In this document: positions 1-39,414 of the stretch, in pieces
Layout of the letters: every line of letters starts with the position of its first letter
How positions within the stretch are numbered: the stretch's first letter is position 1
Made by a program: the position numbers and the translations under genes
Assembly (NCBI GenBank): GCA_003551005.1
Contig: PULR01000043.1
Coordinates: forward strand, 1 to 39,414
DNA length: 39,414 nt
DNA from: Mollicutes bacterium
Lineage (GTDB): Bacteria > Bacillota_I > Bacilli_A > Izemoplasmatales > Izemoplasmataceae
Reading direction: 5' to 3'
The notes under the pieces: generated by a model
What the model saw: only the letters and a program-made list of their open reading frames with translations
The model's database searches: none
What the model was told of the DNA's origin: nothing

Positions 1-11
1 ATTATGTTATT

Positions 12-33
12 CTTGAGTTGCTTGTAACTCGAG
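12..33. repeat. small hairpin in the AT-rich left edge
   Basis: CTTGAGTT (12-19) and AACTCGAG (26-33) form an 8-bp stem with one G-T pair around a six-base loop. No T-run follows on either strand, so it is not a convincing terminator. The first 150 bases are clearly more AT-rich than the rest of the window and hold no ORF that I can support; they are probably the upstream region of the asparaginase gene. No good -35/-10 pair was recognised here. Confidence 0.3.
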
Positions 34-160
34 CATAGACACCTGAAATTTTCTCTCTCAATGACTTTTTGCATCTGGATGTCTTTCATTACGAATCGAT
101 TCTTTTAACAATCTCAATGCAAATTTCGTCATATTTCTAGTTAAGAACGGAGTGTGGATG

Positions 161-1138
161 ATGAAACATGTTGCACTGATCTTTACGGGCGGCACGATTA
201 CCATGAGGATGCCTTCTAGGGAGCATGGCGCCGTGCCGGGCGTCGATCCGGATGAAATCCTGCGGACCCTGGAGGCTTCGACAGAACTTCAAAATCTGCA
301 CGCTCATCATTTTTCTTCTCTGCAGAGTCCTGCACTCGATCTACCGACTTTAAGACGTCTGAAGGCGGAAATTGACGGATACATCGAGGATGACGACTAC
401 GCAGGTGTCGTGGTCGTACAGGGGACGGACACTCTCGAGGAGTCCGCCTTCTATCTGGACGCGACGCACGATTCAGATAAACCCGTCGTACTCACGGGGG
501 CGATGAAGAACGCCAGCGAACTCGGCTACGACGGGCTGACCAACCTCGCATCCAGCATCCGTACGGTGCGTGCTCCCGACTCGCGGCGACGCGGAGTGCT
601 GGTGGTGATGAACTACCAGATCCATGCGGCGGCCGAGGTCATGAAGACGCACACGTTGAACCTCGATACGTTCAAAAGCCTGGATTTCGGACCCGTGGGC
701 ATCATCGATAGCGACGAGGTGCTGTATTATCGGAGCCTGACGCTGCACAAGTCCTATCGCCTTCCGCCCAGCGAGGGGGCATGGGTCGAGTTGTTGAAGG
801 TGTATGCGGGCATGGACGGCTCTCCCGTCGAGCGGGCCCTCGCCGCCGGCGTCCGGGGGATCGTCCTTGAGGCGACCGGCCGGGGCAACGTCCCCCCGGC
901 GATGATGCAAAGCATCAAAAAAGCCCGCGAAGCAGGCGTCGAGATTGTCATCGCCTCACGGGTCCCGGCGGGACGGGTGCTCGATAGCTACGGCTACGAA
1001 GGCGGCGGGAAGGACCTGGCCCGCGCCGGGTGTCTGCTCGCAGGTACGCTGAGCGGCCTGAAGGCGCGCATCCTGCTCTCGCTGGCGCTCGCGGCCGGCT
1101 ACGACCGCGAGCGCATCGCGCAATTGTTCACGCACTGA
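161..1138 (+). CDS. cytosolic L-asparaginase
   Basis: Hydrolyses L-asparagine to aspartate and ammonia. The 325-residue protein has both family signatures: TGGTI near the N-terminus with the nucleophile-type Thr12, and QGTDTLEES with Thr89-Asp90. A lysine in AEVMKTHT falls at residue 162. These positions agree with the Thr12, Thr89, Asp90 and Lys162 of the well-studied bacterial enzyme. No signal peptide is seen, so it should act in the cytosol. The reading frame is open from a GTG at 152 and has ATGs at 158 and 161; GGAG at 149-152 lies 8 nt before the 161 ATG, which is chosen. It is a single-gene unit, convergent with the M3-like peptidase gene, and ends at a strong terminator. A glutaminase side activity cannot be judged from sequence. 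Confidence 0.93.
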   Translation: MKHVALIFTGGTITMRMPSREHGAVPGVDPDEILRTLEASTELQNLHAHHFSSLQSPALDLPTLRRLKAEIDGYIEDDDYAGVVVVQGTDTLEESAFYLDATHDSDKPVVLTGAMKNASELGYDGLTNLASSIRTVRAPDSRRRGVLVVMNYQIHAAAEVMKTHTLNLDTFKSLDFGPVGIIDSDEVLYYRSLTLHKSYRLPPSEGAWVELLKVYAGMDGSPVERALAAGVRGIVLEATGRGNVPPAMMQSIKKAREAGVEIVIASRVPAGRVLDSYGYEGGGKDLARAGCLLAGTLSGLKARILLSLALAAGYDRERIAQLFTH

Positions 1139-1184
1139 CAATCCGGGTTGGCTGCTTGATAGCCGTCAGGCGGCTGGCCGCAAA

Positions 1185-1228
1185 TAAAAAACTCCCCCCG
1201 GTTCGCGCGAGGAACGGGTGGAGTTTTT
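1185..1228. terminator. bidirectional terminator between convergent genes
   Basis: An imperfect stem pairs AAAAACTCC...CGGTTC with GAACGGG...GGAGTTTTT around a short GC-rich loop. There is a T-run at 1224-1228 on the plus strand and an A-run at about 1185-1190, which reads as a T-run on the minus strand. It can serve both the asparaginase gene and the convergent M3-like gene that ends at 1260. Confidence 0.8.
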
Positions 1229-1259
1229 GCTAGTTAGTGCTATCGGCCCCGGGAGACGG

Positions 1260-2420
1260 CTAGAGGAACGCCGCGATCTCGATCTCGCCGGCGCGGGCGA
1301 GCAGGTGACGCTTCAGCCACTCGCCGAGGGCGGCGCCTTCAAGCTGTTCGCTCTCGACGATGGTGAGCAAATTCGCACTGGCCGCGTAGCCGATGGCGTA
1401 GTATTGAATGAGCAGCGCGTCGACGCTGCGGAAGCTATCCAGGGTCCAGCATTCGGGGGCTTCCACCTCGAGCAATCGGCCGTAGTGATGCTGATAGCGT
1501 TGCTGCGGCGTGTCGACATTGTTCCAGAGGTCGAGTTCGAACTTCGCGCTGAGTGCGACCCGGCTCGCCTCGAGATGTTCAACCGATTTCAGGGAATCCT
1601 GTTCCGTTTGCGTACAAACATTATCGATCAGCAGGTTTTCGAGTACGACCGCTAGAAATTCGTCGCTAGCCGGAGTCAGAAATTTTTCGTGACCGGGAGG
1701 CTCATGATAAAGATACAGCAGGCCATGGGATAGTTCGTGTAAAAACGTCCTCAGCGCGAACGGAGTATCTAATGGTCGGGTGGCGATGTGGACCCGGCCG
1801 TTTTCGAACAGTCGGGCGAATCCGGCCATGCCTTGTGGGTCGATGTGCACCACGAGCCTTGAATCGAGGGCCTCAAGTCCCAGCCCCTCGATCAGCCGCT
1901 GGATGATTGCTTCGGGGTCGAGGGGCTTCTCAAAGGGCCGGAAGGTCCTTAGATCCTCGAACCAGGTCGCCCAGGAGAACCCGTGCCGGTCGATGAGTTC
2001 CCGCGCTTTGGGCAGGTGCTGCTTGAGCACGGTATCGAGCGCGGACTGGATGGTCTCTTCGTGGATGCGGTTCTGCTCGCAGTCGAAATCCTTGTAGTCG
2101 CGGTACCCCAGGGTCTGCGCACGCATCGTGCGCAGCTGCATCAGCCGTTTGACGTGCGGAGCCATGGCCCTCGCACGCGTCGAGGGCGGGCCTTGTGGGA
2201 GGCCGGCGTTGGTGTCGAGCTTCTCGCGCAGGGCGGCCACCTCGGGGTGGTGTTCGATGCGGGCGCGTTTCTGGACGGGGTGTTCTGGGTCCTCCTCCTC
2301 GGCGCAGGCATGCAGCTCTCGACTCACTGCGAGCAGGTCGACGGATTCACCTTCGACGTAGCGACGCCATTCGAGACGATGATACGCATAGAGATATTCG
2401 GCGAAACAGGTCGCAGCCAT
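1260..2420 (-). CDS. short M3-like zinc metallopeptidase
   Basis: Probable zinc-dependent oligopeptidase of 386 residues. HELSH at residues 229-233 is an HExxH zinc site. The preceding region, with LGYRDYKDF around 105-113, resembles the helical lead-in of M3 (oligoendopeptidase F/thimet) enzymes. A downstream acidic segment (SDEFLAVVLENLL, 253-265) could supply the third ligand through Glu255 or Glu262. The usual M3 pattern HExGHxxH is not matched exactly: the Gly is Ser and the second His is absent. The protein is also shorter than typical M3 enzymes of about 560-600 residues, lacking most of the N-terminal half. No signal peptide is seen. It is last in the obgE-ruvA-peptidase run, 11 bases after ruvA. 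A divergent gluzincin of another family is possible. Confidence 0.6.
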   Translation of the reverse strand: MAATCFAEYLYAYHRLEWRRYVEGESVDLLAVSRELHACAEEEDPEHPVQKRARIEHHPEVAALREKLDTNAGLPQGPPSTRARAMAPHVKRLMQLRTMRAQTLGYRDYKDFDCEQNRIHEETIQSALDTVLKQHLPKARELIDRHGFSWATWFEDLRTFRPFEKPLDPEAIIQRLIEGLGLEALDSRLVVHIDPQGMAGFARLFENGRVHIATRPLDTPFALRTFLHELSHGLLYLYHEPPGHEKFLTPASDEFLAVVLENLLIDNVCTQTEQDSLKSVEHLEASRVALSAKFELDLWNNVDTPQQRYQHHYGRLLEVEAPECWTLDSFRSVDALLIQYYAIGYAASANLLTIVESEQLEGAALGEWLKRHLLARAGEIEIAAFL

Positions 2421-2431
2421 CGCGCACCTCC

Positions 2432-2995
2432 TCAGGTCTTAGGCGCCATACGGCGCAGTGCTTGCTTGATGAGTCCGGCGGTGTCCGCGTTGGGGTCGAG
2501 GTCTTCAATGGCCCGTTCGATCTCCCGGGTCTTGTAGCCGAGGGCGCGGAGCGCGTCCTCGACCTCGTCGAGGTTGCGCTTGGCCTGGACGTTGAGGGTG
2601 TCGACCTCGATCTTCCCTCTGAGGTCGAGGACCATCTGGTGGCTGGCTTTCGGGCCGATGCCCGGGAACCGCCCGAGATATTTCGTATCGCCGGTCTCGA
2701 TAGCCTTGACGACCTCCGAGACGTCGGCGGCGGCGATCACGGCGAGCGCGCTCTTCGGGCCGATGCCCTTGACGGAGAGCAGCTGGTCGAAGAGACGTTT
2801 CTCCTGGAGGGTCGCGAAACCGAAGAGCGTATGGGCGTCTTCACGGACGTGCTGGTAGATGTAGAGCTTGCGGTCTTCGCCTTCGCTGAAGTCGAACGGG
2901 TTGGGGACGACGACGTGATAACCCACGCCGTGTACATCGATGGTGATTTTCTCGGGCTCGATCTCCGTGATCTGTCCCTTGAGGTAGCTATACAT
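2432..2995 (-). CDS. ruvA: Holliday junction branch migration protein RuvA
   Basis: RuvA tetramers bind four-way DNA junctions and load the RuvB helicase. The 187-residue product begins MYSYLKGQITEI, the usual start of the N-terminal OB-fold. It continues with helix-hairpin-helix segments (LLSVKGIGPKSALAVI and YLGRFPGIGPKASHQMV) and ends with the small RuvB-contacting domain (LDEVEDALRALGYKTREIE). The frame is open from a GTG at 3004, but AAGGAG sits 8 nt upstream of the ATG at 2995, which gives the normal N-terminus. It follows obgE with only a few bases between them. ruvB, the usual partner downstream, is not next; an M3-like peptidase gene is. Confidence 0.95.
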   Translation of the reverse strand: MYSYLKGQITEIEPEKITIDVHGVGYHVVVPNPFDFSEGEDRKLYIYQHVREDAHTLFGFATLQEKRLFDQLLSVKGIGPKSALAVIAAADVSEVVKAIETGDTKYLGRFPGIGPKASHQMVLDLRGKIEVDTLNVQAKRNLDEVEDALRALGYKTREIERAIEDLDPNADTAGLIKQALRRMAPKT

Positions 2996-3000
2996 CGGAC

Positions 3001-4284
3001 TCACTCCTTGAGTTCGAATTCATATCCGAGAATCCGGACGGTGCCGCCGGTCTTCACCCCGAGCTTGCGGAGTTCCTTTTCGACGCCCATCGCGCGCAGG
3101 GCGCGGGCGAAGCGCCAGACCGCCTCGTCGTTGTTGAAGTCGGTCATGGCGAAGAGGCGTTCGACGCGCTCGCCCTTGACTTCCAGCACGCCGTCTTCGG
3201 CCCGTTCGATGGTGAAGGGCTCCGCTTCCCCTTCGTAGCGGTAGACGACGGTCTCTTCATAGGCGTCCTCCTCGTAGAGCGGGGTGGCCTTGAGTTCGGC
3301 GAGCCGTTCGGCCGTGCGCTTCATGAGCCGATCCAGATTCCATCGGGTGTAGGCGCTGATCGGGACAATTTCGACTTCTGCGGGGACCTTCTCCTTGAAG
3401 CGCTCGAGGTTCGCCTCAGCGTCGGGGGCATCCATCTTGTTGGCCACGACGATCTGCGGGCGCTTCTCCAGCCCGGCGCCATAGCTTTTCAGTTCTTTGT
3501 TAAGGGATTGAAAATCCTCGTAGGGATCCCGGCCCTCGATGGCGCTTATGTCGATGACATGGAGGAGCAGGCGGGTCCGTTCGACGTGGCGCAGGAACTG
3601 ATGTCCGAGCCCTTTGCCTTCGGACGCCCCCTCGATGAGGCCGGGGAGGTCGGCGACGACGAAGCTGCCTGCTTCATCCGCGTCGACGACGCCCAGATTG
3701 GGAGTCAGCGTCGTGAAGGGATAGGCCGCAATCTTCGGTTTGCTGGCGGAGATGGTGCTGATCAAGGTGCTTTTGCCCACACTCGGCAGACCAACCAGCC
3801 CGACATCGGCAAGCAGCTTGAGCTCGACACGGATGGCGAGCGTCTTCCCGGGTTCGCCCTTCTCGGCGAAGGTCGGAGCCGGGCGTCGCCCGGAGGCGAA
3901 GCGGGCGTTGCCGCGTCCGCCACGTCCACCTTCGAGCAGGCGCGCCCGCTGTCCATCACGGGTGATGTCGGCGAGGACCTTGCCGGTCTCTTCGCTGAAA
4001 ACGGTGGTCCCCAGGGGGACTTTGAGGACAAGGTCACCACCATCCTTGCCGTGTTTTTTCTTGTTTTCACCGCGGCCGCCGTCCTCGGCTTTGCGATGAC
4101 GGTCGTAATGCAGCTCGAGCAGGGTCGAGAGGCCTTCGTCGCCTTCGAAATACACATGGCCGCCCCGTCCGCCATCTCCTCCGGAGGGGCCGCCCTTGGG
4201 CACGTACTTTTCCCGGCGGAAGGCGCTCATGCCGTCCCCGCCCTTGCCGCTTTCAATGGTCATCTTCACGTGGTCGACGAACAT
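3001..4284 (-). CDS. obgE: Obg family GTPase
   Basis: Ribosome-associated GTPase acting in 50S assembly and stress control. The 427 residues show all three domains. The glycine-rich Obg fold covers about 1-158 (GKGGDG, GGPSGGDGGRGG). The G domain has GLPSVGKST (165-173), TTLTPN (191-196), DLPG (212-215) and NKMD (282-285). The C-terminal OCT domain covers roughly 345-427. The start overlaps the 3' end of the GNAT-kinase gene by 19 bases, so translation may be coupled. The ribosome site is weak (GGATG about 9 nt upstream). In many bacteria obg follows rplU-rpmA directly; here an ABC cassette and the GNAT-kinase gene separate them by about 3 kb. Confidence 0.97.
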   Translation of the reverse strand: MFVDHVKMTIESGKGGDGMSAFRREKYVPKGGPSGGDGGRGGHVYFEGDEGLSTLLELHYDRHRKAEDGGRGENKKKHGKDGGDLVLKVPLGTTVFSEETGKVLADITRDGQRARLLEGGRGGRGNARFASGRRPAPTFAEKGEPGKTLAIRVELKLLADVGLVGLPSVGKSTLISTISASKPKIAAYPFTTLTPNLGVVDADEAGSFVVADLPGLIEGASEGKGLGHQFLRHVERTRLLLHVIDISAIEGRDPYEDFQSLNKELKSYGAGLEKRPQIVVANKMDAPDAEANLERFKEKVPAEVEIVPISAYTRWNLDRLMKRTAERLAELKATPLYEEDAYEETVVYRYEGEAEPFTIERAEDGVLEVKGERVERLFAMTDFNNDEAVWRFARALRAMGVEKELRKLGVKTGGTVRILGYEFELKE

Positions 4285-5294
4285 GTCGGTTCACATCCAA
4301 TCGTGCGCAGCCAGAGTTCGAGGTCACGAGGCGTGTCGAACTCCAGTACGCGTTTCTTGTTTTGCAGGGGTCTGAGCCGCGCCTCGATGAGCTTTCGCTG
4401 CGGCTCGAAGAAGGCGACATACTTGAGGAAATCCTGATCGATGCCTTCAATGCAGCCGGTCGCCATGTCGCTGCGATAGGTGTGCTTGTATCGGCGCTCG
4501 CGCTCGATAATACCCTTGAGCGCGACGGAGCGTTCATACTTGAGCAGGATCACAGTGTCCGCGAATCGCAGCCGGTCCTCGAAGGAAGGGTTGTGGAGGT
4601 AGTTCCCATCCATCACGAACCGGGGATGTCGGCGCATGTAGCTTTGTAGCTTGCGCTGAAAGGCCTCGGGCTCCATGGCCGTCCAGTTGCGTAGCCAATA
4701 GACGGTGTCCAGATGCAGCACCGGCTGGTTCAGCCGCTTGCCAAGCCGGCGGGCGAGCGTTGTCTTCCCCGACCCGCTCGCACCGAGGATGAGGATGCGT
4801 CTGAGCCCGTCGGCATTGAGGCTGCGCTCATAAGCGTCGCGATGAATGCCGGCTAGATAACCGCGACGCTCGAACTGGTGTCTTCGCAAAAGCCGGCGCA
4901 TGGGGCCGTTGGCGGGGTGGGTGTCGGTCCTGAGGGTTCCCGCCCCCGAGCTTGCCGCCCGGCAGGCGGCATGCACGAGGAGTTCATCGGCGACACCCCG
5001 CCCCCAGGAACTCGGGTCGACAAGCAGCCGGTGGATGATCGGCGAGGAGGATCCGTGCCAGCGCACCGCGCGATAAGCCGGTTCATCGTCGGTGCAGAAA
5101 GCGTACACCCCAAGGATCCGGCCTTCCTGTTCGTGAACGAACAGTCTGTCGGATTGAATGTCCTCCTTGAAATGGGGCGCGCGAGGGTAGGCCGTCGTCC
5201 ATTGATTCACGCCCCGTTTGTGCATCGCCTGGATGGTGCGGACGCTCAAGGCGTCCAGTGCGTCAATGTCTGCTACGTTTGCCTGTCTGATCAT
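4266..5294 (-). CDS. fusion: GNAT acetyltransferase + P-loop nucleotide kinase-like domain
   Basis: Two domains in one 342-residue protein. Residues 1-160 look like a GNAT N-acetyltransferase: an N-terminal MIRQANVADIDAL, and the acetyl-CoA loop motif IIHRLLVDPSSWGRGVADE at 86-104. Residues 166-342 look like the adenylate-kinase-like family often called DNA topology modulation or FlaR-like: Walker A GASGSGKT at 171-178, LHLDTVYW, VMDGNY and a YKHTYR-type segment. Substrates of both halves are unknown. The frame is open upstream to 5366, but the ATG at 5294 has AGGTGA 5 nt upstream and lies just downstream of a consensus -10 at 5311-5316, so the longer form is unlikely. The 3' end overlaps obgE. 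Confidence 0.8.
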   Translation of the reverse strand: MIRQANVADIDALDALSVRTIQAMHKRGVNQWTTAYPRAPHFKEDIQSDRLFVHEQEGRILGVYAFCTDDEPAYRAVRWHGSSSPIIHRLLVDPSSWGRGVADELLVHAACRAASSGAGTLRTDTHPANGPMRRLLRRHQFERRGYLAGIHRDAYERSLNADGLRRILILGASGSGKTTLARRLGKRLNQPVLHLDTVYWLRNWTAMEPEAFQRKLQSYMRRHPRFVMDGNYLHNPSFEDRLRFADTVILLKYERSVALKGIIERERRYKHTYRSDMATGCIEGIDQDFLKYVAFFEPQRKLIEARLRPLQNKKRVLEFDTPRDLELWLRTIGCEPTCSSTT

Positions 5295-5310
5295 ATTTTC
5301 ACCTAAACGC

Positions 5311-5316
5311 ATTATA
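5311..5316 (-). promoter_or_regulatory. -10 box for the GNAT-kinase/obgE/ruvA run
   Basis: Read on the minus strand this is TATAAT. The region 17 nt upstream is T-rich and has no clear -35. It lies just after the ABC cassette's terminator and 17 nt before the ATG at 5294, giving a leader of only about 10 nt that still contains the AGGTGA ribosome site. Confidence 0.55.
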
Positions 5317-5330
5317 CTACACCACCTGCA

Positions 5331-5362
5331 AAGAAAAAAGGCCGCCCGGTAAAAGGTCGGCT
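5331..5362 (-). terminator. terminator of the ABC cassette
   Basis: Read on the minus strand, AAGCCGACC and a CGGGCGGCCTT arm form a stem with a small bulge, followed by a run of six T (plus-strand A-run at about 5332-5337). It starts immediately after the permease stop codon. Confidence 0.65.
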
Positions 5363-6130
5363 TCAAGTGAGGGAACGTCGCTTGAGAATCGTCACCGCCA
5401 TACTGAACAGGCCCGTCGCCAGGACTGTCGAGAGGATGACGGCGCTCAACGCAGGCCTCAGGCTGGCCTCACCCGCCATGATGCGCAGCGGCAGGTTGCA
5501 CAGATGGGAGGGAAGATAGCGCAGCGCCCCGGCTTCGACCATGGAAAGCCCGGTGAAAAGGAAAAAGACGACCAATGCTGGCAGCGCGCCGCCGAGGAAG
5601 CTTTTGAATGCAAAGGAGGAAAAGCAGGCGATGGCGACGAGCAGTTTAAGGAAAACGGCGAAAGCGAGGGTCGCAAGCGCGAACCGTCCCGGATGGAAAC
5701 CAGGAAAGACCGCGGCGGTCTGGAAGGCGAACAGGACACTTCCAAGCACCAGTGCAGCGAACCAGACGCTGTTTAAGACGACGAGCTTCGAGACGGCTTA
5801 CTGCAGTCTGCTGATGGGCTTGACGAACACAAACGCGAGGTACTGCCGGGTGAAATCCTTCGTGAAGAAGGCGGCGGCCACAAACACCACGACCAGCGTG
5901 TAGAGCTGGGTCATATTCGAAAAGAACTGTTCATAGGCGTCGTGGACGCTCGGGGGTGGGAAGTCGATGTTTTCTACGCCTTCCGCCCGCAACGCATATT
6001 CAATGAGCACATCAAGATAGCGCGCGGTGACGATCGAAAGCGAAGCGAGGAACACGGCGAGCCCGACGAAGACTAGCCAGCGCGGGGTTTTCAGAAAATA
6101 GGTCGCGTCATAGCGTATCAGCGTTTTCAT
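5363..6130 (-). pseudogene. ABC-2 type permease interrupted by an in-frame TAA
   Basis: Membrane subunit of the ABC exporter encoded just upstream. The start at 6130 has GGAGG 6 nt before it and overlaps the ATPase gene by 23 bases. The first 110 codons hold two membrane segments (WLVFVGLAVFLASLSIV; LYTLVVVFVAAAFFT) and end KPISRLQ. A TAA follows at 5800-5798. The same frame then continues for 144 codons (AVSKLVVLNSVWFAALVLG onward) with four further hydrophobic segments to a TGA at 5363. Joined, the halves make about 254 residues, normal for ABC-2 permeases, and the KPISR-x-x-xxxSK junction is typical of the family. One base change from a tyrosine codon would explain the stop. A GTG at 5749 lacks a ribosome site, so separate translation of the second half looks unlikely. 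Real mutation, sequencing error and readthrough cannot be distinguished here. Confidence 0.8.
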
Positions 6131-7025
6131 CCAGCACCTCCAGGAAGACTTCTTCAAGGGAGGGAGCGCGCCGCTCGACGGCGTGGATTGTCTGCGGCGC
6201 CTCAGATAGGCTTCTTAACAGATACTTCGTCGCGCCATCCTGAAGCGTCACCGACAAATTCCCCGCCTGCACGCTGAGGGTTTTGAGAAACCGACGGCCT
6301 TGTAAAAATGCCTTCAGGGCCGGCGCGTCGTCGCAGACCACGTGGAACGCCGGTTGAATCCATTTCTGCTGGATGTCCACCATCCGTGATTCCAGAATCA
6401 TGCGCCCGCGGTCGATGAGTCCGACCCGGTCGCAGATTTGCTCGGCATCCGCGAGGATGTGCGTGGAATAAAGAACTGTCCGGGTCTTCTTCAGCTTTTG
6501 CATCAGATTAAGAATCTCACGCCGTCCGATCGGGTCCAGAGCGCTTGTGGGTTCGTCCATGACAATCAGATCGGGCGAGCCCATCAGGGCCTGTCCGATC
6601 GCCAGCCGTTGCCGCATGCCTCTGGAGAAAGATCCCACTTTGCGGTTGATCGATCTGAGGCCGACGAACGACAGCGCCTCCTCCACGGCATCCCTATCGA
6701 CGGTGCCGTCGCCTTGGAAGGCCGAGGCGAACTCGAGGACCTCGCGGGCCTTCAGATACTCCGGAAAGGCCGGAACATCCGGAACGAATCCGATTTGTCG
6801 CTTGTAGGCGATGGAATCGTCGTCAATCATTTCCCCGTCGAAGGTGATCCTGCCGCCATCGCGAAGCATGAGACCGAGCAGGATGGCCAGCGTCGTCGTC
6901 TTGCCGGCACCATTGCGCCCGACAAACCCATAGACTTCGTGGCGCGTGAGGGAAAGATTGACGCCATCAAGCGCCTGCAGTCTGCCGAATCGCTTGCGCA
7001 GCGATTCAATCTTCAGAAACGACAT
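6108..7025 (-). CDS. ABC transporter ATP-binding protein
   Basis: Energising subunit of an ABC-2 type exporter. The 305 residues carry Walker A GRNGAGKT (36-43), signature FSRGMRQR (133-140), Walker B LIVMDEPTSALD (153-164) and the switch histidine STH (187-189). About 85 residues follow the nucleotide-binding domain, as in the drug and bacteriocin-type exporter ATPases. The gene overlaps the PLDc_N-like gene upstream by 20 bases and the permease downstream by 23, so the three are translationally coupled. The ribosome site is weak (GCAGAG), which fits coupling. The substrate cannot be inferred. The ATPase itself is intact although the permease is broken. Confidence 0.93.
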   Translation of the reverse strand: MSFLKIESLRKRFGRLQALDGVNLSLTRHEVYGFVGRNGAGKTTTLAILLGLMLRDGGRITFDGEMIDDDSIAYKRQIGFVPDVPAFPEYLKAREVLEFASAFQGDGTVDRDAVEEALSFVGLRSINRKVGSFSRGMRQRLAIGQALMGSPDLIVMDEPTSALDPIGRREILNLMQKLKKTRTVLYSTHILADAEQICDRVGLIDRGRMILESRMVDIQQKWIQPAFHVVCDDAPALKAFLQGRRFLKTLSVQAGNLSVTLQDGATKYLLRSLSEAPQTIHAVERRAPSLEEVFLEVLDENADTL

Positions 7026-7230
7026 AGTCTCTGCCCGCGAGAAAATACACGATCCAAGCGAACGTCACCAAGGCGACAATGAGGGACCAGCCGAGTTTGT
7101 CAAGACCGCGTGTACGCCTCTCGGCACGATTAATATCGAAGATTGCGAACACGCGGATGGTCAGTTCAACAAGTACGAGCGGGCTCAACAACACCACCCA
7201 CATGGGAATTTCCACAAGCACAGGAACCAT
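7006..7230 (-). CDS. small two-helix membrane protein, PLDc_N-like
   Basis: A 74-residue protein with a hydrophobic segment at about 9-28, a basic loop (RAERRTRG) and a second segment at about 46-65 ending YFLAGRDY. This plan matches the short PLDc_N (phospholipase D nuclease N-terminal, no nuclease) proteins that, from general knowledge, often precede ABC-2 exporter genes in Bacillota. GAGGAGG lies 8 nt before the ATG at 7230. It is first in a three-gene operon with its own extended -10 promoter. Its role may be in exporter assembly or immunity; this is inference from position. Confidence 0.7.
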   Translation of the reverse strand: MVPVLVEIPMWVVLLSPLVLVELTIRVFAIFDINRAERRTRGLDKLGWSLIVALVTFAWIVYFLAGRDYVVSED

Positions 7231-7276
7231 GGCGACAGCCTCCTCAGACTCTTTTTTATAAAGTGAACACTAAATA

Positions 7277-7285
7277 ATTATACCA
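7277..7285 (-). promoter_or_regulatory. extended -10 promoter of the ABC cassette
   Basis: On the minus strand this reads TGGTATAAT, a TGn-TATAAT extended -10. No good -35 is seen, as is common for extended -10 promoters. It lies between the rpmA terminator and the PLDc_N-like start, so the cassette is an independent transcription unit. Confidence 0.65.
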
Positions 7286-7320
7286 CACAAGTATTAAACA
7301 AAGCTTTTTCAATCCTCAAT

Positions 7321-7334
7321 GTTCGCATACGAAC
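7321..7334. promoter_or_regulatory. inverted repeat upstream of the ABC cassette promoter
   Basis: GTTCG-CATA-CGAAC, a perfect 5-bp inverted repeat with a 4-base spacer. It is centred about 45 nt upstream of the -10 box at 7277-7282, a position suited to a transcription activator. It is short and could be chance. Confidence 0.25.
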
Positions 7335-7345
7335 GATATCCCCGT

Positions 7346-7374
7346 AAAAAAAGGACGGCCGCTTATGGCCGTCC
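7346..7374 (-). terminator. terminator of the rplU-rpmA unit
   Basis: GGACGGCC (7353-7360) and GGCCGTCC (7367-7374) form a perfect 8-bp stem with a six-base loop. On the minus strand seven T follow the stem (7352-7346). It lies 22 bases after the rpmA stop. Confidence 0.92.
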
Positions 7375-7395
7375 GAATCGGATGCAGATGCAGGG

Positions 7396-7683
7396 TTATT
7401 CAACGGGATAGACGGACGCACGTTTTTTCTTGCGGCCCATCCGTTCAAAGCGCACGACGCCGTCGATTTTGCTGAAGAGCGTGTCGTCGCCGCCGATGCC
7501 GACGTTGTGACCGGGGTGCACTTTAGTGCCGCGCTGGCGATAGATGATGCTGCCCGCACGGATCGCTTGACCGTCGGCGCGCTTGCTGCCGAGGCGTTTC
7601 GCTTCGGAATCGCGGCCGTTCTTGGTCGAGCCGACACCTTTCTTCGTTGCCATGAATGTCATTGGGCGGATGTCTATGAGCAT
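7396..7683 (-). CDS. rpmA: 50S ribosomal protein L27
   Basis: Large-subunit protein near the peptidyl transferase centre. The 95 residues contain the conserved [26 protein letters not shown] and GGDDTLF blocks. GGAGG lies 9 nt before the ATG at 7683 but only 3 nt before the one at 7689, so 7683 is chosen; an internal ATG at 7653 (MATKKG) has no ribosome site. The chosen start leaves an N-terminal extension of about a dozen residues before KKGVG, as in Bacillota L27 precursors that are trimmed by the Prp protease. The expected LQFFA-type cleavage site reads PMTFMA here, and no prp gene lies between rplU and rpmA. Confidence 0.95.
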
Positions 7684-7729
7684 GTTCATTCACCTCCGGG
7701 GTTCTTCATAAAGTTTGATTCCGGCTGGT

Positions 7730-8041
7730 TCAGCCGGTGATGATATTCGTGATCTGAACTTTCGTGTAAGGCTGTCTGTGGCCTTGCTTGCGGTGATAGT
7801 TCTTTTTGGGCTTGTACTTGTAGACGGTGATTTTGCGGGCTTTTCCTTGTTTAAGTACTTTGCCTTCGACTTTCGCCCCTTCGACGGTCGGGTTGCCGAT
7901 GACGGTCTTTTCGCCACCGAGCATCAATACATCGTCGAATGTCACCGTGTCGCCTTCATCTGCGTTTAAACGCTCAATGAAGAGTTCGTCGCCTTTCTCG
8001 GCGCGGAACTGCTTGCCGCCGGTCTCGAAGACTGCATACAT
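7730..8041 (-). CDS. rplU: 50S ribosomal protein L21
   Basis: Large-subunit protein that binds 23S rRNA. The 103 residues start [12 protein letters not shown] and end with the basic [12 protein letters not shown] block, both typical of L21, and the length is normal. The ribosome site is GAGGAGG, with the ATG at 8041. rpmA follows after 46 bases with no other gene between. A strong promoter and a leader of about 115 nt precede the gene. Confidence 0.97.
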
Positions 8042-8157
8042 GTCGTGAGCACCTCCTCGTTATCAAGACTCGCCGTCGGGGTGGTGGCGGAGCCACGCTT
8101 GAACCCTTTCCGTGCGGTATGCTGCGGACATGCGTCGTAGACGTTGTCTTTACAGCT
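8042..8157 (-). ncRNA. 5' leader of rplU, possible L21 leader
   Basis: The promoter at 8164-8192 predicts a 5' end near 8157 and so an untranslated leader of about 115 nt. It contains a short hairpin GTGGC-TCC-GCCAC. Several Bacillota have a structured L21 leader at this place that is thought to mediate autoregulation. I could not confirm a match to that fold by eye, so the identity is inferred from position. Confidence 0.35.
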
Positions 8158-8163
8158 TTAATT

Positions 8164-8192
8164 ATTATACAGCAACAACCCTCGTTTGTAAA
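8164..8192 (-). promoter_or_regulatory. strong vegetative promoter of rplU-rpmA
   Basis: On the minus strand, -35 TTTACA (8192-8187), a 17-nt spacer, and -10 TATAAT (8169-8164). This is among the best housekeeping-type promoters in the window. It begins 13 bases beyond the stop of the membrane protein gene at 8205. Confidence 0.88.
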
Positions 8193-8204
8193 GGATGACC
8201 GTCC

Positions 8205-8999
8205 CTAATTATGGAGGCGGGAGAGGCGCCCGATGCAGGCGGGCGTCGCGGCCAAGAAAGCCACATAAAGCCAAAGCATTCCGAAGAGGGTCGAAGCGGC
8301 CAGCAGCCAGGCGTTCTCCGGCGTCACACCCTGTTCGACGATTCGTCTCAAGCGGTCGAAGGCGACCGTCAGGGCAAACGAGGCATAAAGCAGCGTCGCG
8401 ACGCCAACCATGATGTAGAGCGTCAACCGGAAAAATAGCAGCGCCTCTCCCATCATCGAGACCACGGGCAGCCCCAGTACAGCGGCGATCGCGGCCCCGA
8501 AAACAAGTGCGGCGAACACGTTGCCCAAACGGACGCCGGGGCTGATGAGGCGACTGCGATGGAGGGCCAGTTTCGCCACGAAGACACTGAAGACGAGGAT
8601 GGGGACCATCGGCAGCAGCATACTTCCGCTCACCATACCGAGCGTACCGAAGAGCACGCCGACGAAGCCGCCCTGGAGCACGATGGACATTTTCGAGAGA
8701 AACGCAGACCGCAGCTGCTCTTTGAATCCGCGGCGAAGCATGAACAAGGCGAGCATCTGAAGCAGGACGGCCACGAGGATGCCCACGGTGAGTGCGGCGA
8801 CGCCGCCTAGAATATCCTGCAGCCACAGATGCAGACGGCCGTAACCAGCGCCGGCGAGCATGCCCGCGACAAGAAACAGCCCGCTCCCGTAGGCGGCGTA
8901 CTGCAGAACCCTGTCCAGCTCCAGGTCGGTTTTGTCCGCTTCTGAAGCGCTGAACCGTTTCAAAAACGGGTTCATTTTGAAGAAATATTCGATCAGCAA
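8205..8999 (-). CDS. polytopic membrane protein, function unknown
   Basis: I do not recognise the family. The 264-residue product has about six to eight hydrophobic segments (for example LQYAAYGSGLFLVAGMLAG, LGGVAALTVGILVAVLLQML, GGFVGVLFGTLGMVSG, VFAALVFGAAIAAVLG and ASTLFGMLWLYVAFLAA). A soluble N-terminal stretch of about 35 residues is rich in charge (ASEADKTDLELDR). No catalytic motif was seen. The frame is open to 9065, but a TTG at 8999 has GGAGG 7 nt upstream while the ATG at 8975 has none, so TTG is chosen. A TATAAT at 9049-9054 lies suitably upstream. Its neighbours radC and rplU suggest nothing about its job. No terminator is visible before the rplU promoter. Confidence 0.7.
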   Translation of the reverse strand: MLIEYFFKMNPFLKRFSASEADKTDLELDRVLQYAAYGSGLFLVAGMLAGAGYGRLHLWLQDILGGVAALTVGILVAVLLQMLALFMLRRGFKEQLRSAFLSKMSIVLQGGFVGVLFGTLGMVSGSMLLPMVPILVFSVFVAKLALHRSRLISPGVRLGNVFAALVFGAAIAAVLGLPVVSMMGEALLFFRLTLYIMVGVATLLYASFALTVAFDRLRRIVEQGVTPENAWLLAASTLFGMLWLYVAFLAATPACIGRLSRLHN

Positions 9000-9048
9000 C
9001 CCAATCCCTCCGCTCGATGTTCGCAAAAACGTACACGGGCTCGTCCTC

Positions 9049-9054
9049 ATTATA
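9049..9054 (-). promoter_or_regulatory. -10 box for the membrane protein gene
   Basis: Reads TATAAT on the minus strand, with a weak TTTATC/TTTTAT-like -35 about 16-17 nt upstream. It lies in the short gap after radC and 50 nt before the TTG start at 8999. Confidence 0.45.
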
Positions 9055-9083
9055 CATGCTCGCAAGGAAGGATAAAACCCCGT

Positions 9084-9761
9084 TCACATCTCGCTGTGCT
9101 CGCGGAAGGAATAATAACGCCCTTTGCCGATGATGATATGATCCAGGATTCCGATGTCCATCAACCGGCCGTTCTCGACCATCATCCGGGTGATGCGCTT
9201 GTCGCTTTGAGAGGGGGTCGGATCGCCGGAGGGATGATTGTGCACCAGCACCACGCTCGCCGCGCTCAGCGACACCGCGTGCTTGAAAAGCTCCCGCGGA
9301 TGTACGAGCGCCGAGGTGAGCGAGCCGATGAACAGCAGCTCCTTGCGGATGAGCGCCCCCTTGGTGTCAAGATAAAGCGCGTAGAACATCTCCTGTGTAC
9401 GCATCTCCAGATCGCTCTTGAGGTATTCGTACACTTTCTCGGGTGAAAGCAGCTGCACGTGCTTCGGGAAGGTCTCGGTGTGCAGACGCTTGCCGAGCTC
9501 CAGGGCGGCGAGCAGCTGGATGGCCTTCGCCGTCCCGATGCCCTTCATCCTTGTCAATGTCTCGACGGGGACCTGGGAAAGACCCTTGAGGGTCGGATGG
9601 GCGACGGTGATCGCCCGGGCGAGTTCAAGAACGCTTTGCTGCGGGCTGCCGGTACGCAGCACAATGGCGATGAGCTCCGCCGTTGAGAGCGCCTCCCGAC
9701 CGTAAGTCAGGAACCGCTCCCGTGGCCGTTCACTGTAAGGCATCTCCCGGATAAGGAACAT
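9084..9761 (-). CDS. radC: RadC family JAB-domain protein
   Basis: RadC proteins carry a JAMM/MPN-type metal site; their exact role in DNA metabolism is unsettled. The 225 residues have the usual order: an N-terminal helical UPF0758 part (MPYSERPRERFLTYG), a helix-hairpin-helix segment (LTRMKGIGTAKAIQLLAALELG), and a C-terminal JAB domain with the metal motif HNHPSGDPTPSQSD. The frame is open from a GTG at 9770, but the ATG at 9761 has GAGGTG at proper spacing. The gene lies 28 bases after mutY and is probably co-transcribed with it. Confidence 0.95.
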   Translation of the reverse strand: MFLIREMPYSERPRERFLTYGREALSTAELIAIVLRTGSPQQSVLELARAITVAHPTLKGLSQVPVETLTRMKGIGTAKAIQLLAALELGKRLHTETFPKHVQLLSPEKVYEYLKSDLEMRTQEMFYALYLDTKGALIRKELLFIGSLTSALVHPRELFKHAVSLSAASVVLVHNHPSGDPTPSQSDKRITRMMVENGRLMDIGILDHIIIGKGRYYSFREHSEM

Positions 9762-9789
9762 GGTCAGCACCTCGCTTCATAAACATCGT

Positions 9790-10836
9790 TCACGCAAAGG
9801 TGCCGTTTTGCTTTTGGAACAGCTCGAGGACTTTGCTGTGGGCCCGCGGTATGGCTGTCCCGCTTGATCCAGGCTGTTTCAGGTGATGCTCGCCGCCTTG
9901 TCCGAACACTTGATGGACTTTCAACAGCCATTGTTTGTGGCTGAAGGTGTGCCGCACATTCCCTAGATGCTCGTGAGATCCAACCCGCACCTCATAATCC
10001 TGTGCGAACGCAGCCAGCGCCTGCTTCAGTGTTCCGCCGTATTGGGGGAGTCCATCCAGCCCTCCCAGCAATCCGGATTCCGGACGCCGCATGAATAGAA
10101 AACGCCGGCCGTCGCCATAAATGAAGACATGATAGGTTTCAACGGGTTTGGATTTTCTTTTGGGTCTGCGCGGCAAGGTCCGCTGAATGCCTTGTTCGTA
10201 TGCGAAGCAACAGTCGCGCAGCGGACATTTTTCGCAAGCAGGATCCGGCCGGCAGATCAAAGCGCCAAGTTCCATCATGCCCTGGGTGAAATCCGATGGC
10301 ACTTCATGGACGATGGCGTCGGTGAGCACGGATTCAATCCGCTTGCGTTCGGAAACTTTCGTCGGGTCGGCGTCATAGGCGAGCACGCGACACATGACCC
10401 GCATCACATTGCCATCGACGGCCGGAGACGGCCTTTCAAATGCAATGGAGCGGATGGCGGCCGCGGTGTAGCGCCCCACGCCCTTGAGGGTCAGGAGCTC
10501 CTCAAAATCTTCTGGAAACGCGCCGCCGTGGATCTCGACAACATGTCGGGCCGCTTCATGAAGATGTCGAGCACGGTTGTAATACCCCAGCCCCTCCCAG
10601 AGCTTCAGCACCGTTTCCCGATCGGCCGCGGCCAATGCGTGGACATCAGGGAAACGCTCGATGAAGCGCTCGTAATAGGGGAGCATGGTCGTGACCTGCG
10701 TCTGCTGGAGCATCAATTCACTGATGAAGATCCGGTAGGGGTCCTTCGTCTTTCGAAACGGCAGCTCGCGCCGGTGTTCGCGATACCACCCGCAGAGCCT
10801 ATGGGCGAAGCCTTCGGGGTCTTTTAAACGTTTCAC
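9790..10836 (-). CDS. mutY: A/G-specific adenine glycosylase
   Basis: Base-excision repair enzyme removing adenine opposite 8-oxoguanine. The 348 residues include catalytic Glu40 (SELMLQQT), helix-hairpin-helix LKGVGRYTAAA (118-128) and catalytic Asp141 (AVDGNV). The iron-sulfur cysteines are Cys194, Cys200, Cys203 and Cys209. A C-terminal MutT-like domain contains the FSHKQW motif. Spacing between the first two cysteines is 5 residues rather than the usual 6. The start is a GTG at 10836 with GAGG 7 nt upstream; the longer frame to 10866 has no ribosome site. It is divergent from ptsI and followed closely by radC. Confidence 0.95.
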   Translation of the reverse strand: MKRLKDPEGFAHRLCGWYREHRRELPFRKTKDPYRIFISELMLQQTQVTTMLPYYERFIERFPDVHALAAADRETVLKLWEGLGYYNRARHLHEAARHVVEIHGGAFPEDFEELLTLKGVGRYTAAAIRSIAFERPSPAVDGNVMRVMCRVLAYDADPTKVSERKRIESVLTDAIVHEVPSDFTQGMMELGALICRPDPACEKCPLRDCCFAYEQGIQRTLPRRPKRKSKPVETYHVFIYGDGRRFLFMRRPESGLLGGLDGLPQYGGTLKQALAAFAQDYEVRVGSHEHLGNVRHTFSHKQWLLKVHQVFGQGGEHHLKQPGSSGTAIPRAHSKVLELFQKQNGTFA

Positions 10837-10876
10837 GTTGTCACCTCTTCTTCTTTGCGCCGACAAGGGCTTATGC

Positions 10877-10905
10877 TTTGCACCCGAGGGGAGCTATGCT
10901 AAAAT
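10877..10905 (+). promoter_or_regulatory. promoter of ptsI
   Basis: -35 TTTGCA (10877-10882), a 17-nt spacer, and -10 TAAAAT (10900-10905) preceded by TGC, which makes an extended -10. It lies 30 nt before the ptsI start, in the gap to the divergent mutY. Confidence 0.65.
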
Positions 10906-10934
10906 GGATTTGAGATTATTCAAGGAGGCGGTTC

Positions 10935-12656
10935 ATGATGATTAAAGGTAAAACGGCGAGCGAAGGTTATGCCGTCGGGAAAGCCATCCGACTGGAAAAA
11001 GAGACGATCCGTGCCGAAAAACAAGGCTGTGACTCAATCGAAGCCTGCCTGAAAGCGTTCCGTGAAGCTTTAGAGAAAAGCCGTGAAGAGATCAAAACCA
11101 TCCAGAAGCAGGCCGAGGACCGTCTGGGCAGTGAACAGGCGGAGATCTTCGGCGCGCACCTCGAGATGCTCGACGACCCCGAGATCCGCAAGCAGGTCGA
11201 AGCGATGATCGAGAACGACCAGGTGACGGCGGCCTACGCCTACCAGACCATCACCGACCAATACATCCAGATGTTCGAGCAGATGGAGGACGAATACTTC
11301 CGCGGCCGGGCGGCCGACATCAAGGATATTCAGCAACGCGTGCTCGCGCATCTGCTCGGCAAGGAAGTCAAGGACCTCTCGCTGCTCGAAGAGGATACGA
11401 TTGTCGTCGCGAAAGACCTCACACCGAGCGATACGGCCGGACTGGACCTTGATAAGGTGAAGGGATTCATCACCGAGAGCGGCGGGCGCACCTCGCACAC
11501 GGCGATTATCGCCCGGGCGCTCGGACTGCCGGCCATTGTCGGGGCCAACGGCGCGCTTGAAGCCATCGAGGACAATCAGCGGGTGTTCTTGAACGCCTCC
11601 GACAACGAAATTGTCGTCGACCCCGGCAAGAAGACGCTGGAGCGCGCGCGCTCCCTCGTCAGGGAACAGGAAAAGGAGCGAGAGCGTTTGAAGGCCTATG
11701 CCGACCGCAAGACAAAGACGATGAACGGCAAGGGGATCCCGCTCTATGCCAACATCGGCTCCGACAAGGAGCTCGACCCCGTCCTCGAAAACGGCGCCGA
11801 GGGCGTCGGACTCTTCCGCACGGAATTCCTATTCATGGACCAGCCCGCCATGCCCGATGAAGAACGACAAATCCAAGCGTACGAGCGGGTCTTTGAAAAG
11901 CTTTCGCCGGTGATTGTCCGCACGCTCGACATCGGCGGCGACAAGGATCTTCCCTATCTCGAGCAGCCAAAGGAGGCGAATCCCTTTCTCGGACGACGCG
12001 CCATCCGCCTCACCCTCGAAGAGGAATCGCTCTTTCAGACGCAGCTCAGGGCATTGCTGCGGGCGGCGAGGAATCAACGCGACGTGCGCATCATGTTCCC
12101 CATGGTGGCGACCGAAAAAGAGCTGGACGCCGCCCTTGAGGCGCTTGAGCGAGCGCGCCGATCGCTTGATGAGGAAGGATACGAATATCAGACCAATATC
12201 AAAGTCGGTATCATGATTGAAATTCCCGCAGCCGCCCTCAACGCCCGGCGGCTCGCCGAAAAGGTCCATTTCTTCAGCATCGGCACCAACGATCTAATCC
12301 AGTATCTTTTCGCCGCCGACCGCATGAACGAATCCGTCGCCTACCTCTATCAACCGCTTGATACGACGCTGCTGAGGCTGATCAAGCACGTCGTCGATGA
12401 AGCGCACGCAGAACAGACCGAGGTCGGCGTCTGCGGTGAAATTGCCGGCGACCTCGACGCCGCGCTGCTGCTTGCCGGCATCGGCGTCGACGAGCTTTCC
12501 ATGTCGCCCGCCTCGATCCTCAGAATCCGCGAGGCCCTCGCCCGCATTGATTCCACGGATCTCGAACGTCTCTCCGACGCCGTGCTGGCCGAACACTCCC
12601 CGCAGACGGCCAAGGAAATCGTGCAGGCCTTCCGGCGCAAGCATCTCGAAGGGTGA
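10935..12656 (+). CDS. ptsI: PTS enzyme I (PEP-protein phosphotransferase)
   Basis: Transfers phosphate from PEP to HPr at the head of the sugar phosphotransferase system in the cytosol. The 573 residues have the N-terminal HPr-binding domain, the phospho-histidine site GGRTSHTAIIARAL with His188, the PEP-binding barrel with GADKDLPYL-like and FRTEFLF motifs, and the late VCGEIAGD motif with Cys500. AAGGAGG at 10922-10928 precedes the ATG. It is a single-gene plus-strand unit with its own promoter and terminator. The HPr gene is not next to it but about 7.4 kb away on the opposite strand, unlike the usual ptsHI operon. Confidence 0.98.
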   Translation: MMIKGKTASEGYAVGKAIRLEKETIRAEKQGCDSIEACLKAFREALEKSREEIKTIQKQAEDRLGSEQAEIFGAHLEMLDDPEIRKQVEAMIENDQVTAAYAYQTITDQYIQMFEQMEDEYFRGRAADIKDIQQRVLAHLLGKEVKDLSLLEEDTIVVAKDLTPSDTAGLDLDKVKGFITESGGRTSHTAIIARALGLPAIVGANGALEAIEDNQRVFLNASDNEIVVDPGKKTLERARSLVREQEKERERLKAYADRKTKTMNGKGIPLYANIGSDKELDPVLENGAEGVGLFRTEFLFMDQPAMPDEERQIQAYERVFEKLSPVIVRTLDIGGDKDLPYLEQPKEANPFLGRRAIRLTLEEESLFQTQLRALLRAARNQRDVRIMFPMVATEKELDAALEALERARRSLDEEGYEYQTNIKVGIMIEIPAAALNARRLAEKVHFFSIGTNDLIQYLFAADRMNESVAYLYQPLDTTLLRLIKHVVDEAHAEQTEVGVCGEIAGDLDAALLLAGIGVDELSMSPASILRIREALARIDSTDLERLSDAVLAEHSPQTAKEIVQAFRRKHLEG

Positions 12657-12676
12657 GAGGCTGCCGCTATAGAGAG

Positions 12677-12704
12677 GACGCGCTGTCAAGACGGCGCGTC
12701 TTTT

Positions 12705-12706
<2 letters not shown>
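12677..12706 (+). terminator. terminator of ptsI
   Basis: GACGCGC (12677-12683) and GCGCGTC (12694-12700) form a 7-bp GC stem with a 10-base loop, followed by six T. It overlaps the end of the convergent folC by two bases. Confidence 0.9.
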
Positions 12707-13974
<1,268 letters not shown>

Positions 13975-13982
<8 letters not shown>

Positions 13983-16581
13983 CGTTCTTCAGTTCCTCGA
14001 TCCGGCGTTCGACCTGTTGTTTCTCCTTCTGGTAGCGCTCTAGCTTGCGCTTTTCCTCGTCGACCTTCTCGCGCGGAGCCTTCTCGACGAAATTCTTGTT
14101 GGCGAGCATCTTCTCCGCGCGGGCGATCTCGCTCTCGAGCCGTTCGCGCTCCGCCTGCTGCCGCTTGAGCTCGGCGTCGAGGTCGACGACGTCGCCGAGG
14201 GGGATGTGCAGCGTGAAACGGGCATCCACATAGCTGAGCGCCTTCGCGTCCAAGGAGACCTCGCGGCTGATATTAAAGCTGCCGGGGTTCGTGAAGCGTT
14301 CGATCAAGGGTCGCTCTCGACTGAGCAGATCTTCCGTCTTCTGATCGCAGGCAATGTGCAGATCGATGGGTTGCTGGTTGGAGACGTTGTATTCGTTGCG
14401 CACGTTCCGCACGCGGGTGATCAGGGTGCGGAGGGTCTCGAAGTCATCCTCGGCCGCTTGATCGTCGAAGGACGGATCCGCCTGCGGCCAGGGGCTGATC
14501 ATGATCGATTCGGCCTCGCGCAGGGGGAGTTTCTGATAAATCTCCTCGGTGACGAACGGCATGAACGGATGCAGCATCTTCAGCACCGCGCGCCACACAT
14601 GCAGCAACACCGCCCGTGTGCGGGATGCATCCTCGCCGCCCGCGGAAAGGGGACGTTTGGCGATCTCGACATACCAGGCCGCGACCTCCTCCCAGCTGAA
14701 CTTGTACAAGGCGCGGGCGACCTCGCCGAATTCAAAGGCGTCGAGGAGGCGGTTGACCTCCCGGATGGTGCGCTGCAGCCTGGAGAGGATCCAGCGGTCG
14801 CTGAGCGTCAGCTGCTCGGGGTCAAAAGCTGTGTCCGATTCATCCATTCCGGCGACGTGCATCAGGGTGAAACGGGAGATGTTCCAGAGCTTGTTGATGA
14901 AATTCCAGCTCGCGTCGACTTTCTCCATCTCGAAGCGGAGATCCTGTCCCGGCGCGGAGGCGGTCGTGAGGAAATACCGGAGGGTGTCGATGCCGTGGCT
15001 CTCCTTGATGTCCATCGGATCGACGCCGTTGCCTAGCGACTTGCTCATCTTGCGTCCCTCCGCGTCGCGGATGAGCCCGTGGATGAGCACATGCTTGAAT
15101 GGTGTGCGCCCGGTGAACTCGAGCCCCTGGAAGATCATCCTCGCGACCCAGAAGAAGATGATGTCGTAGCCGGTGACCATCGTCTGTGTCGGATAATAGC
15201 GTCTGTATTCGGCTTTTTCTTCGGGCCAGCCCAGGGTCGAGAACGGCCACAGCGCCGAGGAGAACCAGGTGTCGAGGACATCCTCGTCCTGCACGTAGCC
15301 TTCCGGCGGGTTCTCGCCGACGTAGACGTCGTCGTCGGGGCCGTAGTAGGCGGGGATGCGGTGCCCCCACCACAGCTGGCGGCTGATGCACCAGTCCTGC
15401 ACTTCCTCCATCCAGCGACGGAACGTCTTCTCGAAGCGCGGGGGGATGAATTCCGCGGTGGACTGCTCGAGCGCCTGCTCTGCGAGCGGCTCCATGTGGA
15501 CGAACCATTGTTTCGAAAGCCGCGGTTCGACCTGGACGCCGGTGCGTTCGCTGTGGCCGACGTTGTGCACGTGCGTCTCGACCTTCGTGAGCAGACCCGA
15601 GGCTTCAAGATCCTCGACGACGCGACGGCGGCATTCGAAACGGTCAAGACCCGCATAGGGGCCGGCGAGGTCGTTCATGGTGCCGTCCTCCTCCATGCAC
15701 AGGGGCATCTCTAGTCCATGCCGCTCCCCGACCTCGAAGTCGTTCGGGTCGTGTGCGGGGGTGACCTTGACGGCGCCGGTGCCGAACTCTCGGTCGACGT
15801 AGGCATCGGCGATGACGGGGATCGTGCGCTCAGTGCCCGGGATGTAGACGTGCTTGCCGATGTAGGGGCGCCGCGCCTCATCCTCGGGATGCACCATCAG
15901 CGCCGTGTCGCCGAACATGGTCTCCGGACGCGTGGTCGCGATCAGCAGATGCCCTTCTCCCTCGGAAAGTTCGTATTTGAAGTAATAGAGGCGCCCGTCG
16001 ACCTCCTCGTAGTCGACTTCGATGTTCGAAAGCGCCGTGCGGGCTTCGACATCCCAGTGGATGATGCGTTCCTTCCGGTAGACGAGACCTTTCTCATACA
16101 GCCGGATGAAGACTTCACGCACGGCCCGGCTCAACCCTTCATCGAGGGTGAAACGTTCCTTGTCGTAATCCACGCTGAGGCCGAGTGCGGCCCATTGCTG
16201 GCGGATCAGCTTTGCGTATTCATCCTTCCAGGCCCAGGCCTCTTCGAGAAACGCCCCGCGTCCCATCGCCCGCGGGTCGTCGCCGCGTTCACGGATGCGC
16301 GCGTCGATCTTCGACTGGGTGGCGATGCCCGCGTGATCCATGCCGGGCAGATACAGCGCGTCGTAGCCTTCCATGCGCTTCTTGCGGATGATGAGGTCCT
16401 GCAGGGCATTGTCCCAGGCATGCCCGAGATGCAGGCTGCCGGTGACATTCGGGGGCGGGATGACAATCGTGTAGGGTTCCTTGTCCTCGTCGTCGCCGCT
16501 TTTGAAGAATCCTTTCTGTTTCCACCATGCATAGGTGTCGGCCTCGACGGCCTTGTGGTCGTACTTCTTCGCCATGTCCAT
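13975..16581 (-). CDS. valS: valyl-tRNA synthetase
   Basis: Charges tRNA-Val. The 869-residue class I enzyme has HLGH (51-54) in its HIGH motif, KMSKS at 511-515, an editing domain between them (ATTRPETMFGDTA near 215-227), and an anticodon-binding region. The C-terminal coiled-coil arm (about 805-869) is the usual tRNA-binding arm of ValRS. The start is the ATG at 16581 with AAGGAG 8 nt upstream; an in-frame GTG at 16590 is not favoured. Expression is controlled by the T-box leader just upstream. Confidence 0.98.
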
Positions 16582-16623
16582 GCGTCTCACTCCTTCGGTC
16601 TTCGTCCGTGGTGGTTTTGAAAT

Positions 16624-16849
16624 AAAAAACGCCCTCAGAGACTAAGGGCGACTTCATCGCGGTACCACCTTACTTCCGGCTTCTCAGCCGGCGCTTGACA
16701 CGTTAACGCCGTGCTACGGGATGGGCTACTGCGCTTTTCACCGATCCGACTCGGGAGCGACCTTCGACGGGTCCGCCTGCCGGTTTTCAGCACCACCGGC
16801 TCTCTTGGAGGCTGTGCCGTCTACTCTTCTCCGTCCTCGTGTTACTGTA
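16624..16849 (-). promoter_or_regulatory. T-box leader (valine) controlling valS
   Basis: A tRNA-sensing transcription attenuator. On the minus strand the T-box core AAGGTGGTACCGCG is at 16671-16658. It is followed by the terminator stem CGCCCT...AGGGCG (16650-16630) and a T-run (16629-16624). Upstream, a Stem I begins near 16840 and includes an AGTA motif. On the 3' side of the stem that ends in CCGTC is a loop GAAGGTCGC containing GTC at 16761-16759, the predicted specifier codon for valine. Uncharged tRNA-Val should stabilise the antiterminator and let valS-folC be transcribed. Confidence 0.95.
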
Positions 16850-16878
16850 AGTCTACCATAACGCTGCGCGGTTTTCAA
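16850..16878 (-). promoter_or_regulatory. promoter of the valS T-box transcript
   Basis: On the minus strand, -35 TTGAAA (16878-16873), a 17-nt spacer, and -10 TAGACT (16855-16850) preceded by TGG. The -35 overlaps the last codons of ysxC. Confidence 0.75.
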
Positions 16879-17465
16879 CGTTGCTTTTCTGGTTGCGCCG
16901 CATTTGTGAGACCGAGCAGTTCTAACAGCTTGTGGCGGTTCAGGCCGTCCTTTGAATAGAGCACCACATCCTCGGCGGCCGGGAACACGCGCCGCAGCTT
17001 GTCTGCATGCTGCTTGCGGCGGCCTTTGGCGATTTTGTCGGCCTTGGTCGCCACCAGGGTGAACGTGACGCCACCATCCTCGAGATAGCGTCCCATGAGC
17101 CGGTCGTCCTCGGTGGGCTCATGACGGCAATCCACAAGCAGGAAGGCGTGTCTGAGGACGCCGCGCAGGGCGAGGTAGTTCTCGACCATCTCGCCGTGCT
17201 GTGCGCGCTCAAGCTTGCTTTGGCGTGCATAGCCATACCCCGGGGCGTCGACGAGGTGGAAACGCTGCGCCACACGATAGAAGTTCAAGGTCCGCGTGCG
17301 GCCCGGCGTCTTTGATATGCGTGCGATTCGGCGGTTGAGAAGCGTATTGATGAAGGTGCTTTTTCCCACGTTGCTGCGGCCGAGCAACAAATATTCATCT
17401 AAAGCGTCCTCGGGGAAGTCTTCCGGATCGACGGCGGTGAGGGGCCCTTCAACGGGTATGGACAT
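16875..17465 (-). CDS. ysxC: ribosome biogenesis GTPase YsxC/EngB
   Basis: Small GTPase for 50S assembly, conserved next to lonA in Bacillus. The 196 residues have the P-loop GRSNVGKST, the G2 threonine region TPGRTRTLNF, the G3 motif DAPGYGYA, the G4 motif TKADK and the G5-like LYSKDG. The start is the ATG at 17465 with AAGGAG 7 nt upstream; the longer frame to 17495 runs into the lon terminator hairpin. Its start codon lies only 20 nt beyond that terminator, leaving no room for its own promoter, so expression must come from readthrough or from a promoter inside lon. Confidence 0.95.
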   Translation of the reverse strand: MSIPVEGPLTAVDPEDFPEDALDEYLLLGRSNVGKSTFINTLLNRRIARISKTPGRTRTLNFYRVAQRFHLVDAPGYGYARQSKLERAQHGEMVENYLALRGVLRHAFLLVDCRHEPTEDDRLMGRYLEDGGVTFTLVATKADKIAKGRRKQHADKLRRVFPAAEDVVLYSKDGLNRHKLLELLGLTNAAQPEKQR

Positions 17466-17485
17466 CGTCTGTCTCCTTTCCGGAG

Positions 17486-17511
17486 AAAAAGGCAATCCGT
17501 GGGATTGCCTT
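17486..17511 (-). terminator. terminator overlapping the lon stop codon
   Basis: AAGGCAATCC and GGATTGCCTT form a perfect 10-bp stem with a 3-base loop (17489-17511), followed on the minus strand by a run of T (to 17486). The lon stop codon lies inside the stem. The ysxC ribosome site follows directly. Confidence 0.8.
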
Positions 17512-19840
17512 AGCTCTCGATCAGGGTTTTTTCCGCAACTGCGTCGACGCTTTCGACGATCGCGATGTCGAGCACATCGCGGACTTCCTGAGGGATGTCG
17601 TCGACGTCGCGTTCGTTCTCCTCAGGAATCAGGATCTGTTTCAGACCGCCCCGGTGCGCGGCGATCGCTTTCTCCTTGAGACCGCCCACAGGCAGGATGC
17701 GCCCGCGGAGGGTGATCTCGCCCGTCATGCCGATCTTCGGGTCGACCTTGCGGTTTGTCAGGGCGCTGACGAGGGCGATGGCAATGGTGATACCAGCGCT
17801 CGGGCCGTCCTTGGGAATCGAGCCCTCGGGGACGTGGATGTGGACGTTCAGCTTTTCGAAGGTGTCTTTCGCGATGCCGAAATGGTCGTGGTTGGCCTTG
17901 ACATAGGAGAGCGCCGCTTCGGCCGATTCCTTCATCACATCTCCGAGCTGGCCGGTGAGGGAGAGCTTGCCGTTGCCGCTGAAGGTCGCGACTTCGACTG
18001 ACAGCGTGTCGCCGCCGAACTGGGTGTAGGCCAGGCCGGTCGCGACGCCGACGCGGGGTTCCTTGTCGGTCGCGGAGCGCGTGTATTTGGGTTTGCCGAG
18101 GAAGTCCTCGAGCGTGGCGGCTTCGACGTGGACATGGTCCTTCTTCTCGCCGAGGATGCGCTTGATGGCTTTACGGACGATCTTGCCGAACAGCCGGTCG
18201 AGCTGGCGCACGCCGGCTTCACGGGTGTATTCGCGGATCATGCGCATCACGGCGGCGTCGTCGACGGTGAGCTTCTTCTTCTCGAGCCCGTGGGTCTCGA
18301 GCTGCTTGGGAAGCAGGTGCTTGGTCGCGATGTGGTATTTCTCGATCTCGGTGTAGCTCGAGAGTTCGATGATCTCCATCCGGTCCCTCAGCGGCGCGGG
18401 GATGTTGCCGAGGTAGTTGCCGGTCGTGATGAAGAGCACGTGCGAGAGGTCGTACTGGTCTTCGAGGTAGTGATCCGAGAAGTATTTGTTCTGTTCGGGG
18501 TCGAGGACTTCGAGCATGGCCGAGCTCGGGTCGCCTTTGTAGTCGTAGCCGAGCTTGTCGATCTCATCGAGCAGGAAGAGCGGGTTGATGACCTTCGCCT
18601 TCCGCATGCCCTGCAGGATGCGGCCGGGCAGCGCGCCGAGATAGGTGCGGCGGTGGCCGCGGATCTCGCTTTCGTCCTTGACGCCGCCGAGCGATTGCTT
18701 GACGAACTTGCGGTTGAGCGCCTGGGCGATCGATTGCGCAAGGGATGTCTTGCCCACGCCGGGAGGGCCGACAAGGCAGAGGATGGTCTGCGGGTTCTTG
18801 CCGGTGAGGAGCTTCACCGAAAGGTATTCAAGGATGCGCTCCTTGACGTCCTCAAGCCCGTAGTGCGTCTCTTCAATCTTGCGCTGGGCCTTCTTGATAT
18901 CGGTCTCGTCCTCGCTTTGTTCCTGCCAGGGCAGATCGATGAGGAAGTCGAGGTAGGTGCGGATTACGCCGCTCTCGCCGCTTGAGGCCGGAAGGGTCTC
19001 GTAGCGGGAGAGTTCGTAGAGGGCTTTTTCCTCGATGTGCTCGGGCATGCCCTTGTTCTTGATCTTTTCGCGGAGCTCCTCGATTTCGGATTCCTTCTTG
19101 GCCTTGTCGCCAAGCTCTTCCTGGATCGCACGGAGCTTCTCGCGCAAGTAGTATTCCCGCTGATTCTCATCGATGTTCTTCTTGACCGTACGGTTGATCT
19201 TCTCCTCGATCTCGCTCATGTGGCGTTCCTTCTCGATGTCCTGCAGAAGGTAGTTCAGACGCTGTTCGACCGAGCTGGTCTCGAGGTACTTGAATTTCTC
19301 GTCCTCGGAGATCTTAAGATTGCTGGCGAGCTTGTCGACGAGCTTGTCGGTCGGGAGGCCGCTTTGGACGGTCTCCAGGCTCTGTTTGGGGTTGTTGAGC
19401 AGCGACTGGGCGTTTTCCTGGACCTGCTTGACGATCATGCGGACCAGGGCTGCTTCTTCATCCTGGTCACCGAAGGTCGAGGGGCGGGTCTCGAAATTGA
19501 CTACGAAGTAAGGGTCCGTCTCGTCAAATTGCTTAATTTCGGCGCGGATGAGCGGGTCGAACTTGACCTTGAAGTTCCCGTTGGGGAGCTTGATCTTGAT
19601 GCCGATCTTGGCAACGATGCCCCAGGGAAGGAGGTCCTCCTCGCCGGGCTCCTCGACGCTGGGGTTCTTCTGGATCAAAAGCAGCACGTAGGAATCGTGG
19701 TTGCGTTCGGCTTCCAGCAACGCGGACTTTGAAATCGAGCGTCCGACCTCCGTGCGCACATCTGTATGCGGAAAGGGGGCCAGCCCTCGGATGGCGATAG
19801 CGGGAAGCGATGCGTTGGTCTTCTGTGTGGTATCAAACAT
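17510..19840 (-). CDS. lon: ATP-dependent protease Lon
   Basis: Cytosolic quality-control protease. The 776 residues show the N-terminal substrate domain (about 10-205), a coiled-coil region around 205-265, and an AAA+ module with Walker A GPPGVGKT (358-365). The C-terminal protease domain has the catalytic dyad Ser681 (DGPSAG) and Lys722 (VGGLKEKA). GAGGTG lies 8 nt before the ATG. It belongs to the LonA class with no membrane segment. Its leader has a good promoter, a hairpin and a direct repeat; no CtsR-type tandem heptad was seen. It follows ptsH, separated by a terminator. Confidence 0.98.
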
Positions 19841-19889
19841 AGTTGTTCACCTCTGGAATGTAACATGTGGCGTTAGTCACAATATACAT
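19833..19889 (-). CDS. possible 18-codon leader peptide overlapping the lon start
   Basis: An ATG at 19889 opens an 18-codon frame ([18 protein letters not shown]) that ends in TGA 8 bases inside lon. Stop-start overlap of this kind can couple translation. However, no good ribosome site precedes it, and a TTGCGC-ACCC-GCGCAA hairpin (19894-19909) sits just upstream, so it may not be translated. Reported because of its position only. Confidence 0.2.
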   Translation of the reverse strand: MYIVTNATCYIPEVNNYV

Positions 19890-19943
19890 GATTTTGCGCA
19901 CCCGCGCAATCCATACACTACGCGGACACCAATATACATTATA
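19881..19943 (-). promoter_or_regulatory. direct repeat and hairpin in the lon leader
   Basis: AATATACAT occurs at 19881-19889 and again at 19931-19939, exactly 50 bases apart. On the minus strand one copy starts within the -10 box and runs over the likely start of transcription. Between them a perfect inverted repeat TTGCGC-ACCC-GCGCAA lies at 19894-19909. This could be a regulator site or an RNA structure; no known operator was recognised. Confidence 0.3.
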
Positions 19944-19966
19944 CGCGGGACACGTCGGTTCCGCAA
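19938..19966 (-). promoter_or_regulatory. promoter of lon
   Basis: On the minus strand, -35 TTGCGG (19966-19961), a 17-nt spacer, and -10 TATAAT (19943-19938). The leader to the lon ATG is about 90 nt. Confidence 0.7.
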
Positions 19967-19977
19967 AAGAAAATGAT

Positions 19978-20008
19978 AAAAAAATAGTGTGTTCGCCGAA
20001 CACACTAT
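19978..20008 (-). terminator. terminator of ptsH
   Basis: ATAGTGTGTTCG (19984-19995) and CGAACACACTAT (19997-20008) are perfect inverted repeats; the real loop will be a few bases wide. On the minus strand seven T follow. The ptsH stop codon lies inside the stem. Confidence 0.9.
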
Positions 20009-20271
20009 CCATCGATGAGGCCTTGTTCCGCGAGGGTGTCGATGATGGCGTTGAGAACATCCTCGGCGTCGTCGCCGTCGACGGAGACGGTCACTTCCCC
20101 GCCCTGGGGGATTCCGAGGGACATCAAGGCCATCACGCTTTTGAGATTGACGGAACGTCCCTGGTAGGAGAGGGTGATCTCATTGTCGTACTCTCCTGCC
20201 TTGGCGGCCACTTTCGAGGCCGGACGGGCATGCATGCCCGCTTCGTCGGTGATGGTCACAGTTCGTTTCAT
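20005..20271 (-). CDS. ptsH: PTS phosphocarrier HPr
   Basis: Accepts phosphate from enzyme I and passes it to sugar-specific EIIA proteins. In Bacillota it also serves catabolite repression when phosphorylated on serine. The 88 residues have the active-site His14 (GMHARPAS) and the regulatory serine Ser45 in NLKSVMALMSLG, so HPr-kinase control is likely. It overlaps the HAD phosphatase gene by ATGA and so is translationally coupled to it rather than to ptsI. It is followed by its own strong terminator. Confidence 0.97.
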   Translation of the reverse strand: MKRTVTITDEAGMHARPASKVAAKAGEYDNEITLSYQGRSVNLKSVMALMSLGIPQGGEVTVSVDGDDAEDVLNAIIDTLAEQGLIDG

Positions 20272-21083
20272 CCGTTTTCACCTACTTTGAATATGTCGTG
20301 GTGGTTCAAGGTGTCGGCGACACCCGCATGCTCCGCATCCAGAGCGGTCACGTGCACTGCCGCCTGTTTCGCCTTTATTGTAGCATTTTTCATGGCGAAA
20401 GAAAAGCGAACCGCTGCGAGCATCTCGGCGTCGTTGTCGTTGTCGCCGAAGGCCGCCGTCTCTTCTGGTGAGACTCCGACAAGCTTCATGATCCGCTGGA
20501 TGGCGGCGCCTTTGTGCGCGCTCTTCGGAGTCACGTCGATGAAGAACTGCTGGCTGCGCGTGACGTGCACATCCCCCCGGTGGAACAGTCGCTCGAAAGC
20601 CGGGCTTTCACCGGAGGGGTCCTCGATGAGCAGCTTGTGGGCCGCTTCCGCGCTCAACGTATCCAGATCCTCCGTCACGGTGATCCTCACGGGGAAGCGG
20701 GAGAGCAGCTCGCTGTAATCCTCGAAGAACTGCATGCGCTCCGAGGGCGGACCAAGCAGATGCGAATGTCGGTAGACGACGACTTCAAGTCCTGCCGAAG
20801 CGGCCTCGCGGATCAGTTTTCGGAGCGTCTCGGGCGGGATGGTGCTTTCGTGGACCACCTCGCCCTGGTGTTCGATCAGCGAGCCGTTGTTATAGGCGAC
20901 GGGGGCGTCGGGGCGGATTCTGTCGATGAAGGGCCGGGCGACGCCGGCGGTGCGGCCGGTGGCGATGCCGACTTTGATGCCGCTCGCCTTCAGGCGGTCG
21001 ATGGCCTCGACGACGCTCGCATCGAGACGCTTGCGTGCATCGAGGAGGGTGTTGTCGAGGTCGAAGACGACCAGTTTGAGCAT
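20268..21083 (-). CDS. Cof-type HAD family hydrolase
   Basis: Probable phosphatase of sugar phosphates or similar small substrates. The 271 residues have the HAD motif I FDLDNTLLD (Asp8, Asp10), motif II-like ATGR, a Cof-type C2 cap in the middle, a lysine in the KGAAI segment, and motif III/IV GDNDNDAEM near the C-terminus. The ATG at 21083 has AGGGAG about 10 nt upstream; a GTG at 21092 is too close to it. The substrate is not predictable. It is coupled to ptsH, suggesting a role tied to PTS sugar flux. Its start lies only 17 nt after the tig terminator. Confidence 0.88.
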   Translation of the reverse strand: MLKLVVFDLDNTLLDARKRLDASVVEAIDRLKASGIKVGIATGRTAGVARPFIDRIRPDAPVAYNNGSLIEHQGEVVHESTIPPETLRKLIREAASAGLEVVVYRHSHLLGPPSERMQFFEDYSELLSRFPVRITVTEDLDTLSAEAAHKLLIEDPSGESPAFERLFHRGDVHVTRSQQFFIDVTPKSAHKGAAIQRIMKLVGVSPEETAAFGDNDNDAEMLAAVRFSFAMKNATIKAKQAAVHVTALDAEHAGVADTLNHHDIFKVGENG

Positions 21084-21100
21084 CCTGGGCACACTCCCTT

Positions 21101-21128
21101 AAAAAACACTTCCGAAGAAGTGTTTTTT
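21101..21128 (-). terminator. terminator of tig with a C(UUCG)G loop
   Basis: AAAAAACACTTC (21101-21112) and GAAGTGTTTTTT (21117-21128) form a perfect 12-bp stem. The 4-base loop reads TTCG on the minus strand, closed by C and G, which is the very stable UUCG tetraloop in the RNA. The T-run follows on either strand. Confidence 0.9.
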
Positions 21129-21132
21129 GTGT

Positions 21133-22482
21133 TTACTCTTCGTTTTCGCCGGTTTCCTCGGATTCGGGGTCCTTCAGTTCAAGTTCGTCGACCAGCATGT
21201 CGATGGTCTTGCGGAAGACGACCTCCTGCTTGACGGCGGAGTCCTGAACCTGCTCGCGGACCTGCTCGACATCCATGTTGTGCTGCTCGGCGAGTTCTTG
21301 ATACTTCGCCTCGACCTCTTCCTCGGATGCGTCGATGCCTTCTTCTTTGGAGATGGCGTCGATTGTGAGGTTGTAGCGGATGGAGCGTTCGGCGTCCGTT
21401 TTCAGTTTGTTCTCGAACTGTTCCTTGTCCTGGCCGGTCAGTTGCAGGTAGGTATCGAGGTCGATGCCGTACTGCTGGGCTTGCTGCTTGGTACGGTCCA
21501 TCATGCGGTTCTTCTCTTCTTCGACCATTTCCTCGGGAATCTCCATCTCGGCGTTCTGGCTCGCCTGTTCGACGGCGAAGTCGACAAGCTTGTTCTCGTT
21601 GGCCTTCTGCTTTTGCTCGCGGAGTTCCCGCTCGATATCCTGACGCAGCTCCTCGACCGTCGAGACATTCTCTCTATCGAGATCCTCGACGAATTCATCG
21701 TTCAGTTCGGGAATCTGTTTTTGCTTGAGTTCGTGGAGCTTGACTTCGAAAGTCGCCTCCTTGCCGGCGAGATGCTCGGCCTGATAATCCTCCGGGAAGG
21801 TGACCGTGATCTCCTTTTCCTCACCGGGGGACATGCCTTTCATCTGTTCTTCGAAACCGGGGATGAAACGACCGCTGCCGATTTCGAGCTCGTGGTTCTC
21901 GGCCTCGCCGCCTTCGAACGGTTCGCCGTCGATGTAACCCTTGAAATCGAATACGGCGGTCATGCCGTCCTCGACGGCGGCGTCGTCCTTGACGACCAGC
22001 TCGGCGTTCTGTTCGCGCAGCTGCTCGATTTCCTTGTCTATTTCCTCTTCCGTGACCGTTTCCGAGGGGCGCTCCATCTCGAAGCCCTTGTATTGCCCGA
22101 GCTTGACAGAGGGGCGGACGGCGACGGTAGCCGTATACGTGAAGGGGGATCCCTTCTGGACCTTGTTTACATCCAGGTCGATCTTCGGTTGCGAGACGAC
22201 CGGAAGCTCCTCGCCGAGCACGACATCCGTGTAGGTCTCCTGGATGACATGGTTCAGCGCATCTTCGTAGAGATTTTCCACACCCTTGTGCTGCTCGTAG
22301 ACGGGGCGCGGGACGTTGCCTTTGCGAAAGCCTTCGATCTCCACCTCGTCCTTGATTTTATCGTAGGCGTGGTCGAGGCCCTGCTCGAATTCCTCGGCGC
22401 TCACATCGATCTCGAGCTTGACACGGTTGTTGCCGAGGTCCTCGACTTGTGCGTCTTTTTTCTTTTTCTCATCGTTAGCCAT
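21133..22482 (-). CDS. tig: trigger factor
   Basis: Ribosome-bound chaperone and peptidyl-prolyl isomerase. The 449 residues have the ribosome-binding signature GFRKGNVPR in the N-terminal domain. The FKBP-type PPIase domain covers about 160-260 (DFKGYIDGEPFEGG, GSGRFIPGFEEQ). The C-terminal chaperone arms are followed by an acidic tail. The strong AGGAGG site is 6-7 nt upstream of the ATG. The gene is a single-gene unit with a promoter carrying an unusual inverted repeat and a strong terminator. In Bacillus clpX and lonB follow; here a HAD gene and ptsH do. Confidence 0.97.
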   Translation of the reverse strand: MANDEKKKKDAQVEDLGNNRVKLEIDVSAEEFEQGLDHAYDKIKDEVEIEGFRKGNVPRPVYEQHKGVENLYEDALNHVIQETYTDVVLGEELPVVSQPKIDLDVNKVQKGSPFTYTATVAVRPSVKLGQYKGFEMERPSETVTEEEIDKEIEQLREQNAELVVKDDAAVEDGMTAVFDFKGYIDGEPFEGGEAENHELEIGSGRFIPGFEEQMKGMSPGEEKEITVTFPEDYQAEHLAGKEATFEVKLHELKQKQIPELNDEFVEDLDRENVSTVEELRQDIERELREQKQKANENKLVDFAVEQASQNAEMEIPEEMVEEEKNRMMDRTKQQAQQYGIDLDTYLQLTGQDKEQFENKLKTDAERSIRYNLTIDAISKEEGIDASEEEVEAKYQELAEQHNMDVEQVREQVQDSAVKQEVVFRKTIDMLVDELELKDPESEETGENEE

Positions 22483-22501
22483 AATCTACCTCCTATAATT
22501 A

Positions 22502-22540
22502 ATCCGCGGCTAATTATAACACATCAACCGCGGATGTAAA
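22502..22540 (-). promoter_or_regulatory. tig promoter flanked by ATCCGCGG repeats
   Basis: On the minus strand, -35 TTTACA (22540-22535), a 16-nt spacer, and -10 TATAAT (22518-22513), preceded by TGT. The inverted arms ATCCGCGG (22502-22509) and CCGCGGAT (22528-22535) bracket the -10 box, one next to the -35 and one at the expected start of transcription. An AT-rich inverted repeat ATAATTA/TAATTAT (22495-22501, 22511-22517) flanks the downstream CCGCGG. The arrangement suits a repressor. Confidence 0.6.
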
Positions 22541-22568
22541 CCATTATGCCAATTTCACAACGCCCGGG

Positions 22569-23054
22569 TCACGAATCGTCAAGACTGTGCATGAGTCCCA
22601 TCAGTTCGCGCTTGTGGATCTGGGCCGTGATGGGATCGTCGACTTCTCTCGAGAGTTTCGCAAGCGCCGTATCCAGCGGGACGAAAGCCGCCTCGAGACC
22701 GAGCGCGCGCTCTTCCGCCGTGAGTTCCTGCGGGTTGGGCGTGCCAGGTTCAACACGGACCTTGAAGAAATGATGCTCCCAGCTTGAATCGGGGAAGTGC
22801 TCCCGGATGAGAACCGTCGGGACGGCCTCGGTGGGAATCAGGCCGGTCTCTTCGCGAACTTCCCGGAAGACAGCGTCCAAAGGTTCTTCATCGCGTTTGA
22901 TGCCGCCGCCGGGGAGTGTGTAGCGGTCCAGCTTCGACAAGTGAAGCAGACAGCCCTCTCCTTCCCGCTCGATGACGGCCCTTGCGCCGCGATGCGGTTT
23001 GCGGTCGGCGACGTCTTGCGGCTCTAGATTGTCGGCGTAGACTACTAGTTCCAT
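22569..23054 (-). CDS. NUDIX hydrolase
   Basis: Pyrophosphohydrolase of unknown substrate, 161 residues. The NUDIX box runs from Gly50 to Leu72 (GGIKRDEEPLDAVFREVREE then TGL) and matches Gx5Ex7REUxEExGU. GAGG lies 8 nt before the ATG at 23054. It starts 11 bases after the RNase J stop and so belongs to the same transcript. Possible roles are sanitising oxidised nucleotides or removing pyrophosphate from mRNA 5' ends, which would feed RNase J. The second idea rests only on the neighbour. No terminator is visible between its stop and the tig promoter. Confidence 0.88.
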   Translation of the reverse strand: MELVVYADNLEPQDVADRKPHRGARAVIEREGEGCLLHLSKLDRYTLPGGGIKRDEEPLDAVFREVREETGLIPTEAVPTVLIREHFPDSSWEHHFFKVRVEPGTPNPQELTAEERALGLEAAFVPLDTALAKLSREVDDPITAQIHKRELMGLMHSLDDS

Positions 23055-23064
23055 CCGTCATTCC

Positions 23065-24738
23065 TCATTTCGGCACATCGATCAGGATGGGGATGACGAT
23101 AGGGCGCCGCGAGGTGCTTTTGTAGAGATAGCGGCCGACGTCCTCGCGCAGTTTCTCCTTGAAGCCGCGCCAGTCGATGCGGCCCTTGCCGAGGTTTTTC
23201 GAGGCGATGTTGCGGTAGATGTCGCGGACCTTCTCGATCAGCGCTTCGTTCTCCTTCATGAAGACGAAACCTCGGGATAGGACCTCCGGGTCGCCGATGG
23301 TCTGCTTCTCGCGAGAGTTGATGTGGGCGATCAGCAGCAACAATCCATCCTGGGAGAGAATCTCGCGGTCCTTGAGGACGACATCGGAGACGTCGCCTTC
23401 AAGGATGCCATCGACGAGCATGTCGCCGCTTTTGACGCTGCGGACGACCCCTTTCGCCTCGCCGTCCTCGAAACGGAAGACCTGACCGTTGGTGAGCAGA
23501 TGCACGCGCTCGTCGCCGTAGCCGAGCGAGCCCGCGATCTTGCGGAGGGCGAAGAAATGGCGCGGCTCGCCGACGACCGGGATGATGTGCTCGGGACGGA
23601 GGATGTTGGTGAGGAGCTTGATGTCCTCGCTGCTGGCGTGGGCCGCCGGGAGTTTCGCGGGGTCGATCTGCACGAGGTTGATGTCGTTGCGGGAGAGGAT
23701 GTCGAGCGTGCGCGCCGCGATTTTCTCCGTGCCGGGTACCGGCGGGGTCATCAGCACCACGTGGTCGCTGGGGTCCAGATGGATGAGCCGGTCCAGTTTC
23801 CGGGCCATGCGCTGCAGCATATAAAAGGGCTCATGGCGGTCGCCGGTGACGATGACGAGTCCGTCCTCGAACGTGTTCTTGTTCTTCTCGTCGATGAACT
23901 TGAGCTTGACGAGCTTTTCCTCGGGGATGCGCAGGACACCGAGCTTGAGAGCGATGTCGACCATCCGCTGGGCCTTGCGGCCGAGAATGGCGATGCGCCG
24001 GCCGTGCTTCAAGGCGATGTCGACGGCTTTCTGGATGCGGAAGATATCGGTCGAAAAACAGGAGATGACCACGCGTTTCTTTGCGTGCATGAAGGCCTGA
24101 TTGAGCTCGTAGTCCAGATCCTGGGTGGTGTGCGAGTGCCCGCTCTGCTCGGCGCCGAGGGTCTCGGTGAGCGTGGCGAGGACCTTGTGGCGGGCGATGT
24201 AGGAAAGACGCTCGAACGACGTCGCATAAGCGGGGTCGACGTTCTGATCAAAGGTATAATCGGGTGCGTAGACAAGCGCCCCGTCCTCCGTGTTGAACGC
24301 CATGCCCACGCTTTCCGGGATCGAATGCGTCGATTGATAGAAGACGACTTCGACGTTCTTGAAGCGGAGCGTGTCGGTGCTTTTCACCGTGTGCATGGTG
24401 TAGGCCTCGGGGTCGAGGCCCTGGTCCCGCATCGTATCCTTGAGCAGTGCGAGCGTGAAATAGGTGCCATAGACGGGGACGCCGGTCTCCTTGAGGAGTC
24501 TCGGGGCCGCGCCGATGTGGTCTTCATGACCGTGACTGAGAAACAGCCCCTTGATGCGCGAACGGTTATGGACGAGATAGGATAGATCCGGCAGGATGGC
24601 GTCGACGCCGTAAAGTTCGTCCGTCGGGTATTTCAGCCCGGCGTCGAGGATGTAGATGGCCTGGTCGATCTCGAGGCAGTAAAGATTCTTTCCATCCTCT
24701 TCGAGACCGCCGAGTGCGAAAAAGTCTATGCGGGCCAT
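23065..24738 (-). CDS. rnjA: ribonuclease J
   Basis: 5'-exonuclease and endonuclease of mRNA decay and rRNA processing. The 557 residues have the metallo-beta-lactamase motif HGHEDH (69-74), the beta-CASP region (for example SCFSTDIFRIQKA and VTGDRHEP), the late motif HASSEDI, and a C-terminal domain. The length matches the Bacillus enzyme. AAGGAGG lies 8 nt before the ATG. The choice of J1 over J2 is uncertain; only one copy is in this window. It is divergent from recU and precedes the NUDIX gene. Confidence 0.95.
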   Translation of the reverse strand: MARIDFFALGGLEEDGKNLYCLEIDQAIYILDAGLKYPTDELYGVDAILPDLSYLVHNRSRIKGLFLSHGHEDHIGAAPRLLKETGVPVYGTYFTLALLKDTMRDQGLDPEAYTMHTVKSTDTLRFKNVEVVFYQSTHSIPESVGMAFNTEDGALVYAPDYTFDQNVDPAYATSFERLSYIARHKVLATLTETLGAEQSGHSHTTQDLDYELNQAFMHAKKRVVISCFSTDIFRIQKAVDIALKHGRRIAILGRKAQRMVDIALKLGVLRIPEEKLVKLKFIDEKNKNTFEDGLVIVTGDRHEPFYMLQRMARKLDRLIHLDPSDHVVLMTPPVPGTEKIAARTLDILSRNDINLVQIDPAKLPAAHASSEDIKLLTNILRPEHIIPVVGEPRHFFALRKIAGSLGYGDERVHLLTNGQVFRFEDGEAKGVVRSVKSGDMLVDGILEGDVSDVVLKDREILSQDGLLLLIAHINSREKQTIGDPEVLSRGFVFMKENEALIEKVRDIYRNIASKNLGKGRIDWRGFKEKLREDVGRYLYKSTSRRPIVIPILIDVPK

Positions 24739-24770
24739 AGTTCGTGCCTCCTTACTTGGCTTTCTAAAGC

Positions 24771-24779
24771 ATTATAACA
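24771..24779 (-). promoter_or_regulatory. extended -10 promoter of rnjA
   Basis: Reads TGTTATAAT on the minus strand, a TGn-TATAAT extended -10, about 32 nt upstream of the start codon. No clear -35. The opposite recU gene may use a weaker TGATACACT element (24849-24857). Confidence 0.6.
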
Positions 24780-24875
24780 CATTCCGGGTCATTCGCCGAG
24801 CCCTTACGCGGTTTCTTCTGTTTTTCCCTCAACGTTCGCCGGCGGGTGTGATACACTGAAGACGAGGTGGTCGAA

Positions 24876-25472
24876 TTGATCCGTTATCCGACGCGCAAGA
24901 CGCCCTATCGGCGTCCGAAGCAGCACACGGCCAATCGTGGCATGGCGCTTGAGAAGCTCATCAATGAAAGCAACCGCCACTACCGCGAACACAACCGGGC
25001 CGTGATCCACAAAAAGCCGACACCCGTCCAGATTGTCAACGTCGATTACCCCCGCCGCTCGAAGGCGAAGATTACCGAAGCCTACTACCGCCGCCCCTCG
25101 ACCACCGACTACAACGGAGTCTACCGGGGGCGCTATGTGGATTTCGACGTCAAGGAGACCCACGAACGCAACGCCTACCCGCTGAAGAACGTGCACGCGC
25201 ATCAGATCGAGCATCTGCGCGCCGTCAGCGAACACGGCGGTCTGGCGTTTTTGCTGGTGCGGCTCGCGCATCTCGATGAAGTGCTGCTGCTGCCTTACGA
25301 AGTGCTTTCAGGCTATCTCGAGCGCGCCGCGCGCGGCGGTCGCAAGTCCATCACCTTCAAGGAGCTGCGGGCGAGCTGTCTGCCGGTCGCAGAGGGCATC
25401 GCGCCCCGGCTGGATTATCTCTCGGCCGTCGATCGGTGGCTGGCAAGCAAAGATGAGGAAGGCCGACCCTGA
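24876..25472 (+). CDS. recU: Holliday junction resolvase RecU
   Basis: Cuts four-way DNA junctions in recombination and chromosome segregation; it is the Bacillota counterpart of RuvC. The 198 residues include ANRGMALEKLINESN, HKKPTPVQIVNV and the nuclease core STTDYNGVYRGRYVDFDVKET. The frame is open from a GTG at 24867, but GAGG at 24864-24867 suits the TTG at 24876, which gives the usual N-terminus MIRYP. The catalytic acidic residue before the lysine is Asp91 (DVK) where Bacillus has Glu (EAK); Asp78 and Lys93 are kept. It is not next to a penicillin-binding protein gene as in Bacillus. Confidence 0.95.
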   Translation: MIRYPTRKTPYRRPKQHTANRGMALEKLINESNRHYREHNRAVIHKKPTPVQIVNVDYPRRSKAKITEAYYRRPSTTDYNGVYRGRYVDFDVKETHERNAYPLKNVHAHQIEHLRAVSEHGGLAFLLVRLAHLDEVLLLPYEVLSGYLERAARGGRKSITFKELRASCLPVAEGIAPRLDYLSAVDRWLASKDEEGRP

Positions 25473-25489
25473 ACAGGTCGGCCTTTTTT
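25459..25489 (+). terminator. terminator of recU
   Basis: AAGGCCGACC (25459-25468) and GGTCGGCCTT (25476-25485) form a perfect 10-bp stem with a 7-base loop and a T-run to 25489. The recU stop codon lies in the loop. The convergent glgC ends at its edge. Confidence 0.92.
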
Positions 25490-26727
25490 TATTGTTTGTC
25501 GTGCGGGCGGAGGGTGGCGCCGCTTTCGATGTCTTTTTCAATCGTGACGCCGGAGAAGACCCGGCAGTTCCTGCCGATGCGCAGGCGGGGCGCGAGGGTG
25601 ACACCCTGGCCGAGGACGGTGATGCCGCTTTCGAGCAAGTCGGGACGCTCTTCGTTCGGCGTCGCCTCGCCGGCGCCGACATAGGCGTTCTCCCCGATGA
25701 CGACCCCCTTGTCGATGATGGCGTTCTCGACGAGGGCGCCTTCCTTGATCTCGACGTCGTTGAGCACGACGCTGTTCTTGACAGTCGCGGTGGGATGGAC
25801 CACGACCCCCGGCGAGAGGACGCTGCGGCTTGCATGCCCGGCGACGATCGATCCGTTGGAGACGAGCACCTGATTCAGCGTGGCCTTGGAGCCGACTTTC
25901 ACCGACGGCAGCTCCTCGCTGCGGGTGAAGATGCGCCAGGAGCGATCATACATATCGAGCGGGATCTTGTCGACCGTGGCGGTCAGTTCCAGATTGGCCT
26001 CGAGATAGGCGTCATAGGTGCCGACATCCTTCCAGTAGTCGTTGAAGAGATGCGCGTAGACACCTTCACCGTCCCCGATCAGATGCGGGATGATGTGCTT
26101 TCCAAAGTCGAGCCCCTCGGCCTCGACTTGGTCGAGAACATCCAGCAGCGTCTTTGTCTCGAAGACGTAGATGCCCATGCTGGCGAGGTTGCTCGCGGGT
26201 TCTGCGGGCTTTTCCTGGAAGCGGCGGATCTGCAGGTTCTCATCCGCTTCGAGCACGCCGTAGCGATGCGCCTCCGACCAGGGAACCTCCTGCACGGCGA
26301 CGGTGAGTCTTGCATCGGTCTTTTCATGCTGCTTGAGCATCCGACGGTAATCCATCTTGTAGACATGATCACCCGAGAGGATCAGGACGCGTCGCGCACC
26401 GGAGCGCTTGATGTATTCAATATTCTGTCGCACCGAATCCGCGGTCCCCGAGTACCATTTCTCATAAGGCTGCAGAAGCGACAGCCGCGTGTCGCGCCGG
26501 TCGAGGTCCCAGGGCTTGCCGACGCCGATGTGCTCGCTCAGGGAGAGGGGATGATACTGCGTCAGCACCCCGATGTGGTAGATGCCGGAGTTGCTGCAGT
26601 TCGAGAGCGTGAAGTCGATGATGCGGTATTTGCCGGCGAAGGGCACCGCGGGCTTGACCCGGTTCTCCGAGAGAATGTCGAGCCGCGAGCCGCGCCCGCC
26701 GGCGAGGATCAACGCGAGCGTGTCCAA
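25489..26727 (-). CDS. glgC: glucose-1-phosphate adenylyltransferase
   Basis: Makes ADP-glucose from ATP and glucose-1-phosphate, the first step of glycogen synthesis. The 412 residues have the nucleotidyltransferase start [28 protein letters not shown], the GTADSVRQN motif, [18 protein letters not shown] and a C-terminal left-handed beta-helix with hexapeptide repeats. These catalytic motifs argue for GlgC rather than the inactive GlgD-type paralogue. The start is a TTG at 26727 with AAGGAGG 7 nt upstream; the site lies in the end of glgA, one base before it. No glgD, glgB or glgP is in the window. Confidence 0.94.
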
Positions 26728-26728
26728 G

Positions 26729-28150
26729 CTATCGCCTCCTTAAGCGTCGATAAAGGGTTTCGTATTGTTCCGCGCGGCGTTCCCAGCTGAAGTCTTTCTG
26801 CATCCCGCGGCGCATGAGCTTCTTGAACCGCTCGAAATCCCTGCGGACCGTCGTCGCCTCTTCAATCGCGCGGGCAAGGTCGGCACTGTCGAAGTTCAGA
26901 AAGCCGAACCCTTCTCCTTCTCCCGTGTAGCGGTTGAACGGTTCGACCGAATCATTGAGCCCGCCGGTCTGGCGGACGATGGGGACGGCCCCATAGCGCA
27001 TGGCGATCATCTGCGAGAGGCCGCACGGTTCGTAGCGGGAAGGCATCAGGAAGAAATCGGACCCGGCATAGATCTGTCTCGCGATAGGGTCGCTGAAGCC
27101 GAAATACAGCCCGACCCGGTCCGGGAAGCGGCGGTTGAGGTTCTCCAGATAGGCCTTGATGTCCTCATCTCCCTCTCCCAGGACGACCAGGTCGAAATCG
27201 CCCGCTTCCAGGTGACGCTCGACGACCCCATCAAGCAGGTTGAACCCCTTCTGCTCGGTAAGGCGGGAGACGATGCCGAGCACCGGGCGCTCATCCGGGG
27301 GGAGGTGGAAGCGCTCCTTGAGCGCCTGGCGGTTGGCGGCCTTGCCCTTGAGATAGTTGTGAAGACCGAAGGGTTTGGCGATGTGCGAATCGTGGCGCGG
27401 GTCGAACGCATCGGTGTCGAGGCCGTTGAGAATACCGAAAAGGTCATCCTTGCGGCTGTCGATGATGGCTTCGAGACCATGGGCGAAGTAGGCGTAGCGG
27501 AGCTCTTCGGCATGGGTCTCGCTGACCGTGCTCAATAGATCGGCGCTGACAAGGGCGGTCTTGAGAAAATTGATGTGACCGTCAAAATCCAGCGCATCGT
27601 CGTAGGGGATGTTCAAATGGCTCATCAGACCCTTGTCGAAATGTCCCTGATAGGCGATGTTGTGGATGGTGAACAAGGTCCGTGCCCTTGATGCGATGTG
27701 ACGGTAATCGTCGGTGTGGTTGAGGATGTAGGGGATGAGTCCGGTGGGCCAATCGTGCAGGTGCAGCACATCGACGCCGATGTCGAGCTCGTCTATGAGT
27801 TTCAGGGCGGCGTGGGCGAAGAATCCATAGCGTTCGCCGTCGTCGAAGTCGCCGTAGAGGTGCTCGCGGTACCCGAAATAATAATCGTTGTCGATCAAGA
27901 AGACATTCATGCCCTCGTGGACCAGATGCTGGAAACCGGCATATTCCTGACGCTCATGGACCGGAATGCGCACGGCCTTGATCGTATCGAGCGCCGGATG
28001 GGCTTCCTTGATGACTTTGTGCATGGGCAGGATGAGGCTGACGTCATGGCCTATTCCGAACAGCGTCCTCGGCAGGCTGCCGACAACATCCGCCAGCCCG
28101 CCGGACTTGGCGAACGGAACAGCCTCGCTCGCCACGAACACGATTTTCAT
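26729..28150 (-). CDS. glgA: glycogen synthase (ADP-glucose)
   Basis: GT5 glycosyltransferase that extends alpha-1,4-glucan from ADP-glucose. The 473 residues have the ADP-glucose-binding KSGGL at 15-19 (usually KTGGL), [18 protein letters not shown] and the C-terminal [12 protein letters not shown] and GGLNDSV motifs. AGGAGG lies 9 nt before the ATG, and a good promoter lies upstream. It is first in a two-gene operon with glgC. Confidence 0.96.
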
Positions 28151-28179
28151 GTACGAATCCCTCCTTACGTTATATTTCC

Positions 28180-28208
28180 ATTATACACGAAACCGGGCCT
28201 GCTGATAA
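28180..28208 (-). promoter_or_regulatory. promoter of glgA-glgC
   Basis: On the minus strand, -35 TTATCA (28208-28203), a 17-nt spacer, and -10 TATAAT (28185-28180), 30 nt before the glgA start. Confidence 0.7.
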
Positions 28209-28219
28209 TGCGTTCATGG

Positions 28220-28245
28220 AAAAACCCCGGCCGAAAGCCGGGGTT
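28220..28245 (-). terminator. terminator of thiT
   Basis: AACCCCGGC (28223-28231) and GCCGGGGTT (28237-28245) form a perfect 9-bp stem. On the minus strand the stem is followed by T at 28224-28220. It separates thiT from the glgA promoter. Confidence 0.92.
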
Positions 28246-28268
28246 GTCGTATAAACGGGGAGTGCGTC

Positions 28269-28802
28269 TCATCGGTCGAGCAGCGGCTTGAGCCGGTCGA
28301 AGATCAACAAGCCGATGACGAGCGTCAGCGCGATCGAGGGGCCCATGTAGGTGAAATTGTAAGTAAGGGAATACTCGAGGACGGGGGTGCCTTCCGGTGC
28401 GTACTCGCCGAAGAACACCACGCCGCTCACGACGTGGAGGGCGAAACGCAGGATGCCGGCCGCAAGGATTCCGAGACCGAAATAGACGGCGCTCTCTCGG
28501 CCCATGCGGAAGAACCACGCCGCGGAGGCAAGAGCGCCGAAGGCGAGGAGGTAGTCCAGAAAGAACGACCCCCAGTGCAGGGCGAGTCCGGAAAGCAGGA
28601 AGTTCAGGACACCGAAAATCATGCCCCCGAGCAATCCACGGAGGAAGCCCTGTCGATAGGCGAGGATGATCAACGGCAGCATCGTGATGTCGATGCTGCC
28701 GCCCTGCGGCTGCCTCGGCAGGATGCGGAAGGCGAATTCGATGACGACGGCCACGGCGATAAGCAGAGCCGTCTCGGTCAACTGTCTGCTGGTGGGGTTC
28801 AT
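28269..28802 (-). CDS. thiT: thiamine ECF-transporter S component ThiT
   Basis: Membrane-embedded thiamine-binding subunit that works with the shared ECF energy module. The 177 residues have about six membrane segments and the family signature PQGGSIDITMLPLIILAYRQG followed by a glycine-rich helix. The ATG at 28802 has GGGAG 7 nt upstream; the longer frame to 28853 overlaps the riboswitch terminator and is rejected. A TPP riboswitch lies directly upstream, which supports the substrate. The ECF ATPase and T subunits are not in the window. Confidence 0.95.
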   Translation of the reverse strand: MNPTSRQLTETALLIAVAVVIEFAFRILPRQPQGGSIDITMLPLIILAYRQGFLRGLLGGMIFGVLNFLLSGLALHWGSFFLDYLLAFGALASAAWFFRMGRESAVYFGLGILAAGILRFALHVVSGVVFFGEYAPEGTPVLEYSLTYNFTYMGPSIALTLVIGLLIFDRLKPLLDR

Positions 28803-28824
28803 GTAATCACTCCCTTCAGGATAG

Positions 28825-28860
28825 AAAAAGGGTTCTGTTCCGCCTAGGAACAAAACCCTC
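28825..28860 (-). terminator. TPP riboswitch expression-platform terminator
   Basis: GGGTTCTGTTCC and GGAACAAAACCC form a 12-bp stem with one mismatch (28830-28841, 28848-28859). On the minus strand it is followed by five T (28829-28825). It sits between the aptamer and thiT and should form when TPP is bound. Confidence 0.9.
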
Positions 28861-28869
28861 GTGTGTGCA

Positions 28870-28962
28870 AAGATTTCTTCCTACGCTGGCATTACCCAGA
28901 TCAGGTAGGGTCCGTCCTAGTTCCAAGGACGTCTCAGCCTAGTCCTCTAAGCTCCCCGTGTT
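28870..28962 (-). promoter_or_regulatory. TPP riboswitch (THI element) controlling thiT
   Basis: On the minus strand the conserved parts appear in order: CGGGGAGC, GGCTGAGA, ACCCTACCTGATCTGGGTAA and TGCCAGCGTAGG. The pyrimidine-binding and pyrophosphate-binding arms are both present. It is followed by a terminator, so high TPP should stop thiT transcription. Confidence 0.97.
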
Positions 28963-28976
28963 TAAACGACAACCTC

Positions 28977-29004
28977 ATTATAACATGCCTCGTGCTGCTG
29001 ACAA
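28977..29004 (-). promoter_or_regulatory. promoter of the TPP riboswitch-thiT transcript
   Basis: On the minus strand, -35 TTGTCA (29004-28999), a 16-nt spacer, and -10 TATAAT (28982-28977) preceded by TGT. It lies after the stop of the VOC gene at 29018. Confidence 0.75.
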
Positions 29005-29017
29005 CCGTCATACATCC

Positions 29018-29371
29018 CTAATTCAGGAACACCTGGAACTCAAGCGTATGACCATCGGGGTCTTCGGCGAAGAAATGGTAGAGCTTGAATTCATCGTTGA
29101 GCTTGGGCTGGGTGATCGAGGAGACCTCGGTCTTCAGCCGCTCATACATCCGTTCGACTTCAATCTTGCGTTCATAGACAAAGGCGATGCAGGTCGAGTT
29201 CGCATGATGCGCCGGGTGGTGCGTGCAGAAACCGATCTTGCCGTGCCCGTCCAAGTCGTAGATGAGGCACTTTCCCTGGTCCTTGTAGAGAGTGAGGCCC
29301 AGTACGTCCCCATAGAAGCGACGGACGGCGGTGAGGTCGTAGGTCTTGTAGAAATGGATCACGTCATTCAT
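29018..29371 (-). CDS. VOC superfamily (glyoxalase-like) protein
   Basis: Small protein of 117 residues with the vicinal-oxygen-chelate pattern: an N-terminal beta-strand and helix (DVIHFYKTYDLTAVRRFYGDV), a central strand pair, and a C-terminal EDPDGHTLEFQVFLN in which the glutamate is the usual metal ligand. The function could be a lyase, dioxygenase or resistance-type binding protein; sequence alone does not tell. The ATG at 29371 has GAGG 8 nt upstream; the longer frame overlaps the pdp end. It follows pdp by 16 bases and probably shares its transcript. Confidence 0.82.
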   Translation of the reverse strand: MNDVIHFYKTYDLTAVRRFYGDVLGLTLYKDQGKCLIYDLDGHGKIGFCTHHPAHHANSTCIAFVYERKIEVERMYERLKTEVSSITQPKLNDEFKLYHFFAEDPDGHTLEFQVFLN

Positions 29372-29387
29372 CGTGAACGCCTCGCTT

Positions 29388-30680
29388 TCATTCGACGATT
29401 TCGAGAATGAGAGGCGGTTTCTCGACATGCTCGCCCGTGATCTCGAAAGCGTCGAGGATAGTCTTGAGTTCGTCGTCGATGCCTTCCTTGTTGGTGTAGA
29501 CGTAGGCGAGTTCCTCGCCTTTTGCGACTTTATCGCCGACTTTCTTGTTCAGCACGATGCCGACGTTGGGGTCGATGTCGTCGTCCTTCGTCGAGCGCCC
29601 GGCACCCAGCCGCATCGCGGAGAGGCCGATCGAAAGCGCATCAAGCCGTTTGACGTAGCCCTCGGATTCACTCTTGACAGAGACGATGCCCTTGACGTCG
29701 ACGAAGTCGTTCAGATCGGGAAGCTCGCCGCCCTGCGCCTTGATCAGCTGCTTGAAGCGATCGCTCGCTTCCAGGTTGGAGACTTTCTCCTTGAGGAGCT
29801 CGCGCGCCGCGTCCGAACTGTCTGCAAGCTCCGCGTCCCGTACAAGATAACTGCCGATCTCCGTGCAGAGGCGTTCGAGGTCGGCCGGACCGTTACCCTG
29901 CAGGGTCTGGACGGCTTCGATCACCTCGAGGCGGTTCCCCACGGCGTAGCCGAGGGGCTGGGACATGTCGGTGATGAAAGCCGTGACGCGCTTGCCGAAG
30001 TTGCGGCCGATCTTGACCATGATCCGGCTCAGCTCCCGCGCATCGTCGAGGGTCTTCATGAAGGCGCCCTCGCCGATCTTGACATCGAGCACGATGGCAT
30101 CGGAGCCGCTCGCAAGCTTCTTGCTCATGATCGAGGCGGCGATGAGGGGGATGCTCGGGACCGTGCCCGTGACGTCGCGAAGGGCGTAGAGCTTCTTGTC
30201 GGCCGGCGCAAGCGAGGCCGTCTGGCCGGCGATCGAGATATTGATGTCGTTGACCTGCTCGATGAACTGCTCATTCGAGAGCGAGACGGAAAGACCCGGG
30301 ATGGATTCAAGCTTGTCGAGGGTCCCGCCGGTGTGGCCGAGGCCGCGGCCCGAAAGCTTGGCCACCTTCGCTCCCGCGGCGGCGACGAGCGGACCGAGGA
30401 CGAGCGTGGTCTTATCGCCCACGCCGCCGGTTGAATGTTTGTCGACCTTGATGCCCTGGATGGCGGAAAGGTCGATGATGTCGCCGCTGTTGAGGACGGC
30501 TTCGGTCAGATGCGTTGCTTCATCATCGTCCATGGAGTTGAAATAGACGGCCATCATCAGGCTGCTGGCTTGATAGTCGGGAATCTCCCCTTTGACGTAG
30601 CCCTCGACGAAGAATTCGATTTCTTCCTTGCTCAGGGCATGATTGTCGCGTTTCTTTTCAATGATGTCGACCATGCGCAT
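29388..30680 (-). CDS. pdp: pyrimidine-nucleoside phosphorylase
   Basis: Phosphorolyses uridine, thymidine and deoxyuridine to base and (deoxy)ribose-1-phosphate. The 430 residues begin MRMVDIIEKKRD and carry the phosphate motif KHSTGGVGDKTTL and the family signature SGRGLGHTGGTLDKLE. AGGAG lies 9 nt before the ATG. Its deoxyribose-1-phosphate product would feed the deoC route encoded near 37 kb, via a phosphopentomutase not in this window. Confidence 0.96.
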   Translation of the reverse strand: MRMVDIIEKKRDNHALSKEEIEFFVEGYVKGEIPDYQASSLMMAVYFNSMDDDEATHLTEAVLNSGDIIDLSAIQGIKVDKHSTGGVGDKTTLVLGPLVAAAGAKVAKLSGRGLGHTGGTLDKLESIPGLSVSLSNEQFIEQVNDINISIAGQTASLAPADKKLYALRDVTGTVPSIPLIAASIMSKKLASGSDAIVLDVKIGEGAFMKTLDDARELSRIMVKIGRNFGKRVTAFITDMSQPLGYAVGNRLEVIEAVQTLQGNGPADLERLCTEIGSYLVRDAELADSSDAARELLKEKVSNLEASDRFKQLIKAQGGELPDLNDFVDVKGIVSVKSESEGYVKRLDALSIGLSAMRLGAGRSTKDDDIDPNVGIVLNKKVGDKVAKGEELAYVYTNKEGIDDELKTILDAFEITGEHVEKPPLILEIVE

Positions 30681-30714
30681 GGAAAACCACTCCTATTCTG
30701 TACTGTCATCTGTC

Positions 30715-30754
30715 TTGCCTATCTGCTTCTTGAGCAGGCACATTCATTCTATCA
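30715..30754 (-). promoter_or_regulatory. extended -10 promoter and leader hairpin of pdp
   Basis: On the minus strand TGATAGAAT (30754-30746) is an extended -10 without a clear -35. In the leader an imperfect hairpin pairs TGCCTGCT with AGC...AGGCA (30739-30715). It could be a small regulatory element or chance. Confidence 0.4.
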
Positions 30755-30770
30755 TAGATTGAACGGGCCT

Positions 30771-31580
30771 TCACCCCTCTGAATGTTCCTCCGCATGGGG
30801 GCGGATGATTTCACGGACCTGCTCGCTGAGTTCGGCCGAGTTCATGCCTTGATAATCCGCCGGTTTCAAAAGCGGGCCGAAACGGATCTGCACATTCTGC
30901 GAGACGAAGGGCCAGCCCCGCCAGGTCCGGTGCACGCCTCTGAGGGAGGCGACGAGGATGTCTGCCTTCGGTCTCATCGCCAGCTTGAAGGCGCCGGAGC
31001 GGAACGGACGCATCTTGGGAGAGTGGCTGCGCTCGCCTTCGGGGAAGATGATGACGGGGACCCCTTGCTCATAAGCCTTGATGCCCTCCAATATCGCCTT
31101 GGCGGCGCTTCGGTCCGCCATACGGGTGATGGGGATGTTGCCGAGCAGGCGCGTCCATCTGCCGATGACCGGCCAGGAGAAGATTTCCTCCTTGGCGATG
31201 AAGACCACCCGGCGGTTTTTGAACTGGGCCTTGAGAACCAGGATGTCATAAAGCGTCTGATGGTTGCTGACAAGCACGAAGGGACCCTCCGGGGTCTTCT
31301 CAAGACCGCTGACGTCGACTCGCAGCCGCAGCAGGCGAATCAAAAGCCTCATGACGCTCACGACGACACGGTGGTCGGTGGGGTTGAAGGGGTCTTTGTT
31401 GCGGCGGATGAGGGCATAGACCCACAGGAACAAAAGCAACCCCGCGAACGCCGTCGCGAACGAACCGACCAGGGCCAGCACCAACAACCCTGCCCGCCAG
31501 CCCAGGACAAAGGCATCAAGCAGCCAGCCATAAAGCACGAAGAAAGCGGCCCAGGCGATAAGATAAAGAAGCGTCGCCAT
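30771..31580 (-). CDS. plsC: 1-acyl-sn-glycerol-3-phosphate acyltransferase
   Basis: Makes phosphatidic acid by acylating lysophosphatidic acid at the membrane. The 269 residues have two N-terminal membrane segments (about 2-24 and 30-57), then the catalytic NHQTLYD (H107-x4-D112), the glycerol-phosphate-binding FPEGERSHS near 180, and GNIPITR. The folA stop and this start overlap as TGATG at 31582-31578, so translation is coupled; a GTG at 31583 is the alternative. It is last in the thyA-folA-plsC unit, an odd partner for dTMP synthesis genes. Confidence 0.92.
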   Translation of the reverse strand: MATLLYLIAWAAFFVLYGWLLDAFVLGWRAGLLVLALVGSFATAFAGLLLFLWVYALIRRNKDPFNPTDHRVVVSVMRLLIRLLRLRVDVSGLEKTPEGPFVLVSNHQTLYDILVLKAQFKNRRVVFIAKEEIFSWPVIGRWTRLLGNIPITRMADRSAAKAILEGIKAYEQGVPVIIFPEGERSHSPKMRPFRSGAFKLAMRPKADILVASLRGVHRTWRGWPFVSQNVQIRFGPLLKPADYQGMNSAELSEQVREIIRPHAEEHSEG

Positions 31581-32065
31581 CACAAACCACCTTCCTTGCG
31601 CCGGTAGACCTTGAACGTCAAGGGCGGTTTATTTGTCTGGCTGATCATCTCGAACGCCTCGAAGTCAACCTCGGGGAAATACGTATCGCCCGTGTGCGAT
31701 TCATCGATGCGGGTCAGATAGAGATAGTCCGCATAAGGCAGGGCGGCCTCGTAGACGCTGCGTCCGCCGATGACGAACAGCTCTTCTTCTTTCTCCTTGA
31801 ACTCTGTAAGGAACGCATTGAGGTCACGGACCATCCGCACCCCTGCAAACCCTTCCGCAGAACGGCTCAACACATAGTTCTCACGCCCCGGCAGCGGTCC
31901 GCCGAGCTTGGCGGCGATGGATTCGTAGGTCTTGCGCCCCATGAGCACTTTCTTTCCTTTCGTCGTGCGTTTGAAATATCGCAAGTCCTCGCTGTGGTGC
32001 CAGGGCAGGTCGTCGCCCTTGCCGATGAGGCCGTTGCGGTCCATCGCCGCAATCAACGAGATCAT
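31580..32065 (-). CDS. folA: dihydrofolate reductase
   Basis: Reduces dihydrofolate made by thymidylate synthase. The 161 residues have [25 protein letters not shown] with the catalytic acid Asp27, the NADPH-binding MGRKTYES, and VIGG near the middle. GGAGG lies 7 nt before the ATG. It overlaps thyA by ATGA and plsC by TGATG, a tightly coupled unit. Confidence 0.96.
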
Positions 32066-32940
32066 ACGCTCACCTCCGCCTTGATGTGTGGATGCGGGTC
32101 GTAGCCTTCAAGGACAATATCCTCGGGAGTGAAATCAAGCACCCTTTCGCAACGTTCCCTGAGATACACCCGGGGAAGCTTCCGGGGTTCACGTCCAAGC
32201 TGTATTCTTGCCTGTTCGAGATGGTTCTGATAGATGTGGGCGTCCCCGATGGAATGTACGAAAGTGCCTGGCGAATAACCGGTCTCCCGGGCGACCATCA
32301 TCAACAACAGCGAATAGCTGGCGATGTTGAAGGGGACGCCGAGGAAGACGTCCGCGCTGCGCTGATAAAGCTGCAGCGAGAGGCGTCCCTCGTGGACATA
32401 GAACTGAAAGAGGACATGGCAGGGAGGGATTTCCATGTGGGGAATCTGCGGCGGATTCCAGCTGCTGATGACATGCCGCCGGGAGTGCGGATTCTCTTGA
32501 ATCTGCCGGATAATCGTTTGCAGCTGATCGACGTTCTCGTGTCTACCCTCGAAGTCCCGCCACTGTTTCCCATAGACGGGCCCCAGATCACCATGACGCT
32601 CGGCGAAAACCTTGTCCGTCTTGATTTTTTCTACGAAGGTCTTCAATGATTCGCCCTGATATTCGGAAGACTGCTGGAACCTACGGTAGGGCCACTCGTT
32701 CCAGATTCGCACACCATTGCGCACAAGATAGCGGATATTGGTGTCCCCTGAGAGGAACCAAAGCAGTTCGTGCACGACGCTTTTAAAATGGATGCGTTTC
32801 GTCGTCACCACGGGGAATCCATCTGCCAGGTTGAAACGCATCTGATGTCCGAAGACCGATCTTGTGCCGGTCCCGGTCCGGTCATCCTTGTCAATGCCTT
32901 CGTTCAGGATGCGGTGCAGGAGATTCAAGTACTGTTCCAT
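32062..32940 (-). CDS. thyA: thymidylate synthase ThyA
   Basis: Methylates dUMP to dTMP with methylene-tetrahydrofolate, leaving dihydrofolate for FolA. The 292 residues start [15 protein letters not shown] and contain DRTGTGT, the catalytic [10 protein letters not shown] with Cys174, and [15 protein letters not shown]. There is an insert of about 30 residues after RIWNEW (around 84-115), the longer form seen in many Bacillota. GAGG lies 8 nt before the ATG at 32940; the frame runs back to 33006, but the -10 box at 32966-32971 lies inside that part. Confidence 0.97.
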
Positions 32941-32965
32941 GGCCACCACCTCTTCTTGTCCTTTC

Positions 32966-32974
32966 ATTATAGCA
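32966..32974 (-). promoter_or_regulatory. extended -10 promoter of thyA-folA-plsC
   Basis: Reads TGCTATAAT on the minus strand, a TGn-TATAAT extended -10 with no clear -35. It is 26 nt before the thyA start. Confidence 0.6.
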
Positions 32975-33029
32975 TACCCGCCGCCGTTGCGTGAGGTCAA
33001 GCTCAATCACCGGATTATTCGCGATTCAA

Positions 33030-33053
33030 GAAAAAAAGGCCCCGCGGGGCCTT
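33030..33053 (-). terminator. terminator of ssb
   Basis: A perfect palindrome AAGGCCCC-GC-GGGGCCTT (33036-33053), followed on the minus strand by seven T (33037-33031). It touches the ssb stop codon. Confidence 0.9.
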
Positions 33054-33403
33054 CAGGCATCGGAGGAAGTGTCCTCCCGATGCTTCGGACTGATAAAACT
33101 GATCTTTTCGGCGACGACTTCCGGGTAGGTGAACGTACGATCCTCCTCGAGCTTGTAGAAACGCTGTGCAAGACGTGCCTTCACCCCGACGGTCGAACCC
33201 TTTCGGCAGTGCGCGACCGTGTTCTCCGCAATGCCGCTCCACAGCGTGCACCGGATGAAATCCGTCTCGTAAGTGCCACTTTCGGCGCTTTTGAAGCTTC
33301 TTTGCAGCGCAAGGGTGATGGTGGTCACTTTCCGGCCGCTTTCGAGCTTCCGGAGTTCAGGGTCGTAGACCAGCCTGCCGACAAGAACGACTTGGTTTAC
33401 CAC
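33053..33403 (-). CDS. ssb: short single-stranded DNA-binding protein, SsbB-like
   Basis: OB-fold protein binding single-stranded DNA, 116 residues. It begins VNQVVLVGRLVYDPELR and contains ITLALQRSF, FIRCTLW and AENTVAHCRKGS, typical of SSB. It lacks the flexible linker and the acidic DDDIPF-type tail of full-length replication SSB. The length and sequence style match Bacillus SsbB, the DNA-uptake paralogue, so this may be the accessory SSB. A GTG at 33403 has GGAGG 7 nt upstream. It is a single-gene unit between the M16 pair and thyA. No competence operator was recognised. Confidence 0.88.
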   Translation of the reverse strand: MVNQVVLVGRLVYDPELRKLESGRKVTTITLALQRSFKSAESGTYETDFIRCTLWSGIAENTVAHCRKGSTVGVKARLAQRFYKLEEDRTFTYPEVVAEKISFISPKHREDTSSDA

Positions 33404-33491
33404 GGCGGTCCCTCCTTTCGGCTTTTCACTCTATCACGTCCCAAGCGGATACCGAAATGTCGTAGACAGGAGGGGTTTCGAAAATAGTAAA

Positions 33492-33539
33492 AAAACCCGT
33501 CGGGTTCAGCTTGAAAAGCGCAAGGGCCGGACGGGTTTT
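33492..33539 (-). terminator. terminator of the M16 peptidase pair
   Basis: AAAACCCGTC (33492-33501) and GACGGGTTTT (33530-33539) form a perfect 10-bp stem around a 28-base loop. On the minus strand it is followed by a T-run. It lies about 70 bases after the M16 gene, inside the 207-base gap to ssb. The rest of that gap holds no gene I can support. Confidence 0.65.
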
Positions 33540-33610
33540 CGGCAATTTCTTCGATAGGAGGGCTTTTGAGGACGGTAACGCAAAATTCTATTTTTCAGAT
33601 TCTTAAGCTG

Positions 33611-34897
33611 TCACTTATCGGGATGAACGATGTAGGTGCTCCGTGCGGAGAGGTCGAGCCGTCGACGCTGCGCTTCGACTTCCTCGTAGGAGATGGATTG
33701 AGCGAGATCGAGGACGTCATGGAAATAGACACCGTGTGAAAGATGGGACGTGAATTGCTGTGAAAGCGCTTCGAGGTTGTCAAGACCCATGAGGAAGCTG
33801 CCGACCATGCGACGCTTCACCCGTTCGAAATCGTCCTTGTTGAAAGCGGCATCTTTCCCGGGGAGCTGCTCAAGCAAATCATGGAGCTTCTGCTTGAGCG
33901 CTTCCGGTTCGTTGGTCTCCGAGCCGGCGAGGATGTGGGCGTATGTGTCCTCATAGACGATGTCAAGACCGAACGTGTCGTTGATGAGTCCGGATTCGAG
34001 CATCGATTCGTAGGTCTCGCTGCTGCGTCCGAACTGAAGGTCGAGCAGGATGGAGAGGATTATCTTTTCGCGGATGCGGGCTTTTTTGTCGCCGTGCAGC
34101 CGCGGCGAGAGCTTCACGCCGAGCAGAAGGCTCGGTGTGAGCACGTCGAGGCGTTCTTCCTGATGTTCACGTTCGACGCCGGCAGGCTCCTGAAGCGTTG
34201 GCGGCAGCGGTTCCTTGAAGGTTCGTCCCGGAAGTGTGACGCGCTTGTCGAGATAGTCCTCGAGGACATAAGGGTCGACATCCCCGACGACGACCACGAC
34301 CGCGTGTTCGGGCTGATAGAATGCTTCGTGCATGCTTCGCAAATCTTCGACGCTGACCTTGTCGATGCTCTCCTTGGTTCCGAGAATGTCCTCGCGAAGA
34401 GGATGTTCGCAGTAGAGATTGTTGAGCAGGCCGTGGAACTGCCGATAGTGGGGATCGTCAAGGTGCATGTTGAGCTCCTCGGATATGATGTTGCGTTCCT
34501 TTTCGACACCGTCCTGGGAGAAGTCGGGGTAAAAGCACATCTCAAGCAGTCGTTCGATGTTGGCGAAGACCTTGTCGGTCGCATGAAAAAGATACGTGGT
34601 GCGGTGATGGTCCGTGAAGGCGTTGATCTGCGCTTCGTCCATCGAGAAGTCGGCAGAGATGTCACGACCGGCGCGCTCGAAAATCTTGTGTTCGAGGAAG
34701 TGCGCCACCCCGGGAGGGACGGTCCGCACGGCTCCGGATTCGTCCTTGTATCGACGGTGGACGCTGCCGAGCGGCGCCGAAAGCGTGACGTACGTCTTTG
34801 CGAAACGACGCTTGCGGAGGACGTAGATATCCAGCCGTTGCCTGAGGGTGAATTTGTAGACAATCTCGTCATAGGCTTTGTAGGTGGTCTTTTTCAT
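33611..34897 (-). CDS. ymfH: M16 family zinc peptidase, catalytic subunit (YmfH-like)
   Basis: Clam-shell metallopeptidase half of 428 residues. It has the inverted zinc motif HFLEH at 66-70 (HxxEH) and the third-ligand region EKERNIISEE about 65 residues later, so it should be active. It resembles Bacillus YmfH. Its partner gene, without a zinc motif, lies immediately upstream and overlaps by ATGA, as expected for a two-chain M16 enzyme. Substrates are not known. No signal peptide is seen, so it should be cytosolic. Confidence 0.9.
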   Translation of the reverse strand: MKKTTYKAYDEIVYKFTLRQRLDIYVLRKRRFAKTYVTLSAPLGSVHRRYKDESGAVRTVPPGVAHFLEHKIFERAGRDISADFSMDEAQINAFTDHHRTTYLFHATDKVFANIERLLEMCFYPDFSQDGVEKERNIISEELNMHLDDPHYRQFHGLLNNLYCEHPLREDILGTKESIDKVSVEDLRSMHEAFYQPEHAVVVVVGDVDPYVLEDYLDKRVTLPGRTFKEPLPPTLQEPAGVEREHQEERLDVLTPSLLLGVKLSPRLHGDKKARIREKIILSILLDLQFGRSSETYESMLESGLINDTFGLDIVYEDTYAHILAGSETNEPEALKQKLHDLLEQLPGKDAAFNKDDFERVKRRMVGSFLMGLDNLEALSQQFTSHLSHGVYFHDVLDLAQSISYEEVEAQRRRLDLSARSTYIVHPDK

Positions 34898-36141
34898 GCA
34901 TCCTCACTCCCGAGCACATAGGTGAAGATGAACGAGAGACGTGTGGCCGCGCGCTGGATATCTTCCCGTTCGACCTTGTGGATCCTCTGCAGGCGCTCTT
35001 CCTCTTTGAAAGGCGCATCGAACAGCTGGCTGCGCGCCGCAAGAGCCGCAAGGCCACGGGGATGGTCGTAGCTTTGCTTGATGGTCGTGATGAGGCTATT
35101 CTTGGCGAGTGTCAGGTCGCGGTCCGTAAAATCGCCTTGTTGAAGGGAGTGAAACGTTTGAAGTACGGTCTCTCTTGCAAGGTCCACGTTTTGCGCCTTC
35201 ATCGCCGAGTGGACCGTGAGGAGCCCCGAAAACGGCAGGAAGCTTGCGCCGATGTGATAGCAAAGCGAGGCCTCCTCGCGCACCCTGCGGAATAGCAGCG
35301 ACTCGCTGCCGCCGCCGAAAAGTTCACTGAGGACCACCATGGAAAAGTAGTCCGGATCGTCGTGATAGACATCGGAATCGAAGGCCATGAACAACCGGTC
35401 CTGCTCGAGTTTCAGGCTTTCACGCCGGGGTCCTCTGGGTTCAAAAGGCGTCCGGATCGTGAACGAATCCGGGAGCTCCGCATTCCCGGCGAAGGCCAGA
35501 TCGTACTTGACCATCGTGTGCGTACGTTCCGCCTCCAGATCGCCAACGGATGTGATCAGCACGGGATTCTCCTCGATCATGCGCGCATGGGCCTCCTTGA
35601 TGTCGGTCAGCGTCACCGCATCGATCCATCCGGGTTCGCCGAACGGACTGAGCCGGTAAGGGTGCCCTTCAAAAAGGTGTTCGAAGAAGCGCTTCTGTGC
35701 ATAGCGTGTCTTCTCGGCGTATTCAGCCTTGAAGTAATCCTTCAGAAACTGCTTCTCCTCCTCGAGCGTCTTCTCATCGAAGACCGGGTGGAAGAGCGTC
35801 TCCTTCAAAAGCTGCAGCACCCGATAGAAGAAATCCGCACCACCCACGATCGAAGGGTTGACGAACGACAAGGTGAGCTGATTGACGTGCGCGGTGCCGA
35901 GCTTCGCGGACTGCGCGGCGAGGCGGGTGTCGTAGAGATGCTCGAGCAGGCGGTTCAGACTTTTGCGGGAGGGTGCGAAGCGGTTCTTGGCCCGCAGCAT
36001 CATCAGCATCAGATGCCGGGTTGTCGTGCGCTTGGGCTCGAGGGTGTCGAAAAAGCGCAAGGTGATCTCGACGGTCTTGAACTGCCTTGTTTCGAGGTAG
36101 TGATAGGTCGCGTGGGGTTCTTGCCTGATCTTGAGTTCCAT
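34894..36141 (-). CDS. ymfF: M16 family peptidase-like protein, non-catalytic partner (YmfF-like)
   Basis: Second half of the M16 pair, 415 residues. It aligns in style to M16 proteins (FGGGSESLLFRRVREEASLCYHIGA, EEEKQFLKDYF) but has no HxxEH motif. That fits the inactive subunit that completes the chamber. The ATG at 36141 has GGAGG 6 nt upstream; the longer frame to 36189 runs through the deoD terminator. The start is only 13 nt after that terminator's T-run, so transcription must come from readthrough or from inside deoD. Confidence 0.87.
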   Translation of the reverse strand: MELKIRQEPHATYHYLETRQFKTVEITLRFFDTLEPKRTTTRHLMLMMLRAKNRFAPSRKSLNRLLEHLYDTRLAAQSAKLGTAHVNQLTLSFVNPSIVGGADFFYRVLQLLKETLFHPVFDEKTLEEEKQFLKDYFKAEYAEKTRYAQKRFFEHLFEGHPYRLSPFGEPGWIDAVTLTDIKEAHARMIEENPVLITSVGDLEAERTHTMVKYDLAFAGNAELPDSFTIRTPFEPRGPRRESLKLEQDRLFMAFDSDVYHDDPDYFSMVVLSELFGGGSESLLFRRVREEASLCYHIGASFLPFSGLLTVHSAMKAQNVDLARETVLQTFHSLQQGDFTDRDLTLAKNSLITTIKQSYDHPRGLAALAARSQLFDAPFKEEERLQRIHKVEREDIQRAATRLSFIFTYVLGSEDA

Positions 36142-36154
36142 TGTCTGCCTCCAG

Positions 36155-36180
36155 AAAAAAAGTGCCGAAGCACTTTTTTT
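36155..36180 (-). terminator. terminator of deoD with a C(UUCG)G loop
   Basis: AAAAAAAGTGC (36155-36165) and GCACTTTTTTT (36170-36180) form a perfect 11-bp stem. The loop is TTCG on the minus strand, closed by a C-G pair. It lies a few bases after the deoD stop. Confidence 0.88.
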
Positions 36181-36185
36181 GCATG

Positions 36186-36893
36186 TCAAGCTAGTCGGAG
36201 CGCAATTTCCATCATGTTGGTGAAGGCGTTCTGACGCTCCTCGGGCGAGGTCTCCTCCTGTGTGACGAGCGAATCGGAGACCGTGAGGATTGTCGCGGCG
36301 TTCTTGCCGGTGACTTGCGCGTTGTGGAACAGCGCGAAAGCCTCCATCTCGACCGCGATGGCCCAGTGTTCATCACGGATGCGTTTGAACTCCTCGAAGT
36401 TCTCTCGATAGAACACGTCGCTGGAGTGGATGGTGCCCTTGGTGATCGGGGTCCCGAGGTCTTCAGCGATGGCCTCGATGCGCTCATTCAGCGATTTCGA
36501 GGGATACGTGTAGGGGCCCTTGTCTTCTCCTGACTGGACGGCGGCGTAGGTCGATTCGCTGTAGGCGCAATCGGCGAGCAGCACGTCATACAGACCGATC
36601 TGGTCGGTATAGGCGCCGCAGGAGCCGATGCGGATGATGTTCTCGACATCGAAGAACTTGAACAGCTCGTAGGAATAGATGCCGATGCTCGGCATTCCCA
36701 TGCCGCTGCCCATGACACTGATGCGCTTGCCCTGGTAGGTGCCGGTGTAGCCGAACATGTTTCGGACGGTATTGAAAAGCTTGGCGTTCTCGAGGTAGTT
36801 TTCTGCGACGTATTTCGCGCGCAGGGGATCGCCGGGCATCAGGACCGTTCTGGCGATATCGCCCTTTTCTGCCTTGATGTGCGGGGTGCTCAT
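36186..36893 (-). CDS. deoD: purine-nucleoside phosphorylase DeoD
   Basis: Phosphorolyses purine (deoxy)nucleosides. The 235 residues are of the hexameric type, with GDPLRAKYVAENYL (phosphate site), GSGMGMPSIGIYSYEL, IRIGSCGAY and the EMEAFALF substrate motif. AAGGAGG lies 7 nt before the ATG. It follows deoC by 24 bases. With deoC it turns deoxynucleosides into central metabolites. Confidence 0.97.
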   Translation of the reverse strand: MSTPHIKAEKGDIARTVLMPGDPLRAKYVAENYLENAKLFNTVRNMFGYTGTYQGKRISVMGSGMGMPSIGIYSYELFKFFDVENIIRIGSCGAYTDQIGLYDVLLADCAYSESTYAAVQSGEDKGPYTYPSKSLNERIEAIAEDLGTPITKGTIHSSDVFYRENFEEFKRIRDEHWAIAVEMEAFALFHNAQVTGKNAATILTVSDSLVTQEETSPEERQNAFTNMMEIALRLA

Positions 36894-36917
36894 GGAATCG
36901 CCTCCTTGGATTGGGGG

Positions 36918-37577
36918 TTAGTATGACTCGGTGCCTTGTTCGCCTTTGAGAATCTTGACGCCGCTGCTGGCGCCGATTCGACTCGCGCCGGCCTCGACCA
37001 TCTGTTCAAGGTCGCTTTTGGTCTTGATGCCGCCGCTGGCCTTCACGGATTTGTTGCCGGCGGCACGTTTCATGGTCCGGACATCCTCGACGGTGGCACC
37101 GCCGGTGCCGAAGCCGGTGCTGGTCTTCACAAAGTCCGCTCCACCGTTGATGGCGGCCTTGGTGGCTCGTTCAATCTCCTCATCTTCAAGGTAACAGGTC
37201 TCGAGGATGACTTTCAAGGTGTGGCGCCCGCAGACGTCCTTGACGGCCTCCACTTCCTTGGCGACGGCCTGATAGCGTCCTTCCTTGACCCAGCCGATGT
37301 TGAGGACCATGTCGATCTCCTCCGCGCCTTTTTTCAAAGCGTCCCGGGTCTCGTAGACCTTGGTCTCGGTGGTGTTCGCCCCGAGGGGGAAGCCGATGAC
37401 CGTACAGACAAGCACAGAGGATTTCTTGAGGCTCTCGGCCGCATAGCTGACCCAGGTGGGGTTGATGCAGACGCTTTTGAACTCGTGCGTGATCGCCTCT
37501 TCGAGGATGCGATCGATCTCCGCTTTGGTTCCGAAAGGCTTCAGATACGTGTGGTCGATCAGTTTGTTGGTTTCCAT
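36918..37577 (-). CDS. deoC: deoxyribose-phosphate aldolase
   Basis: Cleaves deoxyribose-5-phosphate to acetaldehyde and glyceraldehyde-3-phosphate. The 219 residues have the Schiff-base lysine Lys151 in GADFVKTSTGFG, the second lysine Lys179 in SVKASGGIK, and the early LIDHTYLKP. GGAGG lies 8 nt before the ATG. The start overlaps the YczE-like gene by 19 bases, so the membrane protein and the aldolase are translationally coupled. Confidence 0.97.
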   Translation of the reverse strand: METNKLIDHTYLKPFGTKAEIDRILEEAITHEFKSVCINPTWVSYAAESLKKSSVLVCTVIGFPLGANTTETKVYETRDALKKGAEEIDMVLNIGWVKEGRYQAVAKEVEAVKDVCGRHTLKVILETCYLEDEEIERATKAAINGGADFVKTSTGFGTGGATVEDVRTMKRAAGNKSVKASGGIKTKSDLEQMVEAGASRIGASSGVKILKGEQGTESY

Positions 37578-38203
37578 ATTGGTATCCTCCCAATCAGGTT
37601 TATATAGATTCGCAATAACGGCCCGGCAAGCACGACAAAGAGGGGTGTGCCGAAATTCAGCGCGCCGATCGTCCCCTCGAAGAATCCAGTGAGCAGTACG
37701 GCGAAGAGGACGAACGCCGCCTCCATGAGGATTCTAACCAGGGCCAGTCGCCGGGTCTTGAACAATTTCATCAGGACCAGCATCAACTCGTCATATACAC
37801 CGGCCGGGAAGCGGCTGACCACATGGAAAGACGCGCCCAGGGGGATGCTCAGCAGTCCGTAGATGAACAGCCAGAACCCAGTCATGCCTTCGGGGTCGAA
37901 GCCGGAGAAGACGATCCGCTCGAAAAATTCCACGAAGAGCCCGACAAGAACAAAGGGGATAATCATGAAGAGATATTTCGGATCCTTGCGCACGGCGATG
38001 ATAAACAGCAGCAGCAGCAAGGTCACCGCGACGATCGCCATGCCGAAGGACAGCGGCGTCGTGGCCCGCACGGCGTAGTGCAGGGTATCCCACGTGCTCA
38101 TCCCGAGCCCGGTCTTCATCAGAATGACGACCCCGAGGGCGATGATCAGCGAGCCGAGTACATATAAGGATGCATCAAGCAGTCTTTTCGTTGTTGGTTT
38201 CAT
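37559..38203 (-). CDS. YczE-like membrane protein (copy 2)
   Basis: 214 residues with five or six membrane segments and an N-terminal GLGMSTWDTLHYAV motif, as in the YczE family of unknown function. It is related to the next gene upstream: both have the WD motif after the first helix and similar segments later (FPAGVYDELMLVLMKLFK here, YPAMVFEEMMLLLMDVFK there). It overlaps that gene by 29 bases and deoC by 19. The position suggests a role linked to deoxynucleoside use, but no transport activity is known for the family. Confidence 0.75.
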   Translation of the reverse strand: MKPTTKRLLDASLYVLGSLIIALGVVILMKTGLGMSTWDTLHYAVRATTPLSFGMAIVAVTLLLLLFIIAVRKDPKYLFMIIPFVLVGLFVEFFERIVFSGFDPEGMTGFWLFIYGLLSIPLGASFHVVSRFPAGVYDELMLVLMKLFKTRRLALVRILMEAAFVLFAVLLTGFFEGTIGALNFGTPLFVVLAGPLLRIYINLIGRIPIWKPTN

Positions 38204-38858
38204 AGATGACCCCTTTCATCCAGCGAAGCTGCAAATCCAGTATCGGGGCGATCAGCAAGGCGAGCAGCAGGCTTCCCAGGCCGACCGCGCCAAAACCGAC
38301 ACCGGCGAGGGTGCCCAGCAAGATCGCCAGCAGGATGGCGAACAGCTCCATACCCAGACGCACAGCGAACACGCTATGGATCTTGAACACATCCATGAGC
38401 AGGAGCATCATCTCCTCGAAGACCATGGCCGGATACCCGCTCACCACGATCGTCGCGAGCCCGAGCGTCAGTACGAAGGTCCCCGCGACGTAAAGCAGCG
38501 AAGTCCCCATGATCCCCAGTTCCTGAAGGCGCGCTAAAGGAATGATAACATTCCACAAGTCAATCGAGAGCGAGATGCCGCCAATCGGCACGACCATGAA
38601 CAAAAACCGCCATTTCTTCCGTGCCAGGACGACCATCAACATGATCAGTCCGTTGATGGTGAAACTGCCCATGCCGACTGTGTAGCCTGCCCAGAAAAAG
38701 CTCCTCACGAAACGGTGCAGGTTATAGGAGACGGCGTCCCAGGGGCCGGCGTGCTGCGTGCGCAGAAGCATCACCACGCCCGCGCCGGTGATCAGAAACC
38801 CCAGAAGATAAAGAGCCGCCTTCACAGCGAACGGTTCGAACACACGTCGTCTTTTCAT
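38175..38858 (-). CDS. YczE-like membrane protein (copy 1)
   Basis: 227 residues, with five or six hydrophobic segments and an early HAGPWDAVSYNL motif, paralogous to the next gene. First gene of the YczE1-YczE2-deoC-deoD unit. The ATG at 38858 has no ribosome site, and a promoter (TTGATT, 17 nt, TAGAAT) ends only about 10 nt before it, so the transcript may be leaderless. No later ATG with a good site is seen. Confidence 0.73.
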   Translation of the reverse strand: MKRRRVFEPFAVKAALYLLGFLITGAGVVMLLRTQHAGPWDAVSYNLHRFVRSFFWAGYTVGMGSFTINGLIMLMVVLARKKWRFLFMVVPIGGISLSIDLWNVIIPLARLQELGIMGTSLLYVAGTFVLTLGLATIVVSGYPAMVFEEMMLLLMDVFKIHSVFAVRLGMELFAILLAILLGTLAGVGFGAVGLGSLLLALLIAPILDLQLRWMKGVIYETNNEKTA

Positions 38859-38867
38859 GCCGACACC

Positions 38868-38896
38868 ATTCTACTCCATCGGCGGGCAAAAATCAA
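38868..38896 (-). promoter_or_regulatory. promoter of the YczE-deoC-deoD unit
   Basis: On the minus strand, -35 TTGATT (38896-38891), a 17-nt spacer, and -10 TAGAAT (38873-38868). The -35 overlaps the ileS stop codon. The predicted 5' end is within about 5 nt of the ATG at 38858. Confidence 0.55.
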
Positions 38897-39414
38897 TCTA
38901 GCCCCATCCGGGAAAGGACATCATCACAACGTTCGCAGACATCCTTGCCTTCCACGAGCTCATCGACCTGCCAGCAGCGCGCGCAGCGTTCGCCCTCGGC
39001 CGCTTCGACATCGATCGAAAGCCGTTCTCCGTCGAAACGCCCCTGATCCTCTGCGAACTCGACGCGACTGACGATGAAGAGTTTCTCAAGATTCTCGATC
39101 GACGAGAGGAGCTCGCGCGTGGCGCCATCCTTCGGATGCAGCGTCAGCTTCGCTTCGAGGCTTTTGCCGATCGTTTTCTCGTTGCGGGCTTCCTCGAGCG
39201 CCTTGAGCACATCCTCGCGGAGGGTCATGAACGCCTCGTATTTCTCAAAGAGGGCCGGATCCTTCTCACTCTGGGGCTCGGGCATGTCCTCGAGGTAGAC
39301 GCTTGTCTCTTCCGCGCCCGGCAGATACTGATAGGCCTCCTCCATGGTGTGCGGGAGGATGGGCGTGAGCTGCTTGAGCATCGTGAGCAGAATCCGGTGG
39401 ACAACGGTCTGCAC
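38893..39414 (-). CDS. ileS: isoleucyl-tRNA synthetase, C-terminal part (cut by the window edge)
   Basis: 173 residues of the C-terminal end. It includes the helical anticodon-binding region (LPHTMEEAYQYLPG; EARNEKTIGKSLEAKL) and the zinc-binding tail CARCW...CERC that is typical of bacterial IleRS. The rest of the gene, including the HIGH and KMSKS motifs, lies beyond the right edge. No terminator is visible between its stop and the YczE-like gene, so readthrough into the deo unit is possible. Confidence 0.93.
   Translation of the reverse strand: MQTVVHRILLTMLKQLTPILPHTMEEAYQYLPGAEETSVYLEDMPEPQSEKDPALFEKYEAFMTLREDVLKALEEARNEKTIGKSLEAKLTLHPKDGATRELLSSIENLEKLFIVSRVEFAEDQGRFDGERLSIDVEAAEGERCARCWQVDELVEGKDVCERCDDVLSRMGLD

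Follow-up and report, generated by a model that had tools for sequence, protein, structure and literature searches.

A single in-frame TAA at a conserved tyrosine position in the permease gene of an ABC-2 exporter operon from Izemoplasmataceae

The permease gene of an ABC-2 exporter operon in a Mollicutes bacterium (family Izemoplasmataceae) is interrupted by one in-frame TAA at a position where most relatives encode tyrosine. We consider it probable (about 0.6) that the exporter permease was broken by an ordinary recent nonsense mutation at this tyrosine of a conserved loop. The stop base was read from a single assembly and may be a consensus error. A new way of protein synthesis is not the likely reading; most likely the TAA reflects either a mutation or a one-base error. 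All positions refer to the window, i.e. the complete stretch of 39,414 nucleotides that was analysed (contig PULR01000043.1 of assembly GCA_003551005.1).

The interrupted frame and its operon

The minus strand from 6130 to 5363 comprises 110 sense codons, the TAA at 5800-5798, 144 sense codons and a TGA at 5365-5363. Thus, the TAA is the sole interruption of an otherwise open ABC-2 permease frame of 255 codons, which encodes MKTLIRYD...KPISRLQ, stop, AVSKLVV...LKRRSLT. The initial annotation had given the same coordinates and junction, and both were confirmed on the reverse strand. Within this window of 59% GC there are 25 cases of two long ORFs sharing a frame on either side of a single stop, most of them antisense or end-to-end genes, so such pairs are not rare. 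Therefore, the argument for a split gene rests on homology and not on ORF length. Chance adjacency of the two halves is excluded, since both match consecutive parts of the single-ORF proteins of relatives. The junction had been placed in a conserved cytosolic loop. The relatives share the motif [SA]KP[ILV]xRxxYxxSK, which supports the conservation, and from ABC-2 topology the loop probably faces the cytosol. Type V permeases have a six-helix fold with a cytosolic coupling element between TM2 and TM3. For this fold in the present permease, a single-sequence AlphaFold model was too poor for use (mean pLDDT 53.9).

Table 1. Positions of the exporter genes and of the features around the internal stop in the window
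Feature	Position	Strand	Remarks
74-aa membrane protein, PLDc_N type	7006..7230	-	conserved operon partner
Intact ABC ATPase	6108..7025	-	PF00005, E 3.3e-27; weak DrrA1-3_C match at the C-terminus
Permease, N-terminal half, 110 codons	5801..6130	-	TM1, TM2 and first part of the KPISR loop; most near relatives share 43-53% identity in their N part
In-frame TAA at conserved Tyr codon position	5798..5800	-	Tyr in 23/26 relatives, 2 Phe, 1 Ile
Permease, C-terminal part, 144 codons and TGA	5363..5797	-	no further lesion; best relative 41% identity
First in-frame start past the stop, GTG	5747..5749	-	no Shine-Dalgarno sequence

The permease is the third gene of the operon, following those of the small PLDc_N-type protein and the ATPase on the same strand (Table 1), and its ATG overlaps the 3' end of the ATPase gene. 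As in the class of ABC-2 or type V exporter permeases, an ATPase is thus co-encoded and overlaps the permease start. The ATPase had been described as intact, and so it is; it matches PF00005. In most of the relatives' loci the order of small protein, ATPase, N-terminal half and C-terminal half is kept (tblastn). In the seven relatives examined, rplU, rpmA and obgE do not lie beside the operon; hence, its location is not conserved, whereas the three-gene unit is. A scan of genome contigs with the ATPase as query returned distant ATPases only and no permease orthologs.

In its layout, the locus resembles the YxlEFG operon with a PLDc_N protein, an ATPase and an ABC-2 permease, the likeness being one of layout alone. 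YxlE, whose gene lies beside those of YxlF and YxlG, is presumably also of the PLDc_N type, and the three-gene layout would then agree with that in the window. In Bacillus subtilis, the homodimeric type V permease YxlG and its ATPase YxlF form YxlF2G2, of unknown substrate (PMC11466899). The only solved structure reached by the family profile was NosY of NosDFY, with a weak match (E 0.014). The alignment spans the second transmembrane helix, the loop containing the stop and the third helix, but neither NosD nor any other nos context is present at the window locus.

Orthologs and constraint on both sides of the stop

With the C-terminal half as query, orthologs were obtained from 26 additional genomes of this family; two further matches, one in a genome of another family (G099) and one at a second locus of genome G042, were weak. 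A profile of 25 full-length permeases was then run over 49 genomes of the family, which was compared with one genome per species. It gave 33 strong matches including the window, two of them shortened by contig ends or partial matches. An internal stop, the one TAA, was found in the window copy only (1 of 33), and no relative in the family has a two-ORF form. At the stop position, within the motif KP[IL]xRxxYxxSK, the initial annotation had expected a tyrosine codon, and the comparison with the 26 relatives agrees (Table 1). Judged from these orthologs, the ancestral codon was almost certainly one for Tyr. A search of viral contigs with the junction, the third base of the codon being left free, gave no match.

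Like its intact relatives, the permease would comprise about 255 amino acids and its gene adjoins that of an ABC ATPase. ABC2_membrane_2, ABC2_membrane_3 and ABC2_membrane_4 (PF12679, PF12698 and PF12730) are matched by 24, 21 and 21 of the 25 intact relatives, respectively, whereas in the window the frame is cut and neither half matches ABC2_membrane profiles when searched singly.

GC3 is 0.755 in the N-terminal half, 0.743 in the C-terminal half and 0.715 in the ATPase. The terminal branch of the window takes shares of 0.053, 0.056 and 0.058, respectively, of the tree length on one fixed tree. By comparison of these branch shares, no relaxed constraint was detected in the C-terminal half, and its 144 codons contain neither a second stop nor a frameshift. 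Shuffled sequence of the same composition stayed open over this length in 3.9% of the trials. Of the well-conserved residues, the window keeps 27 of 35 in the N-terminal half and 11 of 18 in the C-terminal half; the latter value is at the low end of the range among relatives (10-18), where lineages with intact genes are equally low. Since the C-terminal half shows no decay, the stop should be very recent, a consensus error or bypassed. A very recent stop would leave the C-terminal half unrelaxed, so this result is compatible with a young pseudogene. A recent mutation, a consensus error and some remaining full-length product would fit the lack of decay equally well.

Origin of the stop codon

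We propose that a type V ABC-2 exporter operon encoding a PLDc_N protein, an ATPase and a permease took one nonsense substitution in its permease gene. If the base is real, this gene would be a very young pseudogene. Translation would end after 110 residues containing two membrane helices, the remaining helices would not be made, and the ATPase would be left without a complete permease partner from its own operon. Transport by this exporter would presumably be lost, and presumably lost recently. Of the three options in the initial annotation (recent loss, two chains or stop readthrough), recent loss is the best supported, with intact orthologs, no other lesion and no detectable relaxation. An in-frame stop that is absent from the orthologs marks the gene, by its sequence, as a putative nonsense pseudogene. 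As in other bacterial pseudogenes of this type, there is one in-frame stop, the orthologs of sister species are intact and the gene is otherwise readable; unlike them, the permease shows no other decay so far, and its base is known from the assembly alone. The genome has one other ABC2_membrane_2 permease, at C62, which is intact; a match to an ABC ATPase lies some 260 bases away. Consequently, ABC-2 export in general has not been lost.

The strongest competitor, clearly less probable than the mutation although far from negligible, is that the organism's gene is intact and that a single wrong base, from the consensus or from a mixture of strains, produced the TAA. Such an error would account for a lone base in a gene that is otherwise fully constrained and unrelaxed, and it would suit the draft assembly with its 65 contigs, a fragmentation expected of a metagenome bin. 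Single-base errors are, however, rare at the usual short-read depth, and the reported contamination is merely 0.05%. Broken genes in the genome were sampled by family searches and by the window's own ORFs. No stop was found in 43 ABC-ATPase matches of the source genome, and in the window no other long ORF looked broken, which speaks against an error. In a class-wide search, two of about 119 Prp matches contained one stop, one of these being a TGA that may reflect a code with TGA as Trp. One interrupted gene per few dozen is unremarkable.

It is improbable that the UAA is read through, e.g. as Tyr, and that full-length permease is still made. The C-terminal half is as constrained as the N-terminal half, and UAA differs from the Tyr codons at the third base only, which makes Tyr a plausible near-cognate insertion. 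Yet UAA is the least leaky of the three stops in bacteria, with readthrough of 9e-4 to <1e-5 (PMC11052298). No suppressor tRNA was found: a covariance search gave 40 tRNA genes, and their anticodons according to ARAGORN are all sense, with no UUA among them. The RNA past the stop is not unusually structured (folding against shuffles, z +0.4 and +1.4), so that no stimulatory structure was found. A stop used for programmed readthrough would be conserved among orthologs, but this one occurs in no relative, and the family offers no second case. UAA also serves as a normal terminator at 6 of 37 gene ends in the window. Reassignment of the code throughout the genome was rejected, since UAA terminates rpmA, lon, tig and other genes. 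For these reasons the readthrough option finds no support, and the idea that the species keeps the UAA as a valve for low-level exporter expression, with tyrosine inserted to give some full-length permease, is less likely still.

Synthesis of the permease as two assembling chains, by re-initiation past the stop, is even harder to credit. In its favour, each half is an open frame, and the chain would break in a loop, which might tolerate this. The GTG at 5749 is, however, the nearest in-frame start, 48 nt past the stop, and initiation there would omit the conserved SK motif with its invariant Lys. No ribosome site was found near the junction, and with all full-length orthologs of the family in one ORF this option is likewise unsupported.

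The split permease thus gives no evidence for recoding. Taken alone it has little significance, since draft genomes often contain consensus errors and genes lost through one stop. For annotation, the exporter is disrupted in assembly GCA_003551005.1 and intact across the family.

Long-form L27 and other features of the window

A side observation on ribosomal protein L27 may matter more than the split permease. The rpmA gene (7396-7689, minus strand) has a strong Shine-Dalgarno sequence, GGAGGTGA, and encodes L27 with an N-terminal extension of 16 residues. The gene immediately before it is rplU, and no prp gene separates the two. The extension is also kept in 28 relatives, where the residues in front of the alanine that would start the mature protein are CM, LM, LL, LY or CE versus the usual FF. 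A later start codon cannot explain all of these proteins, because three of the variants have no Met before the mature N-terminus. A review attributes a Prp gene to every species whose L27 is of the long form (PMC9405229). Prp (PF04327) is present in 119 of 149 genomes of the class, but neither the 49 genomes of the family nor those listed for the order gave a match above the cut-off. Seven good genomes gave none even at E 10. Hence, these sequences are candidates for long L27 without Prp, in which another protease may process L27 or the extension may be tolerated.

The ORF at 4284-5366 (minus strand) encodes a GNAT acetyltransferase domain fused to a nucleotide kinase-like domain of the FlaR or "DNA topology modulation" type. 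A protein of 386 amino acids (1260-2420, minus strand) carries a HELSH-like metalloprotease motif and has no Pfam match at E 0.001. Within the family, the GC content of orthologous loci varies between 27% and 59%, with the window at the top. A T-box leader (16641-16846, minus strand, 127.5 bits) lies just upstream of valS, which is an ordinary arrangement.
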